NCBI GenBank assembly: GCA_029213165.1
Contig: JARGNO010000007.1
Span: 1 to 64,000, forward strand
DNA length: 64,000 nt
DNA from: Minwuia sp.
GTDB taxonomy: Bacteria; Pseudomonadota; Alphaproteobacteria; Minwuiales; Minwuiaceae
Direction of reading: 5' to 3'
The translations under genes were made by a program, and so were the position numbers. Below the pieces are notes generated by a model, which was not told the DNA's origin, searched no databases, and saw only the letters and a program-made list of their open reading frames with translations. Shown one piece after another: positions 1 through 64,000 of this stretch (position 1 is the stretch's first letter; each line of letters opens with the position of its first letter).

Positions 1-875
1 GGAATGCTCCCGCTGATGCTGGCGCGGCCCGCGCTTCCGCGCAGGCGCCGAAGCCTGCGGCGCAGTCACGTGTTGCCGAGCCCGCGCCCCGCCCGGCACC
101 CGCCCCCGGCAACGTCGATACCAGCCTGCGCGACCGGATCAACCGTCTCTCGACTGCCCGCAACAACCTGCTGCGCCGTCGGGGAGCCACGGTGCCTGCC
201 GAAGAACCGGTGACAACAGCCACAGCGCCGCAGCGGCACCCGGTGGAAACAGCGCAACCGGAACCGGTTCCGGCATTTGACGTGCCGGAAGATGTCGAGA
301 TCGAGACAACAACAGAAGAGGCCGTGGGCGAGGTTGATCTGACCCGGCCCATGCCTTCGGAAAGGCCGGCACCTTCCAGTCCACCGGAACCGGCGGAACG
401 GCCTGTTGCGGCCGCGCCGCGCCCCGATGACCGGAATCGACCGCCCAGGGAAAGTGAAACATCGCACCCGCGCCAGTCCGCCCGCCGCAGAGGCGCGGAA
501 GAACGGACCGAGACGGCACGGGACACAGCCGCGGCTGACACCTCAGGTCTGCCGGCGACCCGACGCAACAGCACACCGGACATGGCACAGAGCACTGTGC
601 GCGAAGTATCGGGCTCAGGCCGCGCTGATGCATCCGCGATGATGTCGGAGGTCGAGACCCTGCGTCGGGAGATTGCCGACCTGCGGCGGGAAGTGCGTGA
701 CCTGCGTGAGGCCGGGCCCGGTGGGCTTGGACCCGTGGAGCGTGCCGTTCAGCGCCTGTCGCAGCGCATGGACCGGCTTGACGGTGGCGCCCAGCCGCTG
801 ATCGCGGATGGTCAGCTTGAAATGCGGAAACCGAAGCGTTCCGGATTGCTTGGCTGGTTCACGGGACGTCGCTGA
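1..875 (+). CDS. Pro/Ala/Arg-rich hypothetical protein with C-terminal coiled coil (5' end outside window)
   Basis: The frame is open from base 3 to the stop at 873-875, giving 290 visible codons; a GTG at 192 is internal to the open frame, so the true start probably lies upstream of the window. The visible part is low-complexity and rich in Pro, Ala, Arg and Glu, suggesting disorder. It contains a short charged helix (GNVDTSLRDRINRLS) around bases 105-150. Near the end there is a heptad-like Leu/Arg/Glu stretch (about bases 639-716) typical of a coiled coil, then a basic tail ending GLLGWFTGRR. I do not recognise a family. The last 17 bases overlap the 3' end of the convergent histidine kinase gene. 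Confidence 0.6.
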   Translation, partial: NAPADAGAARASAQAPKPAAQSRVAEPAPRPAPAPGNVDTSLRDRINRLSTARNNLLRRRGATVPAEEPVTTATAPQRHPVETAQPEPVPAFDVPEDVEIETTTEEAVGEVDLTRPMPSERPAPSSPPEPAERPVAAAPRPDDRNRPPRESETSHPRQSARRRGAEERTETARDTAAADTSGLPATRRNSTPDMAQSTVREVSGSGRADASAMMSEVETLRREIADLRREVRDLREAGPGGLGPVERAVQRLSQRMDRLDGGAQPLIADGQLEMRKPKRSGLLGWFTGRR

Positions 876-2127
876 CAGGCTCCGCACCGGCAAGGCTTTC
901 TGCCGCCGACAGCACGCGATCCAGGGGCATCAGGATGCTTGCCGATGTGCCTTCGCCGGGGGCGCTGACCAGCTTCAGCGTCGCGCCATGCAACTGGCAG
1001 AGATTTTCCGCGATGTTCAGTCCGAGTCCGGTACCTTCGTGATCGCGGGTGGTATGGTTCGCGGCCTGACCGAAAGGCTGCATGGCGAGTTGCAGTTCCA
1101 GTGGGGTCATGCCGATACCGGTGTCGGTGACCGTGATCCGGAAGTGATCGTCCATAAATCCGCCGCTGATCGACACCCGGTCACCCGAGTTGCTGAATTT
1201 CACTGCGTTGGACAACAGGTTCACCAGTACCTGGCCCAACCGCCTTTCGTCACAGCGCAGTACGACCCCGGGGATTGCATCGACAGGGCACAGTTCCACG
1301 CCGGACCGTCGTGCCTGCGGACGCACATTGTTCAGGGCTGCTTCGACGAGTTCGCCCAGCGGAACCTCATCGCTTGCGAGTTCGACCTGTCTGGCCTCGA
1401 CCTTGGCGATGTCGAGAATGTCGTTGATGATCCCCAGCAGGTGCCGACCACTCTGGCGAATGTCTCCGGCATATTCCGAATATCGCTCATTGCCGATGGG
1501 GCCGATGATCTGCTGTTCGATCAGTTCGGCAAACCCGATGATGGCATTCAGTGGGGTGCGCAGTTCGTGGCTCATGTTGGCCAGGAACGCAGTCTTCGCC
1601 AGGCTGGCCTGCTCAGCCTCCTCCTTCGCCTCCATCAACTGCTTTTCGGTCATGATCTCGCGCGTGACATCGCGACCACTGCCGCGATAGCCGGAGAATT
1701 GACCGTCGGAGGTGAAGGACGGTGTTCCGCTGATCGAGACATAGACCTTGCCCCGGCGGGGATGGATGCGCGGGTGAACAAAGTCGCGGAACGGTTCGTG
1801 TGCCTCCAGCTGTGCGACATGGTCCCACCAATCAGCCAGCGAGGTCACTTCGTCGGTGACGGGATCACCTTGCTCCAGCATCTGCCGTCTGCTGTGGCCC
1901 AGCAGGACACTGGGCGGGATTCCGGCAATGTCCTCGAACCTGTCGGAGAACCAGCAGAACGCCAGTGCAGAATCCATTTCGAAGAACCAGTCCGTCCCTG
2001 CCGAGGCGAAGTCCAGCAGGCGTCGCTCATCGCTGGACGGAGACGGGACACCAAATGCCGGAAGGCAAGGCGGCTCCTGCAGAACTGTCGCGGCTCGGAG
2101 CTGGCTGTTTGGGGCTGGAGAATTCAT
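859..2127 (-). CDS. Soluble PAS-domain sensor histidine kinase
   Basis: This 422-residue protein has no evident membrane segment, so it should act in the cytosol. A PAS domain (about residues 40-160) is followed by a short coiled linker. The HisKA dimerisation domain carries the phospho-acceptor His187 in the H-box MSHELRTPLNAI. The HATPase_c domain has an N-box near 303-310, the G1 box DTGIGM at 335-340 and the G2 box GTGLGL at 365-370. The DHp region resembles the alphaproteobacterial PleC/DivJ group. No response regulator is adjacent, so the partner is unknown. Its 3' end overlaps the convergent upstream gene by 17 bases. The ligand of the PAS domain cannot be told from sequence. Confidence 0.9.
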   Translation of the reverse strand: MNSPAPNSQLRAATVLQEPPCLPAFGVPSPSSDERRLLDFASAGTDWFFEMDSALAFCWFSDRFEDIAGIPPSVLLGHSRRQMLEQGDPVTDEVTSLADWWDHVAQLEAHEPFRDFVHPRIHPRRGKVYVSISGTPSFTSDGQFSGYRGSGRDVTREIMTEKQLMEAKEEAEQASLAKTAFLANMSHELRTPLNAIIGFAELIEQQIIGPIGNERYSEYAGDIRQSGRHLLGIINDILDIAKVEARQVELASDEVPLGELVEAALNNVRPQARRSGVELCPVDAIPGVVLRCDERRLGQVLVNLLSNAVKFSNSGDRVSISGGFMDDHFRITVTDTGIGMTPLELQLAMQPFGQAANHTTRDHEGTGLGLNIAENLCQLHGATLKLVSAPGEGTSASILMPLDRVLSAAESLAGAEPVSDVP

Positions 2128-2202
2128 TGGACCTGTTCTTCATTCCTCATCCTCCTGTATGGCCCCCAAGTCCTACTACTCTGTTAATGGCAGGAATGCA
2201 CA

Positions 2203-3126
2203 TTATGCATGGCTTGCCCCGTAGTAGAGGCGAACGGTGTGCCGTGCCTCGGCAAAGAACAGCCATCGGTCCAGAAACGTGCCTGTCAGGAACAGCACCG
2301 CGATCACTGTGGCAGGCAAGGGCATGTCGGCAGCGCCCATGATCACCAGCAGCAGGATAGCCAGCGGAAGTATTGTCAGCAGTTGTGATATCCCCCGAAG
2401 TCTGGCCGCATGCTTGCGCGCAACCCGGAAACCCATTTCCTCGGTCAGCCAGTTCTCGGTCACATGTGGCCGTTCGAACAGGCTGACGGTTCCAGGTCCA
2501 CCCAGACCGGTTGCCGTTGCGACCGTCGATGTCGAAGGCGCTGCGAGATTTCGCCACCAGAAATGCCTGATCACCATCAGGCCGACCAGCGCCAGGCCGA
2601 TGATCAGGGCTGCGGGCGTCGAAACGGATGCGCCGCCTGTCATCTGCAACGCCAGCCAGAACACGCCACCACCCGTGAATGCGGCCAGCAGATAGGCCGC
2701 ACTGGTCATCGGTGTCGCCCAGGCACGCACTGCGCGGATCGTCTGGTAGATCATGCCCGTGCAGAACACGGTGGCCAGAGATCCAATGGCAGCCAGCACA
2801 GCGGCCAGGTGCCAGTGAGCCCCGTTCACGAAGAGGCCCCAGTGCACGGCGAGCAATGGAAGAAAGGTAAGAAGCGCCGCGATGCCTTCGCGGCTGAGCC
2901 AGCTTGTCCGCCATTGGCTGAGTGCGAAACGCGCCCGGGCAGGGGATTTCAGATGCAGGGTGGAACTGAGCAGCCCAGCACTGATCATGATGAAGGCGAG
3001 CGGGTATCCGATCATGGCAACGGCAGGATCGCGCTGCAGCAAGGTGCTCAGGGCCAGCCAGACCACCAGCCCATAGCCGGTTCCCGACAGGACCGTGAAG
3101 CAGATGACCGAGAACGCGGGCTTCAT
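2203..3126 (-). CDS. soeC: DmsC-like membrane anchor subunit of SoeABC-type sulfite dehydrogenase
   Basis: This 307-residue hydrophobic protein has about eight membrane-spanning stretches, as in DmsC/NrfD-like quinol-interacting anchors of molybdoenzymes. In SoeABC it would pass electrons between the quinone pool and the FeS subunit. The start at 3126 is chosen because its ATG overlaps the upstream subunit's TGA (ATGA, 4 bases) and is preceded by GAGAGG. An in-frame extension to 3156 would run further into that gene. It is the third gene of the A-B-C operon. Substrate assignment rests on the catalytic subunit; a polysulfide or thiosulfate reductase anchor would look similar. Confidence 0.85.
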   Translation of the reverse strand: MKPAFSVICFTVLSGTGYGLVVWLALSTLLQRDPAVAMIGYPLAFIMISAGLLSSTLHLKSPARARFALSQWRTSWLSREGIAALLTFLPLLAVHWGLFVNGAHWHLAAVLAAIGSLATVFCTGMIYQTIRAVRAWATPMTSAAYLLAAFTGGGVFWLALQMTGGASVSTPAALIIGLALVGLMVIRHFWWRNLAAPSTSTVATATGLGGPGTVSLFERPHVTENWLTEEMGFRVARKHAARLRGISQLLTILPLAILLLVIMGAADMPLPATVIAVLFLTGTFLDRWLFFAEARHTVRLYYGASHA

Positions 3127-3857
3127 GGCAGCCTCTCCAGCGCGCCGTCGAGCCACTTCCAGAAACCCTTCAGCGGCGGGCCATCATCCGCGTGCCGGGC
3201 AGGTGTCGGCAGGGCCGTGCGTTCCCGTGGCGGCAGGTACTTGTTGACCGGCTTCGTGGCCTGCTCCGGCATCAGGTCGTAGCCACCGCGTGCGGCGACC
3301 AGCAGGCTGACCTCCGATTCCGGGTCGGCGAAGTCCCCGAAATGACGCGCGCTGGCGGGGCAGGTGCGCACGCAGGCGGGAATCCGGTCTTCCTCCGGCA
3401 GTTCCTCGCTGTAGATGCGGTCCACGCAGAGGGTGCACTTCTTCATGACTCCGGCGACCGCGTCCATTTCCCGTGCGCCATAGGGACAGGCCCAGGCGCA
3501 AAGCCCGCAGCCCATGCAGCGGTCCTCGTCCACCAGGACAATGCCGTCCTCGGTGCGCTTCAGGGAGGCACCGGTCGGGCAGACCGTGACGCAGGGCGCG
3601 TCGTCGCAATGCAGGCAGGATTTGGGAAAATGCACCAGGCGGGCATCATCGCCATCCGCCACCTCGAAACTGTGGATGCGGTTCAGCCAGGTGCCGGAGA
3701 CATCCGCGCCGTAGGGATCAGTGTCCGACAGCGGTGCGAGGTCGCCGCCGGTGTTCCATTCCTTGCAGTTCACGGCACAGGCATGACAGCCGACGCAGGT
3801 GTCGAGGTCGATCACCAGTCCCAGCTTCTTTTCCGTATGTGCAGGCAGGGCGGTCAT
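3123..3857 (-). CDS. soeB: 4Fe-4S ferredoxin-type subunit of SoeABC-type sulfite dehydrogenase
   Basis: This 244-residue DmsB/PhsB-like electron-transfer subunit has four cysteine clusters. The first is C21-x2-C24-x2-C27-x3-C31, followed by CLHCDDAPC, CMGCGLCAWACP and CTLC with a later C-x3-C, so four [4Fe-4S] clusters are expected. It should sit between the catalytic and membrane subunits on the cytoplasmic side. The chosen ATG at 3857 overlaps the stop of soeA by 4 bases; the open frame runs upstream to 4004 but that part is shadow sequence of soeA. It also overlaps soeC by 4 bases, so the three genes are translationally coupled. Confidence 0.92.
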   Translation of the reverse strand: MTALPAHTEKKLGLVIDLDTCVGCHACAVNCKEWNTGGDLAPLSDTDPYGADVSGTWLNRIHSFEVADGDDARLVHFPKSCLHCDDAPCVTVCPTGASLKRTEDGIVLVDEDRCMGCGLCAWACPYGAREMDAVAGVMKKCTLCVDRIYSEELPEEDRIPACVRTCPASARHFGDFADPESEVSLLVAARGGYDLMPEQATKPVNKYLPPRERTALPTPARHADDGPPLKGFWKWLDGALERLP

Positions 3858-6718
3858 GTGCGTCGGGTCCTGTCCGGGTGCCAGGCGCTGGCCGCTGGCT
3901 GTGCTGGCGCGCCATCCAGCGGTGGCTGCACCGCGAAACGCGGCATCGTGCGCGCCGTATCGCCATCCCGCACCTTCTCCAGCCGGACCCGCAGATCGAA
4001 CCATGCGGCCTGTCCGGTGATCGGATCGGAATTGGCGTGACGCTGGCCATCGCCCTGATCCGGCAACAGTTCATGGATCAGATGGTTGAGCAGAAATCCC
4101 TTTTCGGCCTCCGGCGCGTCGGGGCTGAGGTTCCAGGCGCCGGATCGCTTGCCGATCGCGTTCCAGGTCCAGATCGTGCGGTCGTTGACTGCGGCCATGC
4201 GTTTCACCGGCACGCGAATGCGCCCGTGGTGCGAGACGACATCCACCAGGTCGCCGTCCCGCAGTTCCATCTCGTCGAACAGACCCGTCGGGATGTGCAT
4301 GGCATTGGCGGTATGGATCTGGCGCAGCCAGGCATTCTGCCCGCCCCAGCTGTGATACATCGCCATCGGGCGTTGGGTCAGGGCATGCAGCGGATAGGCA
4401 TCGGGATCCAGTCCCGCGCCTTCGAAGGGCGGGTACCAGCGGGGCAGGGGCGTGAAGGTGTCGGCGATCCGCTGGCGCAGGTGTTCGGGCGGCTGGCGTT
4501 CCCCATGACCAAGCGCTGCCAGCCGGAACTTCTGCAGTGGCTCCAGATAGAGCTGGAATGTCACCGGGGCAGGCTTGTCGAAGAAGCCCATTTCCACCGC
4601 GAAGTCCTGATAGGCCCGGTTGGCGAACTTGAAGAACCGCGCTTCCTCCGGGATATCCTGGCTCCAGAAGCTGCCGTTGGCGATATAGCGGTCAAGCTGG
4701 TCGGGGTTGATGTCGCCACGACCCGCGTCCTTGCCATCGGCACCCCGGAACCCGGCCAGCGGTCCGATGCCCGGCTTGCGCAGGTGATTGACCATGTAGT
4801 CGGCATAGTCGTCATAGGTCGGTGCCCCGTCCTCCCCGACGAAACCGGGCAGGCCCAGGCGGGCACCCAGGTCGATCAGCACGGTCTGGAATCCGCGCAC
4901 GTCCCGGTCAGGCTCGATCACGGGCCAGCGGATGGCGTCGGCGACCATGTCAGGCTCCGCGATCGGCCGGTCGAGCAGGGAGATGCAGTCATGCCGCTCC
5001 AGATAGGTCGTGTCGGGCAGCACCAGATCGGCATAGGCCACCATTTCCGAGGCATAGGCGTCGGAATAGATGATCTTCGGGATCACATAGTTCCCGTCGT
5101 CGTCGGTCGCCGTCAGCATCTCCATGGTGCCCGCCGTGTTCATCGACGAGTTCCAGGCCATGTTGGCCATGTAGAGGAACAGCACATCAACCGGATAGGG
5201 ATCGCGGTTGAAGGCATTGGCGATGACCATGTGCATCATGCCATGGGCCGACAGCGGCGCATCCCACGAGAAGGCCTTGTCGATGCGGATCGGCTTGCCA
5301 TCATCGTCCAGCAGCAGGTCTTCCGGCCCGCGCGGAAATCCCAGATGTGGCCCGGCCAGCGGCTGGTTGGGCAGGATGCGTCCGGTAATGCCGGCTCCGG
5401 TCGGCTTCGGATGCACCTCCACCGGCTTGGGGTAGGGCGGTTCGAACCTGAAGCCGCCCGGACAGTCCACCGCACCGATCAGCACCTGCAGCAGATGCAG
5501 CGCCCGGCAGGTCTGGAAGCCGTTCGAGTGGGCAGAGATGCCACGCATGGCATGAAACGCGACCGGACGACCGTTGAAACCGTCATGGCCGTCACCGTTC
5601 ATGTCGGTCCAGGGCTGGTCGATGGTGATCTCTTCCTCGAACGCCACGCGCCCGATCTCGGCCGCCAGCGCGCGAATGCGATCCGCCCCGATACCGGTTT
5701 CAGCGGCGACGGCTTCAGGCGCATACGTCGCGTCCAGTGCGGTTTCGGCGATGAGTTCGAACGAAGGTCGGGCACTGCCGCCCTCTGGCAGATCGATCCG
5801 CCCTCTCAGCGCGGGGTGCTTCGTGGCTGTGACGGTCTCTCCGCTGTCGCGGTCGAGCATCAGGGGCTTGCCCTCCGTGTCGCGCAGGAACAGCCCGTCA
5901 TCCGCCGCGCCTGGCCTGTCGATGACCAGCCAGGCGGCGTTGGAGTAACGCATCAGATAGTCCAGGTCCACGCGCCCGTTGCGCATCAGCTCGTGGATCA
6001 GGCTCAGCACCAGCAGCCCGTCGGTGCCGGGGCGGATACCGAACCAGTCGTCGGCCACTGCCGAATAGCCGGTGCGGATCGGGTTGACCGACACGATGCG
6101 GACACCGCGCTGCTTCAGCTTCGCGATACCGGCCTTGATCGGGTTCGAGTCGTGGTCTTCCGCCACGCCGAACAGCAGGAACAGCTTCGTGCGGTCCCAG
6201 TCCGGCTGGCCGAACTCCCAGAACGCGCCGCCAATGGTGTAGATACCGGCTGTCGCCATGTTGACGGAGCAGAAGCCGCCATGGGCGGCATAGTTGGGAG
6301 TGCCGAACTGCTGCGCCCAGAGGCTGGTCAGCGACTGGCTCTGGTCGCGACCGGTGAAGAAGGCGAGGCGTTTCGGGCTGGTGGCGCGGGCGCGGGCCAG
6401 CCAAGCGGTGGCCATGTCCAGTGCCTCCTCCCATTCGATTTCCTCGAAGCGGTTCTCGCCGCGCTTGCCGATGCGTTTCAGCGGCTTGCGCAAACGGGCG
6501 GGGGAATAGTGCTGCATGATCCCGGCGGAGCCCTTGGCGCACAGCACCCCCTTGTTCACCGGGTGGTCGCGATTGCCGCCGATGTAGCGCACCTGGTCAC
6601 CCTCCAGATGCACATCGATGCCGCAGCGGCAGGCGCACATGTAACAGGTCGTCTTCTCGACCCGCCGTTCCGCGCCAGACCCGCTGGTCGTCGGCTTGTG
6701 TTCGGATGGTGCGTTCAC
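3854..6718 (-). CDS. soeA: Molybdopterin catalytic subunit, cytoplasmic sulfite dehydrogenase SoeA-like
   Basis: This 954-residue member of the DMSO-reductase superfamily has an N-terminal [4Fe-4S] motif C25-x2-C28-x3-C32-x27-C60, the spacing described for SoeA. Cys150 in HGGFCSVN is the likely molybdenum ligand. There is no Tat signal, which fits a cytoplasmic enzyme and argues against periplasmic DmsA or PsrA. The SoeABC role is oxidation of sulfite to sulfate with electrons passed to quinone. The start is a GTG at 6718 with GGGGAGG seven bases upstream; the open frame to 6928 has no such site and is not conserved-looking. First gene of the soeABC operon. Thiosulfate/polysulfide reductase specificity is the main alternative. 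Confidence 0.87.
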   Translation of the reverse strand: MNAPSEHKPTTSGSGAERRVEKTTCYMCACRCGIDVHLEGDQVRYIGGNRDHPVNKGVLCAKGSAGIMQHYSPARLRKPLKRIGKRGENRFEEIEWEEALDMATAWLARARATSPKRLAFFTGRDQSQSLTSLWAQQFGTPNYAAHGGFCSVNMATAGIYTIGGAFWEFGQPDWDRTKLFLLFGVAEDHDSNPIKAGIAKLKQRGVRIVSVNPIRTGYSAVADDWFGIRPGTDGLLVLSLIHELMRNGRVDLDYLMRYSNAAWLVIDRPGAADDGLFLRDTEGKPLMLDRDSGETVTATKHPALRGRIDLPEGGSARPSFELIAETALDATYAPEAVAAETGIGADRIRALAAEIGRVAFEEEITIDQPWTDMNGDGHDGFNGRPVAFHAMRGISAHSNGFQTCRALHLLQVLIGAVDCPGGFRFEPPYPKPVEVHPKPTGAGITGRILPNQPLAGPHLGFPRGPEDLLLDDDGKPIRIDKAFSWDAPLSAHGMMHMVIANAFNRDPYPVDVLFLYMANMAWNSSMNTAGTMEMLTATDDDGNYVIPKIIYSDAYASEMVAYADLVLPDTTYLERHDCISLLDRPIAEPDMVADAIRWPVIEPDRDVRGFQTVLIDLGARLGLPGFVGEDGAPTYDDYADYMVNHLRKPGIGPLAGFRGADGKDAGRGDINPDQLDRYIANGSFWSQDIPEEARFFKFANRAYQDFAVEMGFFDKPAPVTFQLYLEPLQKFRLAALGHGERQPPEHLRQRIADTFTPLPRWYPPFEGAGLDPDAYPLHALTQRPMAMYHSWGGQNAWLRQIHTANAMHIPTGLFDEMELRDGDLVDVVSHHGRIRVPVKRMAAVNDRTIWTWNAIGKRSGAWNLSPDAPEAEKGFLLNHLIHELLPDQGDGQRHANSDPITGQAAWFDLRVRLEKVRDGDTARTMPRFAVQPPLDGAPAQPAASAWHPDRTRRT

Positions 6719-6960
6719 GGTGCCTCCCCAGCAACCACGCGGCGGCTCTCGCAGCGATTCAGGGCATTTCACACCCCGCAGCCGGAGTTTGGACGAAGCG
6801 GCAGGCCGGACGCAAGGCAGTGGCGGCCATGGCTGGCATTCGGCGGGCCCTGACACCGGCACAATTCGGTTTTGTCCCGGAGGGCAGGCCGCGCTATGTT
6901 CCGCGCAGCAACTGACGCTGAACGACATGACCTGTCACAGAAACAAAGGGGAGATCACTC

Positions 6961-8145
6961 ATGGCTGATGCAGTCATCGTTTCAACCGCCCGGACGCCGA
7001 TCGGCAAGGCGTTCCGTGGTGCGTTCAATAATACCGGTGGCGCCGAGATGGGTGGCCATGTGGTGAAGCATGCCGTGGAGCGTGCAGGCATCGAAGGCGC
7101 GGAAGTCGAGGACGTGCTGATGGGTTGCGCCAATCCTGAGGGCACGACCGGCGGCAACATCGCGCGCCAGATCGCACTGCGCGCGGGCCTTCCGGTCAAT
7201 GTGCCGGGTGCCACGGTCAACCGCTTCTGCTCCTCCGGTCTGCAGACCATCGCCATGGCGAGCCAGCGGATCATCGCTGACGAGGCCGATGTGCTGGTCG
7301 CTGGTGGCCTGGAGTCGGTCAGCCTGGTGCAGAACGAACATGCCAACCGCTACCGCTCCAAGGACGAGTGGCTGGAGAAGACCCATCCGGGCATCTACTA
7401 CTCCATGATCCAGACGGCGGAAGTCGTCGCCAACCGCTATGGCGTCAGCCGCGAGTATCAGGACGAGTACGGCCTGCAGTCGCAGATGCGCACCGCTGCG
7501 GGCCAGCAGGCCGGCAAGTTCGATGACGAGATCGTGCCGATGACCACGACCAAGATCGTTACCGACAAGCAGACCGGCGAGACCTCCGAGGTTCAGGTGA
7601 CGCTGGAAAAGGACGAAGGCAATCGCGCCGACACCAATCTGGAAGGCCTGTCCTCCCTGAAGCCGGTGATCGGGGACAATGGCTTCATCACAGCGGGCAA
7701 TGCATCCCAGCTTTCCGACGGTGCCTCCGCCGCCGTGGTCATGAACGCCAAGGTCGCCGAGCAGAAGGGCCTGCAGCCGCTGGGCATCTTCCGTGGTTTC
7801 GCCGTCGCGGGCCTGGAGCCGGACGAGATGGGCATCGGCCCGATCTATGCCGTGCCGAAGCTGCTGCAGCGTACCGGCCTGAAGATGGATGACATCGACC
7901 TGTGGGAACTGAACGAGGCCTTCGCGGTGCAGGTGCTCTATTCCCGCGACAAGCTGGGCATTCCCAACGAGATCCTGAACGTCAACGGCGGCGCGATCTC
8001 CATCGGCCACCCGTTCGGCATGTCCGGTGCCCGCATGGTCGGCCACGCCCTGATCGAGGGCAAGCGCCGTGGCTCCAAGTACGTCGTCTGCACCATGTGC
8101 ATCGGCGGCGGTCAGGGTGCTGCCGGCCTGTTCGAGGTCGCATGA
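6961..8145 (+). CDS. Acetyl-CoA C-acyltransferase (thiolase)
   Basis: This 394-residue type-II thiolase matches the usual family length. The acyl-accepting nucleophile is Cys90 in NRFCSSGLQ, with the C-terminal pair His350 (ISIGHPFG) and Cys380 ([10 protein letters not shown]). It would catalyse thiolytic cleavage of 3-ketoacyl-CoA in beta-oxidation or the reverse condensation. A GGGGAG sequence precedes the ATG by about 8 bases. The gene stands alone, divergent from soeABC, and is followed by a hairpin terminator. Several beta-oxidation and CoA-ester genes lie elsewhere in the window but none is contiguous with it. Confidence 0.93.
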
Positions 8146-8193
8146 TCTTACTGCTTCAGACGCCTGCCGGCGACTGACGGAATGACAAGAGGA

Positions 8194-8227
8194 AGGGGCG
8201 GTGCCGGATGCGGTGCCGCCTCTTTTT
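8194..8227 (+). terminator. Rho-independent terminator after thiolase gene
   Basis: An 8-base-pair stem (AGGGGCGG at 8194-8201 with CCGCCTCT at 8216-8223, one G-U pair) is followed by a run of T. It lies between the convergent thiolase and GNAT toxin genes and so could serve the thiolase transcript. Confidence 0.7.
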
Positions 8228-8241
8228 CGTTCGCGCCCCAG

Positions 8242-8784
8242 CTAGCTTTCGGTGATCTGACGGACCTGTTTCATGGTCATGAACATGCGGGCCTCGTTGC
8301 TGGCAAAGCTCTGAAACCCGAAATCCTGATACCATCCCTTGCGCCTGACAAAGGCGTCCGCGATACCATCGGACATCACGTCGAGCAGGACAGCATGACA
8401 TCCGGCCTGGTCCGCGATGACGCAGGCCTTCTCGAAGACGTGGTGCATCAGCAGGCTTCCGACACCCAGGCCCTGGGCCTTCAGGTCGACCGCCACCTGA
8501 CCAAGAAACAGAACCGGGATTTCGCCATGGCTGGGCGTGCCTCTTGGCGGTTTCGGTAACTCGGTGACATTCATCGTGCCGACATTGATGGCGTGATAGC
8601 CGAGGATCGTTGTCTCGCACGGTTTGACGGCGACATAGACCCGAGTCATGTCATCCTTCTGTTGCTTCCTCGCGGACAGATTCAGGAAATTGTTCAACCG
8701 CGCGACGCCACAGTTGAACCCGGAGCGATCATGTCGTTCAGGGTCCCAGCTCTCGATGTTGATAGGTGTCTCGTCAGTCAGCAT
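8242..8784 (-). CDS. GNAT-family acetyltransferase toxin (TacT-like)
   Basis: This 180-residue GNAT protein resembles TacT/AtaT-type toxins, which acetylate aminoacyl-tRNA and block translation. Visible family features are the N-terminal FNCGVARLNNFL segment, the acetyl-CoA pyrophosphate loop QGLGVG (104-109) and a C-terminal Tyr142 in GWYQDFGF at the expected catalytic place. It overlaps the DUF1778 antitoxin gene upstream by 11 bases, which implies translational coupling. Toxicity is inferred from family and gene pairing, not shown by the sequence. Confidence 0.88.
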   Translation of the reverse strand: MLTDETPINIESWDPERHDRSGFNCGVARLNNFLNLSARKQQKDDMTRVYVAVKPCETTILGYHAINVGTMNVTELPKPPRGTPSHGEIPVLFLGQVAVDLKAQGLGVGSLLMHHVFEKACVIADQAGCHAVLLDVMSDGIADAFVRRKGWYQDFGFQSFASNEARMFMTMKQVRQITES

Positions 8785-9082
8785 TCGCCACGCGACGCCG
8801 GTATGAGGCAGCAGCCTTGAGGGCGCGCGGCGTCGGAGCCGGTGGTGTGTCGAGCGCGGCTGAAAACAGTCGGGCGTCCTCTGCCGTCAGTACATGACGC
8901 GAACTGTCCTCGATGACCCGCTGGGCCTCCTTGGCAATCGCGTTGCGAAGGAATACCGACTTGTCGACCCCGAGAGCCACAGTGGCGCGCTCGATCAGCG
9001 CAGCCAGGCTTTCGCCATGTCGCACCTGTGTTGTGCGCGTCTGCTTCTCGCTGCTCAGGCCAGTCACATTCAGGTCCAGCAT
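8774..9082 (-). CDS. DUF1778 ribbon-helix-helix antitoxin (TacA-like)
   Basis: This 102-residue protein has an N-terminal ribbon-helix-helix-like segment (TRTTQVRHGESLAALI, then a helix with VDKSVFLRNAI) and a C-terminal toxin-binding region, as in TacA antitoxins. Such proteins neutralise the GNAT toxin and repress their own promoter. The ATG at 9082 is preferred because TGGAGG lies about 6 bases upstream; in-frame ATGs at 9100 and 9124 lack a comparable site and would cover the operator-like palindrome. First gene of a two-gene operon with the acetyltransferase. Confidence 0.87.
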   Translation of the reverse strand: MLDLNVTGLSSEKQTRTTQVRHGESLAALIERATVALGVDKSVFLRNAIAKEAQRVIEDSSRHVLTAEDARLFSAALDTPPAPTPRALKAAASYRRRVANAD

Positions 9083-9101
9083 TTCCAGCCTCCATTTCAT
9101 C

Positions 9102-9115
9102 GCAGTATGTACTGC
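9102..9115. promoter_or_regulatory. Operator-like palindrome upstream of the toxin-antitoxin operon
   Basis: GCAGTATGTACTGC is an inverted repeat with 6-base arms (GCAGTA/TACTGC) in an AT-rich stretch 20-33 bases upstream of the antitoxin start. Its place suits autoregulation by the ribbon-helix-helix antitoxin; binding is inferred. Confidence 0.5.
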
Positions 9116-9211
9116 ATATTGCATTACATAGCAAGAGTGACTGTCATTCGATGCATGGTGACAGCCCGGAACTTCCCCAGGGTACTGTGTTCCGGGTTCG
9201 CGGATTCTGAC

Positions 9212-11647
9212 CTACTCCCGCGCTGCGACCTCCAGCGGTGGAACCTTGCAAATCTGCGGGCTGCTGGTCGGGCCGAGAGGGGTGGCGATGCCGCCATCCG
9301 CACCGATGGAAACCTGATGACCGGCAATCTGCAGGGTGAAGCCACCGCCGGGCTTTGCCGTCACCGCCTCTGCCACCGCGCCCTTGCAGCCCAGATCGAC
9401 CGCGACAAGGAACTCGGCCGCGTTCAGCTTTTCCTTCGTCGCCACGGTGGCGTGCCACTGCGGCTGCCAGTCGGGAACGAAGAACTCATCCGGGTTGGCG
9501 GGGAACTCACTGGTCTGGCCAATGCCGAAATCCGGGGCGCTGAGCACGGTGAAACAGGCCTTGCCGTCGCCCTTGGTGATGTTGAGGCCATTGGCGCCCT
9601 GGCGTTCGATCTCGGTCCAGCTGTGCAGGTTCCATTCGAAGCGGCGCGGCGTTTCGGAGGCGAGATCGTCGTAGATCAGCGCCACATCGGGCCGCAGGTA
9701 CATCATCGTCCGCACCGCCCGGCTCAACTCACCCTTGTAGGCGGGTGTGGCATCGCCGACAGCCATGTCCATGTCGCCGCAGCGTGCGAAATTGACCAGA
9801 TCACCCTGCGCCGACCGGTCCTGATAGGGCTGACCCTCGCCACCATCATAGGTGATCGCATTGTGGGCCTTCGTCCGCATGGTCCAGCTTTCGTGGTGCG
9901 CCGATTTCCAGGTGTCGTAGTAGCCACTGTCGATGGCGAGCGACTCGCCGCGACCGTTGATGATGAAGCTGTTCTGGTCCGCATGGGAATGGTTGAAGGA
10001 ACCGTACGGGCTGGACTTGAACAGGATCGAGTATCGGTCCGGATCGTCGAGGTCGCTGTGCATCGCGACCCAGCCAATCGAAGGGAAGATCGCCGTGTCC
10101 GGCAGCGGGACATGTTCCTCCGTCACGAAGGCCTTGGCGGGGTGGTAGAGCGGTCCGTAGAGGTGAACAAAATATTCCTCGTCCGTCTCCGCCTCGTTCC
10201 AGAGGGAGGCCAGGCGGCGGCTGATCGGGGTGTCGACCCGTTGCAGATAGAGCTTTGACAGCAGGCTCCAGGCGGAGGAGCGTTCATATTCACCGCCGTC
10301 GCCGAAGGCACTGTTCGGCGTGCCTGGCGGGATCAGGTAGCTGAAGAAGATACCGGCCTGCTTGGGCCAGCCCATGTTGACCGGATCAACGCCGATCGCG
10401 TTCCGCAGCACGTCCCAGTACTGCATGCTGTTCATCGCGTCCCAGACACCGTAATTGACACCGTTGCCGAAGCCGCCGTCGTCACCGCCCCAGGGATTGT
10501 TGGTGGCGAGATAGATCGGATAGGTGCGGAAGAACCAGTTCTTGGCGCGGGGCGAGTCACCGGCCAGCAGGATGGCGATTGCCGTGATCGCGCCCGCCTG
10601 ACGGAAGCCGTGACTGTTGTAGGGCTTGCGTTCCAGCTGGCGGCGCGGATGCACGATGTAGCGATCGAAGGCGGCCTGCGTCCGATACTCGATCATCTTG
10701 ATCGTCTCGGCCTTCTGCTCGTCAGTCAGCCAGCGCTTGGTGATGTCATAGGTGAGCGCCAGCGCCAGCGAGATGCGCAGGTTCGACAGGTCAGACGACC
10801 GGAGGCCGGTTGAATGATCCGGGTCCCAGGACAGCAGGTTCGCCGCCCGTCGCCAGCTTTCGCCCAGTGTCGCCTCGTCCCTTGTCAGCCAGTAGGTATA
10901 GGTCAGGGTGGACAGTCTGACGGTGGCGCGATTGACCTCGCTGGCAATGAAGCGGGCGACGCGGATGCGCTCGTAGAAATCCTCCACCTCGAAGGTTGCG
11001 ACCGGCGGTTCCTTGGTCAGTTCGTCGCCGATCCACTTCTTCTCGACCGTGCGTTTCACGCCGTTGAACAGGGGCTTGCGCTCTCCCTGCCGCAGATTGC
11101 GGCGCAATTCCCCGAACTCCTGCTTCGGTGGCATCGCGCGGGGGTTGCGGCGGTCCAGCGCCAGCGTCCAGGCCTCCGACACCGATGGCGCGACGAAGAC
11201 ATGGGCATGCGGGTGAATGCTGAATGCCCGCCACTGGCTCCAGTCCCCGGCGGGCTGTCCGGCTGGCCAGAGGCGCGCCCGCCAGCGCCAGTTGCCCTTT
11301 GCCAGCGGGGCATCGAGCATCAGGTGATTGTCGGGCGTCAGGCGATGGACCCGGGTTCCGTCCTCGTTGAGGATCTCCAGCTCATAGGTTGTGTCTACCG
11401 CGTCATAGCGCCAGTGAAACACCGGCGGATTCTGTGCGGCAATGGTGCCATTGGCGGGATAGACCGGGAACTCCAGCGCGGTTTGTGGCGACAGGAAATC
11501 GGTCACCACCTGTGGCTTCGGCAGCCGCTGGACATAGTCGAGCCAGATATCGACATTCTCGCGCTGTGTCTCGGCACGGGACGCCGTCGCAATGCAGATT
11601 GCGAGAGTGGCGAGGGCCAGCGCACGAAAAGCAGTGCGAAATTCCAT
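9212..11647 (-). CDS. Secreted DUF4962/heparinase II/III-fold polysaccharide lyase
   Basis: This 811-residue protein has an N-terminal signal peptide (basic start, hydrophobic core, cleavage near ASRA-ETQ). The next region, to about residue 200, looks like the DUF4962 N-terminal domain. An (alpha/alpha) toroid and a C-terminal beta domain of the heparinase II/III type follow. Family active-site-like segments are YNSHGFRQ, FNHSHADQNSF and KAHNAITYDG. It probably cleaves a uronate-containing polysaccharide in the periplasm or outside. The ATG at 11647 has AGGAG 8 bases upstream; the frame is open to 11695. It diverges from the glycosyltransferase operon, which suggests it acts on that operon's product. 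Exact substrate unknown. Confidence 0.85.
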   Translation of the reverse strand: MEFRTAFRALALATLAICIATASRAETQRENVDIWLDYVQRLPKPQVVTDFLSPQTALEFPVYPANGTIAAQNPPVFHWRYDAVDTTYELEILNEDGTRVHRLTPDNHLMLDAPLAKGNWRWRARLWPAGQPAGDWSQWRAFSIHPHAHVFVAPSVSEAWTLALDRRNPRAMPPKQEFGELRRNLRQGERKPLFNGVKRTVEKKWIGDELTKEPPVATFEVEDFYERIRVARFIASEVNRATVRLSTLTYTYWLTRDEATLGESWRRAANLLSWDPDHSTGLRSSDLSNLRISLALALTYDITKRWLTDEQKAETIKMIEYRTQAAFDRYIVHPRRQLERKPYNSHGFRQAGAITAIAILLAGDSPRAKNWFFRTYPIYLATNNPWGGDDGGFGNGVNYGVWDAMNSMQYWDVLRNAIGVDPVNMGWPKQAGIFFSYLIPPGTPNSAFGDGGEYERSSAWSLLSKLYLQRVDTPISRRLASLWNEAETDEEYFVHLYGPLYHPAKAFVTEEHVPLPDTAIFPSIGWVAMHSDLDDPDRYSILFKSSPYGSFNHSHADQNSFIINGRGESLAIDSGYYDTWKSAHHESWTMRTKAHNAITYDGGEGQPYQDRSAQGDLVNFARCGDMDMAVGDATPAYKGELSRAVRTMMYLRPDVALIYDDLASETPRRFEWNLHSWTEIERQGANGLNITKGDGKACFTVLSAPDFGIGQTSEFPANPDEFFVPDWQPQWHATVATKEKLNAAEFLVAVDLGCKGAVAEAVTAKPGGGFTLQIAGHQVSIGADGGIATPLGPTSSPQICKVPPLEVAARE

Positions 11648-11770
11648 CGGGTATCTCCTGAAAGGTCTTGCAGGAACTGTTTCCCGTTCCCGCATTCAAG
11701 TTTCCTGCCGTGTGGCTGGCGCATGTTGCGGAAGTGCCGTCATTGCAGGGGCGCACGTCCAACGCCCGGT

Positions 11771-11782
11771 TGACAGTTGTCA
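11771..11782. promoter_or_regulatory. Palindrome in the divergent lyase/glycosyltransferase intergenic region
   Basis: TGACAGTTGTCA is an inverted repeat (TGACA-GT-TGTCA) overlapping a TTGACA hexamer at 11770-11775. It lies 114 bases upstream of the plus-strand glycosyltransferase and 124 bases upstream of the minus-strand lyase. It could be a -35 element, an operator, or both. No strong -10 element is visible at 17 bases, so this is tentative. Confidence 0.35.
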
Positions 11783-11895
11783 TCGTCGCGCCCTACAGGG
11801 GCAGACGCGCATTTCCTTGCAGGGCGTTCAGCTTATAGCGTCCGGAAGCGGGTGAAGGCCATATCCTGGCGCGGCCACGGCCAGACGGGGAAACC

Positions 11896-13071
11896 ATGAC
11901 TGACCAGAGCGACTTGTCAGCGGAACCAGCCAGAACCCGTGCAGGCGGGAAACCGCGCGTGCTGCTGGTCGGCCCGTTTCCGCCGACAACCGGCGGCGTC
12001 ACGACCTTCATGCTGAACCTGATGGGGTCGGAACTGGCAGAGCGGTTCGATTTCATTCCGCACACGACTTCCCGCCCGCCGAAGAAGAACGTCGTCGACA
12101 ACTATGGCTATTCCGCGATCCTGAAGGGCGGGGTCCTTCGGCTGTTCGTCGCGGCATTCGCGACACTGTGGCACCTGATCAGCTTTCCCTTCGTGCTCTG
12201 GTTCCGTCGCATCGACATCGTGCAGGTCCAGTCCTCCGATTTTCAGACATTCTGGGAATCCTGTGTCTACATCTGGATGGCCAGGCGCCTGGGACGACCG
12301 ACGATGATGCGCCTGGGCGGTATCTTCGACCAGTTCTACGAAGGCTCCTCCCCCCGGATGCAGCGCGGCATCCGTGCCGGCGTGGCTTCGCCCGACATCC
12401 TGATCGTGCAGTCGGAGGGCTGGCGGGACTATCTGACGGGGCTTGGCCGCACCGGGCCGATGCTGGTGCTCTACAATTCGGTGCCGAGATCTTCGGTGGT
12501 GCCGCTGGATCAGGCCCGCAATGATACGCCGCTGTTCATCTTCACGGCCGGTACCGAGGGCAAGCGCAAGGGAGCCTATGTGCTGATCGAGGCGCTGCAG
12601 CGGCCCGACATGGCCGATATCGCGGCTGCGTTTCATCTTGCAGCTGTCATTGAGCCACTGGAGTCGCAATTCGAGAGCGCCGCCCTGCCGCAGCGGATCA
12701 CGCGCGAGGGTTATCTGGCACATGCGGAACTGCTGAAACGGATGCGCAGTGGTGACGTCTTCCTGATGCCGTCATACGGGGAGGGCTTTCCCAACAGCCT
12801 GCTGGAGGCCATGGCCGCCGGTCTGACGCCCGTTGTGACGCCGGTTGGTGCGGTGCCGGAGATCGTGACCGACGGCCAGGACGGGCTGGTGATCCCGGCT
12901 GGGGACGCGGCGGCACTGGCGCAGGCGATCCGGCGTCTGGCGGACGATCCGGAACTGCGGCTGCAACTGGCACGATCCGCGCAAGCGCGGGTACGGGAGA
13001 GCTTCGTTGCCGAGGTTGTGCTGGAACGACTGGCGACGGGATACCAGGAACTGTTGGCACGGAAGGCCTGA
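11896..13071 (+). CDS. GT4-family glycosyltransferase
   Basis: This 391-residue GT-B-fold enzyme begins with a short polar extension, then the N-terminal nucleotide-fold strand and glycine loop (VLLVGPFPPTTGG). The C-terminal half carries the GT4 E-x7-E element within YGEGFPNSLLEAMAAG, which contacts the sugar-nucleotide donor. A hydrophobic stretch near residues 82-103 may bind the membrane. It probably transfers a sugar during exopolysaccharide repeat assembly. It opens the plus-strand operon, and its TGA shares one base with the next ATG. Donor and acceptor cannot be predicted. Confidence 0.88.
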   Translation: MTDQSDLSAEPARTRAGGKPRVLLVGPFPPTTGGVTTFMLNLMGSELAERFDFIPHTTSRPPKKNVVDNYGYSAILKGGVLRLFVAAFATLWHLISFPFVLWFRRIDIVQVQSSDFQTFWESCVYIWMARRLGRPTMMRLGGIFDQFYEGSSPRMQRGIRAGVASPDILIVQSEGWRDYLTGLGRTGPMLVLYNSVPRSSVVPLDQARNDTPLFIFTAGTEGKRKGAYVLIEALQRPDMADIAAAFHLAAVIEPLESQFESAALPQRITREGYLAHAELLKRMRSGDVFLMPSYGEGFPNSLLEAMAAGLTPVVTPVGAVPEIVTDGQDGLVIPAGDAAALAQAIRRLADDPELRLQLARSAQARVRESFVAEVVLERLATGYQELLARKA

Positions 13072-15086
13072 TGGCAGCCGGACACGGAAGCAGCGAGAAT
13101 CTGGTGCGACTGGTGCGCAAGGCGCGCTGGTACCGCAACCGCCTTGCCGCAATGTCCGCAGCCGAGATTGCGCACCGGATGGAGGAGCAGGCACGGCGCC
13201 GGATCAGCCGGGTCTACCTGCCCGGGTCTGTCACCGGCTTCGATGGCGCAGGATTCGATCTGCCGGTATGGCCGGGCCTGGCCGATGGGGTGGGCCGCAT
13301 CGCGGGCGACGCGGCGCTGCTTTCGGGGTGGGCCGAGAATGCCCACCTTGTCGGCGCAGGGCATCTCTCGTTCCTCGGCATCGACTGGCCGAAACCGGAT
13401 GAGGCGGCGGCGGACGGATTGCCGGACTGGCATCTGGACCCCGCCACTGGCCAGCGCTGGCCCGATGACCGCTATTGCTTCGACATTTCCTACCGTCATG
13501 CGGATGAGTTCGGAGACGTGAAGAACGTCTGGGAACTGTCGCGCCTGCAATACCTGCAGCCGGTCGCCGCCTATGCCCTGGTGTCGGAAGATGCCTCTGC
13601 CGTGGCCATCTGCGAAGACCACCTGACATCCTGGGTGGCGGCCAATCCGATCTATCGTGGGGTACACTGGTCCTCCGGGATCGAGGTTGCGTTCCGCATC
13701 GTCAGCATCCTGGTCATTCTCGGCCTGGTCGGCAGCCGCTTCAGTGCCGGGGCCCGCGCCACGCTGATGCGCAGCCTGTATCAGCATGGCTGGTGGCTGG
13801 CGCGTTTCCCGTCGCGTCATTCATCCGCCAACAACCATCTGGTGGCGGAAGCCGGGGGCCTGTTCATGCTGGGTGCATTGTGTCCCGGTCTGCCCGGCGC
13901 GCGCCGCTGGGCGGACTATGGCCGCGCGGTGCTGGAACGGGAATGCCTGCGCCAGATCCATGGCGACGGGGTTGGCGCGGAGCAGTCGCCTGCCTATGCG
14001 GCCCTGACGCTGGAATGGCTTTTGCTGAGCGGCGACCTGGCGCGTCGCCTGGGTCGGGGCTTCAGCCCTGAATACTGGTCGCGGATCGCAAAGGCGGGCG
14101 GGTTCCTGAAGTGGGTCACCGATTCCGCCGGTCACCAGCCGCGCATCGGCGATGACGACGACAGCCATGTCTTCGGCAATGGCATGGGCGTCGAGCCGAC
14201 GGTCAATTCCGTCATGGCGGCGGTTGCCCAGGCCACGGACCGACCGGAACTCAGTCCGCCCGTCCCCGTTCGGCACCTGCGCCACGCGCTGATGCCCGCA
14301 CCACCACCCAATGGCATCTGGCCGGGCGGTTTCCGCCATTTCAGTGAAGGCGGCTATTCGGTTCAGCGGCATCTGGGCAAGGGGGCGGCGGACCACTTGC
14401 TGGTCTTCGACCATGGTCCGATCGGTTATCTCTCGATTGCCGCACATGGCCATGCCGACACGCTGTCGGTCTGGCTGCATGTGGAGGGACAGCCGGTGCT
14501 GATCGATGCCGGAACCTACCTCTATCACGCGGGCCATGCCTGGCGGGATCACTTCCGGGGCACGGTGGCGCACAACACGCTGACCATCGGCGGGGAGAAC
14601 AGTTCGGAAATCTCCGGTCCCTTCAACTGGGCGCGCAAGGCGGAGACGCGTGTGCTGCAACTGAAGGACACGCCTGACGACTGGCTGGTCAGTGCGGAGC
14701 ATGATGGCTATCAGGCCAGCCATGGCATCGCGCATGTCCGGACCGTGGAACGTACAGGGCCGGGGCTGTACCGCATCACCGATACCCTGCGCGGCCACTC
14801 GGCACCGCAGCGGGTGGAGATCGGTTTCCTCGTCTCGCCCGCCTTCGAGGTGGAGGCTGCGGGAACCGGGTTCCGGATCCGCGATGAACGGGGCGTGGTC
14901 CTGACCATCCGCCATGCGGGCGGCCTGGCGGGATGGCTGGAAACCGGTCGTGCGGGGCCGGAGCGTGGCTGGCATTCGCCGTCATTCGGGGTTCGCGCAC
15001 CTGCGCCGCGCATCGTCTTCGCCGGGGAACTTTCCGCCGGTCGTGAGGCCGCTTTCGATCTGGAAATCCACGAGGTCGGACAGTGA
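13071..15086 (+). CDS. Heparinase II/III-family protein of polysaccharide operon
   Basis: This 671-residue protein has a helical toroid N-terminal half and a C-terminal heparinase II/III-like beta domain. Conserved-looking segments are HSSANNHLVAEA, AAHGHADTLSVWL and FRGTVAHNTLTIGG, which hold the family Asn/His/Tyr-type catalytic positions. It has no clear signal peptide, unlike the divergent lyase. Such genes are common inside exopolysaccharide loci, where they are thought to trim or modify nascent glycan. It starts on the last base of the preceding glycosyltransferase (TGATG). Substrate is inferred to be a uronate polymer because algD follows. Confidence 0.86.
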   Translation: MAAGHGSSENLVRLVRKARWYRNRLAAMSAAEIAHRMEEQARRRISRVYLPGSVTGFDGAGFDLPVWPGLADGVGRIAGDAALLSGWAENAHLVGAGHLSFLGIDWPKPDEAAADGLPDWHLDPATGQRWPDDRYCFDISYRHADEFGDVKNVWELSRLQYLQPVAAYALVSEDASAVAICEDHLTSWVAANPIYRGVHWSSGIEVAFRIVSILVILGLVGSRFSAGARATLMRSLYQHGWWLARFPSRHSSANNHLVAEAGGLFMLGALCPGLPGARRWADYGRAVLERECLRQIHGDGVGAEQSPAYAALTLEWLLLSGDLARRLGRGFSPEYWSRIAKAGGFLKWVTDSAGHQPRIGDDDDSHVFGNGMGVEPTVNSVMAAVAQATDRPELSPPVPVRHLRHALMPAPPPNGIWPGGFRHFSEGGYSVQRHLGKGAADHLLVFDHGPIGYLSIAAHGHADTLSVWLHVEGQPVLIDAGTYLYHAGHAWRDHFRGTVAHNTLTIGGENSSEISGPFNWARKAETRVLQLKDTPDDWLVSAEHDGYQASHGIAHVRTVERTGPGLYRITDTLRGHSAPQRVEIGFLVSPAFEVEAAGTGFRIRDERGVVLTIRHAGGLAGWLETGRAGPERGWHSPSFGVRAPAPRIVFAGELSAGREAAFDLEIHEVGQ

Positions 15087-15177
15087 TGCCATGGCGCGCG
15101 GCGTTTGCACGACCTTGGCCGGTGTCTATGATCCGCCGGGCGAACAATGAAATGCGACAGCATGAAGGGGTCTTCAC

Positions 15178-16491
15178 ATGCGTCTGAGTGTCTTCGGGAT
15201 GGGCTATGTCGGCAATGTTTCCGCGGCCTGCTTCGCGGCTGACGGCCACACGGTCATTGGTGTCGATCCCAACGCGGTGAAGGTCGATCTGATCAATCAG
15301 GGCGCATCCCCGATTGTCGAACCGGGCCTGGCGGAGCTGGTCACTGACGGTGTGCGTTCGGGGCGGCTGCGCGGCACCACCGATGCGGCGGAGGCGATTG
15401 CCGGGACCGATCTGTCGCTGGTCTGTGTCGGTACGCCCAGCCAGGTGAACGGGAATCTGGACCTGACCTATCTGGAGCGGGTCTGTGCGGATATCGGCAA
15501 CTGCCTGAAGACCAAGGACGCGTTTCATGTGGTTGTCATCCGCTCCACCATGCTGCCCGGCACGATCCGGGAGACGGTGATCCCGGCACTGGAAGCGGCT
15601 TCGGGCAAGGTTGCGGGCAAGGATTTCGGTGTCTGCAACAACCCGGAATTCCTGCGCGAAGGCTCCGCTGTCCGCGACTTCCGGGAACCACCCAAGACCG
15701 TGATCGGCGAAAGCGATCCGCGCGCCGGTGACATGCTGGCCAGCCTCTATGCCGCGCTGGATGCGCCGATGATCCGCACGGATATCGAGGTCGCGGAGAT
15801 GGTGAAATATGCGGACAACGCCTGGCACGCGGTGAAGGTCACCTTTGGCAACGAGATCGGCGGAATCTGCAAGCGCCTGGGCATCGACAGCCACAAGGTC
15901 ATGGACATCTTCTGTCAGGACACGAAGCTGAATATCTCGAAGAACTATCTCCGTCCCGGTTTTGCCTTCGGTGGTTCCTGCCTGCCGAAGGATCTGCGCG
16001 CCATCACCTACAAGGCGCGGGAACTGGACCTGCCGGTGCCGATGCTGAACGGTGTGCTGCCGTCGAACCGCTGGCAGGTGGAGGCCGGTGTCGAGATGGT
16101 GCTGTCGAAGGGCATGCGGAAGGTCGGAATCCTCGGCTTCTCCTTCAAGGCGGATACCGACGACCTGCGCGAAAGCCCGATGGTGGAGGTGATCGAGCGG
16201 CTGCTGGGCAAGGGCATTGACCTGAAGCTCTATGACCGCAATGTCAGCATGGCGCGCCTGACCGGCGCCAACCGCGACTATATCCTGAAGACCATCCCCC
16301 ATATCTCCAACCTGATGGTGGAGAGCGTGGATGAGGTGCTGGACCACGCGGAGGTGCTGGTTGTCGGCAATGGCGATGCTGCCTTCCGCCGGGTGCCCGA
16401 GCAGATGCGGGAAGGGCAGGTTCTGGTCGATTTCGTGCGCATCAGTGACGGTCCGAGTGTCGAAGGCCGCTCCGACGGCGTCGCCTGGTAG
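15178..16491 (+). CDS. algD: GDP-mannose 6-dehydrogenase (AlgD-type)
   Basis: This 437-residue protein aligns over its full length, by eye, with Pseudomonas AlgD, including the ending GVAW. The NAD-binding loop is G7-x-G9-x2-G12. The catalytic Cys268 in GGSCLPKD falls at the same residue number as in AlgD. Other family blocks are GTPSQVNG, NPEFLREG and FKADTDDLRESP. It would oxidise GDP-mannose to GDP-mannuronate with two NAD+, the committed step of alginate-type synthesis. UDP-glucose dehydrogenase is the alternative, but the AlgD-like features are stronger. It lies 91 bases after the heparinase gene in the same operon. Confidence 0.9.
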   Translation: MRLSVFGMGYVGNVSAACFAADGHTVIGVDPNAVKVDLINQGASPIVEPGLAELVTDGVRSGRLRGTTDAAEAIAGTDLSLVCVGTPSQVNGNLDLTYLERVCADIGNCLKTKDAFHVVVIRSTMLPGTIRETVIPALEAASGKVAGKDFGVCNNPEFLREGSAVRDFREPPKTVIGESDPRAGDMLASLYAALDAPMIRTDIEVAEMVKYADNAWHAVKVTFGNEIGGICKRLGIDSHKVMDIFCQDTKLNISKNYLRPGFAFGGSCLPKDLRAITYKARELDLPVPMLNGVLPSNRWQVEAGVEMVLSKGMRKVGILGFSFKADTDDLRESPMVEVIERLLGKGIDLKLYDRNVSMARLTGANRDYILKTIPHISNLMVESVDEVLDHAEVLVVGNGDAAFRRVPEQMREGQVLVDFVRISDGPSVEGRSDGVAW

Positions 16492-16505
16492 ACCGGACCG
16501 TCAGC

Positions 16506-17699
16506 GTGTCACGCCCCCGCCGCGTCCTGTTCATCGTCGAGAACCTGCCGAGCCCGTTCGACCGGCGGGTCTGGCAGGAAGCGACAACACTTCATGCCCA
16601 TGGCTATGAGGTCTCGATCATCTGTCCGACCGGCAAGGGGTACGAGAAGAAATACGAAGCCATCGACGGAATCCACATCTACCGCCACAACCTGCCGCTG
16701 GATGCACGTGGCGCGCTGGGGTACCTGCTGGAATATTCCGCCGCACTGTTCTGGGAATTCTTCCTGACATGGAAGGTGCTACTGACGCGTGGCTTCGACG
16801 CAATCCATGCCTGCAATCCGCCTGACAACATCTTTCTCGTCGGCGGCTTCTTCAAGCTGCTGCTTGGCAAGAAGTTCCTGTTCGATCACCACGACATCAA
16901 TCCGGAACTCTACGAGGCCAAGTTTGGCCGCCGCGACCTCTTCTACCGGCTGATGCTGTCGTGGGAGCGCTGGACATTCCGCACTGCCAGCGTTTCCATC
17001 GCCACCAATGAGAGCTATCGCCGGATCGCCATCGAACGTGGCGGCATGGACCCGGACCGTGTGCATGTGGTGCGCTCCGGCCCCAGTCTGGAGCGGCTGA
17101 AGATCATCCCGCCGGTCCCGCAACTGAAGCAGGGGCGTCAGTTCCTGGTCGGCTATGTCGGGGTGATGGGCGCGCAGGAGGGGCTGGATCTGCTGCTCGA
17201 ATCCGTCCGCTACCTGGTCCATGAAAAGGGCCGCACCGACATTCAGTTCGGTCTGGTCGGCGGCGGGCCGGAGCTGGAGGTGCTGAAGGCGCAGGCGGTG
17301 GAACTCGGGGTCGCGAAATATGTGACCTTCACCGGTCGGGTGCCGGATCAGGAACTGCTTGAGATGCTCAATACGGCGGATGTCTGCGTCAATGCCGACC
17401 GCTTCAATGCGATGAACGACAAGTCGACCATGAACAAGATCATGGAATACATGGCACTCGGCAAACCCATCGTGCAGTTCGATCTGACGGAGGGGCGGTT
17501 CTCCGCAGCCGAGGCTTCGGTCTATGCGAAGCGCAATGATCCCATTGATATGGCGGAACAGATCCTGGCCCTGCTGGCGGATCCGGAACGACGTGCCGAG
17601 ATGGGTCGCTTCGGTCGCACCCGCGTCGAGAACGAACTGTCCTGGGAGCATGAAGTGCCGCGTTTGCTGGCCGCCTATGACGACCTCTTCAGCCGCTGA
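16506..17699 (+). CDS. GT4-family glycosyltransferase
   Basis: This 397-residue GT-B-fold protein begins with the motif FIVENLPSPFDRRVWQEA, typical of GT4 enzymes in exopolysaccharide loci. Its C-terminal half has the donor region NDKSTMNKIMEYMALGKP. A hydrophobic segment near 80-125 may associate with the membrane. The start is a GTG 14 bases after algD, with no good ATG nearby. The 3' end overlaps the VanZ gene by 23 bases. It likely adds a sugar in the same pathway as the first GT4 enzyme, with which it shares little sequence. Confidence 0.87.
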   Translation: MSRPRRVLFIVENLPSPFDRRVWQEATTLHAHGYEVSIICPTGKGYEKKYEAIDGIHIYRHNLPLDARGALGYLLEYSAALFWEFFLTWKVLLTRGFDAIHACNPPDNIFLVGGFFKLLLGKKFLFDHHDINPELYEAKFGRRDLFYRLMLSWERWTFRTASVSIATNESYRRIAIERGGMDPDRVHVVRSGPSLERLKIIPPVPQLKQGRQFLVGYVGVMGAQEGLDLLLESVRYLVHEKGRTDIQFGLVGGGPELEVLKAQAVELGVAKYVTFTGRVPDQELLEMLNTADVCVNADRFNAMNDKSTMNKIMEYMALGKPIVQFDLTEGRFSAAEASVYAKRNDPIDMAEQILALLADPERRAEMGRFGRTRVENELSWEHEVPRLLAAYDDLFSR

Positions 17700-18750
17700 C
17701 CGGGGGCTGCCCGCCGCACCGGTCCTGATCGGTGTGACCCTGCTGCTGGTCTGCCTGACGCTGTTGCACTTTCATGGCATGCCGAGATTTCAGCCTGCCG
17801 GTCAGGCGCTCGACTATCTGGAGTCGGGCCCGGTTCGTCTGGACGCGGGCGAAGGTGACCCGATACCTGCCCGGATGGAAGTCACGCATCAACGTCGAGG
17901 TGAGGCTTTTGTCCGGTTCGAGGCACGACTCGCCGCGACAGCCATCGCGCGCGGCCCCCGGCGGTGGCAACAGGGGCGATTGGTGGCGATCCAGATCGGG
18001 CCTGGCGGGCAATTGCGGGTGGATCTGCCGCATGTGGTGGCGCGCCTGAACGGGGATCGCCCCGGCCGCATCTATCGGGCGACCTTCCGCATGGCAGAAG
18101 ACACCGTCGCGGTCCTGTTGCGGGCGGAAATCCTGCGCACGACAGGGCAGCTCGATCTGCTGGCCCTGCGTTTGCAGCCCCTTGCTGAAAGACCGGGCTT
18201 TTCCGGTGGTTCCCTGTTCATCGGGGGGTGCTGGCTGCTGCTGGCGCTGATGATCAGCGGCTGGGTATTCCGCTCAGGCTGGTATCATCGCTGGCGTCCC
18301 GGGCTGGTCTATCTGGTTGCCGCGCCGACCCTTCTGCTCAGCGTTGCGCCGGCAGCCGTCACCGCGCCGCTCCGGCTCGGTGTCGCACGCAACCTGGACC
18401 TCGCCGGAATGGTGGGGGAGACCGGTAGGGCGGCGGATGCAGCCCTTTCCACCAATCTGTTCTCGCTGGCCAAGGCGGGTCACGTGCTGATGTTCGCGGC
18501 AGTCGGCGCGGTCGCGATGCTCGCGATTGGCTGGCGGTGCGAAAGGGGCCTTCGGTCTCTGCTTCAGGCGCTCGGCTTCTCAGCCTGCTTCGGGCTGGTG
18601 GCGGAGATGCTGCAACTCTTCAGTCCGAACCGCACGGCAACCCTGTTCGATGTCTCGATCAATCTCTCCAGCGGGACAGGCGGAGTCCTGGTCGCCGCAC
18701 TCGTGTTGCTGTTCTGGAACAGATCGCGCCGGTTGCGGAAGGGCGCCTGA
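17677..18750 (+). CDS. VanZ-family membrane protein
   Basis: This 357-residue membrane protein has an N-terminal membrane segment, a roughly 150-residue beta-rich soluble stretch, and a C-terminal VanZ-like bundle. Visible VanZ features are KAGHVLMFAAVGAV, EMLQLFSPNR and LFDVSINLSSGTGG. VanZ proteins are often found in envelope and polysaccharide loci but their reaction is unknown. The ATG at 17677 lies inside the end of the preceding glycosyltransferase gene, so the two are probably co-translated. Last gene of the operon; its end is 7 bases from convergent mmcB. Confidence 0.83.
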   Translation: MTTSSAADRGLPAAPVLIGVTLLLVCLTLLHFHGMPRFQPAGQALDYLESGPVRLDAGEGDPIPARMEVTHQRRGEAFVRFEARLAATAIARGPRRWQQGRLVAIQIGPGGQLRVDLPHVVARLNGDRPGRIYRATFRMAEDTVAVLLRAEILRTTGQLDLLALRLQPLAERPGFSGGSLFIGGCWLLLALMISGWVFRSGWYHRWRPGLVYLVAAPTLLLSVAPAAVTAPLRLGVARNLDLAGMVGETGRAADAALSTNLFSLAKAGHVLMFAAVGAVAMLAIGWRCERGLRSLLQALGFSACFGLVAEMLQLFSPNRTATLFDVSINLSSGTGGVLVAALVLLFWNRSRRLRKGA

Positions 18751-18757
18751 ACAACAG

Positions 18758-19204
18758 TCAGACTGAGGCCGTTTCCAGACTCAGGCGACTGAACCGGTCG
18801 GCGGCCATGCGGGCGAACCGGAGCGTCACGGCCTTGCGGCGGGTCCCGTTCAGCTTCAGGTCCGGCGCCTCCCGAACAATGGCGCCATCATAGGTATCGG
18901 CGATGATCAGACCGCAGTCGTCGGGAATGATCTCCGATGGAAAATCGGGGGGTACCGCGAAGAAGAAGCGGTCGCAGAAGTCCCGGTACTCCTGCCACTT
19001 GGCATCCGAACGATAGTCAGCGACGGATGATTTCACCTCCACGATCCAGACCGACCCGTCCCGTCCGATGGCCATCACGTCTGCCCGGCGGCTGTTGCGC
19101 AGGGTGACCTCAGTCAGGGCTGGCCGGTCGTGCTGCGCCAACATGCGCACGACGCCACGGGCAATGGCCACACCATCGGGGCGTATGGGAACATCTGGGA
19201 ACAT
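18758..19204 (-). CDS. mmcB: MmcB-family DNA repair protein
   Basis: This 148-residue protein matches the MmcB family (PF06319), a PD-(D/E)xK nuclease-like fold. The core is RRADVMAIG followed by IVEVKSSVADYRSD and a KW pair, giving the D...ExK arrangement. Segments FFFAVPPDFP and DCGLIIADTYDGA are typical of the family. In Caulobacter the gene is SOS-induced and supports mitomycin C resistance. A LexA-like box with correct spacing is not seen here. It is unrelated to its neighbours. The start may be further downstream, since the first ten residues are not family-like. Confidence 0.87.
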   Translation of the reverse strand: MFPDVPIRPDGVAIARGVVRMLAQHDRPALTEVTLRNSRRADVMAIGRDGSVWIVEVKSSVADYRSDAKWQEYRDFCDRFFFAVPPDFPSEIIPDDCGLIIADTYDGAIVREAPDLKLNGTRRKAVTLRFARMAADRFSRLSLETASV

Positions 19205-19527
19205 ATCATGATCGTTTCAGATATTATGACACAGGGCAATCCCGTATCGCCTCGTGTCTCGAATCAGGACAATGAATCGCGTCTTGCAGATTCGCATTGC
19301 CCAGACCCCGTTGAGAAGGGCCGTGCTCTCGTGCCTTGTGGCCGGATAGCAACAAGATGTGGCACCTGCAGGGGCGGATGACCGTGAAACGATCATGGCA
19401 GGGTCAGCCGTTGCAGCCTCCACGGGCAATGTGATGGCCCGGTATTCTGGCCCGTCTCTTGCTGTAACCGGTCCAGGGACCAATACGAACGCGCTACGGA
19501 ACCGGCGCGACGGGCGGAGCAGGGCAC
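19205..19527. other. 323-base non-coding gap upstream of the RTX gene
   Basis: No supported gene, tRNA or repeat is seen. It must hold the promoters of the divergent mmcB and RTX genes. A TTGCTG hexamer with a poor -10-like AATACG 17 bases later lies near 19460-19490, but this is too weak to call. GGAG at 19516-19519 is the ribosome site of the RTX gene. Confidence 0.5.
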
Positions 19528-22500
19528 ATGACTGACGGCATCATCGGAACACCGGACGCGGACACGCTTGCAGGTACGGAAGCAGACGACATCATCGTTG
19601 GCGGTGGTGACAATGACACCATCGACGGCGGTGCGGGCAACGACAGCATCCGCGGCGACGGTGACAGCGATGGCGGCACGGTCGAGATCCGGGACTTCAT
19701 CATCAATGGCTCGTTCGAGGATGTGGCCGACGGCTCCGGCAGCCCGACCATGCTCTCCACCTTCAACAGCAATGGCGACGACGTGCATGACCGCACGGAA
19801 GTCGGTTTCTACGAGGCCGTGCCCGGCTGGCAGACCAGTGGCGACAATATCGAAATTCACGGGGACTGGACCGGCATCGCGAACTCTCCCGCTGCACTCG
19901 ACGGCAATTTCAAGCTGGGGATCGATGGTGGTGGCACCGACCCCTTCTTCAACAACACGAACGTCTTCCAGGATGTCGAGGGACTGCTGGATGGCGAGAG
20001 CTACACGCTGAACTTCTCCCTGCTGAACCGCGACGGCGATTATGGCGATGTGGTGAAGGTCTATTTTGGCGGCGAGAAGATCGCGACCATCGAGCAGACC
20101 TCCACCGACTGGTGCGAGTACGAGTTCGTGGTCGAGGGAGGTGCCGGTGACGGCTGCGACCAGCTCGAGTTCAGGATCTGGACCTACGACGAGCATGCGA
20201 TCTTCATCGACAGCGTCTCCCTGGTCGGCCCGGCGAATGTCGTGGTCGAGGATGTGCCCGGCGATGACGTGATTGCCGGTGGTGCCGGTGACGACACCAT
20301 CGATGGTGAGGAAGGCAATGATGTCATCGACGGTGGCGAAGGCGCTGACCTGATCGACGGCGGTGAAGGCAACGACACCCTGAACGGCGGTGCGGACGGC
20401 GAAGGTTCCGGTTCCGGTGGCGGCGAGGAATTCTGCGCCGAGAACGGCATTGCGGGCTTCGATGCGGTCGGCGTCAGCCTGTCCGGCACCGACTTCGACG
20501 GCAGCCCTGCCACCGTGACCGACACCAGCCATGGCATCGGTGTGGCGGGCGGCAGTCCGGTCGGTGAGCAGATCAATCATTCCAGTTCCGGCGAGAGCCA
20601 GACGCTGACGGCCGACTTCGGCCAGAACGTCGACAGTGCGACAGTGACGGTCACGCATTTCTTCCCCGACGAGGGCAATGGCGGAGAGACCGGACAGTGG
20701 CGTGCCCTGGACGCGGACGGCGTTGAGGTCGCGACCGGTACCTTTGGCCCGGACGACGTGATCACCGATCATGATCTGGGCGACATTCCTGCAGTGGGCC
20801 GCTTCACCATCGAAGGCATCGGCGAATTCGCCTCCATCGAACTTTCGGCGCTGCCCTATGCGGATGGCGACGATGTCGGTGGCTCGGATTCCAGCGACTA
20901 TTTCCTCTATTCCATCAAGTTCACCACGCCCGCTGTCGCCGATGACTGCGGTGATGGCGACAGCGACACCGTCCATGGCGGTCTGGGCGATGACGAGATC
21001 AACGGCCAGGGCGGCGATGACGCGCTGTTCGGCGACGACGGCAACGATCTGATCGACGGTGGCGCGGGCAACGATGTGATCGACGGCGGTGCTGGCAACG
21101 ACACGATCACGGGTGACAGCGGCACCTCTTCCGGGGGTGTGCAGCAGATTGCCATCCCGCAGGGCGAGAACGGTCTCTATGACGTGGCGGGCCGTGACAG
21201 CATCACCCTGACGATGGATTTCCTGGGCGGTGAGGCGGCGTTCAACAACAGCTTCGGCTTCTATCTGGCTGACGGGACCGGCGCGCCGATCTCCGGTGAG
21301 GTGGTCAAGGCGGACGTCAAGACCTCCGACGCTGGTGAAGGCGCGGATGTCCTGACCTTCACGCTGAACGCCGCGCAACTTGGCGGTGCGGCGCAGCTTG
21401 GCCTGTTCCTGATCCCGAACGGCGGCAGTCTGAACGCCGGACTGGCCGATGGCGATGCCGTGACCTTCGCGGACAATGGCAGCGGCGAACTGCAGGCCCT
21501 GGTTGATGGCACCCCTGTCTTGGCGGAGGCTGGCCATGGCCCGGTCTTCTTCTCCGACGCCAGCCTGAACGGTGATGGTGTCGATCATGAGAGCGACAGC
21601 GAACTCGCCGGCAACTCCAACTGGGAAGATCTGGAGAACGGCGGCGACAACGACTTCAATGACGTCAACTGGCAGGTCGATGTCACGACGACGGAAGTCT
21701 GCGAGACCGGCCATGACGACACCATCAATGGTGGTGAGGGCCATGACCTGATCGCGGGCAACGAAGGCGACGATTCCCTGACCGGCGACCTCGGCTGTGA
21801 CACGCTTTCGGGCGGTGAGGGCGACGACATCCTGGCGGGCAACGCCGGTGCGGACGTGATGGATGGCGGTGCCGGTACCGACACTGCCGACTATTCCGCC
21901 GCACAGGGTACGGTGCTGGTCAGCCTGAACGACGGTATCGCGGAGAAGGATGGCGACGGCTGGATCGACAGCCTGGCCAATATCGAGAACCTGACCGGTT
22001 CCGATCACAATGACTCCTTGCTGGGCGACAGCGGTGACAACGTCATCCTCGGCGGTGAGGGTGATGACACCATCGACGGCTTCGGTGGCGCGGACACCAT
22101 GGATGGTGGCGCGGGCAGCAATACGGTGTCGTTCCAGAGTGCCGATGGCGGTGTCCTGATCGCGCTGCAGAACAATCTGGCGCAGGATGCCGACGGTCTC
22201 GACATTTCCCTGACCGGCTTCAACAGCGCCATCGGCTCGGACTTCGATGACCGCATCACCGGCAATGATGCCGACAACACCCTGATCGGTGGCGGTGGCA
22301 ACGACGACATTCGCGGCAATGATGGCGCGGACCTGATGTATGGCGATGGCGTCACGCAGAGCTTCGGCGATACCGACACGCTGATCGTTCATGCCCATGG
22401 TTCGCCGCTGGACGGCGTCTTCCCCGTCATGGAAGTCTCCGTCGGCGGCGTCGTTGTCGGCACGGCGCAGGTGACCCAGTCCCTCAGCGCCTATGATTTC

Positions 22501-24834
22501 GACATTTCCGGCCTGACCGAGGCGCAGCGCGCAGGTGAGGTCAAGATTAGTTTCCTGAACGATGCCACTGACGGCGGTGACTGCGACAATTCCTTCGGTC
22601 CGGAAGGCAATGAGGACCGCAACCTGTTTGTCGAAGCCATCGAGTTCAACGGGGCCCTGACCGACGCATCGGCGGGGGAGCTCTCCTTTGAACCGGACCA
22701 GTTCGTCAGCTACCAGTCCGGTGGCGCGAACTTCGCGGTCGAGGACATCAAGAAGGAGATCAACGACTCCGGCGCGGATCGCCCGAACGGTGGCAACGTC
22801 TACACCGGATTCGTGGTCTTCGCCGGTCTGCCGACCGAAGCTCCCTTCGATGGTCCGAACTCCGACTTCGTCATCGGCAATGATGGCAATGACACCCAGT
22901 TCGGCGGCTTCGACGCGGACACTGTCTTCGGTGGACAGGGTGACGACTGCCTGTTCGGCGGCGATGGCGACGATCTGGTCTGTGCCTTCGAGGATGATGA
23001 TGAGGTCTACGGCGGTGCCGGCAACGATTTCGTCGAGGGCAATAGCGGCGATGACAGCGTCTTTGGCGGCGATGGCGATGACAAGGTTGCGGGCAACGAC
23101 GGCACCGACACGATCTTCGGCGACGACGGCAATGACGATGTTGATGGCGGCGCGGGTGATGACTTCGTGTTCGGCGGGTCCGGCGCCGACTCTGTTGGTG
23201 GTGGTGACGGCAACGACGTGGTCCATGGCGACGCCGATGACGACACTGTGCGCGGCAACAAGGGTGATGACACCCTGTTCGGCGATGGCGGTGCCGACAG
23301 CCTGCTTGGCGAGACCGGCAACGACCTGATCTTTGGCGGCGTCGGCAATGACACGGCCAAGGGCGACGCAGGCGATGACACCCTGGTGGGCGACGCGGGC
23401 GCTGATTTCCTGGACGGTGGCGATGGTGCCGACAGCCTGGTCGGCGGCGAAGGCAATGACATCCTGCGCGGACGTGCTGACGATGACGTGCTCGACGGCG
23501 GCGTCGGCTCTGACGTCGTCAAGGGTGACGGCGGCAATGATGTCGTGTCTGGCGGCGATGGCGATGACCAGGTCGAAGGCGGCGACGGTGACGACACGGT
23601 CGACGGCGGCGACGGCACCGACAAGGTTCTGGGCGATGCGGGCAACGATCTGGTCTCCGGTGGTGCCGGCGACGACACCGTGCGCGGCAATTCCGGCAAT
23701 GACACGCTGCTTGGCGGTCTGGGTGCCGACTTCATGGAAGGCGGTGCGGACGACGACCGGGTCGAGGGTGGTGACGGCAACGACACCATGCGTGGCGACG
23801 GTGGCCGGGATGAACTGTTCGGTGATGCAGGTGAGGATGTGCTGCGCGGCGGTGAAGGCAATGACACCATGCACGGTGGTCTTGATGCCGACTTCATGAG
23901 TTCTGACAACGGCGACGATGTGCTGTTCGGTGACGAGGGCGCGGACAGCCTGCGCGGTGGTGACGGTGACGACACGCTGACCGGTGGTGAAGGTGACGAC
24001 AACCTGCGCGGCAACCTGGGCAACGACCAGCTCGACGGCGGCGTCGGCAATGACTTCATGGACGGCGAGGATGGCGACGACGCCCTGTTCGGCGGTCTGG
24101 GCGATGACGTGCTGCGTGGCAATGATGGCGAAGACACCATCGAGGGCGGTGAAGGTGCCGATCGCATCCGTGGCGGCCTGAACGGGGATGACCTGTTCGG
24201 CGGTGGCGGCGATGATTTCATCAATGCCGATGGCGGCAGGGACTTCGTTGATGGCGGCGACGGCGATGACGAGCTGTTCGGTGCCGGTGGCGACGACACC
24301 CTGCTGGGTGGTGCCGGAAATGACCGCATCCGCGGCCAGGATGGCGCCGACAGTCTGGATGGCGGCGCGGGTGATGACTTCATGACCGGTGACAATGGCG
24401 ACGATTTCATGGCCGGTGGCGATGGAAACGACGACCTGCGCGGCAATGTCGGCTTCGATACCCTGTTCGGTGGCAATGGCTCTGATACGCTGACCGGCGG
24501 CAACGGGCAAAAGGACACCTACCTGTTCGGGCGTCGTACCGACCTGGAAGCCAATGACGACACGATCATCGACTCCGGCGCAGGCAACACGCTGAACATC
24601 TTCGGCGTTGATGACCTGGGTGAACTGGCCTTCTCCGACCTGGGTGACGGCATCGTCAATGTTTCCTTCCTTGACGGTTCCGGTTCGATCACCTTCGACG
24701 CGGATGCCGTGACGGAGCTCAATCTGCTGGATGCGCTTGGTGGAACGGTGACGACGGCAACGACCTTGTTGAACAATGGTCTCGCGGGCATTGACTTGCT
24801 CGACGATGAAAACAACCTGTTGTTTACGATCTGA
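19528..24834 (+). CDS. Giant RTX calcium-binding protein with carbohydrate-binding-like and DUF4114 domains
   Basis: This 1768-residue, very acidic protein is built on GGxGxDxxx nonapeptide repeats, which bind calcium and fold outside the cell. Short repeat blocks alternate with folded modules. Residues about 56-235 form a jelly-roll-like domain (NGSFED, VPGWQT), 305-465 a second beta domain, 535-720 a DUF4114-type domain, and 950-1045 a domain like xylan-binding CBMs. From about 1110 to 1650 there is an uninterrupted array of roughly 60 repeats. There is no N-terminal signal, and the last ~115 residues are repeat-free and end in NNLLFTI, as in type I secretion substrates. No secretion genes are in the window. 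It is probably a surface or matrix protein. Confidence 0.88.
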   Translation: MTDGIIGTPDADTLAGTEADDIIVGGGDNDTIDGGAGNDSIRGDGDSDGGTVEIRDFIINGSFEDVADGSGSPTMLSTFNSNGDDVHDRTEVGFYEAVPGWQTSGDNIEIHGDWTGIANSPAALDGNFKLGIDGGGTDPFFNNTNVFQDVEGLLDGESYTLNFSLLNRDGDYGDVVKVYFGGEKIATIEQTSTDWCEYEFVVEGGAGDGCDQLEFRIWTYDEHAIFIDSVSLVGPANVVVEDVPGDDVIAGGAGDDTIDGEEGNDVIDGGEGADLIDGGEGNDTLNGGADGEGSGSGGGEEFCAENGIAGFDAVGVSLSGTDFDGSPATVTDTSHGIGVAGGSPVGEQINHSSSGESQTLTADFGQNVDSATVTVTHFFPDEGNGGETGQWRALDADGVEVATGTFGPDDVITDHDLGDIPAVGRFTIEGIGEFASIELSALPYADGDDVGGSDSSDYFLYSIKFTTPAVADDCGDGDSDTVHGGLGDDEINGQGGDDALFGDDGNDLIDGGAGNDVIDGGAGNDTITGDSGTSSGGVQQIAIPQGENGLYDVAGRDSITLTMDFLGGEAAFNNSFGFYLADGTGAPISGEVVKADVKTSDAGEGADVLTFTLNAAQLGGAAQLGLFLIPNGGSLNAGLADGDAVTFADNGSGELQALVDGTPVLAEAGHGPVFFSDASLNGDGVDHESDSELAGNSNWEDLENGGDNDFNDVNWQVDVTTTEVCETGHDDTINGGEGHDLIAGNEGDDSLTGDLGCDTLSGGEGDDILAGNAGADVMDGGAGTDTADYSAAQGTVLVSLNDGIAEKDGDGWIDSLANIENLTGSDHNDSLLGDSGDNVILGGEGDDTIDGFGGADTMDGGAGSNTVSFQSADGGVLIALQNNLAQDADGLDISLTGFNSAIGSDFDDRITGNDADNTLIGGGGNDDIRGNDGADLMYGDGVTQSFGDTDTLIVHAHGSPLDGVFPVMEVSVGGVVVGTAQVTQSLSAYDFDISGLTEAQRAGEVKISFLNDATDGGDCDNSFGPEGNEDRNLFVEAIEFNGALTDASAGELSFEPDQFVSYQSGGANFAVEDIKKEINDSGADRPNGGNVYTGFVVFAGLPTEAPFDGPNSDFVIGNDGNDTQFGGFDADTVFGGQGDDCLFGGDGDDLVCAFEDDDEVYGGAGNDFVEGNSGDDSVFGGDGDDKVAGNDGTDTIFGDDGNDDVDGGAGDDFVFGGSGADSVGGGDGNDVVHGDADDDTVRGNKGDDTLFGDGGADSLLGETGNDLIFGGVGNDTAKGDAGDDTLVGDAGADFLDGGDGADSLVGGEGNDILRGRADDDVLDGGVGSDVVKGDGGNDVVSGGDGDDQVEGGDGDDTVDGGDGTDKVLGDAGNDLVSGGAGDDTVRGNSGNDTLLGGLGADFMEGGADDDRVEGGDGNDTMRGDGGRDELFGDAGEDVLRGGEGNDTMHGGLDADFMSSDNGDDVLFGDEGADSLRGGDGDDTLTGGEGDDNLRGNLGNDQLDGGVGNDFMDGEDGDDALFGGLGDDVLRGNDGEDTIEGGEGADRIRGGLNGDDLFGGGGDDFINADGGRDFVDGGDGDDELFGAGGDDTLLGGAGNDRIRGQDGADSLDGGAGDDFMTGDNGDDFMAGGDGNDDLRGNVGFDTLFGGNGSDTLTGGNGQKDTYLFGRRTDLEANDDTIIDSGAGNTLNIFGVDDLGELAFSDLGDGIVNVSFLDGSGSITFDADAVTELNLLDALGGTVTTATTLLNNGLAGIDLLDDENNLLFTI
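23000..24510 (+). repeat. Dense RTX nonapeptide-encoding repeat array
   Basis: Roughly 27-base units encoding GGxGxD nonapeptides run without an intervening domain, with diverged codons so that copies are not identical at DNA level. The GGN-GAY composition also leaves other frames open for long distances. Confidence 0.8.
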
Positions 24835-24922
24835 CCGCTATTAGATGTAACTGTGGTGGGACCGGGTGCCCGCCTGCTTTGACGCGATGATGCGCCCATC
24901 TGAGTTCAGGAGGGACCGAGAC

Positions 24923-25147
24923 ATGACCGAACAACCGATCCAGAAACAGCAGACAGGCTCCGATTCGGCGCGTGCGGGTCGTCGGGCAGCGCTCGCCAAA
25001 CTGGGTCTGGGCGCGGCTGCGGTCTATCTGGCGCCCACGGTGACGCGGCTCGACAGCGCCAAGGCCGCCTTCCCGAGCAATTGTGCGGGTGGCGGTTCCC
25101 AGGCGCCTGCCCCCTCCGGCGGCGGTGGCGGCGGCGGTTGCCAGTAA
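24923..25147 (+). CDS. Small Tat-signal glycine-rich protein, paralogue 1
   Basis: This 74-residue protein has a twin-arginine-like signal (R20-R21, then ALAKLGLGAAAVYLAP) and a likely cleavage site after AKA48. The predicted mature part is only 26 residues, beginning AFPSNC and ending in a glycine run and CQ, with cysteines at 54 and 73. ATG 24923 has AGGAGGG about 9 bases upstream; the frame is open from 24866 but that start lacks such a site. It follows the RTX gene by 88 bases and may be cotranscribed. I do not recognise a named family. The signal region closely matches the next gene. Confidence 0.72.
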   Translation: MTEQPIQKQQTGSDSARAGRRAALAKLGLGAAAVYLAPTVTRLDSAKAAFPSNCAGGGSQAPAPSGGGGGGGCQ

Positions 25148-25323
25148 CCCCCACCAGGGTCGGAACAGCCAACAGTACGCCACAATTCCCGCATCAGGCG
25201 TGATGTGATCTTCATCATTCCACCGGGGCAAATTCCACGTGCGCACCTTGTGTGGTGCATGAGTACCCACCACATGATTCTCCGAGAGCAGAAGATCTTT
25301 CCGCTCTGTCGGAGAAGCTTGCA

Positions 25324-25575
25324 ATGGAAGAGCCGGAACCCACACTGACCCGCCGCACGGCGCTCGTGCGACTCGGGCTCATGGCGACAGCGGCATATTC
25401 TGCGCCCCTGGTTACCCGTCTCGACAGTGCCCGTGCAGCATTTCCCAGCGACTGCGGAGGCGGACCCGGTGTTGGCTTCGGCCGTGGTGGTGGCGGCGGT
25501 CAGGGCGGCGGTGGCGGTTGTGGCGGCGGGACCGCCAACAATCCGGGCAACAACGCCGGCGGCAAGAACAAGTAG
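25324..25575 (+). CDS. Small Tat-signal glycine-rich protein, paralogue 2
   Basis: This 83-residue protein shares the signal and cleavage block of its upstream neighbour: RR at 10-11, then VTRLDSARAAFPSDC. The mature part (about 45 residues) is glycine-rich with cysteines at 44 and 66 and a basic Asn/Gly tail. ATG 25324 has GGAGAAG upstream at good spacing; GTG codons at 25252 and 25255 would add a 24-residue extension and cannot be excluded. Function unknown. The shared two-cysteine, Gly-rich design suggests a structural or modified secreted peptide pair rather than enzymes. Confidence 0.68.
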   Translation: MEEPEPTLTRRTALVRLGLMATAAYSAPLVTRLDSARAAFPSDCGGGPGVGFGRGGGGGQGGGGGCGGGTANNPGNNAGGKNK

Positions 25576-25607
25576 GACGCTCTACGCCTGACCGCCTCTG
25601 AATTCGC

Positions 25608-26402
25608 TCAGTGGCGCTTGCCGGTGAAGTTGGCGGGGCGTTTGGAGACAAAGGCGTCGATGCCTTCCTTGCCGTCGGGCCGGCGCATGGCCTCGGCAAT
25701 GCCGGTCGTTTCCCGCTCCATCTGGCTTTCCAGTGACTCGCTCATGCTTTCCAGGATCAGCGACTTGACCGTGCCGTAGGTGGCGGTCGGGCCCTTGGCC
25801 AGGGTACCTGCCAGTTCCATTGCCTTGTCCAGCATCTGGTCGTCCGGGTGGATGTAGTCCACCAGACCCCAGTCCCGTGCCTCCGCCGCGCTCAGCACGC
25901 GATTGGTCAGCATCAGGTCCAGCGCACGCTTGGTGCCGACGCGGCGCGGCAGGAAATAGGTGGATGACCCATCGGCGGAAACACCTGCGCGGGTATAGGC
26001 GGAGGTGAACTTGGCCGATTCCGCTGCGATGACGATGTCACCCTGGATCGCAAAGCTGAAACCGGCACCCGCCGCAACGCCGTTCACGGCACAGATCACT
26101 GGCGGGTCCATGCGGTGCATCCGCGAGATGGCGCCGTGCAGGAACAGGGTCATGCGCTTGGCCTCCGCGGGCAGGTCATCGCCCTTGGTCTGAAAGTGTT
26201 TCAGGTCACCGCCGGCGGAGAACATCTTGCCCGATCCGGTGAAGACAGCGGCCCGGATGGCTGGATCCTCGTCAATCCGCACGGCGATGTCGAACATCTC
26301 CTCCATCATGCCGAGGTGCATGGCGTTGGCCGCATCGGGGCGGTCGAAGGTGCACAGCGCAACGCCCTCGGTCACCTCGAATTTCATGAATGAATAGCTC
26401 AT
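25608..26402 (-). CDS. Enoyl-CoA hydratase/isomerase family protein
   Basis: This 264-residue crotonase-fold protein has the CoA/oxyanion-hole regions GKMFSAGGDLKHF and NGVAAGAGFSFA. The first catalytic Glu of true hydratases is absent (AIQGD in that place). The second site reads SADGSS, with Asp as in PaaG/isomerase-type members. It may therefore be an enoyl-CoA isomerase rather than a hydratase. GGGGAGG lies upstream of the ATG. Just upstream on the same strand is a TauD-like dioxygenase, with no evident pathway link. Confidence 0.87.
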   Translation of the reverse strand: MSYSFMKFEVTEGVALCTFDRPDAANAMHLGMMEEMFDIAVRIDEDPAIRAAVFTGSGKMFSAGGDLKHFQTKGDDLPAEAKRMTLFLHGAISRMHRMDPPVICAVNGVAAGAGFSFAIQGDIVIAAESAKFTSAYTRAGVSADGSSTYFLPRRVGTKRALDLMLTNRVLSAAEARDWGLVDYIHPDDQMLDKAMELAGTLAKGPTATYGTVKSLILESMSESLESQMERETTGIAEAMRRPDGKEGIDAFVSKRPANFTGKRH

Positions 26403-26445
26403 TGGTCAGATCCTCCCCAGGATGAGTGGTCGGCAGACTGTCGGA

Positions 26446-27282
26446 TCAGGCTGCCTCAAGCGTGGTGCCGGCGATGGTGATGCGATGCATCTCCCTGCGC
26501 TGGCCCTGATAGTCGTTGAGGGCGTAATGCCAGGTGCTGCGATTGTCCCACATGGCGACACAGCCCGGTGTCCAGCGATGCCGGCAGGTGAAATCCGGTT
26601 TCGTGACATGGCCATAGAGGTGGTTCAGCAGCGGCAGGCTTTCCTCCCGCGTCCAGCCCTCGAACCGGATGGTATGGGCCGGGTTCACATACAGGACTTC
26701 CCGCCCGGTTTCCGGATGCTGGATCACGACCGGATGGATCGCATCTGAGAGCGCGCCATCAACCTTCAGCACCTGCTTCAGGTCAGTCCCGTCATAGGCC
26801 CCGCCCGGTCCGTAGATCTGGCGGGAGGAATGCAGCGCGCGCAGCGTGCGCAGGTTGGCCTTCAGCCCCGGCGAAAGCGTGTCGAAGGCCCGTGCCATAT
26901 GGGCAAACATCGTGTCGCCGCCGCTTTCGGGTACATCGCGCGCCACCAGGATCGACCCCAGCGCAGGGGCCGGGTCATATGAATGGTCGGCGTGCCAGCC
27001 GCCGCCGATGTTGGTCCTCTGATCCGCCTCCTTGATCACCACGGCGATTTCCGGGGTGTCATCCAGTTCCGGGAAATGTTCGTTGATGACGATCTCGCCC
27101 CAGCGTCGCGCGAAGGCCAGGTGATCGTCAGTCGTGAAGGACTGATCCCGCAGGAAGATGACGCCATGTTCATGGAAAGCGTCACGGATCAGGCTCAGGT
27201 CGCTGTTGGACAGGCGGGCGAGTTCGATACCGAGAATCTCGACGCCGCAGCCGGGACTGACCGGATGCAGGGATGCGCTCAT
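26446..27282 (-). CDS. TauD/TfdA-family Fe(II)/2-oxoglutarate dioxygenase
   Basis: This 278-residue protein has the metal-binding triad as HxD in WHADHSY and a distal His in RSTWHYALNDY, followed by the 2-oxoglutarate-binding Arg in RREMHRITI. It would hydroxylate an unknown organic substrate with decarboxylation of 2-oxoglutarate. Taurine dioxygenase is one family member, but no taurine transport or desulfonation genes are near, so tauD is not assigned. It precedes the enoyl-CoA hydratase gene on the same strand by 43 bases. Confidence 0.88.
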   Translation of the reverse strand: MSASLHPVSPGCGVEILGIELARLSNSDLSLIRDAFHEHGVIFLRDQSFTTDDHLAFARRWGEIVINEHFPELDDTPEIAVVIKEADQRTNIGGGWHADHSYDPAPALGSILVARDVPESGGDTMFAHMARAFDTLSPGLKANLRTLRALHSSRQIYGPGGAYDGTDLKQVLKVDGALSDAIHPVVIQHPETGREVLYVNPAHTIRFEGWTREESLPLLNHLYGHVTKPDFTCRHRWTPGCVAMWDNRSTWHYALNDYQGQRREMHRITIAGTTLEAA

Positions 27283-27326
27283 GATCTGGTATGACCTCCG
27301 TCTTTCCCCTCGATACCTTCAGCCTA

Positions 27327-28133
27327 TCACACGAAGCCGTAGGCAACAGCCAGCAGGCCCAGTCCCAGGATCACCCGGTAGATGACGAAGATGCCGTAGC
27401 CGGAACGGCGCAGCCAGGCCATCATCAGGGCGATGGCGGGCAGGGCTGTCAGGCAGGCAACCACCATGGCGATGGCAACGTTCTCCGTGAAGGCGGCATT
27501 GCCGCTCTCGACGATTTCCTTCACCGCGTGTCCCCCGGATGCAAGGATCGCGGGAATGGACAGCAGCAGGGAGAACCGCGCAGCCTCCGCCCGCTCGAAC
27601 CCCAGCAACCGCCCGGCGGTCATGGTGATGCCGGACCGGCTGGTTCCCGGAATCAGGGCCAGGACCTGGAAACAGCCAATGGTGAGCGCGCTGCCCGCTG
27701 TCATGTGCTCGATCCGGCGCAGCGTCATGCCGACCCTGTCCGCAAGCCAGAGCAACAGGCCGAACCCCAGCGTTGCCCATGCCACCACCTCGATGGAGCG
27801 GAACATGTCAGTGGCGTTCAGCCAGACCAGCGTTGCCCCGGCGATGACCAGTGGAATGGTGGCGATGATCAGGAACAGCAACATGCGCCCGCCTGCGCTG
27901 CCGCGACCCCGCAGGGCGAGGAAGAAGCCGCCGGTCATCCGCCCGATGTCGCGCCAGCAATACAGCAGCACCGCCACCAGCGTGCCCAGATGCACCGCCG
28001 CGTCCACCATCACGCCCTGATCAGCCCAGCCCAGCAGGTTGGACGTCAGATAGAGGTGCCCGGACGAACTGATCGGCAGGAATTCCGTGACGCCCTGCAC
28101 GACAGCGATGATGATCAGTTGCAGCAGGGTCAT
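27327..28133 (-). CDS. uppP: Undecaprenyl-diphosphatase UppP (BacA)
   Basis: This 268-residue polytopic membrane protein has the two family signatures, QGVTEFLPISSSGHL near the N-terminus and PGTSRSG in the middle. It dephosphorylates undecaprenyl diphosphate to recycle the lipid carrier for peptidoglycan and polysaccharide. ATG 28133 has GGAG at proper spacing; the frame stays open to 28559 but that part overlaps the GST gene on the other strand. It stands as a single gene. Confidence 0.94.
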   Translation of the reverse strand: MTLLQLIIIAVVQGVTEFLPISSSGHLYLTSNLLGWADQGVMVDAAVHLGTLVAVLLYCWRDIGRMTGGFFLALRGRGSAGGRMLLFLIIATIPLVIAGATLVWLNATDMFRSIEVVAWATLGFGLLLWLADRVGMTLRRIEHMTAGSALTIGCFQVLALIPGTSRSGITMTAGRLLGFERAEAARFSLLLSIPAILASGGHAVKEIVESGNAAFTENVAIAMVVACLTALPAIALMMAWLRRSGYGIFVIYRVILGLGLLAVAYGFV

Positions 28134-28251
28134 GGTGGCCACTCCGATGCTTGAATTGTTCGTGTAAGCTCTTATCAAGCGATTGCACAAGCCCCGTGCG
28201 GCGCATGGCCCGCCGCCTGACGCCCAGACTCCGAACCGGAAGGGTAGCCGA

Positions 28252-28926
28252 TTGACGCCGAGCCTGCTCCATTTTGCCCTGTCACCGGCGTGTCGGCTGT
28301 TGCGGCTGGTACTGGCGGAGAAAGGCATCGGGTTCAGGCTGGAGCCGGTCAGGTTCTGGGACCGGCCGGAGGCTTTCCTGCGTCTGAGTCCGGCCGGAAC
28401 CGTGCCAGTCCTGAAGACATCGGAACAGGCCGCGGCGCTTTCCGACACACGCGCCCTGATCGAGTATCTGGAGGAAGCATTTCCGGAGCCGACACTGCTA
28501 GGCGCGGATGCGGAGACACGGGTGGAGGTCCGGCGACTGACAGGTTGGTTCGTTGACAAGTTCGAGCAGGAGGTGAGCGGACCACTGCTGCGCGAGCGGG
28601 TGCTGCGCGGGCTGATGCGCGACGGCAGTCCTGACGCGGCTGCGATCCGCGCCGCGAAATGGAATATCCAGGTCCATCTGGATTACATCGGGCATCTGGC
28701 GGTGCGCCGACGCTGGCTTGGCGGTGAGCGTTTCAGCGTCGCGGATCTGGCCGCGGCGGCCTATCTCTCGGTGCCCGACTATTTTGGCGATGTACCCTGG
28801 GACCGGAACATGCATGCGCGCGACTGGTACAGCCGCATCAAGTCCCGCCCATCCTTCCGGCCCCTGTTGCAGGACCGCATAGGCGGCTATCCGCCGCCCG
28901 CACATTATGCCGACCTCGATTTCTGA
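28252..28926 (+). CDS. Glutathione S-transferase family protein
   Basis: This 224-residue protein has an N-terminal thioredoxin-like domain (LHFALSPACRLLRLVLAEKG, GTVPVL, then the glutathione-binding DTRALIEYLEE) and an all-helical C-terminal domain. A TTG at 28252 after AAGGGTAG is the most family-like start; another TTG at 28183 would add 23 residues. It overlaps queG by 20 bases, and the GST-queG pair recurs in alphaproteobacteria. Substrate unknown. Confidence 0.83.
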   Translation: MTPSLLHFALSPACRLLRLVLAEKGIGFRLEPVRFWDRPEAFLRLSPAGTVPVLKTSEQAAALSDTRALIEYLEEAFPEPTLLGADAETRVEVRRLTGWFVDKFEQEVSGPLLRERVLRGLMRDGSPDAAAIRAAKWNIQVHLDYIGHLAVRRRWLGGERFSVADLAAAAYLSVPDYFGDVPWDRNMHARDWYSRIKSRPSFRPLLQDRIGGYPPPAHYADLDF

Positions 28927-30076
28927 ACAGGCGCGCCAGCGGGTGCGTGAAAGATTGCTGGCGCGTGCCCGGGAGGAGGGATTCGATGATGTCGGGATCA
29001 CGGGACCCTCTGGCATGGCCGGGGCGGCGAGCCGTCTGGAGCGTTTCGTCGAACTTGGACACCACGGCGACATGGACTGGCTGCGTGACCGCGCGGACTG
29101 GCGCGGTGACCCGGCACGACTGTGGCCGGAGGTGCGCAGCATCATCATGCTGGCCACCAGTTACGCCCCGCCCGTGGATCCACTGCAGAGCCTGTCCCGC
29201 CATGAGCGGGGTGCCGTGTCGGTCTATGCGGCGCGACGGGACTATCACGACGTGGTCAAGGGGCGGCTGAAACAGCTTGGTCAGTCGCTGCTGGCCGATG
29301 CGCGGCAGGTCGGCACGCCGGCGGAGATCAAGGTCTTCGTCGATACGGCCCCGGTGATGGAGAAACCGCTGGCGGCAAAGGCGGGTCTTGGCTGGCAGGG
29401 CAAGCACACCAACCTGGTCAGTCGCCGTCATGGGTCCTGGACCTTTCTCGGCGCGATCTTCACCACCCTCGACCTGCCGAAGGATGCGCCGTCAGGGGAT
29501 CACTGCGGCACCTGCAACCGCTGCCTCGACATCTGTCCGACAGGTGCATTTCCAGCGCCCTATCAACTGGACGCCACGCGCTGCATCGCCTACCTGACCG
29601 TCGAGCATCAGGGCCAGATCCCGGAGCAGTTCCGGGCTGCCATCGGCAATCGCGTCTTCGGCTGTGATGATTGTCTGGCGGTATGTCCGTGGAACCGGTT
29701 CGCGCGCGACAGCCGGGACGTCCGGCTGGCGATGCGGCAGGAACTTCACCTCGCCCCGCTGGCGGACCTGCTGGCACTGGATGACCCGGCTTTCAGGAAG
29801 CGGTTCGCCGGAACGCCGGTGAAGCGGCTGGGGCGGGCGCGGTTCCTGCGCAACGTTCTGGTGGCTGCCGGAAACGCGGGTGATCAGGGGCTGTTGCAGC
29901 AGGTCCGCTCACTGCTCGCCGACGAGTCCCCGCTGGTGCGCGGCATGGCGGTCTGGGCACTCAGCCGGATTGGCGATGCCACGCTTTTCCGTTCCGAATC
30001 CCAGCCGCGACTGGCGGCAGAGCCGGATGCCGGGGTGCGGGCGGAATGGGAAGCCGGCCAGAAGCGCCTGGCCTGA
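28907..30076 (+). CDS. queG: Epoxyqueuosine reductase QueG
   Basis: This 389-residue enzyme reduces epoxyqueuosine to queuosine in tRNA using cobalamin and FeS clusters. The ferredoxin-like part has CGTCNRCLDICPTGAF and a second motif CDDCLAVCPWNRFA, giving two [4Fe-4S] clusters. The N-terminal domain contains family blocks such as DYHDVVKGRL and AAKAGLGWQGKHTNL, and a HEAT-like stretch ends the protein. It starts inside the GST gene. It is the last step of the pathway whose QueC step is encoded 5 kb away. Confidence 0.94.
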   Translation: MPTSISEQARQRVRERLLARAREEGFDDVGITGPSGMAGAASRLERFVELGHHGDMDWLRDRADWRGDPARLWPEVRSIIMLATSYAPPVDPLQSLSRHERGAVSVYAARRDYHDVVKGRLKQLGQSLLADARQVGTPAEIKVFVDTAPVMEKPLAAKAGLGWQGKHTNLVSRRHGSWTFLGAIFTTLDLPKDAPSGDHCGTCNRCLDICPTGAFPAPYQLDATRCIAYLTVEHQGQIPEQFRAAIGNRVFGCDDCLAVCPWNRFARDSRDVRLAMRQELHLAPLADLLALDDPAFRKRFAGTPVKRLGRARFLRNVLVAAGNAGDQGLLQQVRSLLADESPLVRGMAVWALSRIGDATLFRSESQPRLAAEPDAGVRAEWEAGQKRLA

Positions 30077-30103
30077 AGCGCCTGACCTGAAACACCAGCC
30101 GGA

Positions 30104-31120
30104 TCAGGCGGCGCTGCGTCGTCTGCGGCCCTTGCGGTCGCCACGTTCGCCGGTCCGGTCGGCGCTGGCGGGTGGTGCGATCAGCGGACCGAGCCGGTCG
30201 ATGATCAGCTCCATTTCCGGGCGTTGCCCGCGTATGTGGCTGTCGATGGCGTCGCGCATGGCGCGGACATGCTCCGGTGTGGTGCCACAGCAGCCGCCGA
30301 TGATGCGAACACCGCAATCCATGGCGAGGCGTGCGTAGTCGGCCATCAGTTCCGGTGTGCCCGTATAGACAACACTGTCGCCGCGAATCTGCGGAATGCC
30401 GCAGTTGGCCTTGGCCACCACCACATGGTCCCCGGTCGGCATGTCCTGGATCGCGAGCAGCAAATCGGAGGCCCCGACACCGCAGTTGGCGCCGAAGGCG
30501 ACCGGCTCCTGCGCCAGGTCAGCGGTTACAGTGGCCAGGTCCGCAGGGGGCAGCCCCATCATGGTGCGCCCGGCGGTGTCGAAGCTGGCAGTATAGACAT
30601 AGGGCAGGCCGACATTGATTGCGGCTTCCGCGGCTGCCTGCATCTCCTCCGGCGCGGACATGGTCTCGATCCAGGCGACATCGGCACCGCCTGCCTTCAG
30701 CCCGGTGATCTGATCGGTGAAGGCGGCGACGGCATCGTCGTAGGTCATTGATCCCAGCGGCACCAGCAACTCGCCGGTCGGGCCAACGGAACCGGCAACG
30801 ACAACGGGGCGGGCGGCTTCGGCCACTACTTCCCGGGCCAGCTTTGCGGCAGCCTCGTTCAGTTCCACCACCCGGTCCTGCAGGTTGTGAAGCTTCAGGC
30901 GAAAGGCCGTGCCGCCGAAGCTGTTTGTCAGGATGATGTCAGATCCGGCATCCACGAAACCGCGATAGAGCGCGCGCACCTTGTCCGGTTCGGCAATGTT
31001 CCAGTCCTCCGGCGCGTGACCGGCGGGCAACCCCAAAGCAAACATGTTGGTTCCGGTGGCACCATCGGCCAGCAGCACGTCCCGTTCGGCAAGCAGTTTC
31101 TCAAGCACGGCGATACTCAT
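30104..31120 (-). CDS. Homocysteine/betaine S-methyltransferase family protein (BmtA-like)
   Basis: This 338-residue protein is a zinc methyltransferase of the homocysteine S-methyltransferase fold. It has DGATGTNMF at the start, a first zinc Cys in GANCGVG, and a pair in GGCCGTTPEH. Proteins like this are annotated in alphaproteobacteria as betaine:homocysteine methyltransferases. The C-terminal ~20 residues are basic and end RRRRSAA, identical to the end of the methyl-THF methyltransferase at 53 kb. Two ATGACATGT repeats lie just upstream of the start. The donor (betaine, S-methylmethionine or a corrinoid) is not certain. Confidence 0.85.
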   Translation of the reverse strand: MSIAVLEKLLAERDVLLADGATGTNMFALGLPAGHAPEDWNIAEPDKVRALYRGFVDAGSDIILTNSFGGTAFRLKLHNLQDRVVELNEAAAKLAREVVAEAARPVVVAGSVGPTGELLVPLGSMTYDDAVAAFTDQITGLKAGGADVAWIETMSAPEEMQAAAEAAINVGLPYVYTASFDTAGRTMMGLPPADLATVTADLAQEPVAFGANCGVGASDLLLAIQDMPTGDHVVVAKANCGIPQIRGDSVVYTGTPELMADYARLAMDCGVRIIGGCCGTTPEHVRAMRDAIDSHIRGQRPEMELIIDRLGPLIAPPASADRTGERGDRKGRRRRSAA

Positions 31121-31124
31121 TCTG

Positions 31125-31154
31125 ATGACATGTCGATTTCTTTATATGACATGT
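31125..31154. promoter_or_regulatory. Paired ATGACATGT repeats upstream of the methyltransferase
   Basis: Two identical 9-base sequences (31125-31133 and 31146-31154) are 21 bases apart centre to centre, two helical turns, and lie 5-34 bases upstream of the start codon. The pair also forms an inverted repeat CATGTC/GACATG. This is a candidate operator for an unknown regulator. Confidence 0.45.
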
Positions 31155-31226
31155 GTGGCAGAATCATCTGTCCTGATTGCGAAGGAAGGCACCACCAATG
31201 CGACAGCCTTTGGCCAGTGTCTTGGC

Positions 31227-32699
31227 TCAGGTGCCAAACCGGGGTTGCATCTCAGTTTCGATGTCTGCATTCGGCAGGCGAACGATCGCACAGGTCCCCT
31301 TGCCGGGCTGGCTCTCCAGGGTCAGCGTACCGCCATGCCGTTCCACCAGCTCGCGCGAAATGGTCAATCCCAGACCCGTTCCATGATCGACCTTTCGGGC
31401 CACGCCCGCTGCTTCGGCCTGACGGAACGGATCGAACACCAGGGCCAGGTCGGCCGGGTCGATGCCGACACCATTGTCGCTGATGATCAGCAACAGGGCA
31501 CCCGTCCCGTCCAGTTCCCAGGTCAGGCGCACATGCCCGCCGTCCGGCGTGAACTTGATGGCATTTGACCCCAGGTTGATCATGACCTGTTTCATGCGGA
31601 ACGGGTCGAAGGTCGCATGGACCCCGTTCGCGGGCGTGATCTCCAGCCTCTGGTGCCTGCGGTCGGCCAGTGGACTGAGGACCTTTCGCACTTCGCCCAG
31701 ATGCTCGTCGAGGCTGGCGCGCTCCGGCGCCACGACGAGGTTCTGTTGCTCCACGCTGGACATGTCCAGCAGGTCGTCGACCAGACGCAACAGGTGACGT
31801 CCGCTGCCGGATATGTCGTCGACATACCCGGAATAGCTTGCGTTGCCGACGGGGCCATGGACCTGCTGCTGCATCAGTTCGGAAAACCCGATGATGGCAT
31901 TCAGTGGGGTTCTGAGCTCGTGGCTCATGGAATCAAAGAACCGCGACCGGGCCTCACCCTGGCTGACGGCGCGGGCGCGGGCATCCTCCAGATTGTCAGC
32001 CATTTCCTGCAGTTCGGTTGAGCGCATCAAGGCTGCGGAAAGGCGCCGGTGCGCATCGCGTCCGAGAAGCAGCAGGTAGAGGCCGTAGAGCGGATAGACG
32101 GCTGATGCGAGCGTAGCCAGTTCGGAGTGAAAGCCGAGCATCAGTGCCTCGGCCGCGATCAGTACCGCGACCGACGGTATCAGGAACACCATCATGTGGG
32201 GGCCGAGGTTGACGAGGTAGGTCGTCAGATGCCCCAGTATGACGATCATCACCAGGGCCTGGACCGCCACATTCTCCTCGGACCAGGCAGCGTACATGAA
32301 ACTGATCCAGACCATGCCGTTCATCAGGTAAAGCATGGTGAGCCGCCAACGCCATGGGCGCACCCTGATCTGTTGAGGGTCAGTCTTCTGAAGCCGTCGA
32401 CCGGTCAGGACCATCGTCGGAATCCAGACAGCGAAAACCGCGTACCAGAGCCAGACCCGACCCGGATGTGTCGCGTCGAACAATGCGAGTGGTGAATCAA
32501 GGAAGAGGCAGAGGATGAGGCCGAAGAATGCCGCGCTGAACGCATCGATCTGACACTGGCGCGCGAGCATCAGCAGTTGCTGACGCTCCACCGCCTCCCG
32601 ATCAATCAGCAGGCCACCGATGCGGCGGCGCAGGCGGTTGAAACGCCTGCGTTGCTTGCGCCAGCTTGACGGGATGTCGGTGCCGGTTGCCTCAGTCAT
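31227..32699 (-). CDS. Membrane sensor histidine kinase, tandem paralogue B
   Basis: This 490-residue kinase has a basic N-terminus and about six membrane segments between residues 50 and 215, with HLTTYLVNLG at 157-166. A short linker helix leads to HisKA with phospho-acceptor His260 and a HATPase_c domain (NLGSNAIKF, DNGVGI, GTGLGL). There is no periplasmic sensor domain of note, so sensing probably occurs in the membrane. It overlaps the upstream paralogue by 8 bases. No response regulator is nearby. Confidence 0.9.
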   Translation of the reverse strand: MTEATGTDIPSSWRKQRRRFNRLRRRIGGLLIDREAVERQQLLMLARQCQIDAFSAAFFGLILCLFLDSPLALFDATHPGRVWLWYAVFAVWIPTMVLTGRRLQKTDPQQIRVRPWRWRLTMLYLMNGMVWISFMYAAWSEENVAVQALVMIVILGHLTTYLVNLGPHMMVFLIPSVAVLIAAEALMLGFHSELATLASAVYPLYGLYLLLLGRDAHRRLSAALMRSTELQEMADNLEDARARAVSQGEARSRFFDSMSHELRTPLNAIIGFSELMQQQVHGPVGNASYSGYVDDISGSGRHLLRLVDDLLDMSSVEQQNLVVAPERASLDEHLGEVRKVLSPLADRRHQRLEITPANGVHATFDPFRMKQVMINLGSNAIKFTPDGGHVRLTWELDGTGALLLIISDNGVGIDPADLALVFDPFRQAEAAGVARKVDHGTGLGLTISRELVERHGGTLTLESQPGKGTCAIVRLPNADIETEMQPRFGT

Positions 32700-34143
32700 C
32701 GGTCCGTGCCTGCTGCCTGTCCAGCAGCGCCCCGGGCAGGGACAGGGTCACGGTGGTTCCCAGCCCGACTTCGCTTTCGATGCGAAGACTGCCGCCATGC
32801 AGTTCCACCATTTCCCGTGAGACCGCCAGCCCCAGGCCGGTGCCATTGCCTTGCTGCCGGGTCAGTTCGCGTGGCTTTGCATTGGCCATGGGGTCAATGA
32901 TGCGCGAGAGGTCTTCGGGTGAGATGCCAACGCCTTCATCCTGCACTGAAATCAGCAGCGTATTGCCCGGCCGTTCCTCCGCCGTGACGCTGACATGACC
33001 GCCCGGATCGCTGAAGTTGATGGCATTGCTGCCGATATTGACCAGCACCTGCAGCATCCGGATCGGGTCAAGCGAGACTCTTGTTCCTGCGGGCACGTTC
33101 AGGACGAAACGGACGTTCTTCTCGCGCGCGGCCGGCAGCAATGCCGCGCCCGCTTCCTCCAGAAGTGCATCCAGTTCGACCTCCGCGCGACGGATCTCCA
33201 TGCGCTGGTGGTGCGCGCTCGACAGATCAAGCAGGTCGTTCACCAGTTGCAGCAGGTGATGGCCGCTCTTGTGGATGTCCTGCACATACCCGCTGTAGCG
33301 CGGAGACCCGAGCTCACCGTGAATCCGGTGCATCATCATCTCCGCGAACCCGATGATCGCGTTCAGGGGCGTGCGCAGTTCGTGGCTCATCGACGCGAAG
33401 AAACTGTATCGGGCCTGACCGGCAGCCACCGCTTCCGCGCGGGCGACTTCCAGATCGTCGGCCATGCTCTTCAGTTCCATGCTGCGCCGCAGGCTTTCGC
33501 CCAGTCGCCGGTTCGCATCGTAACCCAGCACCAGCAGGTAGATGCTGAACATGGGAAACACGACGCCGATCAGGGTGGCGATGTCGGAAGGCTTGCCCAG
33601 CAGCAGGATCTCGCTGAACACGGCGACGGTGACCGTCGTGGTCAGGAACGACAGCAGGTGTGACCCCAGATTGACCAGATAGGTGGTCAGATGCGCGATG
33701 ACGACCAGCAGCACGAACGCCTGTGTTGCCGCACTTTCCTCCGCCCAGGCGAAGTGCAGCAGCAGGCTCCACAGGATGCCGTTCGCGCCATAGAGCGCCA
33801 TGAAAACGAACCGCCAGTGACGCAGCGAAAAATGTTCGGGCGCGCGCTTCAGCAGCCGGCTCCCGGAGACGAACATGACCGGCGAGAGGCAGATGAACAG
33901 AACGAACCAGGTGATCGCGCCGGGGGCGGATTCCTTGGTGGCCAGCAATGTCGGCAAGCTCAGGACAACAGTGATCAAGCCGCCGAACACGATCCGCGTG
34001 ACGCTGTCGACGCGAATGCGCCGGGCCATCATGATGATCTGCTCGCGCTCGATCTCCGGGGCATCAAGCACGGCCCGCAGCAGCCGTGCGAAAGGCCCTG
34101 CGTCAATCAAGGCCGAACGTGGGGCGGGGTTGACCGGTTGCAT
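32692..34143 (-). CDS. Membrane sensor histidine kinase, tandem paralogue A
   Basis: This 483-residue protein has the same architecture as the gene that follows it, including an identical HLTTYLVNLG at 151-160 in the membrane domain. His254 is the phospho-acceptor, and the ATPase domain has NIGSNAINF, DEGVGI and GTGLGL. ATG 34143 is preferred, with CAGGA upstream; a TTG at 34170 would add nine residues. The two genes look like an ancient tandem duplication kept in one operon, possibly forming heterodimers (inference). Confidence 0.9.
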   Translation of the reverse strand: MQPVNPAPRSALIDAGPFARLLRAVLDAPEIEREQIIMMARRIRVDSVTRIVFGGLITVVLSLPTLLATKESAPGAITWFVLFICLSPVMFVSGSRLLKRAPEHFSLRHWRFVFMALYGANGILWSLLLHFAWAEESAATQAFVLLVVIAHLTTYLVNLGSHLLSFLTTTVTVAVFSEILLLGKPSDIATLIGVVFPMFSIYLLVLGYDANRRLGESLRRSMELKSMADDLEVARAEAVAAGQARYSFFASMSHELRTPLNAIIGFAEMMMHRIHGELGSPRYSGYVQDIHKSGHHLLQLVNDLLDLSSAHHQRMEIRRAEVELDALLEEAGAALLPAAREKNVRFVLNVPAGTRVSLDPIRMLQVLVNIGSNAINFSDPGGHVSVTAEERPGNTLLISVQDEGVGISPEDLSRIIDPMANAKPRELTRQQGNGTGLGLAVSREMVELHGGSLRIESEVGLGTTVTLSLPGALLDRQQARTDD

Positions 34144-34220
34144 GACCGCATTCCTGCACGGCAGGCGCAAAGAAATGGTAAATCACGACGGCTTGGGTTG
34201 GCCGGTCGCCAATTGGCCGT

Positions 34221-34793
34221 TCAGGCGGCTTCCATGCCGATCCGCGCATCGCGGCGGCGCAGCCAGTGGATCACCGGCAGGGCCAGCAGCACCATCCAGA
34301 ACTTTCCGATGACCTGGCCGGACAGGAAGTCGAGGCTGCCGAAGGCGAGATAGAGGAATATGACGCTGTCGACCAGTAATCCGACGATACTGGAGAGCAC
34401 GACGGCGAGCATCAGCCGCTTCTTCTGGAGTGGCGTGTAGACAGCCATGTCCGCACCTTCCGACAGGAAGAAGGCAAAGGCCGAGGCGAAGACCAGTGCC
34501 GGGGGCGCGACCATGCCTGAAAGGACCGCGCCTGCCACTATGGCCCCCAGCGCCCACCCGGGGCCGAGGCGGCGCTGGATGATGTCGCGCAGCACTAGCG
34601 CGAGGCCTATCATCAGCACGCCGCTTGGGGCCGAGATTCCAGGTGCGACCGGGATCAGGCAGGGGCCATCCTTCAGACAGACGGTCCCGACGTTGCCGAT
34701 CAGCCAGTTTGCCGCCGGAATGCACAGGGCAAAGCCAATGAGAGCGATCAGGCCCTCTCTGGATCTCTTGCGTTCCAATTCTTCAGTCTTCAC
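34221..34793 (-). CDS. VUT-family transporter, probable queuosine-precursor uptake protein
   Basis: This 190-residue membrane protein has about six segments and the VUT/YhhQ family (PF02592) block IGLALVLRDIIQRRLGPG. YhhQ-type proteins import queuosine precursors such as preQ0 or preQ1. The start is GTG at 34793, 36 bases after queC on the same strand, which supports this substrate. It lies third in mutS-queC-VUT. Confidence 0.82.
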   Translation of the reverse strand: MKTEELERKRSREGLIALIGFALCIPAANWLIGNVGTVCLKDGPCLIPVAPGISAPSGVLMIGLALVLRDIIQRRLGPGWALGAIVAGAVLSGMVAPPALVFASAFAFFLSEGADMAVYTPLQKKRLMLAVVLSSIVGLLVDSVIFLYLAFGSLDFLSGQVIGKFWMVLLALPVIHWLRRRDARIGMEAA

Positions 34794-34829
34794 GGCGCTT
34801 TTCCGGCTTCTGATGCCAATGACCGTTGG

Positions 34830-35531
34830 TCATTGGCTTCGATACGCCAGATAGCCGCGGCTCCGCAAGTCGCAAGCAGGACATTCTCCGCATCCGCGTC
34901 CCCACGCGTTCACGACGCTGGTCGCCCCCATGTAGCAGGACAGCGAGTGATCGCGAATCAGGGCTACCAGCCTTTCACCACCCAGTGTTTCCGCCAGTTG
35001 CCATGTCGCAGCCTTGTCGAGCCACATCAGGGGGGTCTCCAGCACGAAACGGCGATCCATGCCCAGTCCCAGCGCCACCTGCAGCGCCTTGATGGTGTCA
35101 TCGCGACAATCGGGATAACCGGAATAGTCCGTCTCGCACATGCCACCGACGACATGGCGCAGTCCCCGCCGATAGGCCAGCGCCGCCGCCATGGTCAGGA
35201 ACACGATATTGCGGCCTGGCACGAAGGTATTGGGCAGGCCATCCGCCTGCATGGCGATCGCGGTCTCGCGTGTCAGCGCGGTATCGGATATCTGGCCAAG
35301 CAGGCCGAGGTCGAGCAGGTGGTCGTCACCCAGTCGCGCAGCCCAGTCGGTATTCATCGCGGCGATGGCATCCCGCAGATGGGCACGGAAGTCGAGCTCG
35401 ACCACATGACGCTGGCCGTAGTCGAAACCGATGGTCTCCACATGCCGGAACCGGTCGAGTGCCCAGGCCAGACAGGTTGCGGAGTCCTGGCCGCCCGAAA
35501 GCAACACCAGTGCCCGGTCACTCTGCATCAT
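34830..35531 (-). CDS. queC: 7-cyano-7-deazaguanine synthase QueC
   Basis: This 233-residue enzyme converts carboxy-deazaguanine to preQ0 with ATP and ammonia. The PP-loop is [12 protein letters not shown] near the N-terminus. Zinc ligands are in GCGECPACD near the C-terminus, with family block [12 protein letters not shown] between. The start codon pair ATG-ATG at 35531/35528 follows GGAGG; the first is used. It overlaps the end of mutS by 14 bases, so expression is probably coupled to mutS. No queD, queE or queF is in the window. Confidence 0.93.
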
Positions 35532-38196
35532 CGGTATCCTCCAGCATGTCGCGCAGACGATAGAGGGCCTCCAGAGCGTCCCGGGGGGACATGTCGTCAG
35601 GGCGCAGGGCATCGACTGCCTGCCGCAGCTTGGTGTCTGTCGGGTCGGCAGTCTGGGTCGGGGCAGGTGCAGCAGCGAACAACGGCAGGTCGTCGGCGAA
35701 ACTGACCTTCCGCCGTCCGCCGCCCTCGGCCTCCAGACGTTTGAGCACCGCCTCGGCGCGTCGGATTACGGCGGCGGGCAGGCCCGCCAGCCGCGCCACC
35801 TGCACGCCATAGGACCGGTCGGCGGCCCCCGGAATGACCTGATGCAGGAACCGGATGCTGCCTTTCCACTCCATGACGCGCATGGTGCGGCAGGTAACCT
35901 GTTCCAGCCGCTCCGCCAGTGCTGTCAGTTCATGATAATGGGTGGCGAACAGCCCCCGGCAGCGGTTGGTTTCATGCAGCGCCTCGACCGTGGCCCAGGC
36001 GATGGCCAGGCCATCATATGTCGCGGTGCCACGTCCGATTTCGTCCAGGATGACCAGACTGCGCGCGCTCGCCTGGTTCAGGATGGCGGCGGTCTCCACC
36101 ATTTCGACCATGAAGGTGGAACGCCCCCGCGCCAGGTCATCAGCGGCCCCGACCCGGCTGAACAGCCTGTCGACCGTACCGATCCGGGCGGCGGTGGCGG
36201 GTACGAAGCTGCCCATCTGCGCCAGAATGGCGATCAGGGCATTCTGGCGCAGGAATGTCGATTTGCCCGCCATGTTGGGGCCGGTCAGAAGCCACAGCCG
36301 TCCGGGGGAGGTGTCCGCCTCGTCTCCGTTGGCGAACGGCCCGAGGTCGCTGTCATTGGGCTGGAATCCGGCTCCGTCGTCGGGGGTCGCAAAGGCCTCT
36401 ACAACCGGATGCCGACCCGCCTCGATCCGGAAATCCAGTGACCCGTCGACCACGGGGCGGCAATAGTCTGCTTCCCGCGCCAGTTCGGCCAGTCCGGCGG
36501 CCACGTCCAGCGCTGCAATGGCGGACGCGGTGGTGGCCAGCGCGCCTGCCTGCGCCAGTACCGCATCGGCAAGCGACCTGAAATGTGTCTCCTCCAGCGC
36601 CAGCGCCCGGTCGCCGGCAGACCGGATCCTGCCCTCCAGTTCGCCCAGCTCTGTCGTGGTGAAACGCATTGCCTGCGCCATGGTCTGGCGATGAATGAAA
36701 TCGTCACCCAGCCGGTCGGCATGGCGTTGTGCCACCTCGACGAAGAAGCCCAGCACGTTGTTGTGCTTGACCTTCAGCGACGCGACGCCGGTTGCCTCGG
36801 CATAGCGCTTCTGCAGCGCGGCGATCAGGCGTCGGCTCTCGTCACGCAGGCTGCGCAGTTCGTCCAGCGTCGGGTCGAAGCCGTCGCGGATGAAGCCGCC
36901 ATCCCGGCGTTGCAGCGGCGGTTCCTCGACCAGCGCATCGCGCAGGCGGTCGATCAGTTCACCATGACCGATCAGGGCTGCGGCGTGATGGGTGACGCCC
37001 GCAGGACCGTCACTGCCGAGAACGTCACGGGCGACCGTTGCCGCCAGCAGGCCGTCGCGCAGGTGTGCCAGGTCGCGCGGTCCGCCCCGGTCCAGTCCCA
37101 GCCGCGACAGGGCGCGCTCGATATCCGGCGCGCGCCGTATGGCGTCACGCAGATCCTGCCGTCGCGTGTCTCCATCGGCAAAGAACTGCACCATGTCGAG
37201 GCGCTGGTCGATCGCTGCCGGATCGGTGAGCGGTCCGGCGAGATCCGTGGCGAGGCGCCGCCCGCCCGCACCGGTCACGGTACGGTCAATGACCGAGAGC
37301 AGGCTGCCCCGACGCTCACCCGACAGGGTTTCCGTCAGTTCGAGGTTCCGCCGTGTTGCCGGATCGAGACCCATCGTGGTCCCCGTGTCTTCCCGTACCG
37401 GTGTCCGGATCGGCGGCAGCCGTCCCTTCTGGGTCAGCTCGACGTAGTCGACCACCGCGCCGGCTGCCGCGACTTCAACCCGCTGAAAGGCCCCGAAACC
37501 GTCAAGGGTGCCGACACCGAACAGCGCCGCGAGGCGCTTCTGTCCGCTCTGGCTGTCAAACCGGGGGGCGGGGAGGGGCGTGAAACAGTCGGACCAGTCA
37601 CCGATCTGTTCGTCCAGTGGCTCCAGCAGCGTCTCCGGCACCAGGATCTCGCCCGGACCCAGCCGGGCCAGTTCCGCGCCGAGTTGCTCCACCGCAACGC
37701 AGGTCGTGCGCAGTTCCCCGGTGGACATGTCCAGCCAGGCCAGGCCGAACGTGGCACTCCGCCCGTTGCCGCTGCGGGCCAGCGCCAGCAGGTAGTTGTT
37801 GCGCCGCGCGTCCAGCAGCGAATCCTCGGTCAGTGTTCCGGCGGTGACCAGCCGCACCACATCACGGCGCACGACAGACTTCGATCCGCGCTTCTTCGCT
37901 TCCGCAGGGTCCTCCGTCTGTTCACAGACAGCTACCCGGAAGCCGTCACGGATCAGCCGTGCCAGATACTGGTCGGCGGCGTGGACCGGCACGCCGCACA
38001 TCGGGATGTCCTCGCCCAGATGCTTGCCGCGTCTGGTCAGTGCGATGTCGAGGCTGGCTGCGGCCTGCCGGGCATCATCGAAGAACAGTTCGTAGAAGTC
38101 GCCCATGCGATAGAACAGCAGCGCACCGGGATGGGCTGCCTTGATCTCCAGATACTGCACCATCATGGGTGTCGGCTGGTCGGCGGCGGCGTTCAT
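35518..38196 (-). CDS. mutS: DNA mismatch repair protein MutS
   Basis: This 892-residue protein has the mismatch-reading Phe-x-Glu motif in [11 protein letters not shown] near the N-terminus. The Walker A motif is GPNMAGKST and Walker B with the ABC signature is [16 protein letters not shown]. Length and domains match full MutS1. The start is taken as ATG 38196 ([10 protein letters not shown]); ATG 38208 is four codons upstream. The frame stays open to 38337 but is not family-like there. It precedes queC with overlap. Confidence 0.95.
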
Positions 38197-38261
38197 GCCC
38201 TGGATCATTCCCCTGTCTGATTGCGGCACCGGCCCGCTTCCCCACCCGCGGCCCGGCGCGA

Positions 38262-38279
38262 TTCCATCATTTGATGGAA
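38262..38279. promoter_or_regulatory. Perfect palindrome upstream of mutS
   Basis: TTCCATCA-TT-TGATGGAA is an inverted repeat with 8-base arms, 66-83 bases upstream of the mutS start and after the acyl-CoA ligase gene. It has no T-run, so an operator is more likely than a terminator. The regulator is unknown. Confidence 0.4.
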
Positions 38280-38362
38280 CGATCCAAGTACCTGCAACTG
38301 CATCTCTCTGTCGGACCCGGACGGGACCGAAGGTCACTGCGTAGCGGTCAATGGGACTGGCT

Positions 38363-40099
38363 TCAAGCGGTCTTGGCGACCGTCAGTCCCAGCTCCTCAA
38401 TCATCGCGTCGCGCATCCGGAACTTCTGCGGCTTGCCGGTGACCGTCATCGGCAGTTCGCTGCGGAAGCGGACATGGCGCGGGATCTTGTAATGCGCGAT
38501 CTGGCCCTTGCAGAACGCCCTGATCTCGTCCTCGTCGGCGGACTCGCCGGGCTTCAGCACCACCCAGGCACAGACTTCCTCTCCATACTTCTCGTCAGGG
38601 ATACCGAAGACCTGGGCGTCGGCGATCTTCGGATGACGGAACAGGAACTCCTCGACCTCGCGCGGGTAAACGTTCTCCCCGCCCCGGATCAGCATGTCCT
38701 TCACGCGCCCGGTGATGTTGCAGAACCCGTCCGCGTCGATGGTGGCAAGGTCGCCGGTATGCATCCAGCCATCGGCATCAATGGCTTCCGCCGTGCGCTC
38801 CGGATCGTCCCAATAGCCTTTCATGACCGAATAGCCCCGGGTGCAGAGCTCCCCCTGCACGCCCGGCGCGACAGTCGCACCATTCTCGTCCACCACCTTG
38901 CATTCGACGTGCGGATGGATGCGACCGACCGTGGACACGCGCCGTTCCAGCGAATCATCGGTGCTGCTCTGGAAGGAGACGGGGCTGGTCTCCGTCATGC
39001 CATAGGCGATGGTCACCTCCGACATGTTCATCTCGCTCACCACCCGTTTCATGACCTCGGTCGGGCAGGGGGCGCCGGCCATGATGCCGGTGCGAAGGTG
39101 GGAGAAGTCGAAGCTGGCGAAGTCGGGATGGCCGAGTGCCGCAACGAACATCGTCGGCACGCCGTAAAGGGTGGTGCATTTCTCGGCCGACACGGCGGCA
39201 AGGGTCGTGTCGGGATCAAAGGCCTCCGCCGGGAAGACCATCGTGGCTCCGGTGGCAACACAGCCCAGCGTGCCCATGACCATGCCGAAGCAGTGATAGA
39301 GCGGAACGGGAATGCAGAGGCGGTCAGTTTCGCTGAAGTGCATCGCGCCGACCACGAAACGCGCATTGTTCATGATGTTGCGATGCGTCAGCGTGGCACC
39401 TTTCGGTGCGCCCGTGGTGCCGGATGTGAACTGGATGTTGATGGCATCATCCGGGTCCAGGCTGGCGGAGATGGCGTCCAGATCGACCGACGGATTGGCG
39501 CGCCCGTCCGCCACGATATCGTCGAAGCGGTACATTCCCGCGCTTCTGTCGGTTCCCATGCGGATGACGCTGCGCAGGGCAGGCAGCTTCTGTGACTTCA
39601 GGTCGCCCGGCGCGCAATTGTCGATCTCCGGTGCCAGGGTGCGGATCATCTCCAGGTAATCGGAGGACTTGAAGGTCGCGGCGGTCACCAGCGCAACGCA
39701 ACCGACCTTGTTCAGCGCGTATTCCAGCTCCGACAAGCGATAGGCCGGGTTGATGTTGACCATCACCAGCCCCAGCCGCGCGGTCGCGAACTGGGTCAGC
39801 AGCCATTCTGCGCGATTGGGTGACCAGATGCCGATGCGATCCCCCTTTGTCAGGCCAAGACCAGCGAGGCCCTGAGCCAGTGCGTCAACCTCGGCAGACA
39901 GGTCGGACCAGGACCAGCGGATATCCTGCTCCAGAAAGACTGCTGCATCACGGGTGGCACAGCGTCGGGAGGTCTCTGCGAACACATCTGGGATCGTCCG
40001 GTGCCAGAGCGGGACCGAGGTGTCGCCGACAACATGGGAGACGCCATCACGGGGTGTTGCATCATGGTTCTGGCCCTTGACGGGACTCTGTTCGTTCAT
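38363..40099 (-). CDS. AMP-binding acyl-CoA synthetase
   Basis: This 578-residue ANL-superfamily enzyme activates a carboxylic acid through an acyl-adenylate to its CoA thioester. The AMP-binding signature is [15 protein letters not shown], followed by YGMTETSP. The hinge region is [17 protein letters not shown], and the C-terminal catalytic Lys is in GKPQKFRM. It resembles medium or long-chain FadD-like ligases. A cyclohexanecarboxylate ligase role is possible because badHI lies 4 kb away, but they are not in one operon. Confidence 0.9.
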
Positions 40100-40261
40100 G
40101 GGGCTGTTTCCTCCGCCTGATGGTTCCTGCGATCATCCGCGCCGGTCCGGTCGAGTCAAGGTGGCGCGGTCGCCGAGGCGTGACTTGTCAAACTGCCACC
40201 GTCTGGCCACATGATGCGGATACGAAAGCCGACCGCCCTGTACCGCATACGGAGAGATCGC

Positions 40262-41644
40262 TTGTCCCGCGTACCGCTGCCCTCGTCCGCCTCCACCCCC
40301 GCCCGTCTGCCCCTTCTTGCCCTGCTGCTGATGCCCCTTCTGCTGATCTTGCCAGCGGATCGTGCATCCGCCGGGCTGTTCAACGCCGAGACCTTCCGCC
40401 TCGACAATGGCATGGAGGTTGTGGTGATCCCCGATCACCGTGCGCCCGTCGTGGTTCACATGGTCTGGTACCGGTTGGGCGCGGCGGATGAGCCGGTGGG
40501 CCGTTCCGGTGTTGCGCATTTCCTGGAACACCTGCTGTTCAAGGGTACGGACAAGATCGCGCCGGGTGATTTCTCGAAGATCGTTGCGGCCAATGGCGGG
40601 CGCGACAATGCCTTCACCTCGCTGGATTATACGGGCTACTTCCAGACGATTGCCCGCGACCGGCTGGAACTTGTCATGGAGATGGAGGCGGATCGGATGG
40701 TCAACCTCCGCCTAGACGAGAACGATGTGGCGACGGAGCGTGATGTGGTGCTGGAGGAACGGCGTCAGCGCACCGACTCCACACCCCAGGGGCAGTTCGG
40801 CGAGCAGGCGCGTGCCGCGCTGTTCCTGCAGCATCCCTATGGCCGACCGGTCATCGGCTGGCAGGAGGAGATCGAGAAGCTGAGCCTCGACGACGCGATG
40901 GCGTTCTACAAACGCTATTACGCACCCAACAACGCCATTCTCATCGTGGCCGGGGACGTCACCGCGGCGGACCTGAAGCCGCTGGCGGAGAAGCACTACG
41001 GCGTCATTCCCGCCAACCCCGACACGGCAGTGGAGCCGCTGCCGCTGGAGCCGCCGCACCGCGCCGCCCGGCGGGTGCTGCACAGCGACCCAAGAGTTGC
41101 CGTGACCTCCTGGCAGCGCCAGTACCTGGCCGACAGCATCGGGTGGGGTGAGCCGTCCCGCAGCGCGCCGCTGAACTTCCTTGCGGAAATCCTGGGCGGC
41201 GGCAGCACCAGTCGTCTCTACCGTGCGCTGGTGGTCGACCAGGGCATCGCCGTCTCCGCCGGGGCCTGGTATTCCGGTGTCAGCCGGGGACCGGGCAATT
41301 TCGGACTCTATGCGACGCCGGCGCCTGACAACGATGCGGGCGCCGTCGAGACGGCCATGGACGCGGTGCTTGCCGAGATCATCGCCAACGGTGTGACGGA
41401 GGCGGAGCTGGAGCGCGCACGCACCGGCCTGCTGGCCGATGCGGTCTATGCCCGTGACAGCCTGTTCAATGGCGCGCGCATCTTCGGCAATGCCCTGACC
41501 GCGGGCGCGACGGTGGAAGATGTGGAGAGCTGGCCGGACCGCGTCCGCGCCGTGACCTCCGGGGATGTGGTCGAGGCCGCAAGGGCCGTCTTTCGCATGG
41601 AGCGTTCCGTTACCGCAATCCTGTCGCCGGAGGAAAAGTCATGA
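40262..41644 (+). CDS. M16-family zinc peptidase (active subunit)
   Basis: This 460-residue protein begins with a hydrophobic signal peptide ending near ASAGLF. The inverted zinc motif HFLEH (H-x2-E-H) is intact and is followed by the distal Glu region. It belongs to the pitrilysin/processing-peptidase family and probably degrades peptides in the periplasm. TTG 40262 is preferred, with GGAGAG six bases upstream; an ATG pair at 40211 would add 17 basic residues and has no ribosome site. It overlaps the next M16 gene by 4 bases (ATGA). Confidence 0.87.
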   Translation: MSRVPLPSSASTPARLPLLALLLMPLLLILPADRASAGLFNAETFRLDNGMEVVVIPDHRAPVVVHMVWYRLGAADEPVGRSGVAHFLEHLLFKGTDKIAPGDFSKIVAANGGRDNAFTSLDYTGYFQTIARDRLELVMEMEADRMVNLRLDENDVATERDVVLEERRQRTDSTPQGQFGEQARAALFLQHPYGRPVIGWQEEIEKLSLDDAMAFYKRYYAPNNAILIVAGDVTAADLKPLAEKHYGVIPANPDTAVEPLPLEPPHRAARRVLHSDPRVAVTSWQRQYLADSIGWGEPSRSAPLNFLAEILGGGSTSRLYRALVVDQGIAVSAGAWYSGVSRGPGNFGLYATPAPDNDAGAVETAMDAVLAEIIANGVTEAELERARTGLLADAVYARDSLFNGARIFGNALTAGATVEDVESWPDRVRAVTSGDVVEAARAVFRMERSVTAILSPEEKS

Positions 41645-43002
41645 GCCTTCACTGGACGCATTTCCGCGCAGCGGTTGCCGTCGGCCTGACCCTGTTTCTC
41701 GGCCTTTTTGTCCTCCAGACACCCGCGCAGGCACAGGCGCAGGGTGATGACATCATCGAGGTCGTCAGTGACCGGGGTATCGTGGCCTGGCTGAAGCAGG
41801 AGCCATCGATCCCGATGATCGCGGTCTCCGCGATCTGGCGTGATGCCGGGGCGGTCTCCGACCCCGCGTCACTGACCGGGCGGGCCAATCTGGTCTCCGG
41901 TCTGCTGGATGAAGGCTCAGGCGAGCTTGACTCACAGGCGTTCCAGCAGCGGCTGGACGAACTGGCTGTGCGGCTGAGTTTTGATGCCGGACGTGACAGT
42001 TTCTCCCTCTCGTTGCAGACCCTGACGGACAATGCGACGGAGGCTTTCCAACTCACCGGGCAGGCCCTGACCGCGCCGCGTTTCGATGATGAGCCGGTTG
42101 AGCGCATCCGTCGCCAGATCCTGACCGGCATCACCCGATCGGCGCAGGATCCGAACAGCATTGCCGGTCGGTTGTTCTCCTCACTTGCCTATGGCGACGA
42201 CCCTTATGGTCGCCCGGTCGAGGGAACGCTTGAAACGGTTGCGGCCATCGGATCGGACGACCTGCGGGATTTCGTGGCGCAGCGGCTGGCGCGCAACAAC
42301 CTGATCATCGGCGTTGTCGGTGATGTTTCACCGGAGGCGCTGAAGCGCCTGCTGGATGCCGCTTTCGGTGACTTGCCCGAGCGTGCGGTGCCCCTCGGGC
42401 TGGATGATGTTTCAATGCAGACGGGGCGGGGACTGACCGTCTCCGATTTCCCGACATCGCAGACCTCCTTCATCTTCGGCATGCCGGGCCTGAAACGCGA
42501 CGACCCGGACTATGACGCCGCCCGTGTCATGAACCACATGCTCGGCGGCGGCGGTTTCACCAGCCTGCTGACGGAAGAGGTGCGGGAGAAGCGCGGCCTG
42601 ACATACGGCATCTACAGCTATCTGCGGCCCAATGACCGCGATGGCCTGTGGCTCGGGGGGCTTTCGACCAGCAACGACAGGGCCGCCGAGGCCTGGCAGG
42701 TGTTGCGCCAGACCATCCGCGACTATGCCGAGAACGGTCCGGACGCGGAGCGGCTGGCAAATGCCAAGGCCAACATGAACGGGTCGTTCCCGCTCCGCCT
42801 GACCTCCAACAAGGGCATTGCCGGACTGCTGGTGGCGTTGCAGCGTTATGATCTGGGCAAGGACTACGTGGCCCGCCGTCCGGAGCTGATCAATGCCGTG
42901 ACCATCGAGGACGTGAAACGCACCGCCCGCCGCATCCTGGATCTGGATGCCATGCTGGCGGTCGCGGTGGGGCAGCCCGTGGGGCTCGCAACGGGCCAGT
43001 AG
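41641..43002 (+). CDS. M16-family peptidase homologue lacking the zinc motif
   Basis: This 453-residue protein has a signal peptide ending near AQAQAQ. It keeps the M16 fold and the substrate-binding Arg/Tyr block EVREKRGLTYGIYSY but has no H-x2-E-H motif. Such proteins pair with an active M16 subunit, as in mitochondrial processing peptidase alpha/beta. The ATGA overlap with the active gene supports a 1:1 complex. Three palindromic repeats follow it. Confidence 0.88.
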   Translation: MSLHWTHFRAAVAVGLTLFLGLFVLQTPAQAQAQGDDIIEVVSDRGIVAWLKQEPSIPMIAVSAIWRDAGAVSDPASLTGRANLVSGLLDEGSGELDSQAFQQRLDELAVRLSFDAGRDSFSLSLQTLTDNATEAFQLTGQALTAPRFDDEPVERIRRQILTGITRSAQDPNSIAGRLFSSLAYGDDPYGRPVEGTLETVAAIGSDDLRDFVAQRLARNNLIIGVVGDVSPEALKRLLDAAFGDLPERAVPLGLDDVSMQTGRGLTVSDFPTSQTSFIFGMPGLKRDDPDYDAARVMNHMLGGGGFTSLLTEEVREKRGLTYGIYSYLRPNDRDGLWLGGLSTSNDRAAEAWQVLRQTIRDYAENGPDAERLANAKANMNGSFPLRLTSNKGIAGLLVALQRYDLGKDYVARRPELINAVTIEDVKRTARRILDLDAMLAVAVGQPVGLATGQ

Positions 43003-43020
43003 GCCGGTCGTCTGCCTCCT

Positions 43021-43380
43021 TCACGTCGCTCTCGGGCCTGACCCGAGAGCCCAGTCTCCCAAGGCGGTGCGGCACTCCTGGGTGCCCGGGTCAAGCCCGG
43101 GCACAACGTCGGAGGGGTGGGGGGGCAAGTGGTTCACCGGTATCTCCACCCTCCCTCACGACGCTCTCGGGCTTGACCCGAGAGTCCAGTCTCCTTCGCC
43201 GGTGCGGCACTCCCGGGTACCCGGGCCAAGCAAGGGCACGACGTGGTGGTGGGTGCGAGGCATGTTCTCCATCTCCACCCCCTCTCCCGAAGCTCTCGGG
43301 CTTGACCCGAGAGCCCAGTCTTTCACGTCCGCGCGCCACTCCCGGGCGCCCGGGTCAACCCCGCGCACGGCGTTGAGGAC
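43021..43380. repeat. Three tandem copies of a ~130-base composite palindromic element
   Basis: Each unit has a stem CTCTCGGG/CCCGAGAG (43029-43049, 43164-43184, 43293-43313), then CCAGTCT, then a second stem of the TGCCCGGG/CCCGGGCA type (perfect at 43083-43103, decayed in copies 2 and 3). The two stems share inverted TTGACCC/GGGTCAA cores. The units are 135 and 129 bases apart, and an ATCTCCACCC sequence recurs between them. The repeats fill the 412-base gap between the M16 genes and a convergent SDR gene. They are probably REP-like elements acting in termination or mRNA stability. Confidence 0.8.
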
Positions 43381-43414
43381 GGCGGCTCCTGTCAGTGAAA
43401 CAGGATGAGACCGC

Positions 43415-44173
43415 TCACGGACCGGCGATCATGCCGCCATCGACCGGCAGCGCCACGCCGGTGACATAGGACGCGCGGTCGGACAGCAGCCAGCATGCGG
43501 CCTGCGCGATCTCCACCGGCTGCCCCAGACGCTTCATGGCGGTTGACGCCGAAAGGGCATCGCCGGCACGCGGATGGTTGCTGGCCAGCGAGCTGAGCAT
43601 CCGGGTCTCGATCGGACCGGGGCAGACGCAATTGATGCGAATGCCCTTGCGCGCATACTCCATGGCCGCGCTGGACGTCAGTCCCACGACACCATGCTTC
43701 GAGGCCACATAGGCCGGCATGTACTGCGCCCCGGCCAGGCCGGCGATGGACGCCGTGTTGACGATGGCGCCGGGCGTGCCTGCCTTCAGCATGGCCTGGA
43801 TCTCGGCCCGCATGCACAGGAAGACACCGGTCTGGTTGACCGAGACGACGCGGTTGAAATTGTCGAGCGACGACTCGGCGGTCTTGGCCCAGTCCCCTTC
43901 GATACCGGCGTTGTTGTAGGCCCCGTCCAGGCCGCCGAAGGCTGCGATGGTATCGGCGACAAGTCCTTCGACATCCGACTCGCTGGTCACGTCGGTGACC
44001 CGCATTTCACCGCCACTGCCAGCGGACTTCATGCTGGCCAGCGTTTCCTCCAGCCCGTTCTTGTTGACATCGGCGATCATCACCCGTGCGCCTTCAGCCG
44101 CCGCCAGAACCGCTGCGGCCTGGCCTATGCCACCCCCCGCCCCGGTGAGGAGTATCCGTTTTCCCTGCAGCAT
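43415..44173 (-). CDS. SDR-family oxidoreductase
   Basis: This 252-residue classical short-chain dehydrogenase has the cofactor loop TGAGGGIGQA, the NNAG motif (YNNAGIEG) and the catalytic Ser/Tyr/Lys with YVASK. The C-terminus has the usual DGGMIAGP ending. ATG 44173 has GGGAGG upstream; the frame is open far beyond but only this start is family-like. It diverges from badH across a 114-base region holding an inverted repeat. Substrate unknown; a role with badHI is possible. Confidence 0.88.
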   Translation of the reverse strand: MLQGKRILLTGAGGGIGQAAAVLAAAEGARVMIADVNKNGLEETLASMKSAGSGGEMRVTDVTSESDVEGLVADTIAAFGGLDGAYNNAGIEGDWAKTAESSLDNFNRVVSVNQTGVFLCMRAEIQAMLKAGTPGAIVNTASIAGLAGAQYMPAYVASKHGVVGLTSSAAMEYARKGIRINCVCPGPIETRMLSSLASNHPRAGDALSASTAMKRLGQPVEIAQAACWLLSDRASYVTGVALPVDGGMIAGP

Positions 44174-44210
44174 GGCATTCCTCCCCTGGTGGCCATTTCC
44201 ACGTAATCCG

Positions 44211-44229
44211 ATCGCTGTATTCACGCGAT
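44211..44229. promoter_or_regulatory. Inverted repeat in the SDR/badH divergent promoter region
   Basis: ATCGC-N9-GCGAT (44211-44215 and 44225-44229) lies between two divergent oxidoreductase genes and could be an operator for a regulator of alicyclic acid use. Only five bases per arm, so weak. Confidence 0.3.
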
Positions 44230-44287
44230 TGTAAGCCAGCGTATCATCTGTCAGGTTGAGGTGAAGTCCAAATAAGGGGAGGGCGAT

Positions 44288-45034
44288 GTGCGTGGATTGA
44301 AGGACAGGGTGATCATTCTGACCGGTGGTGCCGGTGGAATTGGTCGTGCGACAGCCGGACGGCTGGCCGAGGAGGGCGCGAAGGTCGCCATTCTGGATCT
44401 GAATGGTGACGGCGCGGCCACTGCGGCGGCGGAGATCGGCAATGGTGCCATCGGCATCGGGCTGGACATTGCCGACCAGCAGGCGGTCATCGCCGCCGTT
44501 GACCGGGTGGAGGCCGAACTGGGCCCTGTCGGTGGTCTGGTGAACAATGCCGGCTGGGACAAGATGGTGCCGTTCCTGAAGAGTGACGCGGAACTGTGGA
44601 AGCGCATCGTCGATGTGAACCTGTTCGGCCCCGTCAACGTGACCCATGCCGTGCTGACGAAGATGGCGGAGCGCGGGGAGGGGCGGATCGTGTCCGTGGC
44701 TTCCGACGCCGGGCGTGTCGGATCGACGGGTGAGGCGGTCTATTCCTACTGCAAGGGCGGGGTCATCGCCTTCATGAAGACACTTGCGCGCGAACATGCG
44801 CGTCAGGGCATCACCTGCAATTCCGTCTGTCCTGGCCCGACCGACACTGCGCTGCTGCGGGACTTCGATCCGGAGGGCAAGATCGTCGCGGCCCTGGAGC
44901 GCGCCATCCCGCTGCGCAGGGTGGGCCAGCCGGAGGATTATCCCGGCATGATCGCGTTCCTGCTTTCCGACGATGCTGCCTTCATCACCGGCCAGGTGAT
45001 CAGCGTCAGCGGCGGCCTGAGCATGAGTGGCTGA
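44288..45034 (+). CDS. badH: 2-hydroxycyclohexanecarboxyl-CoA dehydrogenase (BadH-like SDR)
   Basis: This 248-residue SDR matches Rhodopseudomonas BadH closely by eye. It has LVNNAGWD, the block GRVGSTGEAVYSYCKGG with the catalytic Tyr and Lys, CPGPTDTALL, and ITGQVISVSGGLSMSG at the end. BadH oxidises 2-hydroxycyclohexanecarboxyl-CoA to the 2-keto compound with NAD+. The start is GTG 44288 after AAGGGGAGGG. badI follows after 44 bases, which reinforces the call. Confidence 0.88.
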   Translation: MRGLKDRVIILTGGAGGIGRATAGRLAEEGAKVAILDLNGDGAATAAAEIGNGAIGIGLDIADQQAVIAAVDRVEAELGPVGGLVNNAGWDKMVPFLKSDAELWKRIVDVNLFGPVNVTHAVLTKMAERGEGRIVSVASDAGRVGSTGEAVYSYCKGGVIAFMKTLAREHARQGITCNSVCPGPTDTALLRDFDPEGKIVAALERAIPLRRVGQPEDYPGMIAFLLSDDAAFITGQVISVSGGLSMSG

Positions 45035-45078
45035 CACCGCCTCCGCAAGAACCGAGAACATGTGAGGAAACGAGTTCC

Positions 45079-45870
45079 ATGGCTTACGAAGACATCCTTT
45101 ACGAGGTCGAGGACCATACCGCGACCATCACCATCAACCGGCCGGAGGTCTACAACGCCTTCCGCTACAATACGGTTGTTGAACTGATCGACGCGCTGAT
45201 GACCGCCGGTTATGACCCGGACATCGGTTCCATCGTGCTGACCGGCGCGGGGCAGAAGGCTTTCTGTACCGGTGGCGACCAGAAGAACCATGACGGCCAG
45301 TACCAGGGCGGCATCCGCGGCACGGTCGGCATGCCGGTCGAGGAACTGCACACCGCGCTGCGCGATGTGGCCAAGCCGGTGATCGCCAAGGTACGGGGCT
45401 ATGCCATCGGTGGCGGCAACGTGCTGGCGACCCTATGTGACATGACCATCGCGGCGGACACGGCGATCTTCGGTCAGGTGGGACCGAAGATGGGATCCGT
45501 TGATCCGGGCTTCGGCACCGCGCTGCTGGCCCGTTCTGTGGGCGAGAAGAAGGCACGGGAGATCTGGTACATGTGCCGTCGCTATCCGGCGGCGGAGGCC
45601 GAGGCCATGGGCCTGGTCAACAAGGTGGTCCCGGAGCCGGAACTGGATGCGGAAGTCCGCGCCTGGTGCGATGAACTGAACGAGCGCAGCCCCACGGCAA
45701 TCGCGCTGGCCAAGAAGTCCTTCAATGCCGACACCGAACTGATACGCGGTATCTCCGGCATGGCGTTCCAGGCCCTGAAACTCTATTACGATACAGACGA
45801 GTCCAAGGAAGGCGTCAGCGCCCTGAACGAGAAGCGGAAGCCCGATTTCCGCAAGCACTACAAGCGGTAA
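45079..45870 (+). CDS. badI: 2-ketocyclohexanecarboxyl-CoA hydrolase (BadI)
   Basis: This 263-residue crotonase-fold enzyme shares long blocks with BadI, including FCTGGDQKNHDG, KPVIAKVRGYAIGGGNVLAT, GQVGPKMGSVDPG and KLYYDTDESKEGV. BadI hydrolytically opens the ring of 2-ketocyclohexanecarboxyl-CoA to pimeloyl-CoA. Naphthoate synthase (MenB) is a related family, but the neighbouring badH and these blocks favour BadI. No aliA, aliB or badK homologue is recognised nearby. Confidence 0.9.
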   Translation: MAYEDILYEVEDHTATITINRPEVYNAFRYNTVVELIDALMTAGYDPDIGSIVLTGAGQKAFCTGGDQKNHDGQYQGGIRGTVGMPVEELHTALRDVAKPVIAKVRGYAIGGGNVLATLCDMTIAADTAIFGQVGPKMGSVDPGFGTALLARSVGEKKAREIWYMCRRYPAAEAEAMGLVNKVVPEPELDAEVRAWCDELNERSPTAIALAKKSFNADTELIRGISGMAFQALKLYYDTDESKEGVSALNEKRKPDFRKHYKR

Positions 45871-45874
45871 GCCG

Positions 45875-46468
45875 TCAGTCACCGCCGCCATTGGCGAACA
45901 TGCCGATGGCGGCGAAGCCGCTGAATGCCGGTGGCAGCCGGTTCGCGTTGCTGCGTTCCATTCCGCCCATGGCGAGCACGGGCAATGCCGTTGCCGCCGC
46001 CAGTGCCGCGGCGCGATACAGACCCAGCACCCGGCCCCCGGGATGGCTGGCCGTCGGGAAGACCGGCGACAGCAGGACCATGTTGGCACCCGCGCGCTCC
46101 GCCCGTCGCAGGGCGGCAAGGGAATGGCAGGCCGCACTCATCAGTCTGCCGGGATCTGCACGCCGCCACTGGCGTACGGTCTTGCTGCCGATCATGCGTT
46201 CCGGCACATGCAGACCGTCGGCGTTCAATGCATCCGCCAGTTCCGGATCGCCAGCGACCAGCAGCAATTGCCCTTGCGCGCGCGTTGATATCCGCAAGGC
46301 GATGCCGACCGCCAGGCGGTCCGGATGCCCGGTATCACGCAGGATGACCGCTGCGCCGGCTGGCAGCTTTCGCGATGCGCCGACCGGGTCGGGGACACGG
46401 GACAGATCGGTGGGCATGGCAATGGCGGGCAGGTCCGCGACAGAACGGATTGTTGCAACAGTTCGCAC
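45875..46468 (-). CDS. Thiamine-phosphate synthase-like (ThiE/TenI) protein
   Basis: This roughly 197-residue TIM-barrel protein has TenI/ThiE-like blocks, such as LPAGAAVILRDTG, VLLSPVFPTASHPGG and LAMGGMERSNANRL. It may make thiamine phosphate from HMP-PP and THZ-P, or be a TenI-type regulator or isomerase homologue. GTG 46468 avoids overlap with the divergent YggS gene; ATG 46510 would add 14 residues and overlap it by 21 bases. No other thiamine genes are near. Confidence 0.75.
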   Translation of the reverse strand: MRTVATIRSVADLPAIAMPTDLSRVPDPVGASRKLPAGAAVILRDTGHPDRLAVGIALRISTRAQGQLLLVAGDPELADALNADGLHVPERMIGSKTVRQWRRADPGRLMSAACHSLAALRRAERAGANMVLLSPVFPTASHPGGRVLGLYRAAALAAATALPVLAMGGMERSNANRLPPAFSGFAAIGMFANGGGD

Positions 46469-46489
46469 GCCGTGATTCCCTGCATTCCC

Positions 46490-47179
46490 ATGACCGACAC
46501 CGTTGAACATGACATCGCGCAAGCCCTGCAGGAAGTGCGGGATCGCATTGCTGCCGCTGCCCGTGATGCCGGGAGGGATCCGGCGGAGGTATCCCTGATC
46601 GCGGTATCCAAGACCCATCCGGCGGATCATGTCCGCCCGGCCATCGATGCCGGCCAGCGGATCTTCGGCGAGAACCGGGTTCAGGAGGCGGAGGGCAAGT
46701 GGCCCGCCCTGAAGGCTGCGTTTCCGGATACCGAACTGCACATGATCGGCGGGTTGCAGAGCCGCAAGGTGGCTCCGGCCGTTGCCCTGTTCGACGTCAT
46801 CCACTCCATCGACCGTGAGAAGGTCGCGGCCGCAGCCGCCCGCGCCATGGCGGAACTGGGCCGTCGCCCCGCCTGTTTCATTCAGGTGAACACGGGCGAG
46901 GAGCCGCAGAAATCCGGTGTCTTTCCCACGGATGCAGATGCTTTCATCGAGCGCTGTCGTGAGGTGCATGACCTGCCGCTCGCCGGTCTGATGTGCATTC
47001 CCCCGGCGGATCAGGAACCGGCCCCGCACTTCGCTCTGCTGGCAAAGATCGCGGCGCGGAACGGGCTGCAGGGGCTGTCGATGGGCATGAGTGCCGACTA
47101 CGAGGTGGCGATCCAGTTCGGTGCCACGCTTGTGCGGGTCGGCACTGCCATATTCGGCCACCGCGCACCAACCACCTGA
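46490..47179 (+). CDS. YggS-family pyridoxal phosphate-binding protein
   Basis: This 229-residue protein has the PLP-binding lysine in LIAVSKTHP, the block FGENRVQEAEGKW and the C-terminal MGMSADYEVAI. YggS/PLPBP proteins carry PLP and maintain vitamin B6 and amino-acid homeostasis. The ATG at 46490 opens the family-like region; the frame is open earlier but overlaps the ThiE-like gene. Single gene. Confidence 0.92.
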   Translation: MTDTVEHDIAQALQEVRDRIAAAARDAGRDPAEVSLIAVSKTHPADHVRPAIDAGQRIFGENRVQEAEGKWPALKAAFPDTELHMIGGLQSRKVAPAVALFDVIHSIDREKVAAAAARAMAELGRRPACFIQVNTGEEPQKSGVFPTDADAFIERCREVHDLPLAGLMCIPPADQEPAPHFALLAKIAARNGLQGLSMGMSADYEVAIQFGATLVRVGTAIFGHRAPTT

Positions 47180-47187
47180 TCGGGTCT

Positions 47188-47201
47188 GTGACACGCGTCA
47201 C
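47188..47201. promoter_or_regulatory. Palindrome upstream of the orphan binding-protein gene
   Basis: GTGAC-ACGC-GTCAC lies just after the yggS stop and about 90 bases upstream of the binding-protein start. It is a candidate operator or, less likely, a weak terminator without a T-run. Confidence 0.3.
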
Positions 47202-47292
47202 GTGAGGGTTGCGACGTAGCGCACTTTGGTTAAGATTCACGCTGATCGCGTTGCGTCGTACGGCGCTTCGACACCAGTTTATGGAGGAGACC

Positions 47293-48516
47293 ATGCTGAC
47301 GCGCAGAAGCGTGCTTGGAGCCTTTGCCGGGGTTGCCGCAGTCGCGGCGGGCCTGTCGGGTGCGGCGGCCCAGGACGAAGGGCCGATCAAGATTGGCGAA
47401 ATCAACAGCTATTCCGCCCTGCCTGCCTTTACCGAGCCCTACAAGAAGGGTTGGGAAATGGCCGTTGAGGAGATCAATGCTGCCGGGGGCGTGATGGGGC
47501 GCCAGCTGGAGGTGATCAGCCGCGACGATGGTGGCAAGCCGGGCAATGCGGTCAAGATCGCCGAGGAGCTGTTGAGCCGTGAACGCGTCGACCTGTTCGC
47601 AGGCACGTTCTTCTCCCACATCGGCCTCGCGGTCAGCGACTTTGCGGCGCAGAAGCAGGTCGTGTTCGTGGCAGCGGAGCCTCTGACCGATGCGCTGGTC
47701 TGGTCCAAGGGCAATCGCTACACCTTCCGCCTGCGTCCCTCCACCTTCGTGCAGTCGGCGCTGCTGGCGCGTGAAGCGGCCAATCTGGACGCGGTGCGCT
47801 GGGCGACGATTGCGCCCAACTACAAGTATGGTCAGGACGCTGTGGCTGTCTTCAAGGAAGAGCTGAAGCGGCTGAAGCCGGAAGTCGAGTTCGTGGAAGA
47901 GCAATGGCCGGCGCTGGGCAAGATCGACGCCGGTGTGACCGTGCGTGCGATCGAGGCGGCAAAGCCCGATGCGATCTACAACGTCACCTTTGGCGGTGAT
48001 CTGGCTGCCTTCGTGCGCGAAGGCAATCTGCGTGGCCTGTTCGAGGGGCGTGAGGTTGCCAGCCTGCTGACAGGCGAGCCGGAATATCTGGAGCCGCTGG
48101 GTGATGAGGCCCCGAACGGCTGGATCGTCACCGGCTATCCCTGGGCCAGCATCGAGAAGCCCGAACACAAGACCTTTGTGAAATCCTATCAGGATCGCTG
48201 GGGTGAGGATCCGAAGACCGGGTCGCTGGTCGGCTACATGACCATTCAGGCCATTGCTGCAGCAATCGAGAAGGGTCAGACAACGAAGACCGAACTGCTG
48301 GTTCAGGCCTTCCGCGGTCTCGCTTTCGAATCTCCGCTGGGCACCGTTTATTTCCGCCGTGTCGACCACCAGTCTACGATGGGCGCCTATGTCGGGCGTA
48401 CCTTCAACCGCGACGGCAAGGGCGAGATGGTCGGCTGGCGCTATGTTTCCGGCCAGGATGTCCTGCCGGGTCCGGACGTGGTCAACAAGATCCGCCCGAA
48501 GGATGACATCGACTGA
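47293..48516 (+). CDS. ABC-transporter substrate-binding protein (LivK-type), Tat-like signal
   Basis: This 407-residue type-I periplasmic binding protein has an N-terminal TRRSVLGAF signal of Tat type and cleavage near AAAQDE. The fold block KIGEINSYSALPAFTEPYKKG is typical of branched-chain amino acid/amide (HAAT) binding proteins. GGAGGAG precedes the ATG at ideal spacing. No livHMGF permease or ATPase genes are adjacent, so it may serve a transporter elsewhere. Ligand unknown. A terminator follows. Confidence 0.87.
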   Translation: MLTRRSVLGAFAGVAAVAAGLSGAAAQDEGPIKIGEINSYSALPAFTEPYKKGWEMAVEEINAAGGVMGRQLEVISRDDGGKPGNAVKIAEELLSRERVDLFAGTFFSHIGLAVSDFAAQKQVVFVAAEPLTDALVWSKGNRYTFRLRPSTFVQSALLAREAANLDAVRWATIAPNYKYGQDAVAVFKEELKRLKPEVEFVEEQWPALGKIDAGVTVRAIEAAKPDAIYNVTFGGDLAAFVREGNLRGLFEGREVASLLTGEPEYLEPLGDEAPNGWIVTGYPWASIEKPEHKTFVKSYQDRWGEDPKTGSLVGYMTIQAIAAAIEKGQTTKTELLVQAFRGLAFESPLGTVYFRRVDHQSTMGAYVGRTFNRDGKGEMVGWRYVSGQDVLPGPDVVNKIRPKDDID

Positions 48517-48547
48517 CCCGTTGGTCGGATACCGTCAAGTCTTCGTC

Positions 48548-48577
48548 AGGGGCGGCACCAGGTGTCGCCCCTGTTTG
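48548..48577 (+). terminator. Hairpin terminator after binding-protein gene
   Basis: AGGGGCG pairs with CGCCCCT (48548-48554 and 48566-48572) and the inner GCACC/GGTGT bases extend the stem. A short GTTTG follows, so the T-run is modest. Confidence 0.6.
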
Positions 48578-48630
48578 CGTTGCAGCCATCGTGAACGGTA
48601 TCTTAAGCGGCATCTGTCAGTCTTCCGCAT

Positions 48631-50313
48631 ATGAATACGCAGGAGTCAGGGCCGGTCATGAAGGATGATGACGGGCTGAACGAGTCGTTCTTTCTGGAAG
48701 CGCTGGTCGATACGACTGACGCCATCTTCACGGCTGTCCGAGAGGACGGCACGCTCGTCTGGGTCAATTCCGCCTTCTCCCGGGTTACCGGTTTCTCGAA
48801 AGAGGAAGCGGTTGGCCGGAAGATATGGGAATTCAGGTGCCCAGTTGATCTGGAGGAGGGGGAACGGCATTTCCAGCAGGCGAGTTCCGCCCGGGACGGG
48901 CGACGGTTCGAGAGCCGGTGGCTGACACGGGATGGCCGTACCCTGGACCTTTCCTGGAGTACCCGCAGCCTGCCGAATCCGGATGGGTCACTGCATCTGC
49001 GCATCGGCACCGCCATTGATGTCACGGCAGAGCGGCAGACGGAGCGCCGGGCCAAGTATCTTGATGATCTGCTGGACCGGTCGATGGATGCGATAATCCT
49101 GATCAGTGCGGAACGCAATATCATCTACTGCAACAGGTCGGCCTGCGACCTCTACCGGATGGGCCGCGACGAGATGCTTGGCAAACCGAACGAGATGTTC
49201 ATCCCCGAGTCGGAAGCCGAACGGATGATGAAGTTTGGTGCCGAGATCCGGAAGGACAGGAAACCGGTCGAGATCGAAACCTGGCGGCGGCGTGGGGATG
49301 GTGTACTGGTGCCGATCCACCTGCGGGTCACGCCCCTGATCGATGAAGACGGCAGCATCTCCGCGTTTGCCAGTGTGTCCTTTGATATCAGTGACCGACT
49401 GGCGCTGGAGGAACGGGAACGTCAGGCCATGAGCCGCGCCCGATTGCTGGCGGACCTGGTCGAGAGTCTGAGTGATCCGGTGTTTCACATTCGGACGGAT
49501 GGCACCATTGGCTACGTCAACAGCGCCTGTGCTCAGGTCTATGGCTACACCCCCGAGGAAATGCTGGACAAGTCCTCAAGCATGCTGCGGCCAGACGACA
49601 AGGTTGCGTTGGTGAGCAAGTACGTTCGCGAAGTTCTTGCGAGCAGCGATCCGCTGGTTCTGGAGACGGAAGCGCTGCACAAGGATGGCACCCGGATTCC
49701 GGTGGAACTGCGATCCAAGTCTCTGCGTGACCAGAACGGCGAACTGCTTGGACTGGGCAGCGTGGTGCGTGATCTGACGATGCAGAAGGAGTTGGAGGCT
49801 GAACTGCGCCGTGCTGCGGATACCGACGCGCTGACCGGCCTCGCCAACCGACACCATTTTGGCAGGGTTGCCGATGTGGAGGTGCGGCGTGCGGCGCGCT
49901 ATCGCCATGGGTTGGCCGTGATTGCCTGCGACATTGACCACTTCAAGGGGGTCAATGACACGTATGGACATGCCGGTGGTGATCGCGCACTCGTGGCCTT
50001 CGCCCAGGCGGCGTCGGCATGCATGCGCCGCCCGATCGACCTGTTGGGTCGTGTCGGGGGAGAAGAGTTCGCTGTACTGCTTCCGGAGACAGATCTCTCA
50101 GGTGCGGTTCGCGTCGCCGAGCGGATCCGGGCAGCGATCGAACGGGTTCAGGTCAACCATGACGGACAGGAGTTCGGACTGACCGTCAGCCTGGGTGTCA
50201 GTCTGTTCAGGGATGGCGAGACCAGTCTGGAAGCAGCGCTGAAGCGTGCTGATGATGCGCTCTACCTTGCCAAGAACAAGGGGCGCAACCGCGTCGAATC
50301 CGCCCGGGAATGA
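48631..50313 (+). CDS. Triple-PAS diguanylate cyclase
   Basis: This 560-residue cytosolic protein has three PAS domains (about 20-135, 145-260 and 275-385) joined by helices, then a GGDEF domain. The active motif is GGEEF at 476-480. An inhibitory I-site RxxD (R467-D470) sits five residues before it, so product feedback is expected. It would make cyclic di-GMP from GTP in response to PAS ligands. No EAL domain and no membrane segment. Single gene after a terminator. Confidence 0.93.
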   Translation: MNTQESGPVMKDDDGLNESFFLEALVDTTDAIFTAVREDGTLVWVNSAFSRVTGFSKEEAVGRKIWEFRCPVDLEEGERHFQQASSARDGRRFESRWLTRDGRTLDLSWSTRSLPNPDGSLHLRIGTAIDVTAERQTERRAKYLDDLLDRSMDAIILISAERNIIYCNRSACDLYRMGRDEMLGKPNEMFIPESEAERMMKFGAEIRKDRKPVEIETWRRRGDGVLVPIHLRVTPLIDEDGSISAFASVSFDISDRLALEERERQAMSRARLLADLVESLSDPVFHIRTDGTIGYVNSACAQVYGYTPEEMLDKSSSMLRPDDKVALVSKYVREVLASSDPLVLETEALHKDGTRIPVELRSKSLRDQNGELLGLGSVVRDLTMQKELEAELRRAADTDALTGLANRHHFGRVADVEVRRAARYRHGLAVIACDIDHFKGVNDTYGHAGGDRALVAFAQAASACMRRPIDLLGRVGGEEFAVLLPETDLSGAVRVAERIRAAIERVQVNHDGQEFGLTVSLGVSLFRDGETSLEAALKRADDALYLAKNKGRNRVESARE

Positions 50314-50341
50314 CGGTCGCTGTCGCTTGCCCTTCGTCCGC

Positions 50342-50998
50342 TCACCCGTACCTGAGGGCCGGGAAGAAATCACCGCGTCCCGCCGGTGACCAGTCGAGGA
50401 AGGTCCACAGTGGCCAGGCCGGGTCCATGTGACGGGGATGGTTGTCCCATTCCAGCCCCAGCAGTTCCGATGACCAGAAGTGCCGGATGATCCCGTCCCG
50501 CTTCTGAAACACGTTCAGCATCGGCCACTGCGACCCGTCGGCGGCTTCCCCGTGATAGTCCCTGTTGTAGGAACTGCCGGCAGCGGAGAGGGGGGCGATG
50601 TGGCGCCAGCCACGGGCCGAGGAGAGCGCTTCCGCCTGTGCCGGTGAGCCGCCGATGACCACTTCCAGGGACAGGCGCGCGCGGATGTGTTGCGCGTTGC
50701 CGTCAAGAGAGTCGACGAAGGCCGAACACATGGGGCAGGGGGTGACCATATCCGGTCCCAGCATGAAGCTGTAAATGGCGAGTGTGTCCTGGTCCTTCGC
50801 GAACAGCGCGCTCGTGCGGACAGCTCTGCCATCGCTTCGACGAAACAGGTAATCCTCCGGCATCGCGCCACCGGGGGGCAGTGCGCGGCGCATGGCAGCG
50901 ACTTCCTCGGTTCTCTGGCGCAACGCGGCTTCGGCTTCCAGCAAATCGCAGCGTGCTGCCCGATAGGCTGCGCTCTCGTTGGGGAAGGTCATGGCCAT
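50342..50998 (-). CDS. DUF899 thioredoxin-like family protein
   Basis: This 218-residue protein has the DUF899 pattern: an N-terminal helical region, DYLFRRSDG, a CPMCS element resembling a thioredoxin CxxC, and a C-terminal WPLWTFLDWSPAGRGDFFP. The biochemical role is unknown. ATG 50998 has GGAGG 8 bases upstream. It diverges from the one-carbon operon. Confidence 0.85.
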   Translation of the reverse strand: MAMTFPNESAAYRAARCDLLEAEAALRQRTEEVAAMRRALPPGGAMPEDYLFRRSDGRAVRTSALFAKDQDTLAIYSFMLGPDMVTPCPMCSAFVDSLDGNAQHIRARLSLEVVIGGSPAQAEALSSARGWRHIAPLSAAGSSYNRDYHGEAADGSQWPMLNVFQKRDGIIRHFWSSELLGLEWDNHPRHMDPAWPLWTFLDWSPAGRGDFFPALRYG

Positions 50999-51101
50999 CC
51001 GGTGTTCCTCCAGTGTCGCACAGTCAATTGCCGTTCCGTGATCCCATGAGGCGGACAGGCGTCCCCCCAGTCGGTGCAGTCTGTCGGATTTCGGTCATTT
51101 T

Positions 51102-51115
51102 GTCGCGAAAGCGAC
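51102..51115. promoter_or_regulatory. GTCGC-GAAA-GCGAC inverted repeat upstream of the one-carbon operon
   Basis: A perfect 5-base inverted repeat with a GAAA centre lies 69-82 bases before the operon's first start, in the DUF899/PF13769 divergent region. It could be an operator or a small GNRA-capped RNA hairpin in the leader. Confidence 0.4.
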
Positions 51116-51183
51116 TTCCACTGGTCGTGCAGAAGCCATGCTGAAGGCCGTCCTGGTGACCATATTCGATTCAGGACGTTCCC

Positions 51184-51504
51184 ATGGCAGGGGCAGGGAT
51201 CATGGCGGAGAAAGTCATCGTTTACTGGCGGGATATCCCGGCGCAGGTGATCGTGCGCAAGGGCCGCAAGCGCGCCACTGTCGAACTGCCCGAACGTTTC
51301 ATCAAGGCGATAGACCGTACCGCCATGAAGGTCGGTGCCCACGATACCGATGCCTATCTGGAGGCCTGGCGGCGCGGCGATCCGGAAAGCTGCAGTGACG
51401 ATCTGGAGCAGGAGGCGGCCCAGGCCGCAGCCGTGCTCGAAACCGCATTCTCTCAAGCGCAACTCAATACGCTGGTCGCGAACGGAGGCTACGCCCATGA
51501 CTGA
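51184..51504 (+). CDS. PF13769 'virulence factor' small protein of one-carbon operon
   Basis: This 106-residue protein carries the PF13769 domain, with VYWRDIPAQVIVRKGRK and VELPERFIKAIDRTAM. Despite the Pfam name, these proteins occur beside methylene-THF reductase and corrinoid methyltransferase genes, and no virulence function is shown here. ATG 51184 has AGGA upstream; ATG 51202 is a close alternative. It overlaps the reductase gene by 8 bases, which argues for a functional tie. Confidence 0.82.
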   Translation: MAGAGIMAEKVIVYWRDIPAQVIVRKGRKRATVELPERFIKAIDRTAMKVGAHDTDAYLEAWRRGDPESCSDDLEQEAAQAAAVLETAFSQAQLNTLVANGGYAHD

Positions 51505-52405
51505 CATGATCCATTTCGGCGGCACGCCGCGCATCGGGGCCTCCATCGAGGCGACGCCAAGACAGGTGCTGGACACGGCGGACCTGTCCGGTCTGTTTCC
51601 CGTCGGAACCCGTGTCTATCTGACCGACCTCGGCACCGACGATACCGCCCGTCTGGTGCGTGCCGCCCGCAACCTGCAGGATTGCGGCTTCGTGGCGGTG
51701 CCGCATATCGCGGCCCGGCGGCAGCCGTCTTGGGAGGCGCTGGAGGCGCGCGTCCGCGCCTTCGCCGAAGAGGCAGGCGTCAATGAGGCACTGGCCATCG
51801 CCGGCAGTCCGGAGCGGCAGGCAGGGCCGGTCTCCGCCTCCATCGAGATGCTGGAGAGCGGTCTGTTCGACCGCTATGGCTATATCCGCATCGGCGTTGC
51901 CGGACATCCGGAAGGCAGCCCGGACATTTCCGATGCGGTTCTCGATCTGGCCATCCAGCAGAAGAATGATTTCGCGACACGCACGGATGCCGAACTCTAC
52001 ATCGTCACCCAGTTCGGTTTCGACGCGGGCACCTTCATCGGCTGGGCCAACCGGATCACGGCTGCGGGCAATCGCCTGCCGGTTCACATGGGGGTCGCGG
52101 GTCCGTCGAAGATCACGACGCTGCTGAAATATGCCGCCATGTGCGGTGTCGGCCCGTCGCTCGGGTTCCTCAAGAAGCGGGCGAGCGCGATCACGGCATT
52201 GGCGACCGGTTTCTCGCCGGAGCCCGTGGTGGCCCCGCTGGAGGCCGCATGGGCCGTCGATCCGGCCGGTCCCGTACGCCAGATGCACGTCTTTCCCTTT
52301 GGCGGTCTGAAGAAGACCAGCGAATGGCTTCACGAGCGTGGCTCCTGGGTCAATGGTCTCGCCGTCGCCACAGATACACAGCCCATCCAGATCGAGGCCC
52401 GTTGA
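51497..52405 (+). CDS. Methylenetetrahydrofolate reductase-family protein
   Basis: This 302-residue MetF-like TIM barrel has GASIEATPRQV at the start and TQFGFDAGTFIGWANR, KITTLLKYAAMCGVG in the second half. In this context it would probably oxidise methyl-THF to methylene-THF during methyl-group catabolism, the reverse of biosynthetic MetF. ATG 51497 overlaps the preceding gene by 8 bases and the stop shares a base with the next ATG (TGATG). Confidence 0.86.
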   Translation: MTDMIHFGGTPRIGASIEATPRQVLDTADLSGLFPVGTRVYLTDLGTDDTARLVRAARNLQDCGFVAVPHIAARRQPSWEALEARVRAFAEEAGVNEALAIAGSPERQAGPVSASIEMLESGLFDRYGYIRIGVAGHPEGSPDISDAVLDLAIQQKNDFATRTDAELYIVTQFGFDAGTFIGWANRITAAGNRLPVHMGVAGPSKITTLLKYAAMCGVGPSLGFLKKRASAITALATGFSPEPVVAPLEAAWAVDPAGPVRQMHVFPFGGLKKTSEWLHERGSWVNGLAVATDTQPIQIEAR

Positions 52406-53328
52406 TGACCCGTACCCTTGTCAGTTCCGCCACGCGTGAAGTCCTGATCGGCTTTGACCAGCCATTCTGCGTGATCGGGGAGCGGATCAATCCCACAGGC
52501 CGCAAGCTGCTCGCCGCCGAGATGAAGGAAGGCGACTACAGCCGGGTGGAAGCCGATGCGCTGGCGCAGGTCAATGCGGGAGCCACCATGCTGGACGTCA
52601 ACGCGGGCATCCCGCTGGCGGACGAACCCCGCATCCTGGCGGAGACGATCAGGCTGGTGCAGTCGCTGGTGGATGTGCCACTTTCCATCGACAGTTCGAT
52701 CATCGACGCGCTGGAGGCCGGATTGTCGGTCTATCAGGGCAAGGCGCTGGTGAACTCGGTGACCGGAGAAGATGAATCCCTCGACCGTGTCCTGCCGCTG
52801 GTGAAGAAGCACGGTGCCGCTGTCGTCGCGATCTCCAACGACGAGACCGGCATCTCCACCGATCCGGACGTGCGCTATGCGGTGGCGAAGAAGATCGTCG
52901 AACGGGCTGCGGACTACGGCATCCCCAGTTGCGACGTGGTCGTCGACCCGCTGGTCATGCCGGTGGGGGCAATGAACGACGCCGGGCGGCAGGTGTTTCA
53001 GTTGCTGCGCCGCCTGCGGGAGGAACTGAAGGTCAACACGACCTGCGGCGCGTCCAACATCAGCTTCGGCCTGCCCAACCGGCGGGTGATGAATGGTCAC
53101 TTCCTCTCCATGGCCGCCGCCATGGGCATGACCTCCGCCATCATGAATCCGCTGCATGCGGAAGACATGAACGCCATCCGCGCCGCAAATGTGCTGAACG
53201 GCTTCGACCCCGACTGCCGGACCTGGCTGAACGCCAATCGTGACCCGAATGCCGCCCCCTCGGGTGGTGAAGGGGAAGGGCGTCGCAGCCGGCGGGGCAG
53301 TGAGCGCCGTCGTCGTTCCGCCGCCTGA
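52405..53328 (+). CDS. Methyltetrahydrofolate:corrinoid methyltransferase (MtgA/AcsE-like)
   Basis: This 307-residue protein has the pterin-binding (dihydropteroate-synthase-like) barrel, opening with VIGERINPTGRK and including LDVNAGIPLADEP, VNSVTGEDESL and TTCGASNISFGLPNR. It moves methyl groups between a corrinoid protein and tetrahydrofolate. The C-terminal ~25 residues are Arg-rich and end RRRRSAA, as in the BmtA-like protein at 30 kb. ATG 52405 overlaps the reductase stop by one base. The corrinoid partner is not in the window. Confidence 0.9.
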   Translation: MTRTLVSSATREVLIGFDQPFCVIGERINPTGRKLLAAEMKEGDYSRVEADALAQVNAGATMLDVNAGIPLADEPRILAETIRLVQSLVDVPLSIDSSIIDALEAGLSVYQGKALVNSVTGEDESLDRVLPLVKKHGAAVVAISNDETGISTDPDVRYAVAKKIVERAADYGIPSCDVVVDPLVMPVGAMNDAGRQVFQLLRRLREELKVNTTCGASNISFGLPNRRVMNGHFLSMAAAMGMTSAIMNPLHAEDMNAIRAANVLNGFDPDCRTWLNANRDPNAAPSGGEGEGRRSRRGSERRRRSAA

Positions 53329-53347
53329 CCCCCTTCGGGAAGATGAC

Positions 53348-55384
53348 ATGACCGATCCTGCTGCCGACGCGCTGGTCCTGTTCATGCCGAGCGGTCGGCG
53401 TGGACGCTTTCCGCATGGCACGCCCGTACTCGACGCCGCACGTTCCCTCGGCGTCTATGTCGAGAGTGTCTGCGGCGGGCGTGGTATCTGTGGCCGCTGT
53501 CAGGTGACCCCCACCGCGGGTCAGTTCGCCAAGCACAAGATCACGTCGTCGCTGGATCACCTCAGTCCGGTGGACGAGACAGAGAGCCGCTATACCCGGC
53601 GACGCAGTCTCGCCGCCGACCGGCGATTGAGCTGTCAGGCGAAGGTGCTGGGCGATCTGGTCATCGACGTGCCGACCGACTCGGCGATCAACGCACAGGT
53701 CGTCCGCAAGCGCGCCGAGACCCGTGACATCGAACGTGATCCCGCGACCCGGCTGGTGCTGGTGGAGGTACAACAGCCCGACATGGCCAATCCGCTGGGT
53801 GATCTGGACCGGCTGAAGGCTGCGATCAGCGCGGAATGGGGGATTGACGGTCTGGCCGTGGATCCGCCGTTGCTGGCCCAGTTGCAGCGTATCCTGCGCG
53901 ACGGCGACTGGAAGGTGACGGCGGCGATCCATGACGACGGGGACGGGCCGCTGATGACCGGCCTGTGGCCGGGGCTGCGGGAACGCATGTTCGGGCTGGC
54001 GGTCGACATTGGCTCCACCACCATCGCCGCGCATCTGATCGACCTGATGAGCGGGCGCACCGTCGCCTCGGCAGGTACGGCCAATCCCCAGGTCCGCTTC
54101 GGCGAGGACCTGATGAGCCGGGTGTCCTACGTCATGATGAATCCGGAGGGGCTGCCGGCCCTGACCGAGGCCGTGCGCGGCGCCATTGCCGGTCTGGCCG
54201 CGAAGGTGGCCGGGCAGGCGGATGCGACCGTGGCGGACATCATGGAGGCGACCTTCGTTGCCAATCCAGTGATGCATCACCTGTTTCTTGGCATCGACCC
54301 GCGTGAGCTTGGCGGCGCACCTTTCGCGCTTGCCGTCTCGGGGCCGGTCGCCCTGCCCGCGCGGGACATCGGTCTGACGCTGCATCCCGGTGCCAGGGTC
54401 TACATCCTGCCCTGCATTGCCGGGCACGTGGGGGCCGACGCCGCCGCTGCAACCTTGGCGGAGGCCCCGCACAAGGCGGATGCGCTGACCCTGCTGGTCG
54501 ATATCGGCACCAATGCGGAGATCGTGCTGGGCAACCGCCAGCGGGTGCTGGCCTGTTCCTCCCCCACCGGTCCGGCCTTCGAGGGCGCGGAGATCTCCTG
54601 CGGCCAGCGGGCCGCACCCGGTGCCATTGAGCGGGTGCGGATCGATCCGGTGACCCTGGAACCGCGCATCAAGGTGATCGGCTGTGATGACTGGTCGGAT
54701 GCGCCGGATTTCGCGACCAATGTTCCGGCCGTCGGGGTCACGGGCATCTGTGGGTCGGGCATTGTCGAGACCATCGCCGGGATGTTCCTGGCCGGGATCA
54801 TCACGGAAGACGGGGTCATCGACGGTACCCGCATCGCACAGAGTGACCGCATCCGGCCCGACGGGCGCACCTTCTCCTACGTGCTCTGGCGCGGTGGTGT
54901 GGAAATCAGCATCAGCCAGAACGATGTCCGCGCGATCCAGCTTGCCAAGGCCGCGCTCTATGCCGGTGTGCGGCTGCTGATGGACAAGCTGGAGGTGACT
55001 TCGGTGGAGCGGGTCCGGCTGGCCGGAGCCTTCGGCAGCTATATCGATCCCAAGTACGCCATGGTGCTGGGCCTGATCCCTGACTGTGACCTGAAACATG
55101 TCGCGGCGGTGGGCAATGCGGCCGGAACCGGTGCGCGCATGGCCCTGCTCAATCGCGGGCACCGCCGTGAGGTCGAGCAGCTGGTCCGGGATGTGGAGAA
55201 GATCGAGACGGCGCTGGAGCCGAAGTTCCAGGAGCATTTCGTCAATGCCATGGCCCTGCCCAACAAGGTCGAGACCTTTCCCCATCTCGCGGGGGCTGTC
55301 GAACTGCCCGCGCGACGTGAGACCGCAGGGGATGATACCCCCGGCGGTGGCCGTCGGCGCAGTCGAAGACGGGAACGCGGTTGA
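53348..55384 (+). CDS. ASKHA-domain [2Fe-2S] protein, corrinoid activation (RACE/RamA-like, DUF4445)
   Basis: This 678-residue protein begins with a plant-type ferredoxin domain (CGGRGICGRC plus a later Cys in LSCQAK). The DUF4445/ASKHA ATPase region follows, with LAVDIGSTTIAAHLID, VDIGTNAEIVLG and TGICGSGIVETIAGM. Such proteins reduce inactive Co(II) corrinoid to Co(I) at the cost of ATP. ATG 53348 follows GGGAAGATGAC. The tail is basic (GRRRSRRRERG). Fourth gene of the one-carbon operon. Confidence 0.92.
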   Translation: MTDPAADALVLFMPSGRRGRFPHGTPVLDAARSLGVYVESVCGGRGICGRCQVTPTAGQFAKHKITSSLDHLSPVDETESRYTRRRSLAADRRLSCQAKVLGDLVIDVPTDSAINAQVVRKRAETRDIERDPATRLVLVEVQQPDMANPLGDLDRLKAAISAEWGIDGLAVDPPLLAQLQRILRDGDWKVTAAIHDDGDGPLMTGLWPGLRERMFGLAVDIGSTTIAAHLIDLMSGRTVASAGTANPQVRFGEDLMSRVSYVMMNPEGLPALTEAVRGAIAGLAAKVAGQADATVADIMEATFVANPVMHHLFLGIDPRELGGAPFALAVSGPVALPARDIGLTLHPGARVYILPCIAGHVGADAAAATLAEAPHKADALTLLVDIGTNAEIVLGNRQRVLACSSPTGPAFEGAEISCGQRAAPGAIERVRIDPVTLEPRIKVIGCDDWSDAPDFATNVPAVGVTGICGSGIVETIAGMFLAGIITEDGVIDGTRIAQSDRIRPDGRTFSYVLWRGGVEISISQNDVRAIQLAKAALYAGVRLLMDKLEVTSVERVRLAGAFGSYIDPKYAMVLGLIPDCDLKHVAAVGNAAGTGARMALLNRGHRREVEQLVRDVEKIETALEPKFQEHFVNAMALPNKVETFPHLAGAVELPARRETAGDDTPGGGRRRSRRRERG

Positions 55385-55484
55385 GGTCGGCGCACTCTGT
55401 TTGTCGTCTCTATGATGATAGGACTACCGACCGGCGCCCTGAAAGAGGTCGGCATGATGGTCGCAATTCCATGTGGGGTCTGAG

Positions 55485-56555
55485 ATGGCAGGCAGGACGG
55501 TGCTGACGCTCATGGTGCTGATCGCTGCATTGGCGATGCAGATCGGGCAGGGGCTGGCAGCGGACGCTGCACTGGAAGCGCGACTGAAGAAGTCCTTCAC
55601 CAACGGCGAATTGCCGGGTCTGCACAGCGCCCTGATCATCCACAGGGGCGAGACCCTGGCGGAAGTCCATTTCCCAGGCGAGGACGAGAGTTGGGGACGG
55701 GCGCTGGGCGTGCGTGCGCATGGCCCGGATACCCTGCACGACCTGCGCTCCGTGACCAAGAGCATCACCAGCCTGCTCTATGGCATTGCCCTGGCGGAGG
55801 GGTTGGTGCCCTCGATCGACCAGCCTGTGATCGGCCAGTTCCCTGAATACGCCGATCTGGCATCCGACCCGGCACGGCAGGCGATCCTGATCCGCCACGT
55901 GCTGTCGATGCGGATGGGTACGGCATGGAACGAGAACCTGCCCTATACCGATCCGCGCAACAGCGAGATTGCCATGGAACTGGCGGATGACAGGTATCGC
56001 TACATCCTGGAACAGCCGCTGGTCAGCACCCCTGGCGAACAGTGGAACTACAGCGGTGGCGCTACGGCGCTGATCGGACGGCTGATTGCGAAGGGGACAG
56101 GCAAGTCGCTGGACGCATACGCGCGGGAGAAGCTCTTCACGCCGCTGGGGATCACGAATTTCGAATGGGTGCGCGGCGCTGACGGGGAACCATCTGCCGC
56201 GTCAGGACTGCGCATGACCGCGCGGGACCTGGCCCGCATCGGCCTGACGATCCAGAACGGGGGGCGGCATTCCGGGCAGCGGATCGTGCCGGAAGACTGG
56301 CTGGCCGAGTCCTTCACGCCACGCGCCAGCCTGCGGTCCGGGCTGCGTTACGGGTTCTTCTGGTGGCTGCATCCGCAGGGTGACCCGCCACTCAGCGTCG
56401 CCGGATTTGGCAATGGTGGTCAACGGCTGTCCGTAGGCACCGCGAACGGCCTGACGGTGGTTGTCCTTGCCGGCAACTACAATGATCCGCAGGCGTGGAA
56501 GGTCCCGGTCAAGGTCCTCGTCGACTTCGCCCTTCCCGCCGTCAGGAGTGAATGA
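55485..56555 (+). CDS. Secreted serine hydrolase, beta-lactamase/penicillin-binding fold
   Basis: This 356-residue protein has a signal peptide and the class C-like SxxK motif in RSVTKSITS, a YSGG element in the YxN place, and a late GFGNGGQ region. It could be an esterase or D-aminopeptidase-type hydrolase; a true beta-lactamase is unlikely given the altered motifs. ATG 55485 is chosen; a GTG at 55473 is possible. It lies 100 bases after the one-carbon operon with no clear link. Confidence 0.85.
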   Translation: MAGRTVLTLMVLIAALAMQIGQGLAADAALEARLKKSFTNGELPGLHSALIIHRGETLAEVHFPGEDESWGRALGVRAHGPDTLHDLRSVTKSITSLLYGIALAEGLVPSIDQPVIGQFPEYADLASDPARQAILIRHVLSMRMGTAWNENLPYTDPRNSEIAMELADDRYRYILEQPLVSTPGEQWNYSGGATALIGRLIAKGTGKSLDAYAREKLFTPLGITNFEWVRGADGEPSAASGLRMTARDLARIGLTIQNGGRHSGQRIVPEDWLAESFTPRASLRSGLRYGFFWWLHPQGDPPLSVAGFGNGGQRLSVGTANGLTVVVLAGNYNDPQAWKVPVKVLVDFALPAVRSE

Positions 56556-56567
56556 GAGCGGTCGGTA

Positions 56568-57995
56568 TCAGGTCGGGTCATCGCCGATCCAGGCGATGCG
56601 CAGGATGTTGGTTGCCCCCGGTGTGCCGAACGGAACACCTGCGGTGATGACCAGCCGTTGACCGGGTTCGGCGAACCTGTCGCGTCGGGCCACATGACAG
56701 GCCTTGTCCACCATGTCGGCGAAGTTCTGGGCGTCCTCCGTCACCGCCGAGTGCACGCCCCAGACAAGTGCCAGCCGCCGCGCGGTCTCGACCCGTGGTG
56801 TCAGGCCCAGGATCGGGGTTGACGGACGCTCCCGCGCTGCGCGGAGGGCCGTGGAGCCTGACGTGGTGTAGGTCACGATCGCGGCGGCCTTGATGGTCTC
56901 GGCCACCTGCCGCGCCGCAGCCGTGATCGCATCGGAAGCGGTGGGTTCCGGAATTGCGTGATCCGCCTCCAGAATGCCGCGATAGTGGTCGTCGCGCTCC
57001 ACGCTGGCGATGACCCGGCTCATGGTCTCCACCGTCAGGATCGGGTGATCGCCCGATGCGGTCTCCGCTGACAGCATCACGGCGTCCGCACCATCGTAGA
57101 CCGCCGTCGCCACATCGGACACCTCGGCCCGCGTCGGGAAGGGGCTGACCACCATGGACTCCAGCATCTGTGTCGCCACGACGACCGTCTTGCCCATGCG
57201 GCGTGCCCGCCGGATCAGCCGTTTCTGCGTTGCCGGAACCTCTTCGACCGGGGTTTCGACGCCCAGATCGCCACGCGCGACCATGATGCCGTCGGCCAGC
57301 TCCAGGATCTCGTCGATATGCTCCACCGCCGCAGGCTTCTCGATCTTTGCCATGATGGCGGCGCGCCCGGCGGCAAGCTTCCGCGCCTCCGCCACGTCAT
57401 CCGGTTGCTGCACGAAGGACAGGGCGATCCAGTCCACGCCCAGGCCTGCGGCGAAATCCAGGTCCTTGCGGTCCTTGTCGGACAGCGCCGCCAGCGGCAG
57501 CACCACATCGGGCAGGTTCAGGCCCTTGCGGTCGCTCAACCTGCCGCCGGTGATGACTTCGGTCTTCGCGCTGGTGCGCCCGCAGTCGACCACCCGCAGC
57601 CGGACCCGTCCGTCATCCAGCAGCAGGTTCGATCCGGCCTCCAGCGCCTTGAAGATCTCCGGATGCGGCAGGGTAGCCCGCTTCTCGGTGCCGGGAATGT
57701 CCTTCATGTCCAGCACGAAGGTCGATCCGGCAGTCAGTTCGACAGACCCCTTGGCGAAGGTGCCGACGCGGAACTTCGGTCCCTGCAGATCGGCGAGCAG
57801 ACCGATGGGGCGGCCACGGGCTTCCTCCAGACTGCGCACAACGCGGTGTCGGCGGCGATGGTCGGCATGGGTGCCATGGCTGAAGTTGAGCCGGAAGACA
57901 TCGACACCGGCATCGAACAGTTCGGCGATCTTGTGCGCCGTCGAACTGGAAGGCCCCAGTGTGGCGAGAATCTTCGTCTGACGTTTACGGTGCAA
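56568..57995 (-). CDS. pyk: Pyruvate kinase
   Basis: This 475-residue enzyme has the family signature around KIEKPAAVEHIDEIL with the catalytic Lys, the metal site VARGDLGVE and SAETASGDHP. It converts phosphoenolpyruvate and ADP to pyruvate and ATP. TTG 57995 is preferred, with AGAGGAG at ideal spacing; ATG 58040 would add 15 residues and lie inside gckA. With TTG it overlaps gckA by 11 bases, so the two are coupled. Confidence 0.93.
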   Translation of the reverse strand: MHRKRQTKILATLGPSSSTAHKIAELFDAGVDVFRLNFSHGTHADHRRRHRVVRSLEEARGRPIGLLADLQGPKFRVGTFAKGSVELTAGSTFVLDMKDIPGTEKRATLPHPEIFKALEAGSNLLLDDGRVRLRVVDCGRTSAKTEVITGGRLSDRKGLNLPDVVLPLAALSDKDRKDLDFAAGLGVDWIALSFVQQPDDVAEARKLAAGRAAIMAKIEKPAAVEHIDEILELADGIMVARGDLGVETPVEEVPATQKRLIRRARRMGKTVVVATQMLESMVVSPFPTRAEVSDVATAVYDGADAVMLSAETASGDHPILTVETMSRVIASVERDDHYRGILEADHAIPEPTASDAITAAARQVAETIKAAAIVTYTTSGSTALRAARERPSTPILGLTPRVETARRLALVWGVHSAVTEDAQNFADMVDKACHVARRDRFAEPGQRLVITAGVPFGTPGATNILRIAWIGDDPT

Positions 57996-59328
57996 GATAC
58001 GGCTCCTCTGGTGGTCGGACGATGATGGCGCGGAAATCATTCACATTCGTGTTGGTCGGGCCGGGGCGGAACAATGCGCCAAGCGCGTCAAGCGCCGGTC
58101 CTGCGTTGTTCGCGGCAAGCTCCGCCGCCGGGTTGCTGTCATGATGCCCGTTCCAGACCGGTTTGTCCGTATCGACGAAAGCCCCTGCTGCATCGCCGAC
58201 GCCATCCAGGCCGTCGGTATCCGCCGCCAGCGCCGTGATGCTCCCGCAGCCGTCGAGGACCAGCGCCAGCGCCAGGGCATATTCCTGGTTCGGGCCGCCT
58301 TGGCCATCGCCCTTCACCGTCACGGTCAGTTCGCCACCCGACAGCAGGATGGAGGGCCGGTCCCGATGCAGCAGCCTGCGTGCCATGTCGCCATGTGCGC
58401 AGGCAACATCGCGCGCCTCACCCTCCAGCCCGTCGCCCAGCATGACCGGCTCCAGCCCCTCCGCCAGCGCCAGTTTCGCCGCGACGTCCAGCGCATCCTG
58501 TGGCCGGGCGATCAGGCGATAGTCAGAGGGGGGCATCGGTGGTGCCGTGAAATCCAGTCTTGCGCGCAGATGCGCCATGACAGCGGCTGGCGGGCGGATG
58601 CCGTAGTGTTCGATCAGCGCGAGCGCATCGCTGGCATGGGACGGGTCAGCGACAGTGGGGCCTGAACCGATGATGGCGGGATCGTCGCCAACGACATCGG
58701 AGATCGCCAGGGTGACCACCCGCGCCGGTGCGGCTGCGCGCGCCAGTCCGCCGCCCTTCACCGCCGAGAGATGCTTGCGGACCGTGTTGATGTGCTGGAT
58801 CGGTGCACCACAGCGCAGAAGGGCCTGTGTCACGGCCTGCTTGTCGGCCAGGGTCAGCGCTTCGGTCGGCGCGGCGCGCATGGCGGAACTGCCGCTGGTC
58901 ACGACGCAGGCCTCCGGCGCCAGTGACAGGCCGTCAGCGGGGGCGGTCAGCAGGGCGGATGCGCCGCCTGACAGCAGACACACGACCAGATCGTCCGGTC
59001 CCAGCCCCCGGACCATGTCCAGAATGCGCCTGGTCGCACGGATACCGCTCTCATCGGGCACCGGGTGCGAAGCCTCGACGACCTCGATCCGGTCGGTCGG
59101 CAGGGAAAAGCCATACCGGGTGATCACCAGGCCGGTCAGATCGTGTTGCCAGGCCGTCTCGAAGGCACTGGCCATGGCTGCGGCTGCCTTCCCCGCGCCG
59201 ACGACAACCGTGCGGCCCTTCGGCGGGTCGGGCAGGTGGTCGGGCACGCAGCGGGCCGGATGCACCCGCGCCACGGCAGCCTGGAACAGCCGCTCCAGCA
59301 GCGCGCGGTCATTGGTCTTGGCGTTCAT
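57985..59328 (-). CDS. gckA: Glycerate 2-kinase (GckA/TtuD, MOFRL family) with a 23-residue insertion
   Basis: This 447-residue protein has the GK-II blocks SGGASALL, NTVRKHLSAVKGGG, DVVGDDPAIIGSGPTV and a C-terminal MOFRL domain (GELTVTVKGDGQGGPNQE). It phosphorylates glycerate to 2-phosphoglycerate, feeding enolase and the pyruvate kinase encoded next. An extra ~23-residue Ala/Ser-rich stretch (residues about 135-157) breaks the usual GLxLADKQAV segment. It diverges from the epimerase gene. Confidence 0.9.
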   Translation of the reverse strand: MNAKTNDRALLERLFQAAVARVHPARCVPDHLPDPPKGRTVVVGAGKAAAAMASAFETAWQHDLTGLVITRYGFSLPTDRIEVVEASHPVPDESGIRATRRILDMVRGLGPDDLVVCLLSGGASALLTAPADGLSLAPEACVVTSGSSAMRAAPTEALTLADKQAVTQALLRCGAPIQHINTVRKHLSAVKGGGLARAAAPARVVTLAISDVVGDDPAIIGSGPTVADPSHASDALALIEHYGIRPPAAVMAHLRARLDFTAPPMPPSDYRLIARPQDALDVAAKLALAEGLEPVMLGDGLEGEARDVACAHGDMARRLLHRDRPSILLSGGELTVTVKGDGQGGPNQEYALALALVLDGCGSITALAADTDGLDGVGDAAGAFVDTDKPVWNGHHDSNPAAELAANNAGPALDALGALFRPGPTNTNVNDFRAIIVRPPEEPYLAP

Positions 59329-59427
59329 GTCTCGCGGGCCATTGCGGTCGGTTGCGGAGTGGACAGAATAGGGAGTGCCGGTATCCGCTGGCAATGGTGG
59401 TACGGACGGGGCGGAAGGTGGAACGGA

Positions 59428-60462
59428 TTGACTGAACAGACCAGGCACGCGCATGCGCCGGAGGAACAGGGAACATTCTTCTGTGTTGACGCCCATACAT
59501 GTGGCAACCCGGTGCGGGTGGTTGCGGGCGGCGTGCCGCCGCTGCGTGGCGGGACCATGATGGCGCGAAGGGCCGACTTCCTGGCCCATCACGACTGGAT
59601 CCGCACCGGGCTGATGTTCGAACCCCGTGGTCACGATGTCATGTCGGGATCGATCCTGATGCCACCGACACGCGATGACTGCGATATCGGCATCCTGTTC
59701 ATCGAGGTTTCAGGCTGCCTGCCCATGTGCGGGCACGGAACCATCGGCACGGTGACGGTCGCGCTGGAACGGCATCTGGTGCAGCCGAAGGTGCCGGGCA
59801 TGCTGTCGCTGGATACGCCTGCGGGGCGGGTTGTCGCCACCTGCGAGATGGATGGGGATCGGGTGAGTTCTGTCAGGATCACCAATGTGCCCGCCTTCCT
59901 GCATTCCCGTGATGTCCCTGTCGACGTGCCGGGTATGGGAGAGGTGACGGTTGATATCGCCTATGGCGGAAACTTCTACGCGATCGTCGAGCCGCAGGCG
60001 GCATTCCGCGACCTATCCGATCATCCGGTGGACTGGCTCGTCACGCAGGGCAATGCCTTGCGGGATGCGCTGAACCGGGCGGTCACGGTCCGCCATCCCG
60101 AAGACCCGGCCATCCAGGGGGTCAGTCACGTGATGTGGACCGGGGAACCGACCGTGGCCGGTGCCGATGCGCGCAACGCGGTCCTTTATGGCAAACGGGC
60201 CATCGACCGCTCCCCCTGCGGTACCGGCACCTCGGCCCGGATGGCACAGCTTCAGGCACGTGGACGCCTGTCGGTCGGTGATGCCTTCGTTCATGAATCG
60301 ATCATTGGCTCGCTGTTTCATGGCCGGGTGGAGGCTGCGGCGGAGGTCGCGGATCGGGCTGCGATCATCCCCTCGGTCAGTGGGACAGCACATGTCACCG
60401 GCTTCAACACCATCATGATCTCGTGTGATGACCCCTATGCCCATGGCTTTCAACTGGCCTGA
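59428..60462 (+). CDS. Proline racemase superfamily, probable 4-hydroxyproline 2-epimerase
   Basis: This 344-residue protein has both catalytic cysteines of the family, in MCGHGTIG and DRSPCGTGTSAR. Cys/Cys supports a racemase or epimerase rather than the Thr-containing dehydratase. The likely substrate is trans-4-hydroxy-L-proline, but no D-hydroxyproline oxidase or dehydratase gene is adjacent. The start is TTG 59428 after GGAAGGTGG; upstream open frame is shadow sequence. Confidence 0.87.
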   Translation: MTEQTRHAHAPEEQGTFFCVDAHTCGNPVRVVAGGVPPLRGGTMMARRADFLAHHDWIRTGLMFEPRGHDVMSGSILMPPTRDDCDIGILFIEVSGCLPMCGHGTIGTVTVALERHLVQPKVPGMLSLDTPAGRVVATCEMDGDRVSSVRITNVPAFLHSRDVPVDVPGMGEVTVDIAYGGNFYAIVEPQAAFRDLSDHPVDWLVTQGNALRDALNRAVTVRHPEDPAIQGVSHVMWTGEPTVAGADARNAVLYGKRAIDRSPCGTGTSARMAQLQARGRLSVGDAFVHESIIGSLFHGRVEAAAEVADRAAIIPSVSGTAHVTGFNTIMISCDDPYAHGFQLA

Positions 60463-60483
60463 TCTGTAAGTGTTTCAGACAGC

Positions 60484-62247
60484 ATGAGCGGGATCAGTAC
60501 ATTCTGGGTGGCGCACGAGACCGGGCAGTCAGCGACCGGCAATCAGATCCGTGTGCAACAGATGGCAATCCTGTCCCGTCGCACCCCGGTGATCTTCATC
60601 GCGGTCGCCGCCAACGCGATGCTGACCGGCGGCATTGCAGGCGCGGTGCAGTTGCCGGAGTTCGCGCTGGTCTGGACGATCATCATGGTAGGCCTCTCGC
60701 TGGCGGGGCTGCTGCGCTGGATCGCGCGACGTCGCAAGCATTCGCCCGAGTTCGTCAGCGAACGCGGTCCCAGGCGCATCGCCATCGCGGCGACGGTGCA
60801 GGGCACGATCTGGGGCGTCGGTTGTTCCATCATGTTTCCGATCATGCCGGGCATGGAGCAGATGCTGATCGGCATCGTGCAGGCCGGCATGGCCGCTGCG
60901 GGCGCATTCATCCTCGCCACACTGCCTGCGGCATCCATTGGCTACACGGTCGGTTGTCTGCTGCCCTTTGCCGTGCGGCTGGCACTGCACGACGATGTGC
61001 TCAGCCTGTCCCTGGCGGCAATGACGCTGATCTACACTGTCGCCCTGCTGGCGACAGCGCGCAGTGTCTATATCTCCTTCGTCGACAGTGTGCGTGGTCG
61101 GGTGGCGACGGAACGGCTGCTGACCGAACTGTCTGCCGCGCGCCAGGATCTGCTGGATGCCATTGCCAGTTCAACCGAGGGCTTTGCCCTGTTCAATTCG
61201 GAGGGCGGGCTGGTGGTGGCCAATGACCGCTTTGCCGAACTGCTGCACCTGAAGCCGGAGGTCGCGCGATCGGGGCGCAGTTACGAGGACCTGCTGAAGG
61301 GAGCGTCCGCGGACATGACGCCTGATTGGATCAACAGTCAGGTCGCCCGGTTCCACGCCTGCGACGGTCAGCAGGTGGTTGCCGTGCCGGATGGGCGCTG
61401 GCTCGGTATCGGGCACCGGCGGGCCGGTCGCGGTGGTGTCGTGACGACACTGGTCGACCTGACAGTGTTCAAGCAGAACGAGGCGGAACTGATCCGCGCC
61501 AAGGTGGCAGCGGAAGCAGCGAATTCCTCGAAATCCGAATTCCTGGCGATGATGAGCCACGAGCTGCGGACGCCGCTCAACGCCATCCTGGGGTTCGCCG
61601 AGATATTCATGAACGAGATGTTCGGCCCCCACAGTGACGAGCGCTACCGGATCTATGCCACCGACATTCACGAGGGCGGGCAGCATCTGTTGCAAGTCAT
61701 CAACAACATCCTCGATCTCTCCAAGGTAGAGGCGGGACGGTTCGAACTGAACCTGGATGACTGCAGTCTGGCCGACCTGGCGGATTCGGTGATCCGGCTG
61801 ATGCAGGCCAAGGTGGATGAGGCGGGGCTGGACCTGAGACTGGATGCCCCGGCGGAACTGGAACCGATCCTGGGCGACCAGCGGGTCATCCGGCAGATGA
61901 TCCTGAACCTTCTGGGCAATGCGATACGGTTCACCGACTCCGGTGGCAAGGTCACGATCTCCATCGCTTCCGAGCCTTCGGGTGACCAGACGCTGACCGT
62001 CAGCGATACGGGGATCGGGATCGCGGCGAAGGACATTCCGCGGGTCCTGGAACCCTTCGGCCAGGCAGACGCGGGTCTTTCACGCAGGCAGGACGGCACC
62101 GGACTGGGCCTGCCGCTGGTGCAGTCCTTCATCGCGCTGCATGGTGGAACCCTTGAACTTCAGTCGGAACCGGGTGTCGGCACGGTGGTGACACTGCGCT
62201 TTCCGGCCGGTGGCGTGACGGACAAGGCGACGGATACCGCTGCCTGA
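60484..62247 (+). CDS. Membrane PAS sensor histidine kinase
   Basis: This 587-residue kinase has about six membrane segments in residues 35-200, a PAS_7-like domain (SSTEGFALFNSEGGLVVAND, about 225-330), HisKA with His359 and a HATPase_c domain (NLLGNAIRF, DTGIGI, GTGLGLPL). It follows the epimerase by 21 bases and could share its transcript. No response regulator is adjacent. It is related in its DHp region to the other three kinases of the window. Confidence 0.9.
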   Translation: MSGISTFWVAHETGQSATGNQIRVQQMAILSRRTPVIFIAVAANAMLTGGIAGAVQLPEFALVWTIIMVGLSLAGLLRWIARRRKHSPEFVSERGPRRIAIAATVQGTIWGVGCSIMFPIMPGMEQMLIGIVQAGMAAAGAFILATLPAASIGYTVGCLLPFAVRLALHDDVLSLSLAAMTLIYTVALLATARSVYISFVDSVRGRVATERLLTELSAARQDLLDAIASSTEGFALFNSEGGLVVANDRFAELLHLKPEVARSGRSYEDLLKGASADMTPDWINSQVARFHACDGQQVVAVPDGRWLGIGHRRAGRGGVVTTLVDLTVFKQNEAELIRAKVAAEAANSSKSEFLAMMSHELRTPLNAILGFAEIFMNEMFGPHSDERYRIYATDIHEGGQHLLQVINNILDLSKVEAGRFELNLDDCSLADLADSVIRLMQAKVDEAGLDLRLDAPAELEPILGDQRVIRQMILNLLGNAIRFTDSGGKVTISIASEPSGDQTLTVSDTGIGIAAKDIPRVLEPFGQADAGLSRRQDGTGLGLPLVQSFIALHGGTLELQSEPGVGTVVTLRFPAGGVTDKATDTAA

Positions 62248-62288
62248 TTGCGGAAATTTTTCCTGAATCACCGATAAAAGTGACCGCG

Positions 62289-62304
62289 TTAACCTCTGGT
62301 TCAC
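62289..62304. promoter_or_regulatory. CtrA-like half-degenerate site upstream of the Sel1 gene
   Basis: TTAA-N7-TTCAC differs by one base from the alphaproteobacterial CtrA consensus TTAA-N7-TTAAC and lies 85-100 bases upstream of the small Sel1 gene. One match is weak evidence. Confidence 0.25.
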
Positions 62305-62388
62305 CCTTCGGATACCTGACGTTAACGGACGCCCGTCCAAGATTTACCCAACGTCAGGCAGAAAGGCCGACTTGAAGGAGGACTAGAA

Positions 62389-62664
62389 ATGGCACGTTAC
62401 GATCCGACAATTCCGAAAGATCTTCTGATCCGCGCGGAGCGTGGTGAACAGGGCGCTCAGTATCTGCTGGGCCTGTACTACGCGACCGAGGATACCAGCG
62501 CCGAGTGCCTGATCCTTGCGCATATGTGGTTCAACATTGCGGCCATTGCCGGTGATGACCGTGCCCGCACGGAGCGCAAGGAACTGGCCGAAATGATGAG
62601 CGCCGCCGAGATCGCCGAGGCCCAGAAACGCGCCCGGGCACAGCTGCAGGCCCAGCGCGACTGA
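62389..62664 (+). CDS. Small Sel1-repeat protein
   Basis: This 91-residue protein has a single Sel1/TPR-like unit (GAQYLLGLYYATED, then LAHMWFNIAAIAGDD) and a long C-terminal helix with AEIAEAQKRA. No signal peptide is seen. AAGGAGG lies nine bases before the ATG, a strong site. Sel1 units mediate protein contacts; the partner is unknown. It stands alone after a 141-base gap. Confidence 0.83.
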   Translation: MARYDPTIPKDLLIRAERGEQGAQYLLGLYYATEDTSAECLILAHMWFNIAAIAGDDRARTERKELAEMMSAAEIAEAQKRARAQLQAQRD

Positions 62665-62694
62665 GACGCTCCGTCGGGTCAGATGCAATCTGAC

Positions 62695-64000
62695 TCAACT
62701 GTCGAACAGTCCGGCCTCCCGCATCGTGCGCAATGCGCCGGTCGTGGCTTCGGCCAGGCGTTCCACATCTTCGGTTCCGGTCGCCGTCGAGACACAGCCC
62801 AGACCGTAGGGCGTCGAATAGATGCCTGATGAAACAAGATGCCTGAACAGGTGTTCGTTCCGCTGCCCCTCCTGCCCCTGCGGATGGGTATCGCGATAGG
62901 TCGTCATCGAACGGCCATGGGTGTGAAACCGGAAGAGTGATCCGCTGCCGGTCACCTGGCCCGGTACATTGGCCACCCGAATGGCTTCCCGCAGGCTCTC
63001 CCGACAGTGCTCCCCCATGCGGTTCAGATCCTCCACCGCATCCTCCGTCCAGTTGGCCATTGCCGCACGTCCCGCCACCATGGTCATCGGATTGGCGTTG
63101 AAGGTGCCGCCATGAGGCAGCCGGGCCTTTGCACCGTCCACCTCGAACACCTGCATCACCTCCCGCCGTCCGGCGATGGCACCCACCGGCAGTCCGCCAC
63201 CGATGATCTTGCCGAGCGACGAAATGTCGGGCCGGATTCCCAGGATTGCGTGGCTGCCGCCATAGGCCTGGCGGAAGGCAATGACCTCATCAAAGATCAG
63301 CAGCGCGCCGGACCGTTCCCGGAACCGTGTCAGCATGTCCAGAAATGCCGCTGTCGGCGGCAGCAACCCGACCTGGGTCGAGACCGGGTCGAACAGCACA
63401 CCCGCCAGCTCATCCGCATGGGCGTCCAGAATGGCCTCCGCCCGTTCCGGGTCGTTGAACGGGATGACCACTACATCCGACAGCACCCCCTGTGGCGTGC
63501 CATGGCTGTAGGGAACGCTGTTCGGCTGTTCCTCCGGGCCCCAGCTTTCCGGCCCGGCACCAAGGGATACCTCCGCGAAGTCATAGGAACCGTGATAGGC
63601 CCCTTCGCACTTCGCGATCTTCGGGCGACCGGTGAAGGCGCGGGCCGCCTTGATTGCGTTCATCACCGCCTCCGATCCCGAATTGCAGAACCGGATCATG
63701 TCGAAGCCATCGACCCGCGCCGTCAGCATCTCCGCGAGTTCGATCTCTGCCTCCGTCGCGAAGGCGAAAGCCGTGCCGCGCGCCACCTGCTCGTGCAGGG
63801 CGGCCACGATATCGGGATGCGAATGACCGTGGATCAGGGAGGTGTAGTTGTTGTTGAAGTCGATCAGTTCATTGCCGTCGACATCGGTGACGCGTGAGCC
63901 AAATCCCTTCTGCACGTAGATCGCATGTGGTGACAGGCGGATGGTGGAGCGGCTGCCGCCGTCGGGCAGTACCGCCATCGCGCGCTGGGTCAGCTTGGCG
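62695..64000 (-). CDS. Class III aminotransferase, glutamate-1-semialdehyde aminomutase-like (5' end outside window)
   Basis: The frame is open from the right edge; an internal ATG at 63978 is preceded by in-frame codons that look family-like, so the start lies beyond 64000. The visible protein has the PLP region with FDEVIAFRQAYGG and the Schiff-base Lys in SSLGKIIGGGLPVGA. Other blocks are RFCNSGSEAVMNAIKAAR and HGGTFNANPMTM. It is HemL-like, but such paralogues often act on other amino acids and no haem genes are near. Confidence 0.87.
   Translation of the reverse strand, partial: AKLTQRAMAVLPDGGSRSTIRLSPHAIYVQKGFGSRVTDVDGNELIDFNNNYTSLIHGHSHPDIVAALHEQVARGTAFAFATEAEIELAEMLTARVDGFDMIRFCNSGSEAVMNAIKAARAFTGRPKIAKCEGAYHGSYDFAEVSLGAGPESWGPEEQPNSVPYSHGTPQGVLSDVVVIPFNDPERAEAILDAHADELAGVLFDPVSTQVGLLPPTAAFLDMLTRFRERSGALLIFDEVIAFRQAYGGSHAILGIRPDISSLGKIIGGGLPVGAIAGRREVMQVFEVDGAKARLPHGGTFNANPMTMVAGRAAMANWTEDAVEDLNRMGEHCRESLREAIRVANVPGQVTGSGSLFRFHTHGRSMTTYRDTHPQGQEGQRNEHLFRHLVSSGIYSTPYGLGCVSTATGTEDVERLAEATTGALRTMREAGLFDS

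Follow-up and report, generated by a model that had tools for sequence, protein, structure and literature searches.

The closest known system to the genes described here is that of the linear polyphosphorylated peptides (LPPs) of Bacillota, described in May 2026 (PMC13381572). According to the main text of that report the kinase LppK puts several phosphates on one core serine, and the precursors, of which there are one to three per locus, join a conserved N-terminal region containing YxxPx[hydrophobic] to variable C-termini; they are accompanied by an HprK-like kinase and a discrete RRE (PqqD) protein, in part of the family by an NTP transferase, and at part of the loci by polysaccharide genes. 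These features of precursor design and gene content recur in the family to which our two genes belong, where a nucleotidyltransferase is likewise present in part of the family and where, in the genome studied here, kinase and RRE are encoded in trans. There are also differences from the published description: the spacing between twin arginine and tyrosine is fixed within a leader of the Tat type, the hosts are Pseudomonadota, and the branch containing our genes (the mmcB branch, below) has kinase and RRE in trans and two cysteines in the peptide. The LPP leader motif given there, YxxPxVLxHQxIxFETxxS, is absent (YxxPxVLxHQ and FET each occur in 0 of 80 family proteins), and because the full motif is not found we do not regard the family as a member of the LPPs, though it appears LPP-like in its working. 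LPP clusters as described also contain an archaeal-type signal peptidase and an MsbA-like exporter; a single query, the ABC exporter from locus L204, finds no relative in the kinase stretches of the genus under study (L118-L122, 10-19.5 kb, with the G000 contig cut). The main text of the LPP report mentions neither Proteobacteria, Pseudomonadota nor Tat, and a search of openly licensed PMC text turned up no account of such precursors with a Tat leader.

Two further systems are informative. The paeninodin-type lasso peptide clusters described in PMC8498205 encode an HprK homologue that phosphorylates a core serine, a leader binder of the B1/PqqD type and, in some clusters, a nucleotidyltransferase; a PqqD-like B1 protein and a YxxP leader are present in our system too, and YxxP is reported as the motif bound by lasso-type RRE (PqqD) proteins (PMC12710340, PMC13381572). 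The cores differ, being Gly/Ser/Pro/Arg repeats or two-cysteine segments, as does the presence of a Tat-type signal. The DUF2282 and DUF2063 systems also have RRE-associated precursors with an export signal, but the signal described is Sec rather than Tat, and no specific RRE motif is predicted for them in that account (PMC12710340).

The window, by which we mean the whole 64,000-nucleotide stretch analysed, contains two small adjacent genes, A and B, in the following arrangement.

18758 to 19204, minus strand: mmcB (DNA repair protein MmcB-like, PF06319), conserved as the divergent neighbour in the family branch of A and B.
19528 to 24834, plus strand: RTX protein of 1768 aa with 26 HemolysinCabind stretches, CBM60 and DUF4114, lying between mmcB and the small genes.
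24923 to 25147, plus strand: gene A, 74 aa, ATG start, with a Tat-type leader and a short Gly-rich core with two cysteines.
24980 to 24985, plus strand: twin arginine of A (R20, R21), invariant across 44 aligned proteins.
25025 to 25036, plus strand: YLAP, the YxxP motif of A, a candidate RRE docking site within the hydrophobic region of the signal.
25067 to 25144, plus strand: predicted core of A after SAKA (AFPSNC...C), with Cys54 and Cys73; cleavage site inferred from A-x-A.
25324 to 25575, plus strand: gene B, 83 aa, a paralogue of A with a longer Gly/Asn-rich two-cysteine core.
25351 to 25356, plus strand: twin arginine of B (R10, R11), from sequence and family alignment.
25396 to 25407, plus strand: YSAP, the YxxP motif of B, from sequence and family alignment.
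25438 to 25572, plus strand: predicted core of B after SARA, with Cys44 and Cys66; cleavage site inferred.

The original prediction had described two adjacent small genes sharing a twin arginine and a block AP-x-VTRLDSA-x-AAFPS-x-C, with exactly two cysteines in each product, and the sequence bears this out in its coordinates, block and cysteine positions. A and B are 59% identical when aligned, and both have the twin arginine, hydrophobic stretch and A-x-A of a Tat substrate; gene A is preceded by AGGAGG, a Shine-Dalgarno sequence 9 nt upstream of its ATG. All seven genomes available for the genus contain A, B or both, in tandem in four, with a B-type gene alone in two and an A-type gene alone in one. 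Comparison with the corresponding genes of genome G002 by the NG86 method gives dN of 0.058 and dS of 0.516 for A, and 0.157 and 1.075 for B, and these low ratios mark A and B, at the level of sequence, as real genes under purifying selection. In a leader and core comparison between sister species, in which gapped columns were omitted, dN is well under dS in both parts, so the core is not free to vary inside the genus, its conservation being close to that of the part preceding it. The earlier suggestion of a conserved leader with a variable core therefore holds between genera and families, whose cores do differ, but not within the genus. Neither protein could be assigned to a known family, as there is no Pfam match and the NCBIfam models TIGR02811, NF047638 and NF052523 score far under their cut-offs. 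A plasmid search gave no match, a contig scan of genomes with B as the sole query found no relative, and a promoter and terminator scan showed nothing beyond chance.

A and B belong to a family of probably exported peptides that is widespread and uncharacterised. Its plan is a Tat-type leader with Y-x-x-P 15 residues past the twin arginine and a core that differs widely among genera; in addition to the start, the invariant positions among the 44 aligned proteins are R20, R21, L24, L27, Y35 and P38 (A numbering). We assembled 80 unique proteins (93 rows less 13, from among 45 named loci, that repeat proteins already included) after dropping three rows prior to the motif and core counts: a match in genome G183, a third copy in G202 (34 aa), and a second copy in G277 that has lost its start region. 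YxxP is found by pattern in 79 of these, and the remaining one, the start-trimmed L193, carries YAAP; 78 of the 80 fit YxxPx[LIVMF], and the distance from RR to Y is 15 in 77 of 79. This motif, the one described for RRE-bound leaders, and the family's tie to a kinase and a PqqD/RRE protein support the idea, advanced in the original prediction, that the leader and core plan is that of a modified peptide. Among other Tat signals of relatives YxxP occurs in 0 of 21, a small control set drawn from TIGR01409 loci (29 of 30 fetched, L235 being omitted as its strand is unlisted) and reduced to 21 by removing near-identical sequences; an earlier control by ORF scan yielded 3 signals only and was set aside.

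A leader profile (A2, E <= 1e-4) matches 37 of 387 genomes of the class, or 36 once G183 is removed, the match there being an ABC substrate-binding protein and hence a false hit; the weakest member among the 36 is in G370 (E 9.7e-6). A later profile, A5, matches 8 of 397 genomes of the phylum, five of them new and four of those outside the class. A pattern scan of named genomes returned 45 loci, most of them titled Alphaproteobacteria or genera in that class, including Tistlia, Reyranella, Mesorhizobium, Paracoccus and Rhodovulum; those titled otherwise are one MAG labelled Betaproteobacteria and one Candidatus Sedimenticola. The genome from which the window derives has two leader-profile matches at E <= 1e-4 and no further family member was found in it; its weaker matches (L003-L007) lack, on the strand that was matched, a twin-arginine leader containing YxxP and are not family members.

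Several members depart from the common plan. Two copies are incomplete and may each reflect decay or sequencing error: the third in tandem in G202 (L072:10092-10196) ends at 34 aa, and in G277 the second (L076:9893-10234) has lost its RR region. Three proteins from Rhodobacteraceae-type genomes (L184:9983-10540, L186:9971-10486 and L192:9992-10537) have a longer C-terminal part past the Ser/Pro core, which in L184, the one scanned, matches PepSY (E 7.4e-6); at these three loci the kinase gene is upstream of the small gene rather than downstream. One contig titled Rhizobium sp. Q54 (MAG) (L089/L185:8539-10950) coincides with a stretch of genome G208. Among the sampled genomes G208 is closest to G345 (both f112; titled Rhodospirillaceae, L182), and the Rhizobium label may be wrong.

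The search for the leader in other genomes revealed two predominant settings. Of the 36 genomes with the peptide, 17 carry the small gene immediately next to an HprK-like kinase gene, 16 have it divergent from mmcB, and three have neither; of the 45 named loci, 26 adjoin the kinase, 18 are of the mmcB type, and one, L179, has neither on its 8 kb contig. Tistlia consotensis is an example of a named isolate with the mmcB arrangement, and Paracoccus salsus and Mesorhizobium microcysteis are examples with the kinase arrangement. In the kinase setting a PqqD gene as a rule adjoins or is fused to the kinase, and all 17 genomes have PqqD when adjoining, fused and more distant copies are included; some also have a nucleotidyltransferase, which in the one scanned is PF14907. 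In G024 the small gene and the kinase are separated by the gene of a TPR protein (L036:1602-2765) that weakly matches a family of Fe2+-dependent dioxygenases and is possibly a further modification enzyme. Within the window no ORF of at least 55 aa is labelled as a relative of HprK, PqqD or nucleotidyltransferase. Two overlapping adjacent ORFs at 31227-34170, of about 490 aa, look histidine kinase-like by eye, and sister genomes contain a related pair (cl3).

The kinases themselves have an invariant His, GKS and DD (14 aligned), and the kinase in the window's own genome retains GKS, DD and LRLPLP. A model of one kinase, from L172, has a pLDDT of 92 and a predicted PEPCK/HprK fold, matching HprK (1ko7) with a VIA Z of 13.0 and an rmsd of 2.4 over 126 residues, and PEPCK (1k3c) with a Z of 15.4 over 263 residues at 4.3. 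The similarity to HprK-related kinase A (TIGR04352) is weak, as four family kinases score 48.4, 36.1, 53.0 and 30.5 bits and the own-genome kinase 16.1, far short of the 200-bit cut-off; the best match to this model in the own genome, at 23.8 bits, is another protein that is canonical HPr kinase-like. The kinase match L096 in G000 looks like a canonical HPr kinase and by eye adjoins a RapZ-like gene, and we did not retain it as a candidate. The PqqD of the own genome matches PF05402 (E 2e-12), and the best solved match of the PqqD profile is TbiB1 (E 5.8e-10), a lasso B1 protein.

Peptide, kinase and PqqD largely occur together. A kinase profile (A3, E <= 1e-25) matches 36 of the same 387 genomes, and 33 have both peptide and kinase. 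Since A3 was built from kinases that lie beside these genes, its co-occurrence in the kinase-setting genomes is circular, and the mmcB-setting genomes and a hold-out are therefore the sole independent tests. In the first of these the kinase is found elsewhere in the genome in 14 of 16, against 3 of 351 genomes that have no peptide, counts taken across genomes that share descent; by genus the figure is eight of nine. Seven of these genomes have it on the same contig as the peptide, 25 to 42 kb away. In the second, all five small genes newly met with profile A5 directly adjoin an HprK-PqqD fusion gene. PqqD is present in 32 of the 36 peptide genomes and in none of the three with kinase only, a survey that comprises these 39 genomes and gives no background rate.

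There are exceptions in both directions. Three peptide genomes (G122 and G339, both of the mmcB setting, and G370) have no kinase at E <= 1e-25 and no PqqD at E <= 1e-3; when the kinase threshold is relaxed, weak matches appear in each (6.5e-8, 3.1e-5 and 9.6e-10 respectively, that in G370 covering profile positions 97-258), and similar ones (9.1e-8 and 6.4e-6) in G007 and G008, which have neither peptide nor kinase. G277 has peptide and kinase, with no PqqD even when the surroundings of the kinase are searched frame by frame. G113, G180 and G402 have the kinase and no convincing peptide (best 0.04), and no small Tat gene of the family type was seen at their kinase loci.

The window's own genome encodes the kinase (C114:32895-33719) next to PqqD (33731-33994), behind a glycosyltransferase and on another contig than A and B, and both are present in all seven genomes of the genus. 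In stretch L118 the own kinase and PqqD genes occupy 8881-9735 and 9732-10004. The earlier statement that no maturation enzyme is seen was thus correct for the window but does not extend to the genome. There is no small Tat gene near the kinase of the genus, so that there peptide and kinase are paired by genome only. No NTP transferase was seen in the stretches around it (L118-L122), the G000 contig ending about 0.23 kb past PqqD, and no relative of HlyD, an ABC exporter, polysaccharide export or BBP2_2 was found in them. We also looked at 12 further genomes in which the kinase is encoded in trans, some on short contigs: HlyD and ABC exporter relatives lie near it in six, and polysaccharide export and BBP2_2 relatives in six. 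Examples are L204, L205, L207 and L209-L211, where the small gene is elsewhere, the kinase-PqqD pair is near HlyD and ABC exporter relatives, and several are also near polysaccharide export genes.

From these sequence-based observations (the family, its motif, the two settings, the co-occurrence, the own-genome pair and the predicted kinase fold) we consider it somewhat probable that A and B are precursors of Tat-exported, RRE-guided modified peptides, probably phosphorylated by the HprK-like kinase before export. The N-terminal region would double as Tat signal and RiPP-type leader: the discrete PqqD would bind its YxxPx[LIV] in the cytoplasm and present the core to the kinase, which would phosphorylate a serine or threonine there, the likeliest target in A and B being the serine of F-P-S just before the first cysteine. 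The modified peptide would then be exported by Tat, its leader removed after A-x-A, and its two cysteines probably joined by a disulfide in the periplasm. In the genus of the window, kinase and PqqD would be supplied in trans from behind the glycosyltransferase. The proposed order of binding, phosphorylation, export and cleavage draws on analogy with the paeninodin kinases and LppK.

The main rival is that the mmcB branch, A and B included, consists of plain Tat-exported mini-peptides that form a disulfide (or bind metal), the kinase being never or no longer needed and kinase-PqqD serving another substrate; we regard this as possible though rather unlikely. The composition of the cores gives it some weight, for 31 of 36 mmcB-setting proteins have exactly two cysteines and 32 of 36 have [ST]xC, while in the kinase setting 28 of 40 have no cysteine and 12 have two. 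The median serine content of the core is 6% in the mmcB setting, with or without RTX, and 19% in the kinase setting, a difference with a Mann-Whitney p of 8e-9 among sequences that are related; kinase-setting cores often consist of repeats such as RGS, PSRPS and SRPSY; A has three core serines and B one. With such serine-poor two-cysteine cores, and with the peptide retained in G122 and G339 in the absence of kinase and PqqD, an unphosphorylated disulfide peptide stays a candidate, and the constraint on the core inside the genus is also as this reading would have it. Against it are the recurrence of the kinase in the mmcB-setting genomes at a rate far above that in peptide-free ones, the retention of YxxP in the mmcB branch, and the own genome, which shows no other family member as an alternative substrate. 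Not all cores of this branch are alike: those of L071, L072 and L076 are extremely basic, for example RGRRRRRCKKKK, unlike the Gly-rich cores of the window, and their charge suggests a polyanion partner.

It is improbable, in our estimation, that PqqD acts instead as an export-proofreading chaperone of the Tat signal, with the HprK-like kinase acting on PqqD or controlling export. TorD-type chaperones have a proofreading role of this kind for redox enzymes, and because YxxP lies inside the hydrophobic region, binding by PqqD would hide the signal from Tat; the frequency of PqqD among the peptide genomes is also compatible with such a role. However, the serine-rich cores of the kinase setting suggest the core as the kinase substrate, and LppK and the paeninodin kinases phosphorylate serines of the core as described (PMC13381572, PMC8498205).

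The original prediction placed A and B with the RTX protein and a polysaccharide locus in a secreted matrix or surface role. In support, a small gene lies just downstream of an RTX gene on the same strand in all seven genomes of the genus (in G005 the contig ends within the RTX gene), as would be expected if A and B were accessory proteins of an RTX matrix protein, co-expressed as surface peptides that undergo no enzymatic modification. We consider this accessory reading very improbable. The RTX gene intervenes between mmcB and the small gene in 4 of the 16 mmcB-setting genomes, all in this genus, and in 1 of 18 named loci of that setting (L176), and none is labelled in an mmcB-setting locus outside the genus, in fetched stretches of up to 20 kb with some contigs shorter; the RTX link is therefore local to the genus and we reject it as a trait of the family. 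That A and B are spurious or non-functional ORFs, for which their shortness, low complexity and want of a family model might speak, is scarcely credible given the strong excess of dS over dN, the presence of the family in 36 of the 387 genomes of the class and the clear Shine-Dalgarno sequence of A.

Returning to Tat-exported, RRE-guided modified peptides, the broader proposal, to which we give an even chance, is of a widespread class of such RiPPs in Pseudomonadota, in which the Tat signal serves as the RRE docking leader, an HprK-like kinase phosphorylates repetitive serine-rich or two-cysteine cores before export, a nucleotidyltransferase may decorate them, and the exported phosphopeptides would serve the surface or polysaccharide layer. 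If true, this would join RRE-guided peptide modification with Tat export, a combination for which we found no earlier description. The usual cargo of Tat is a folded protein, and a short, probably disordered one would make sense if modification must come first, in the cytoplasm. The family supplies many natural sets of precursor, kinase and PqqD, some with kinase and PqqD fused and some from named isolates, which makes the idea directly testable. It also provides RiPP-like precursors encoded apart from the enzymes that probably act on them, and mining by gene cluster would miss the precursors of the several genera in which this is so.
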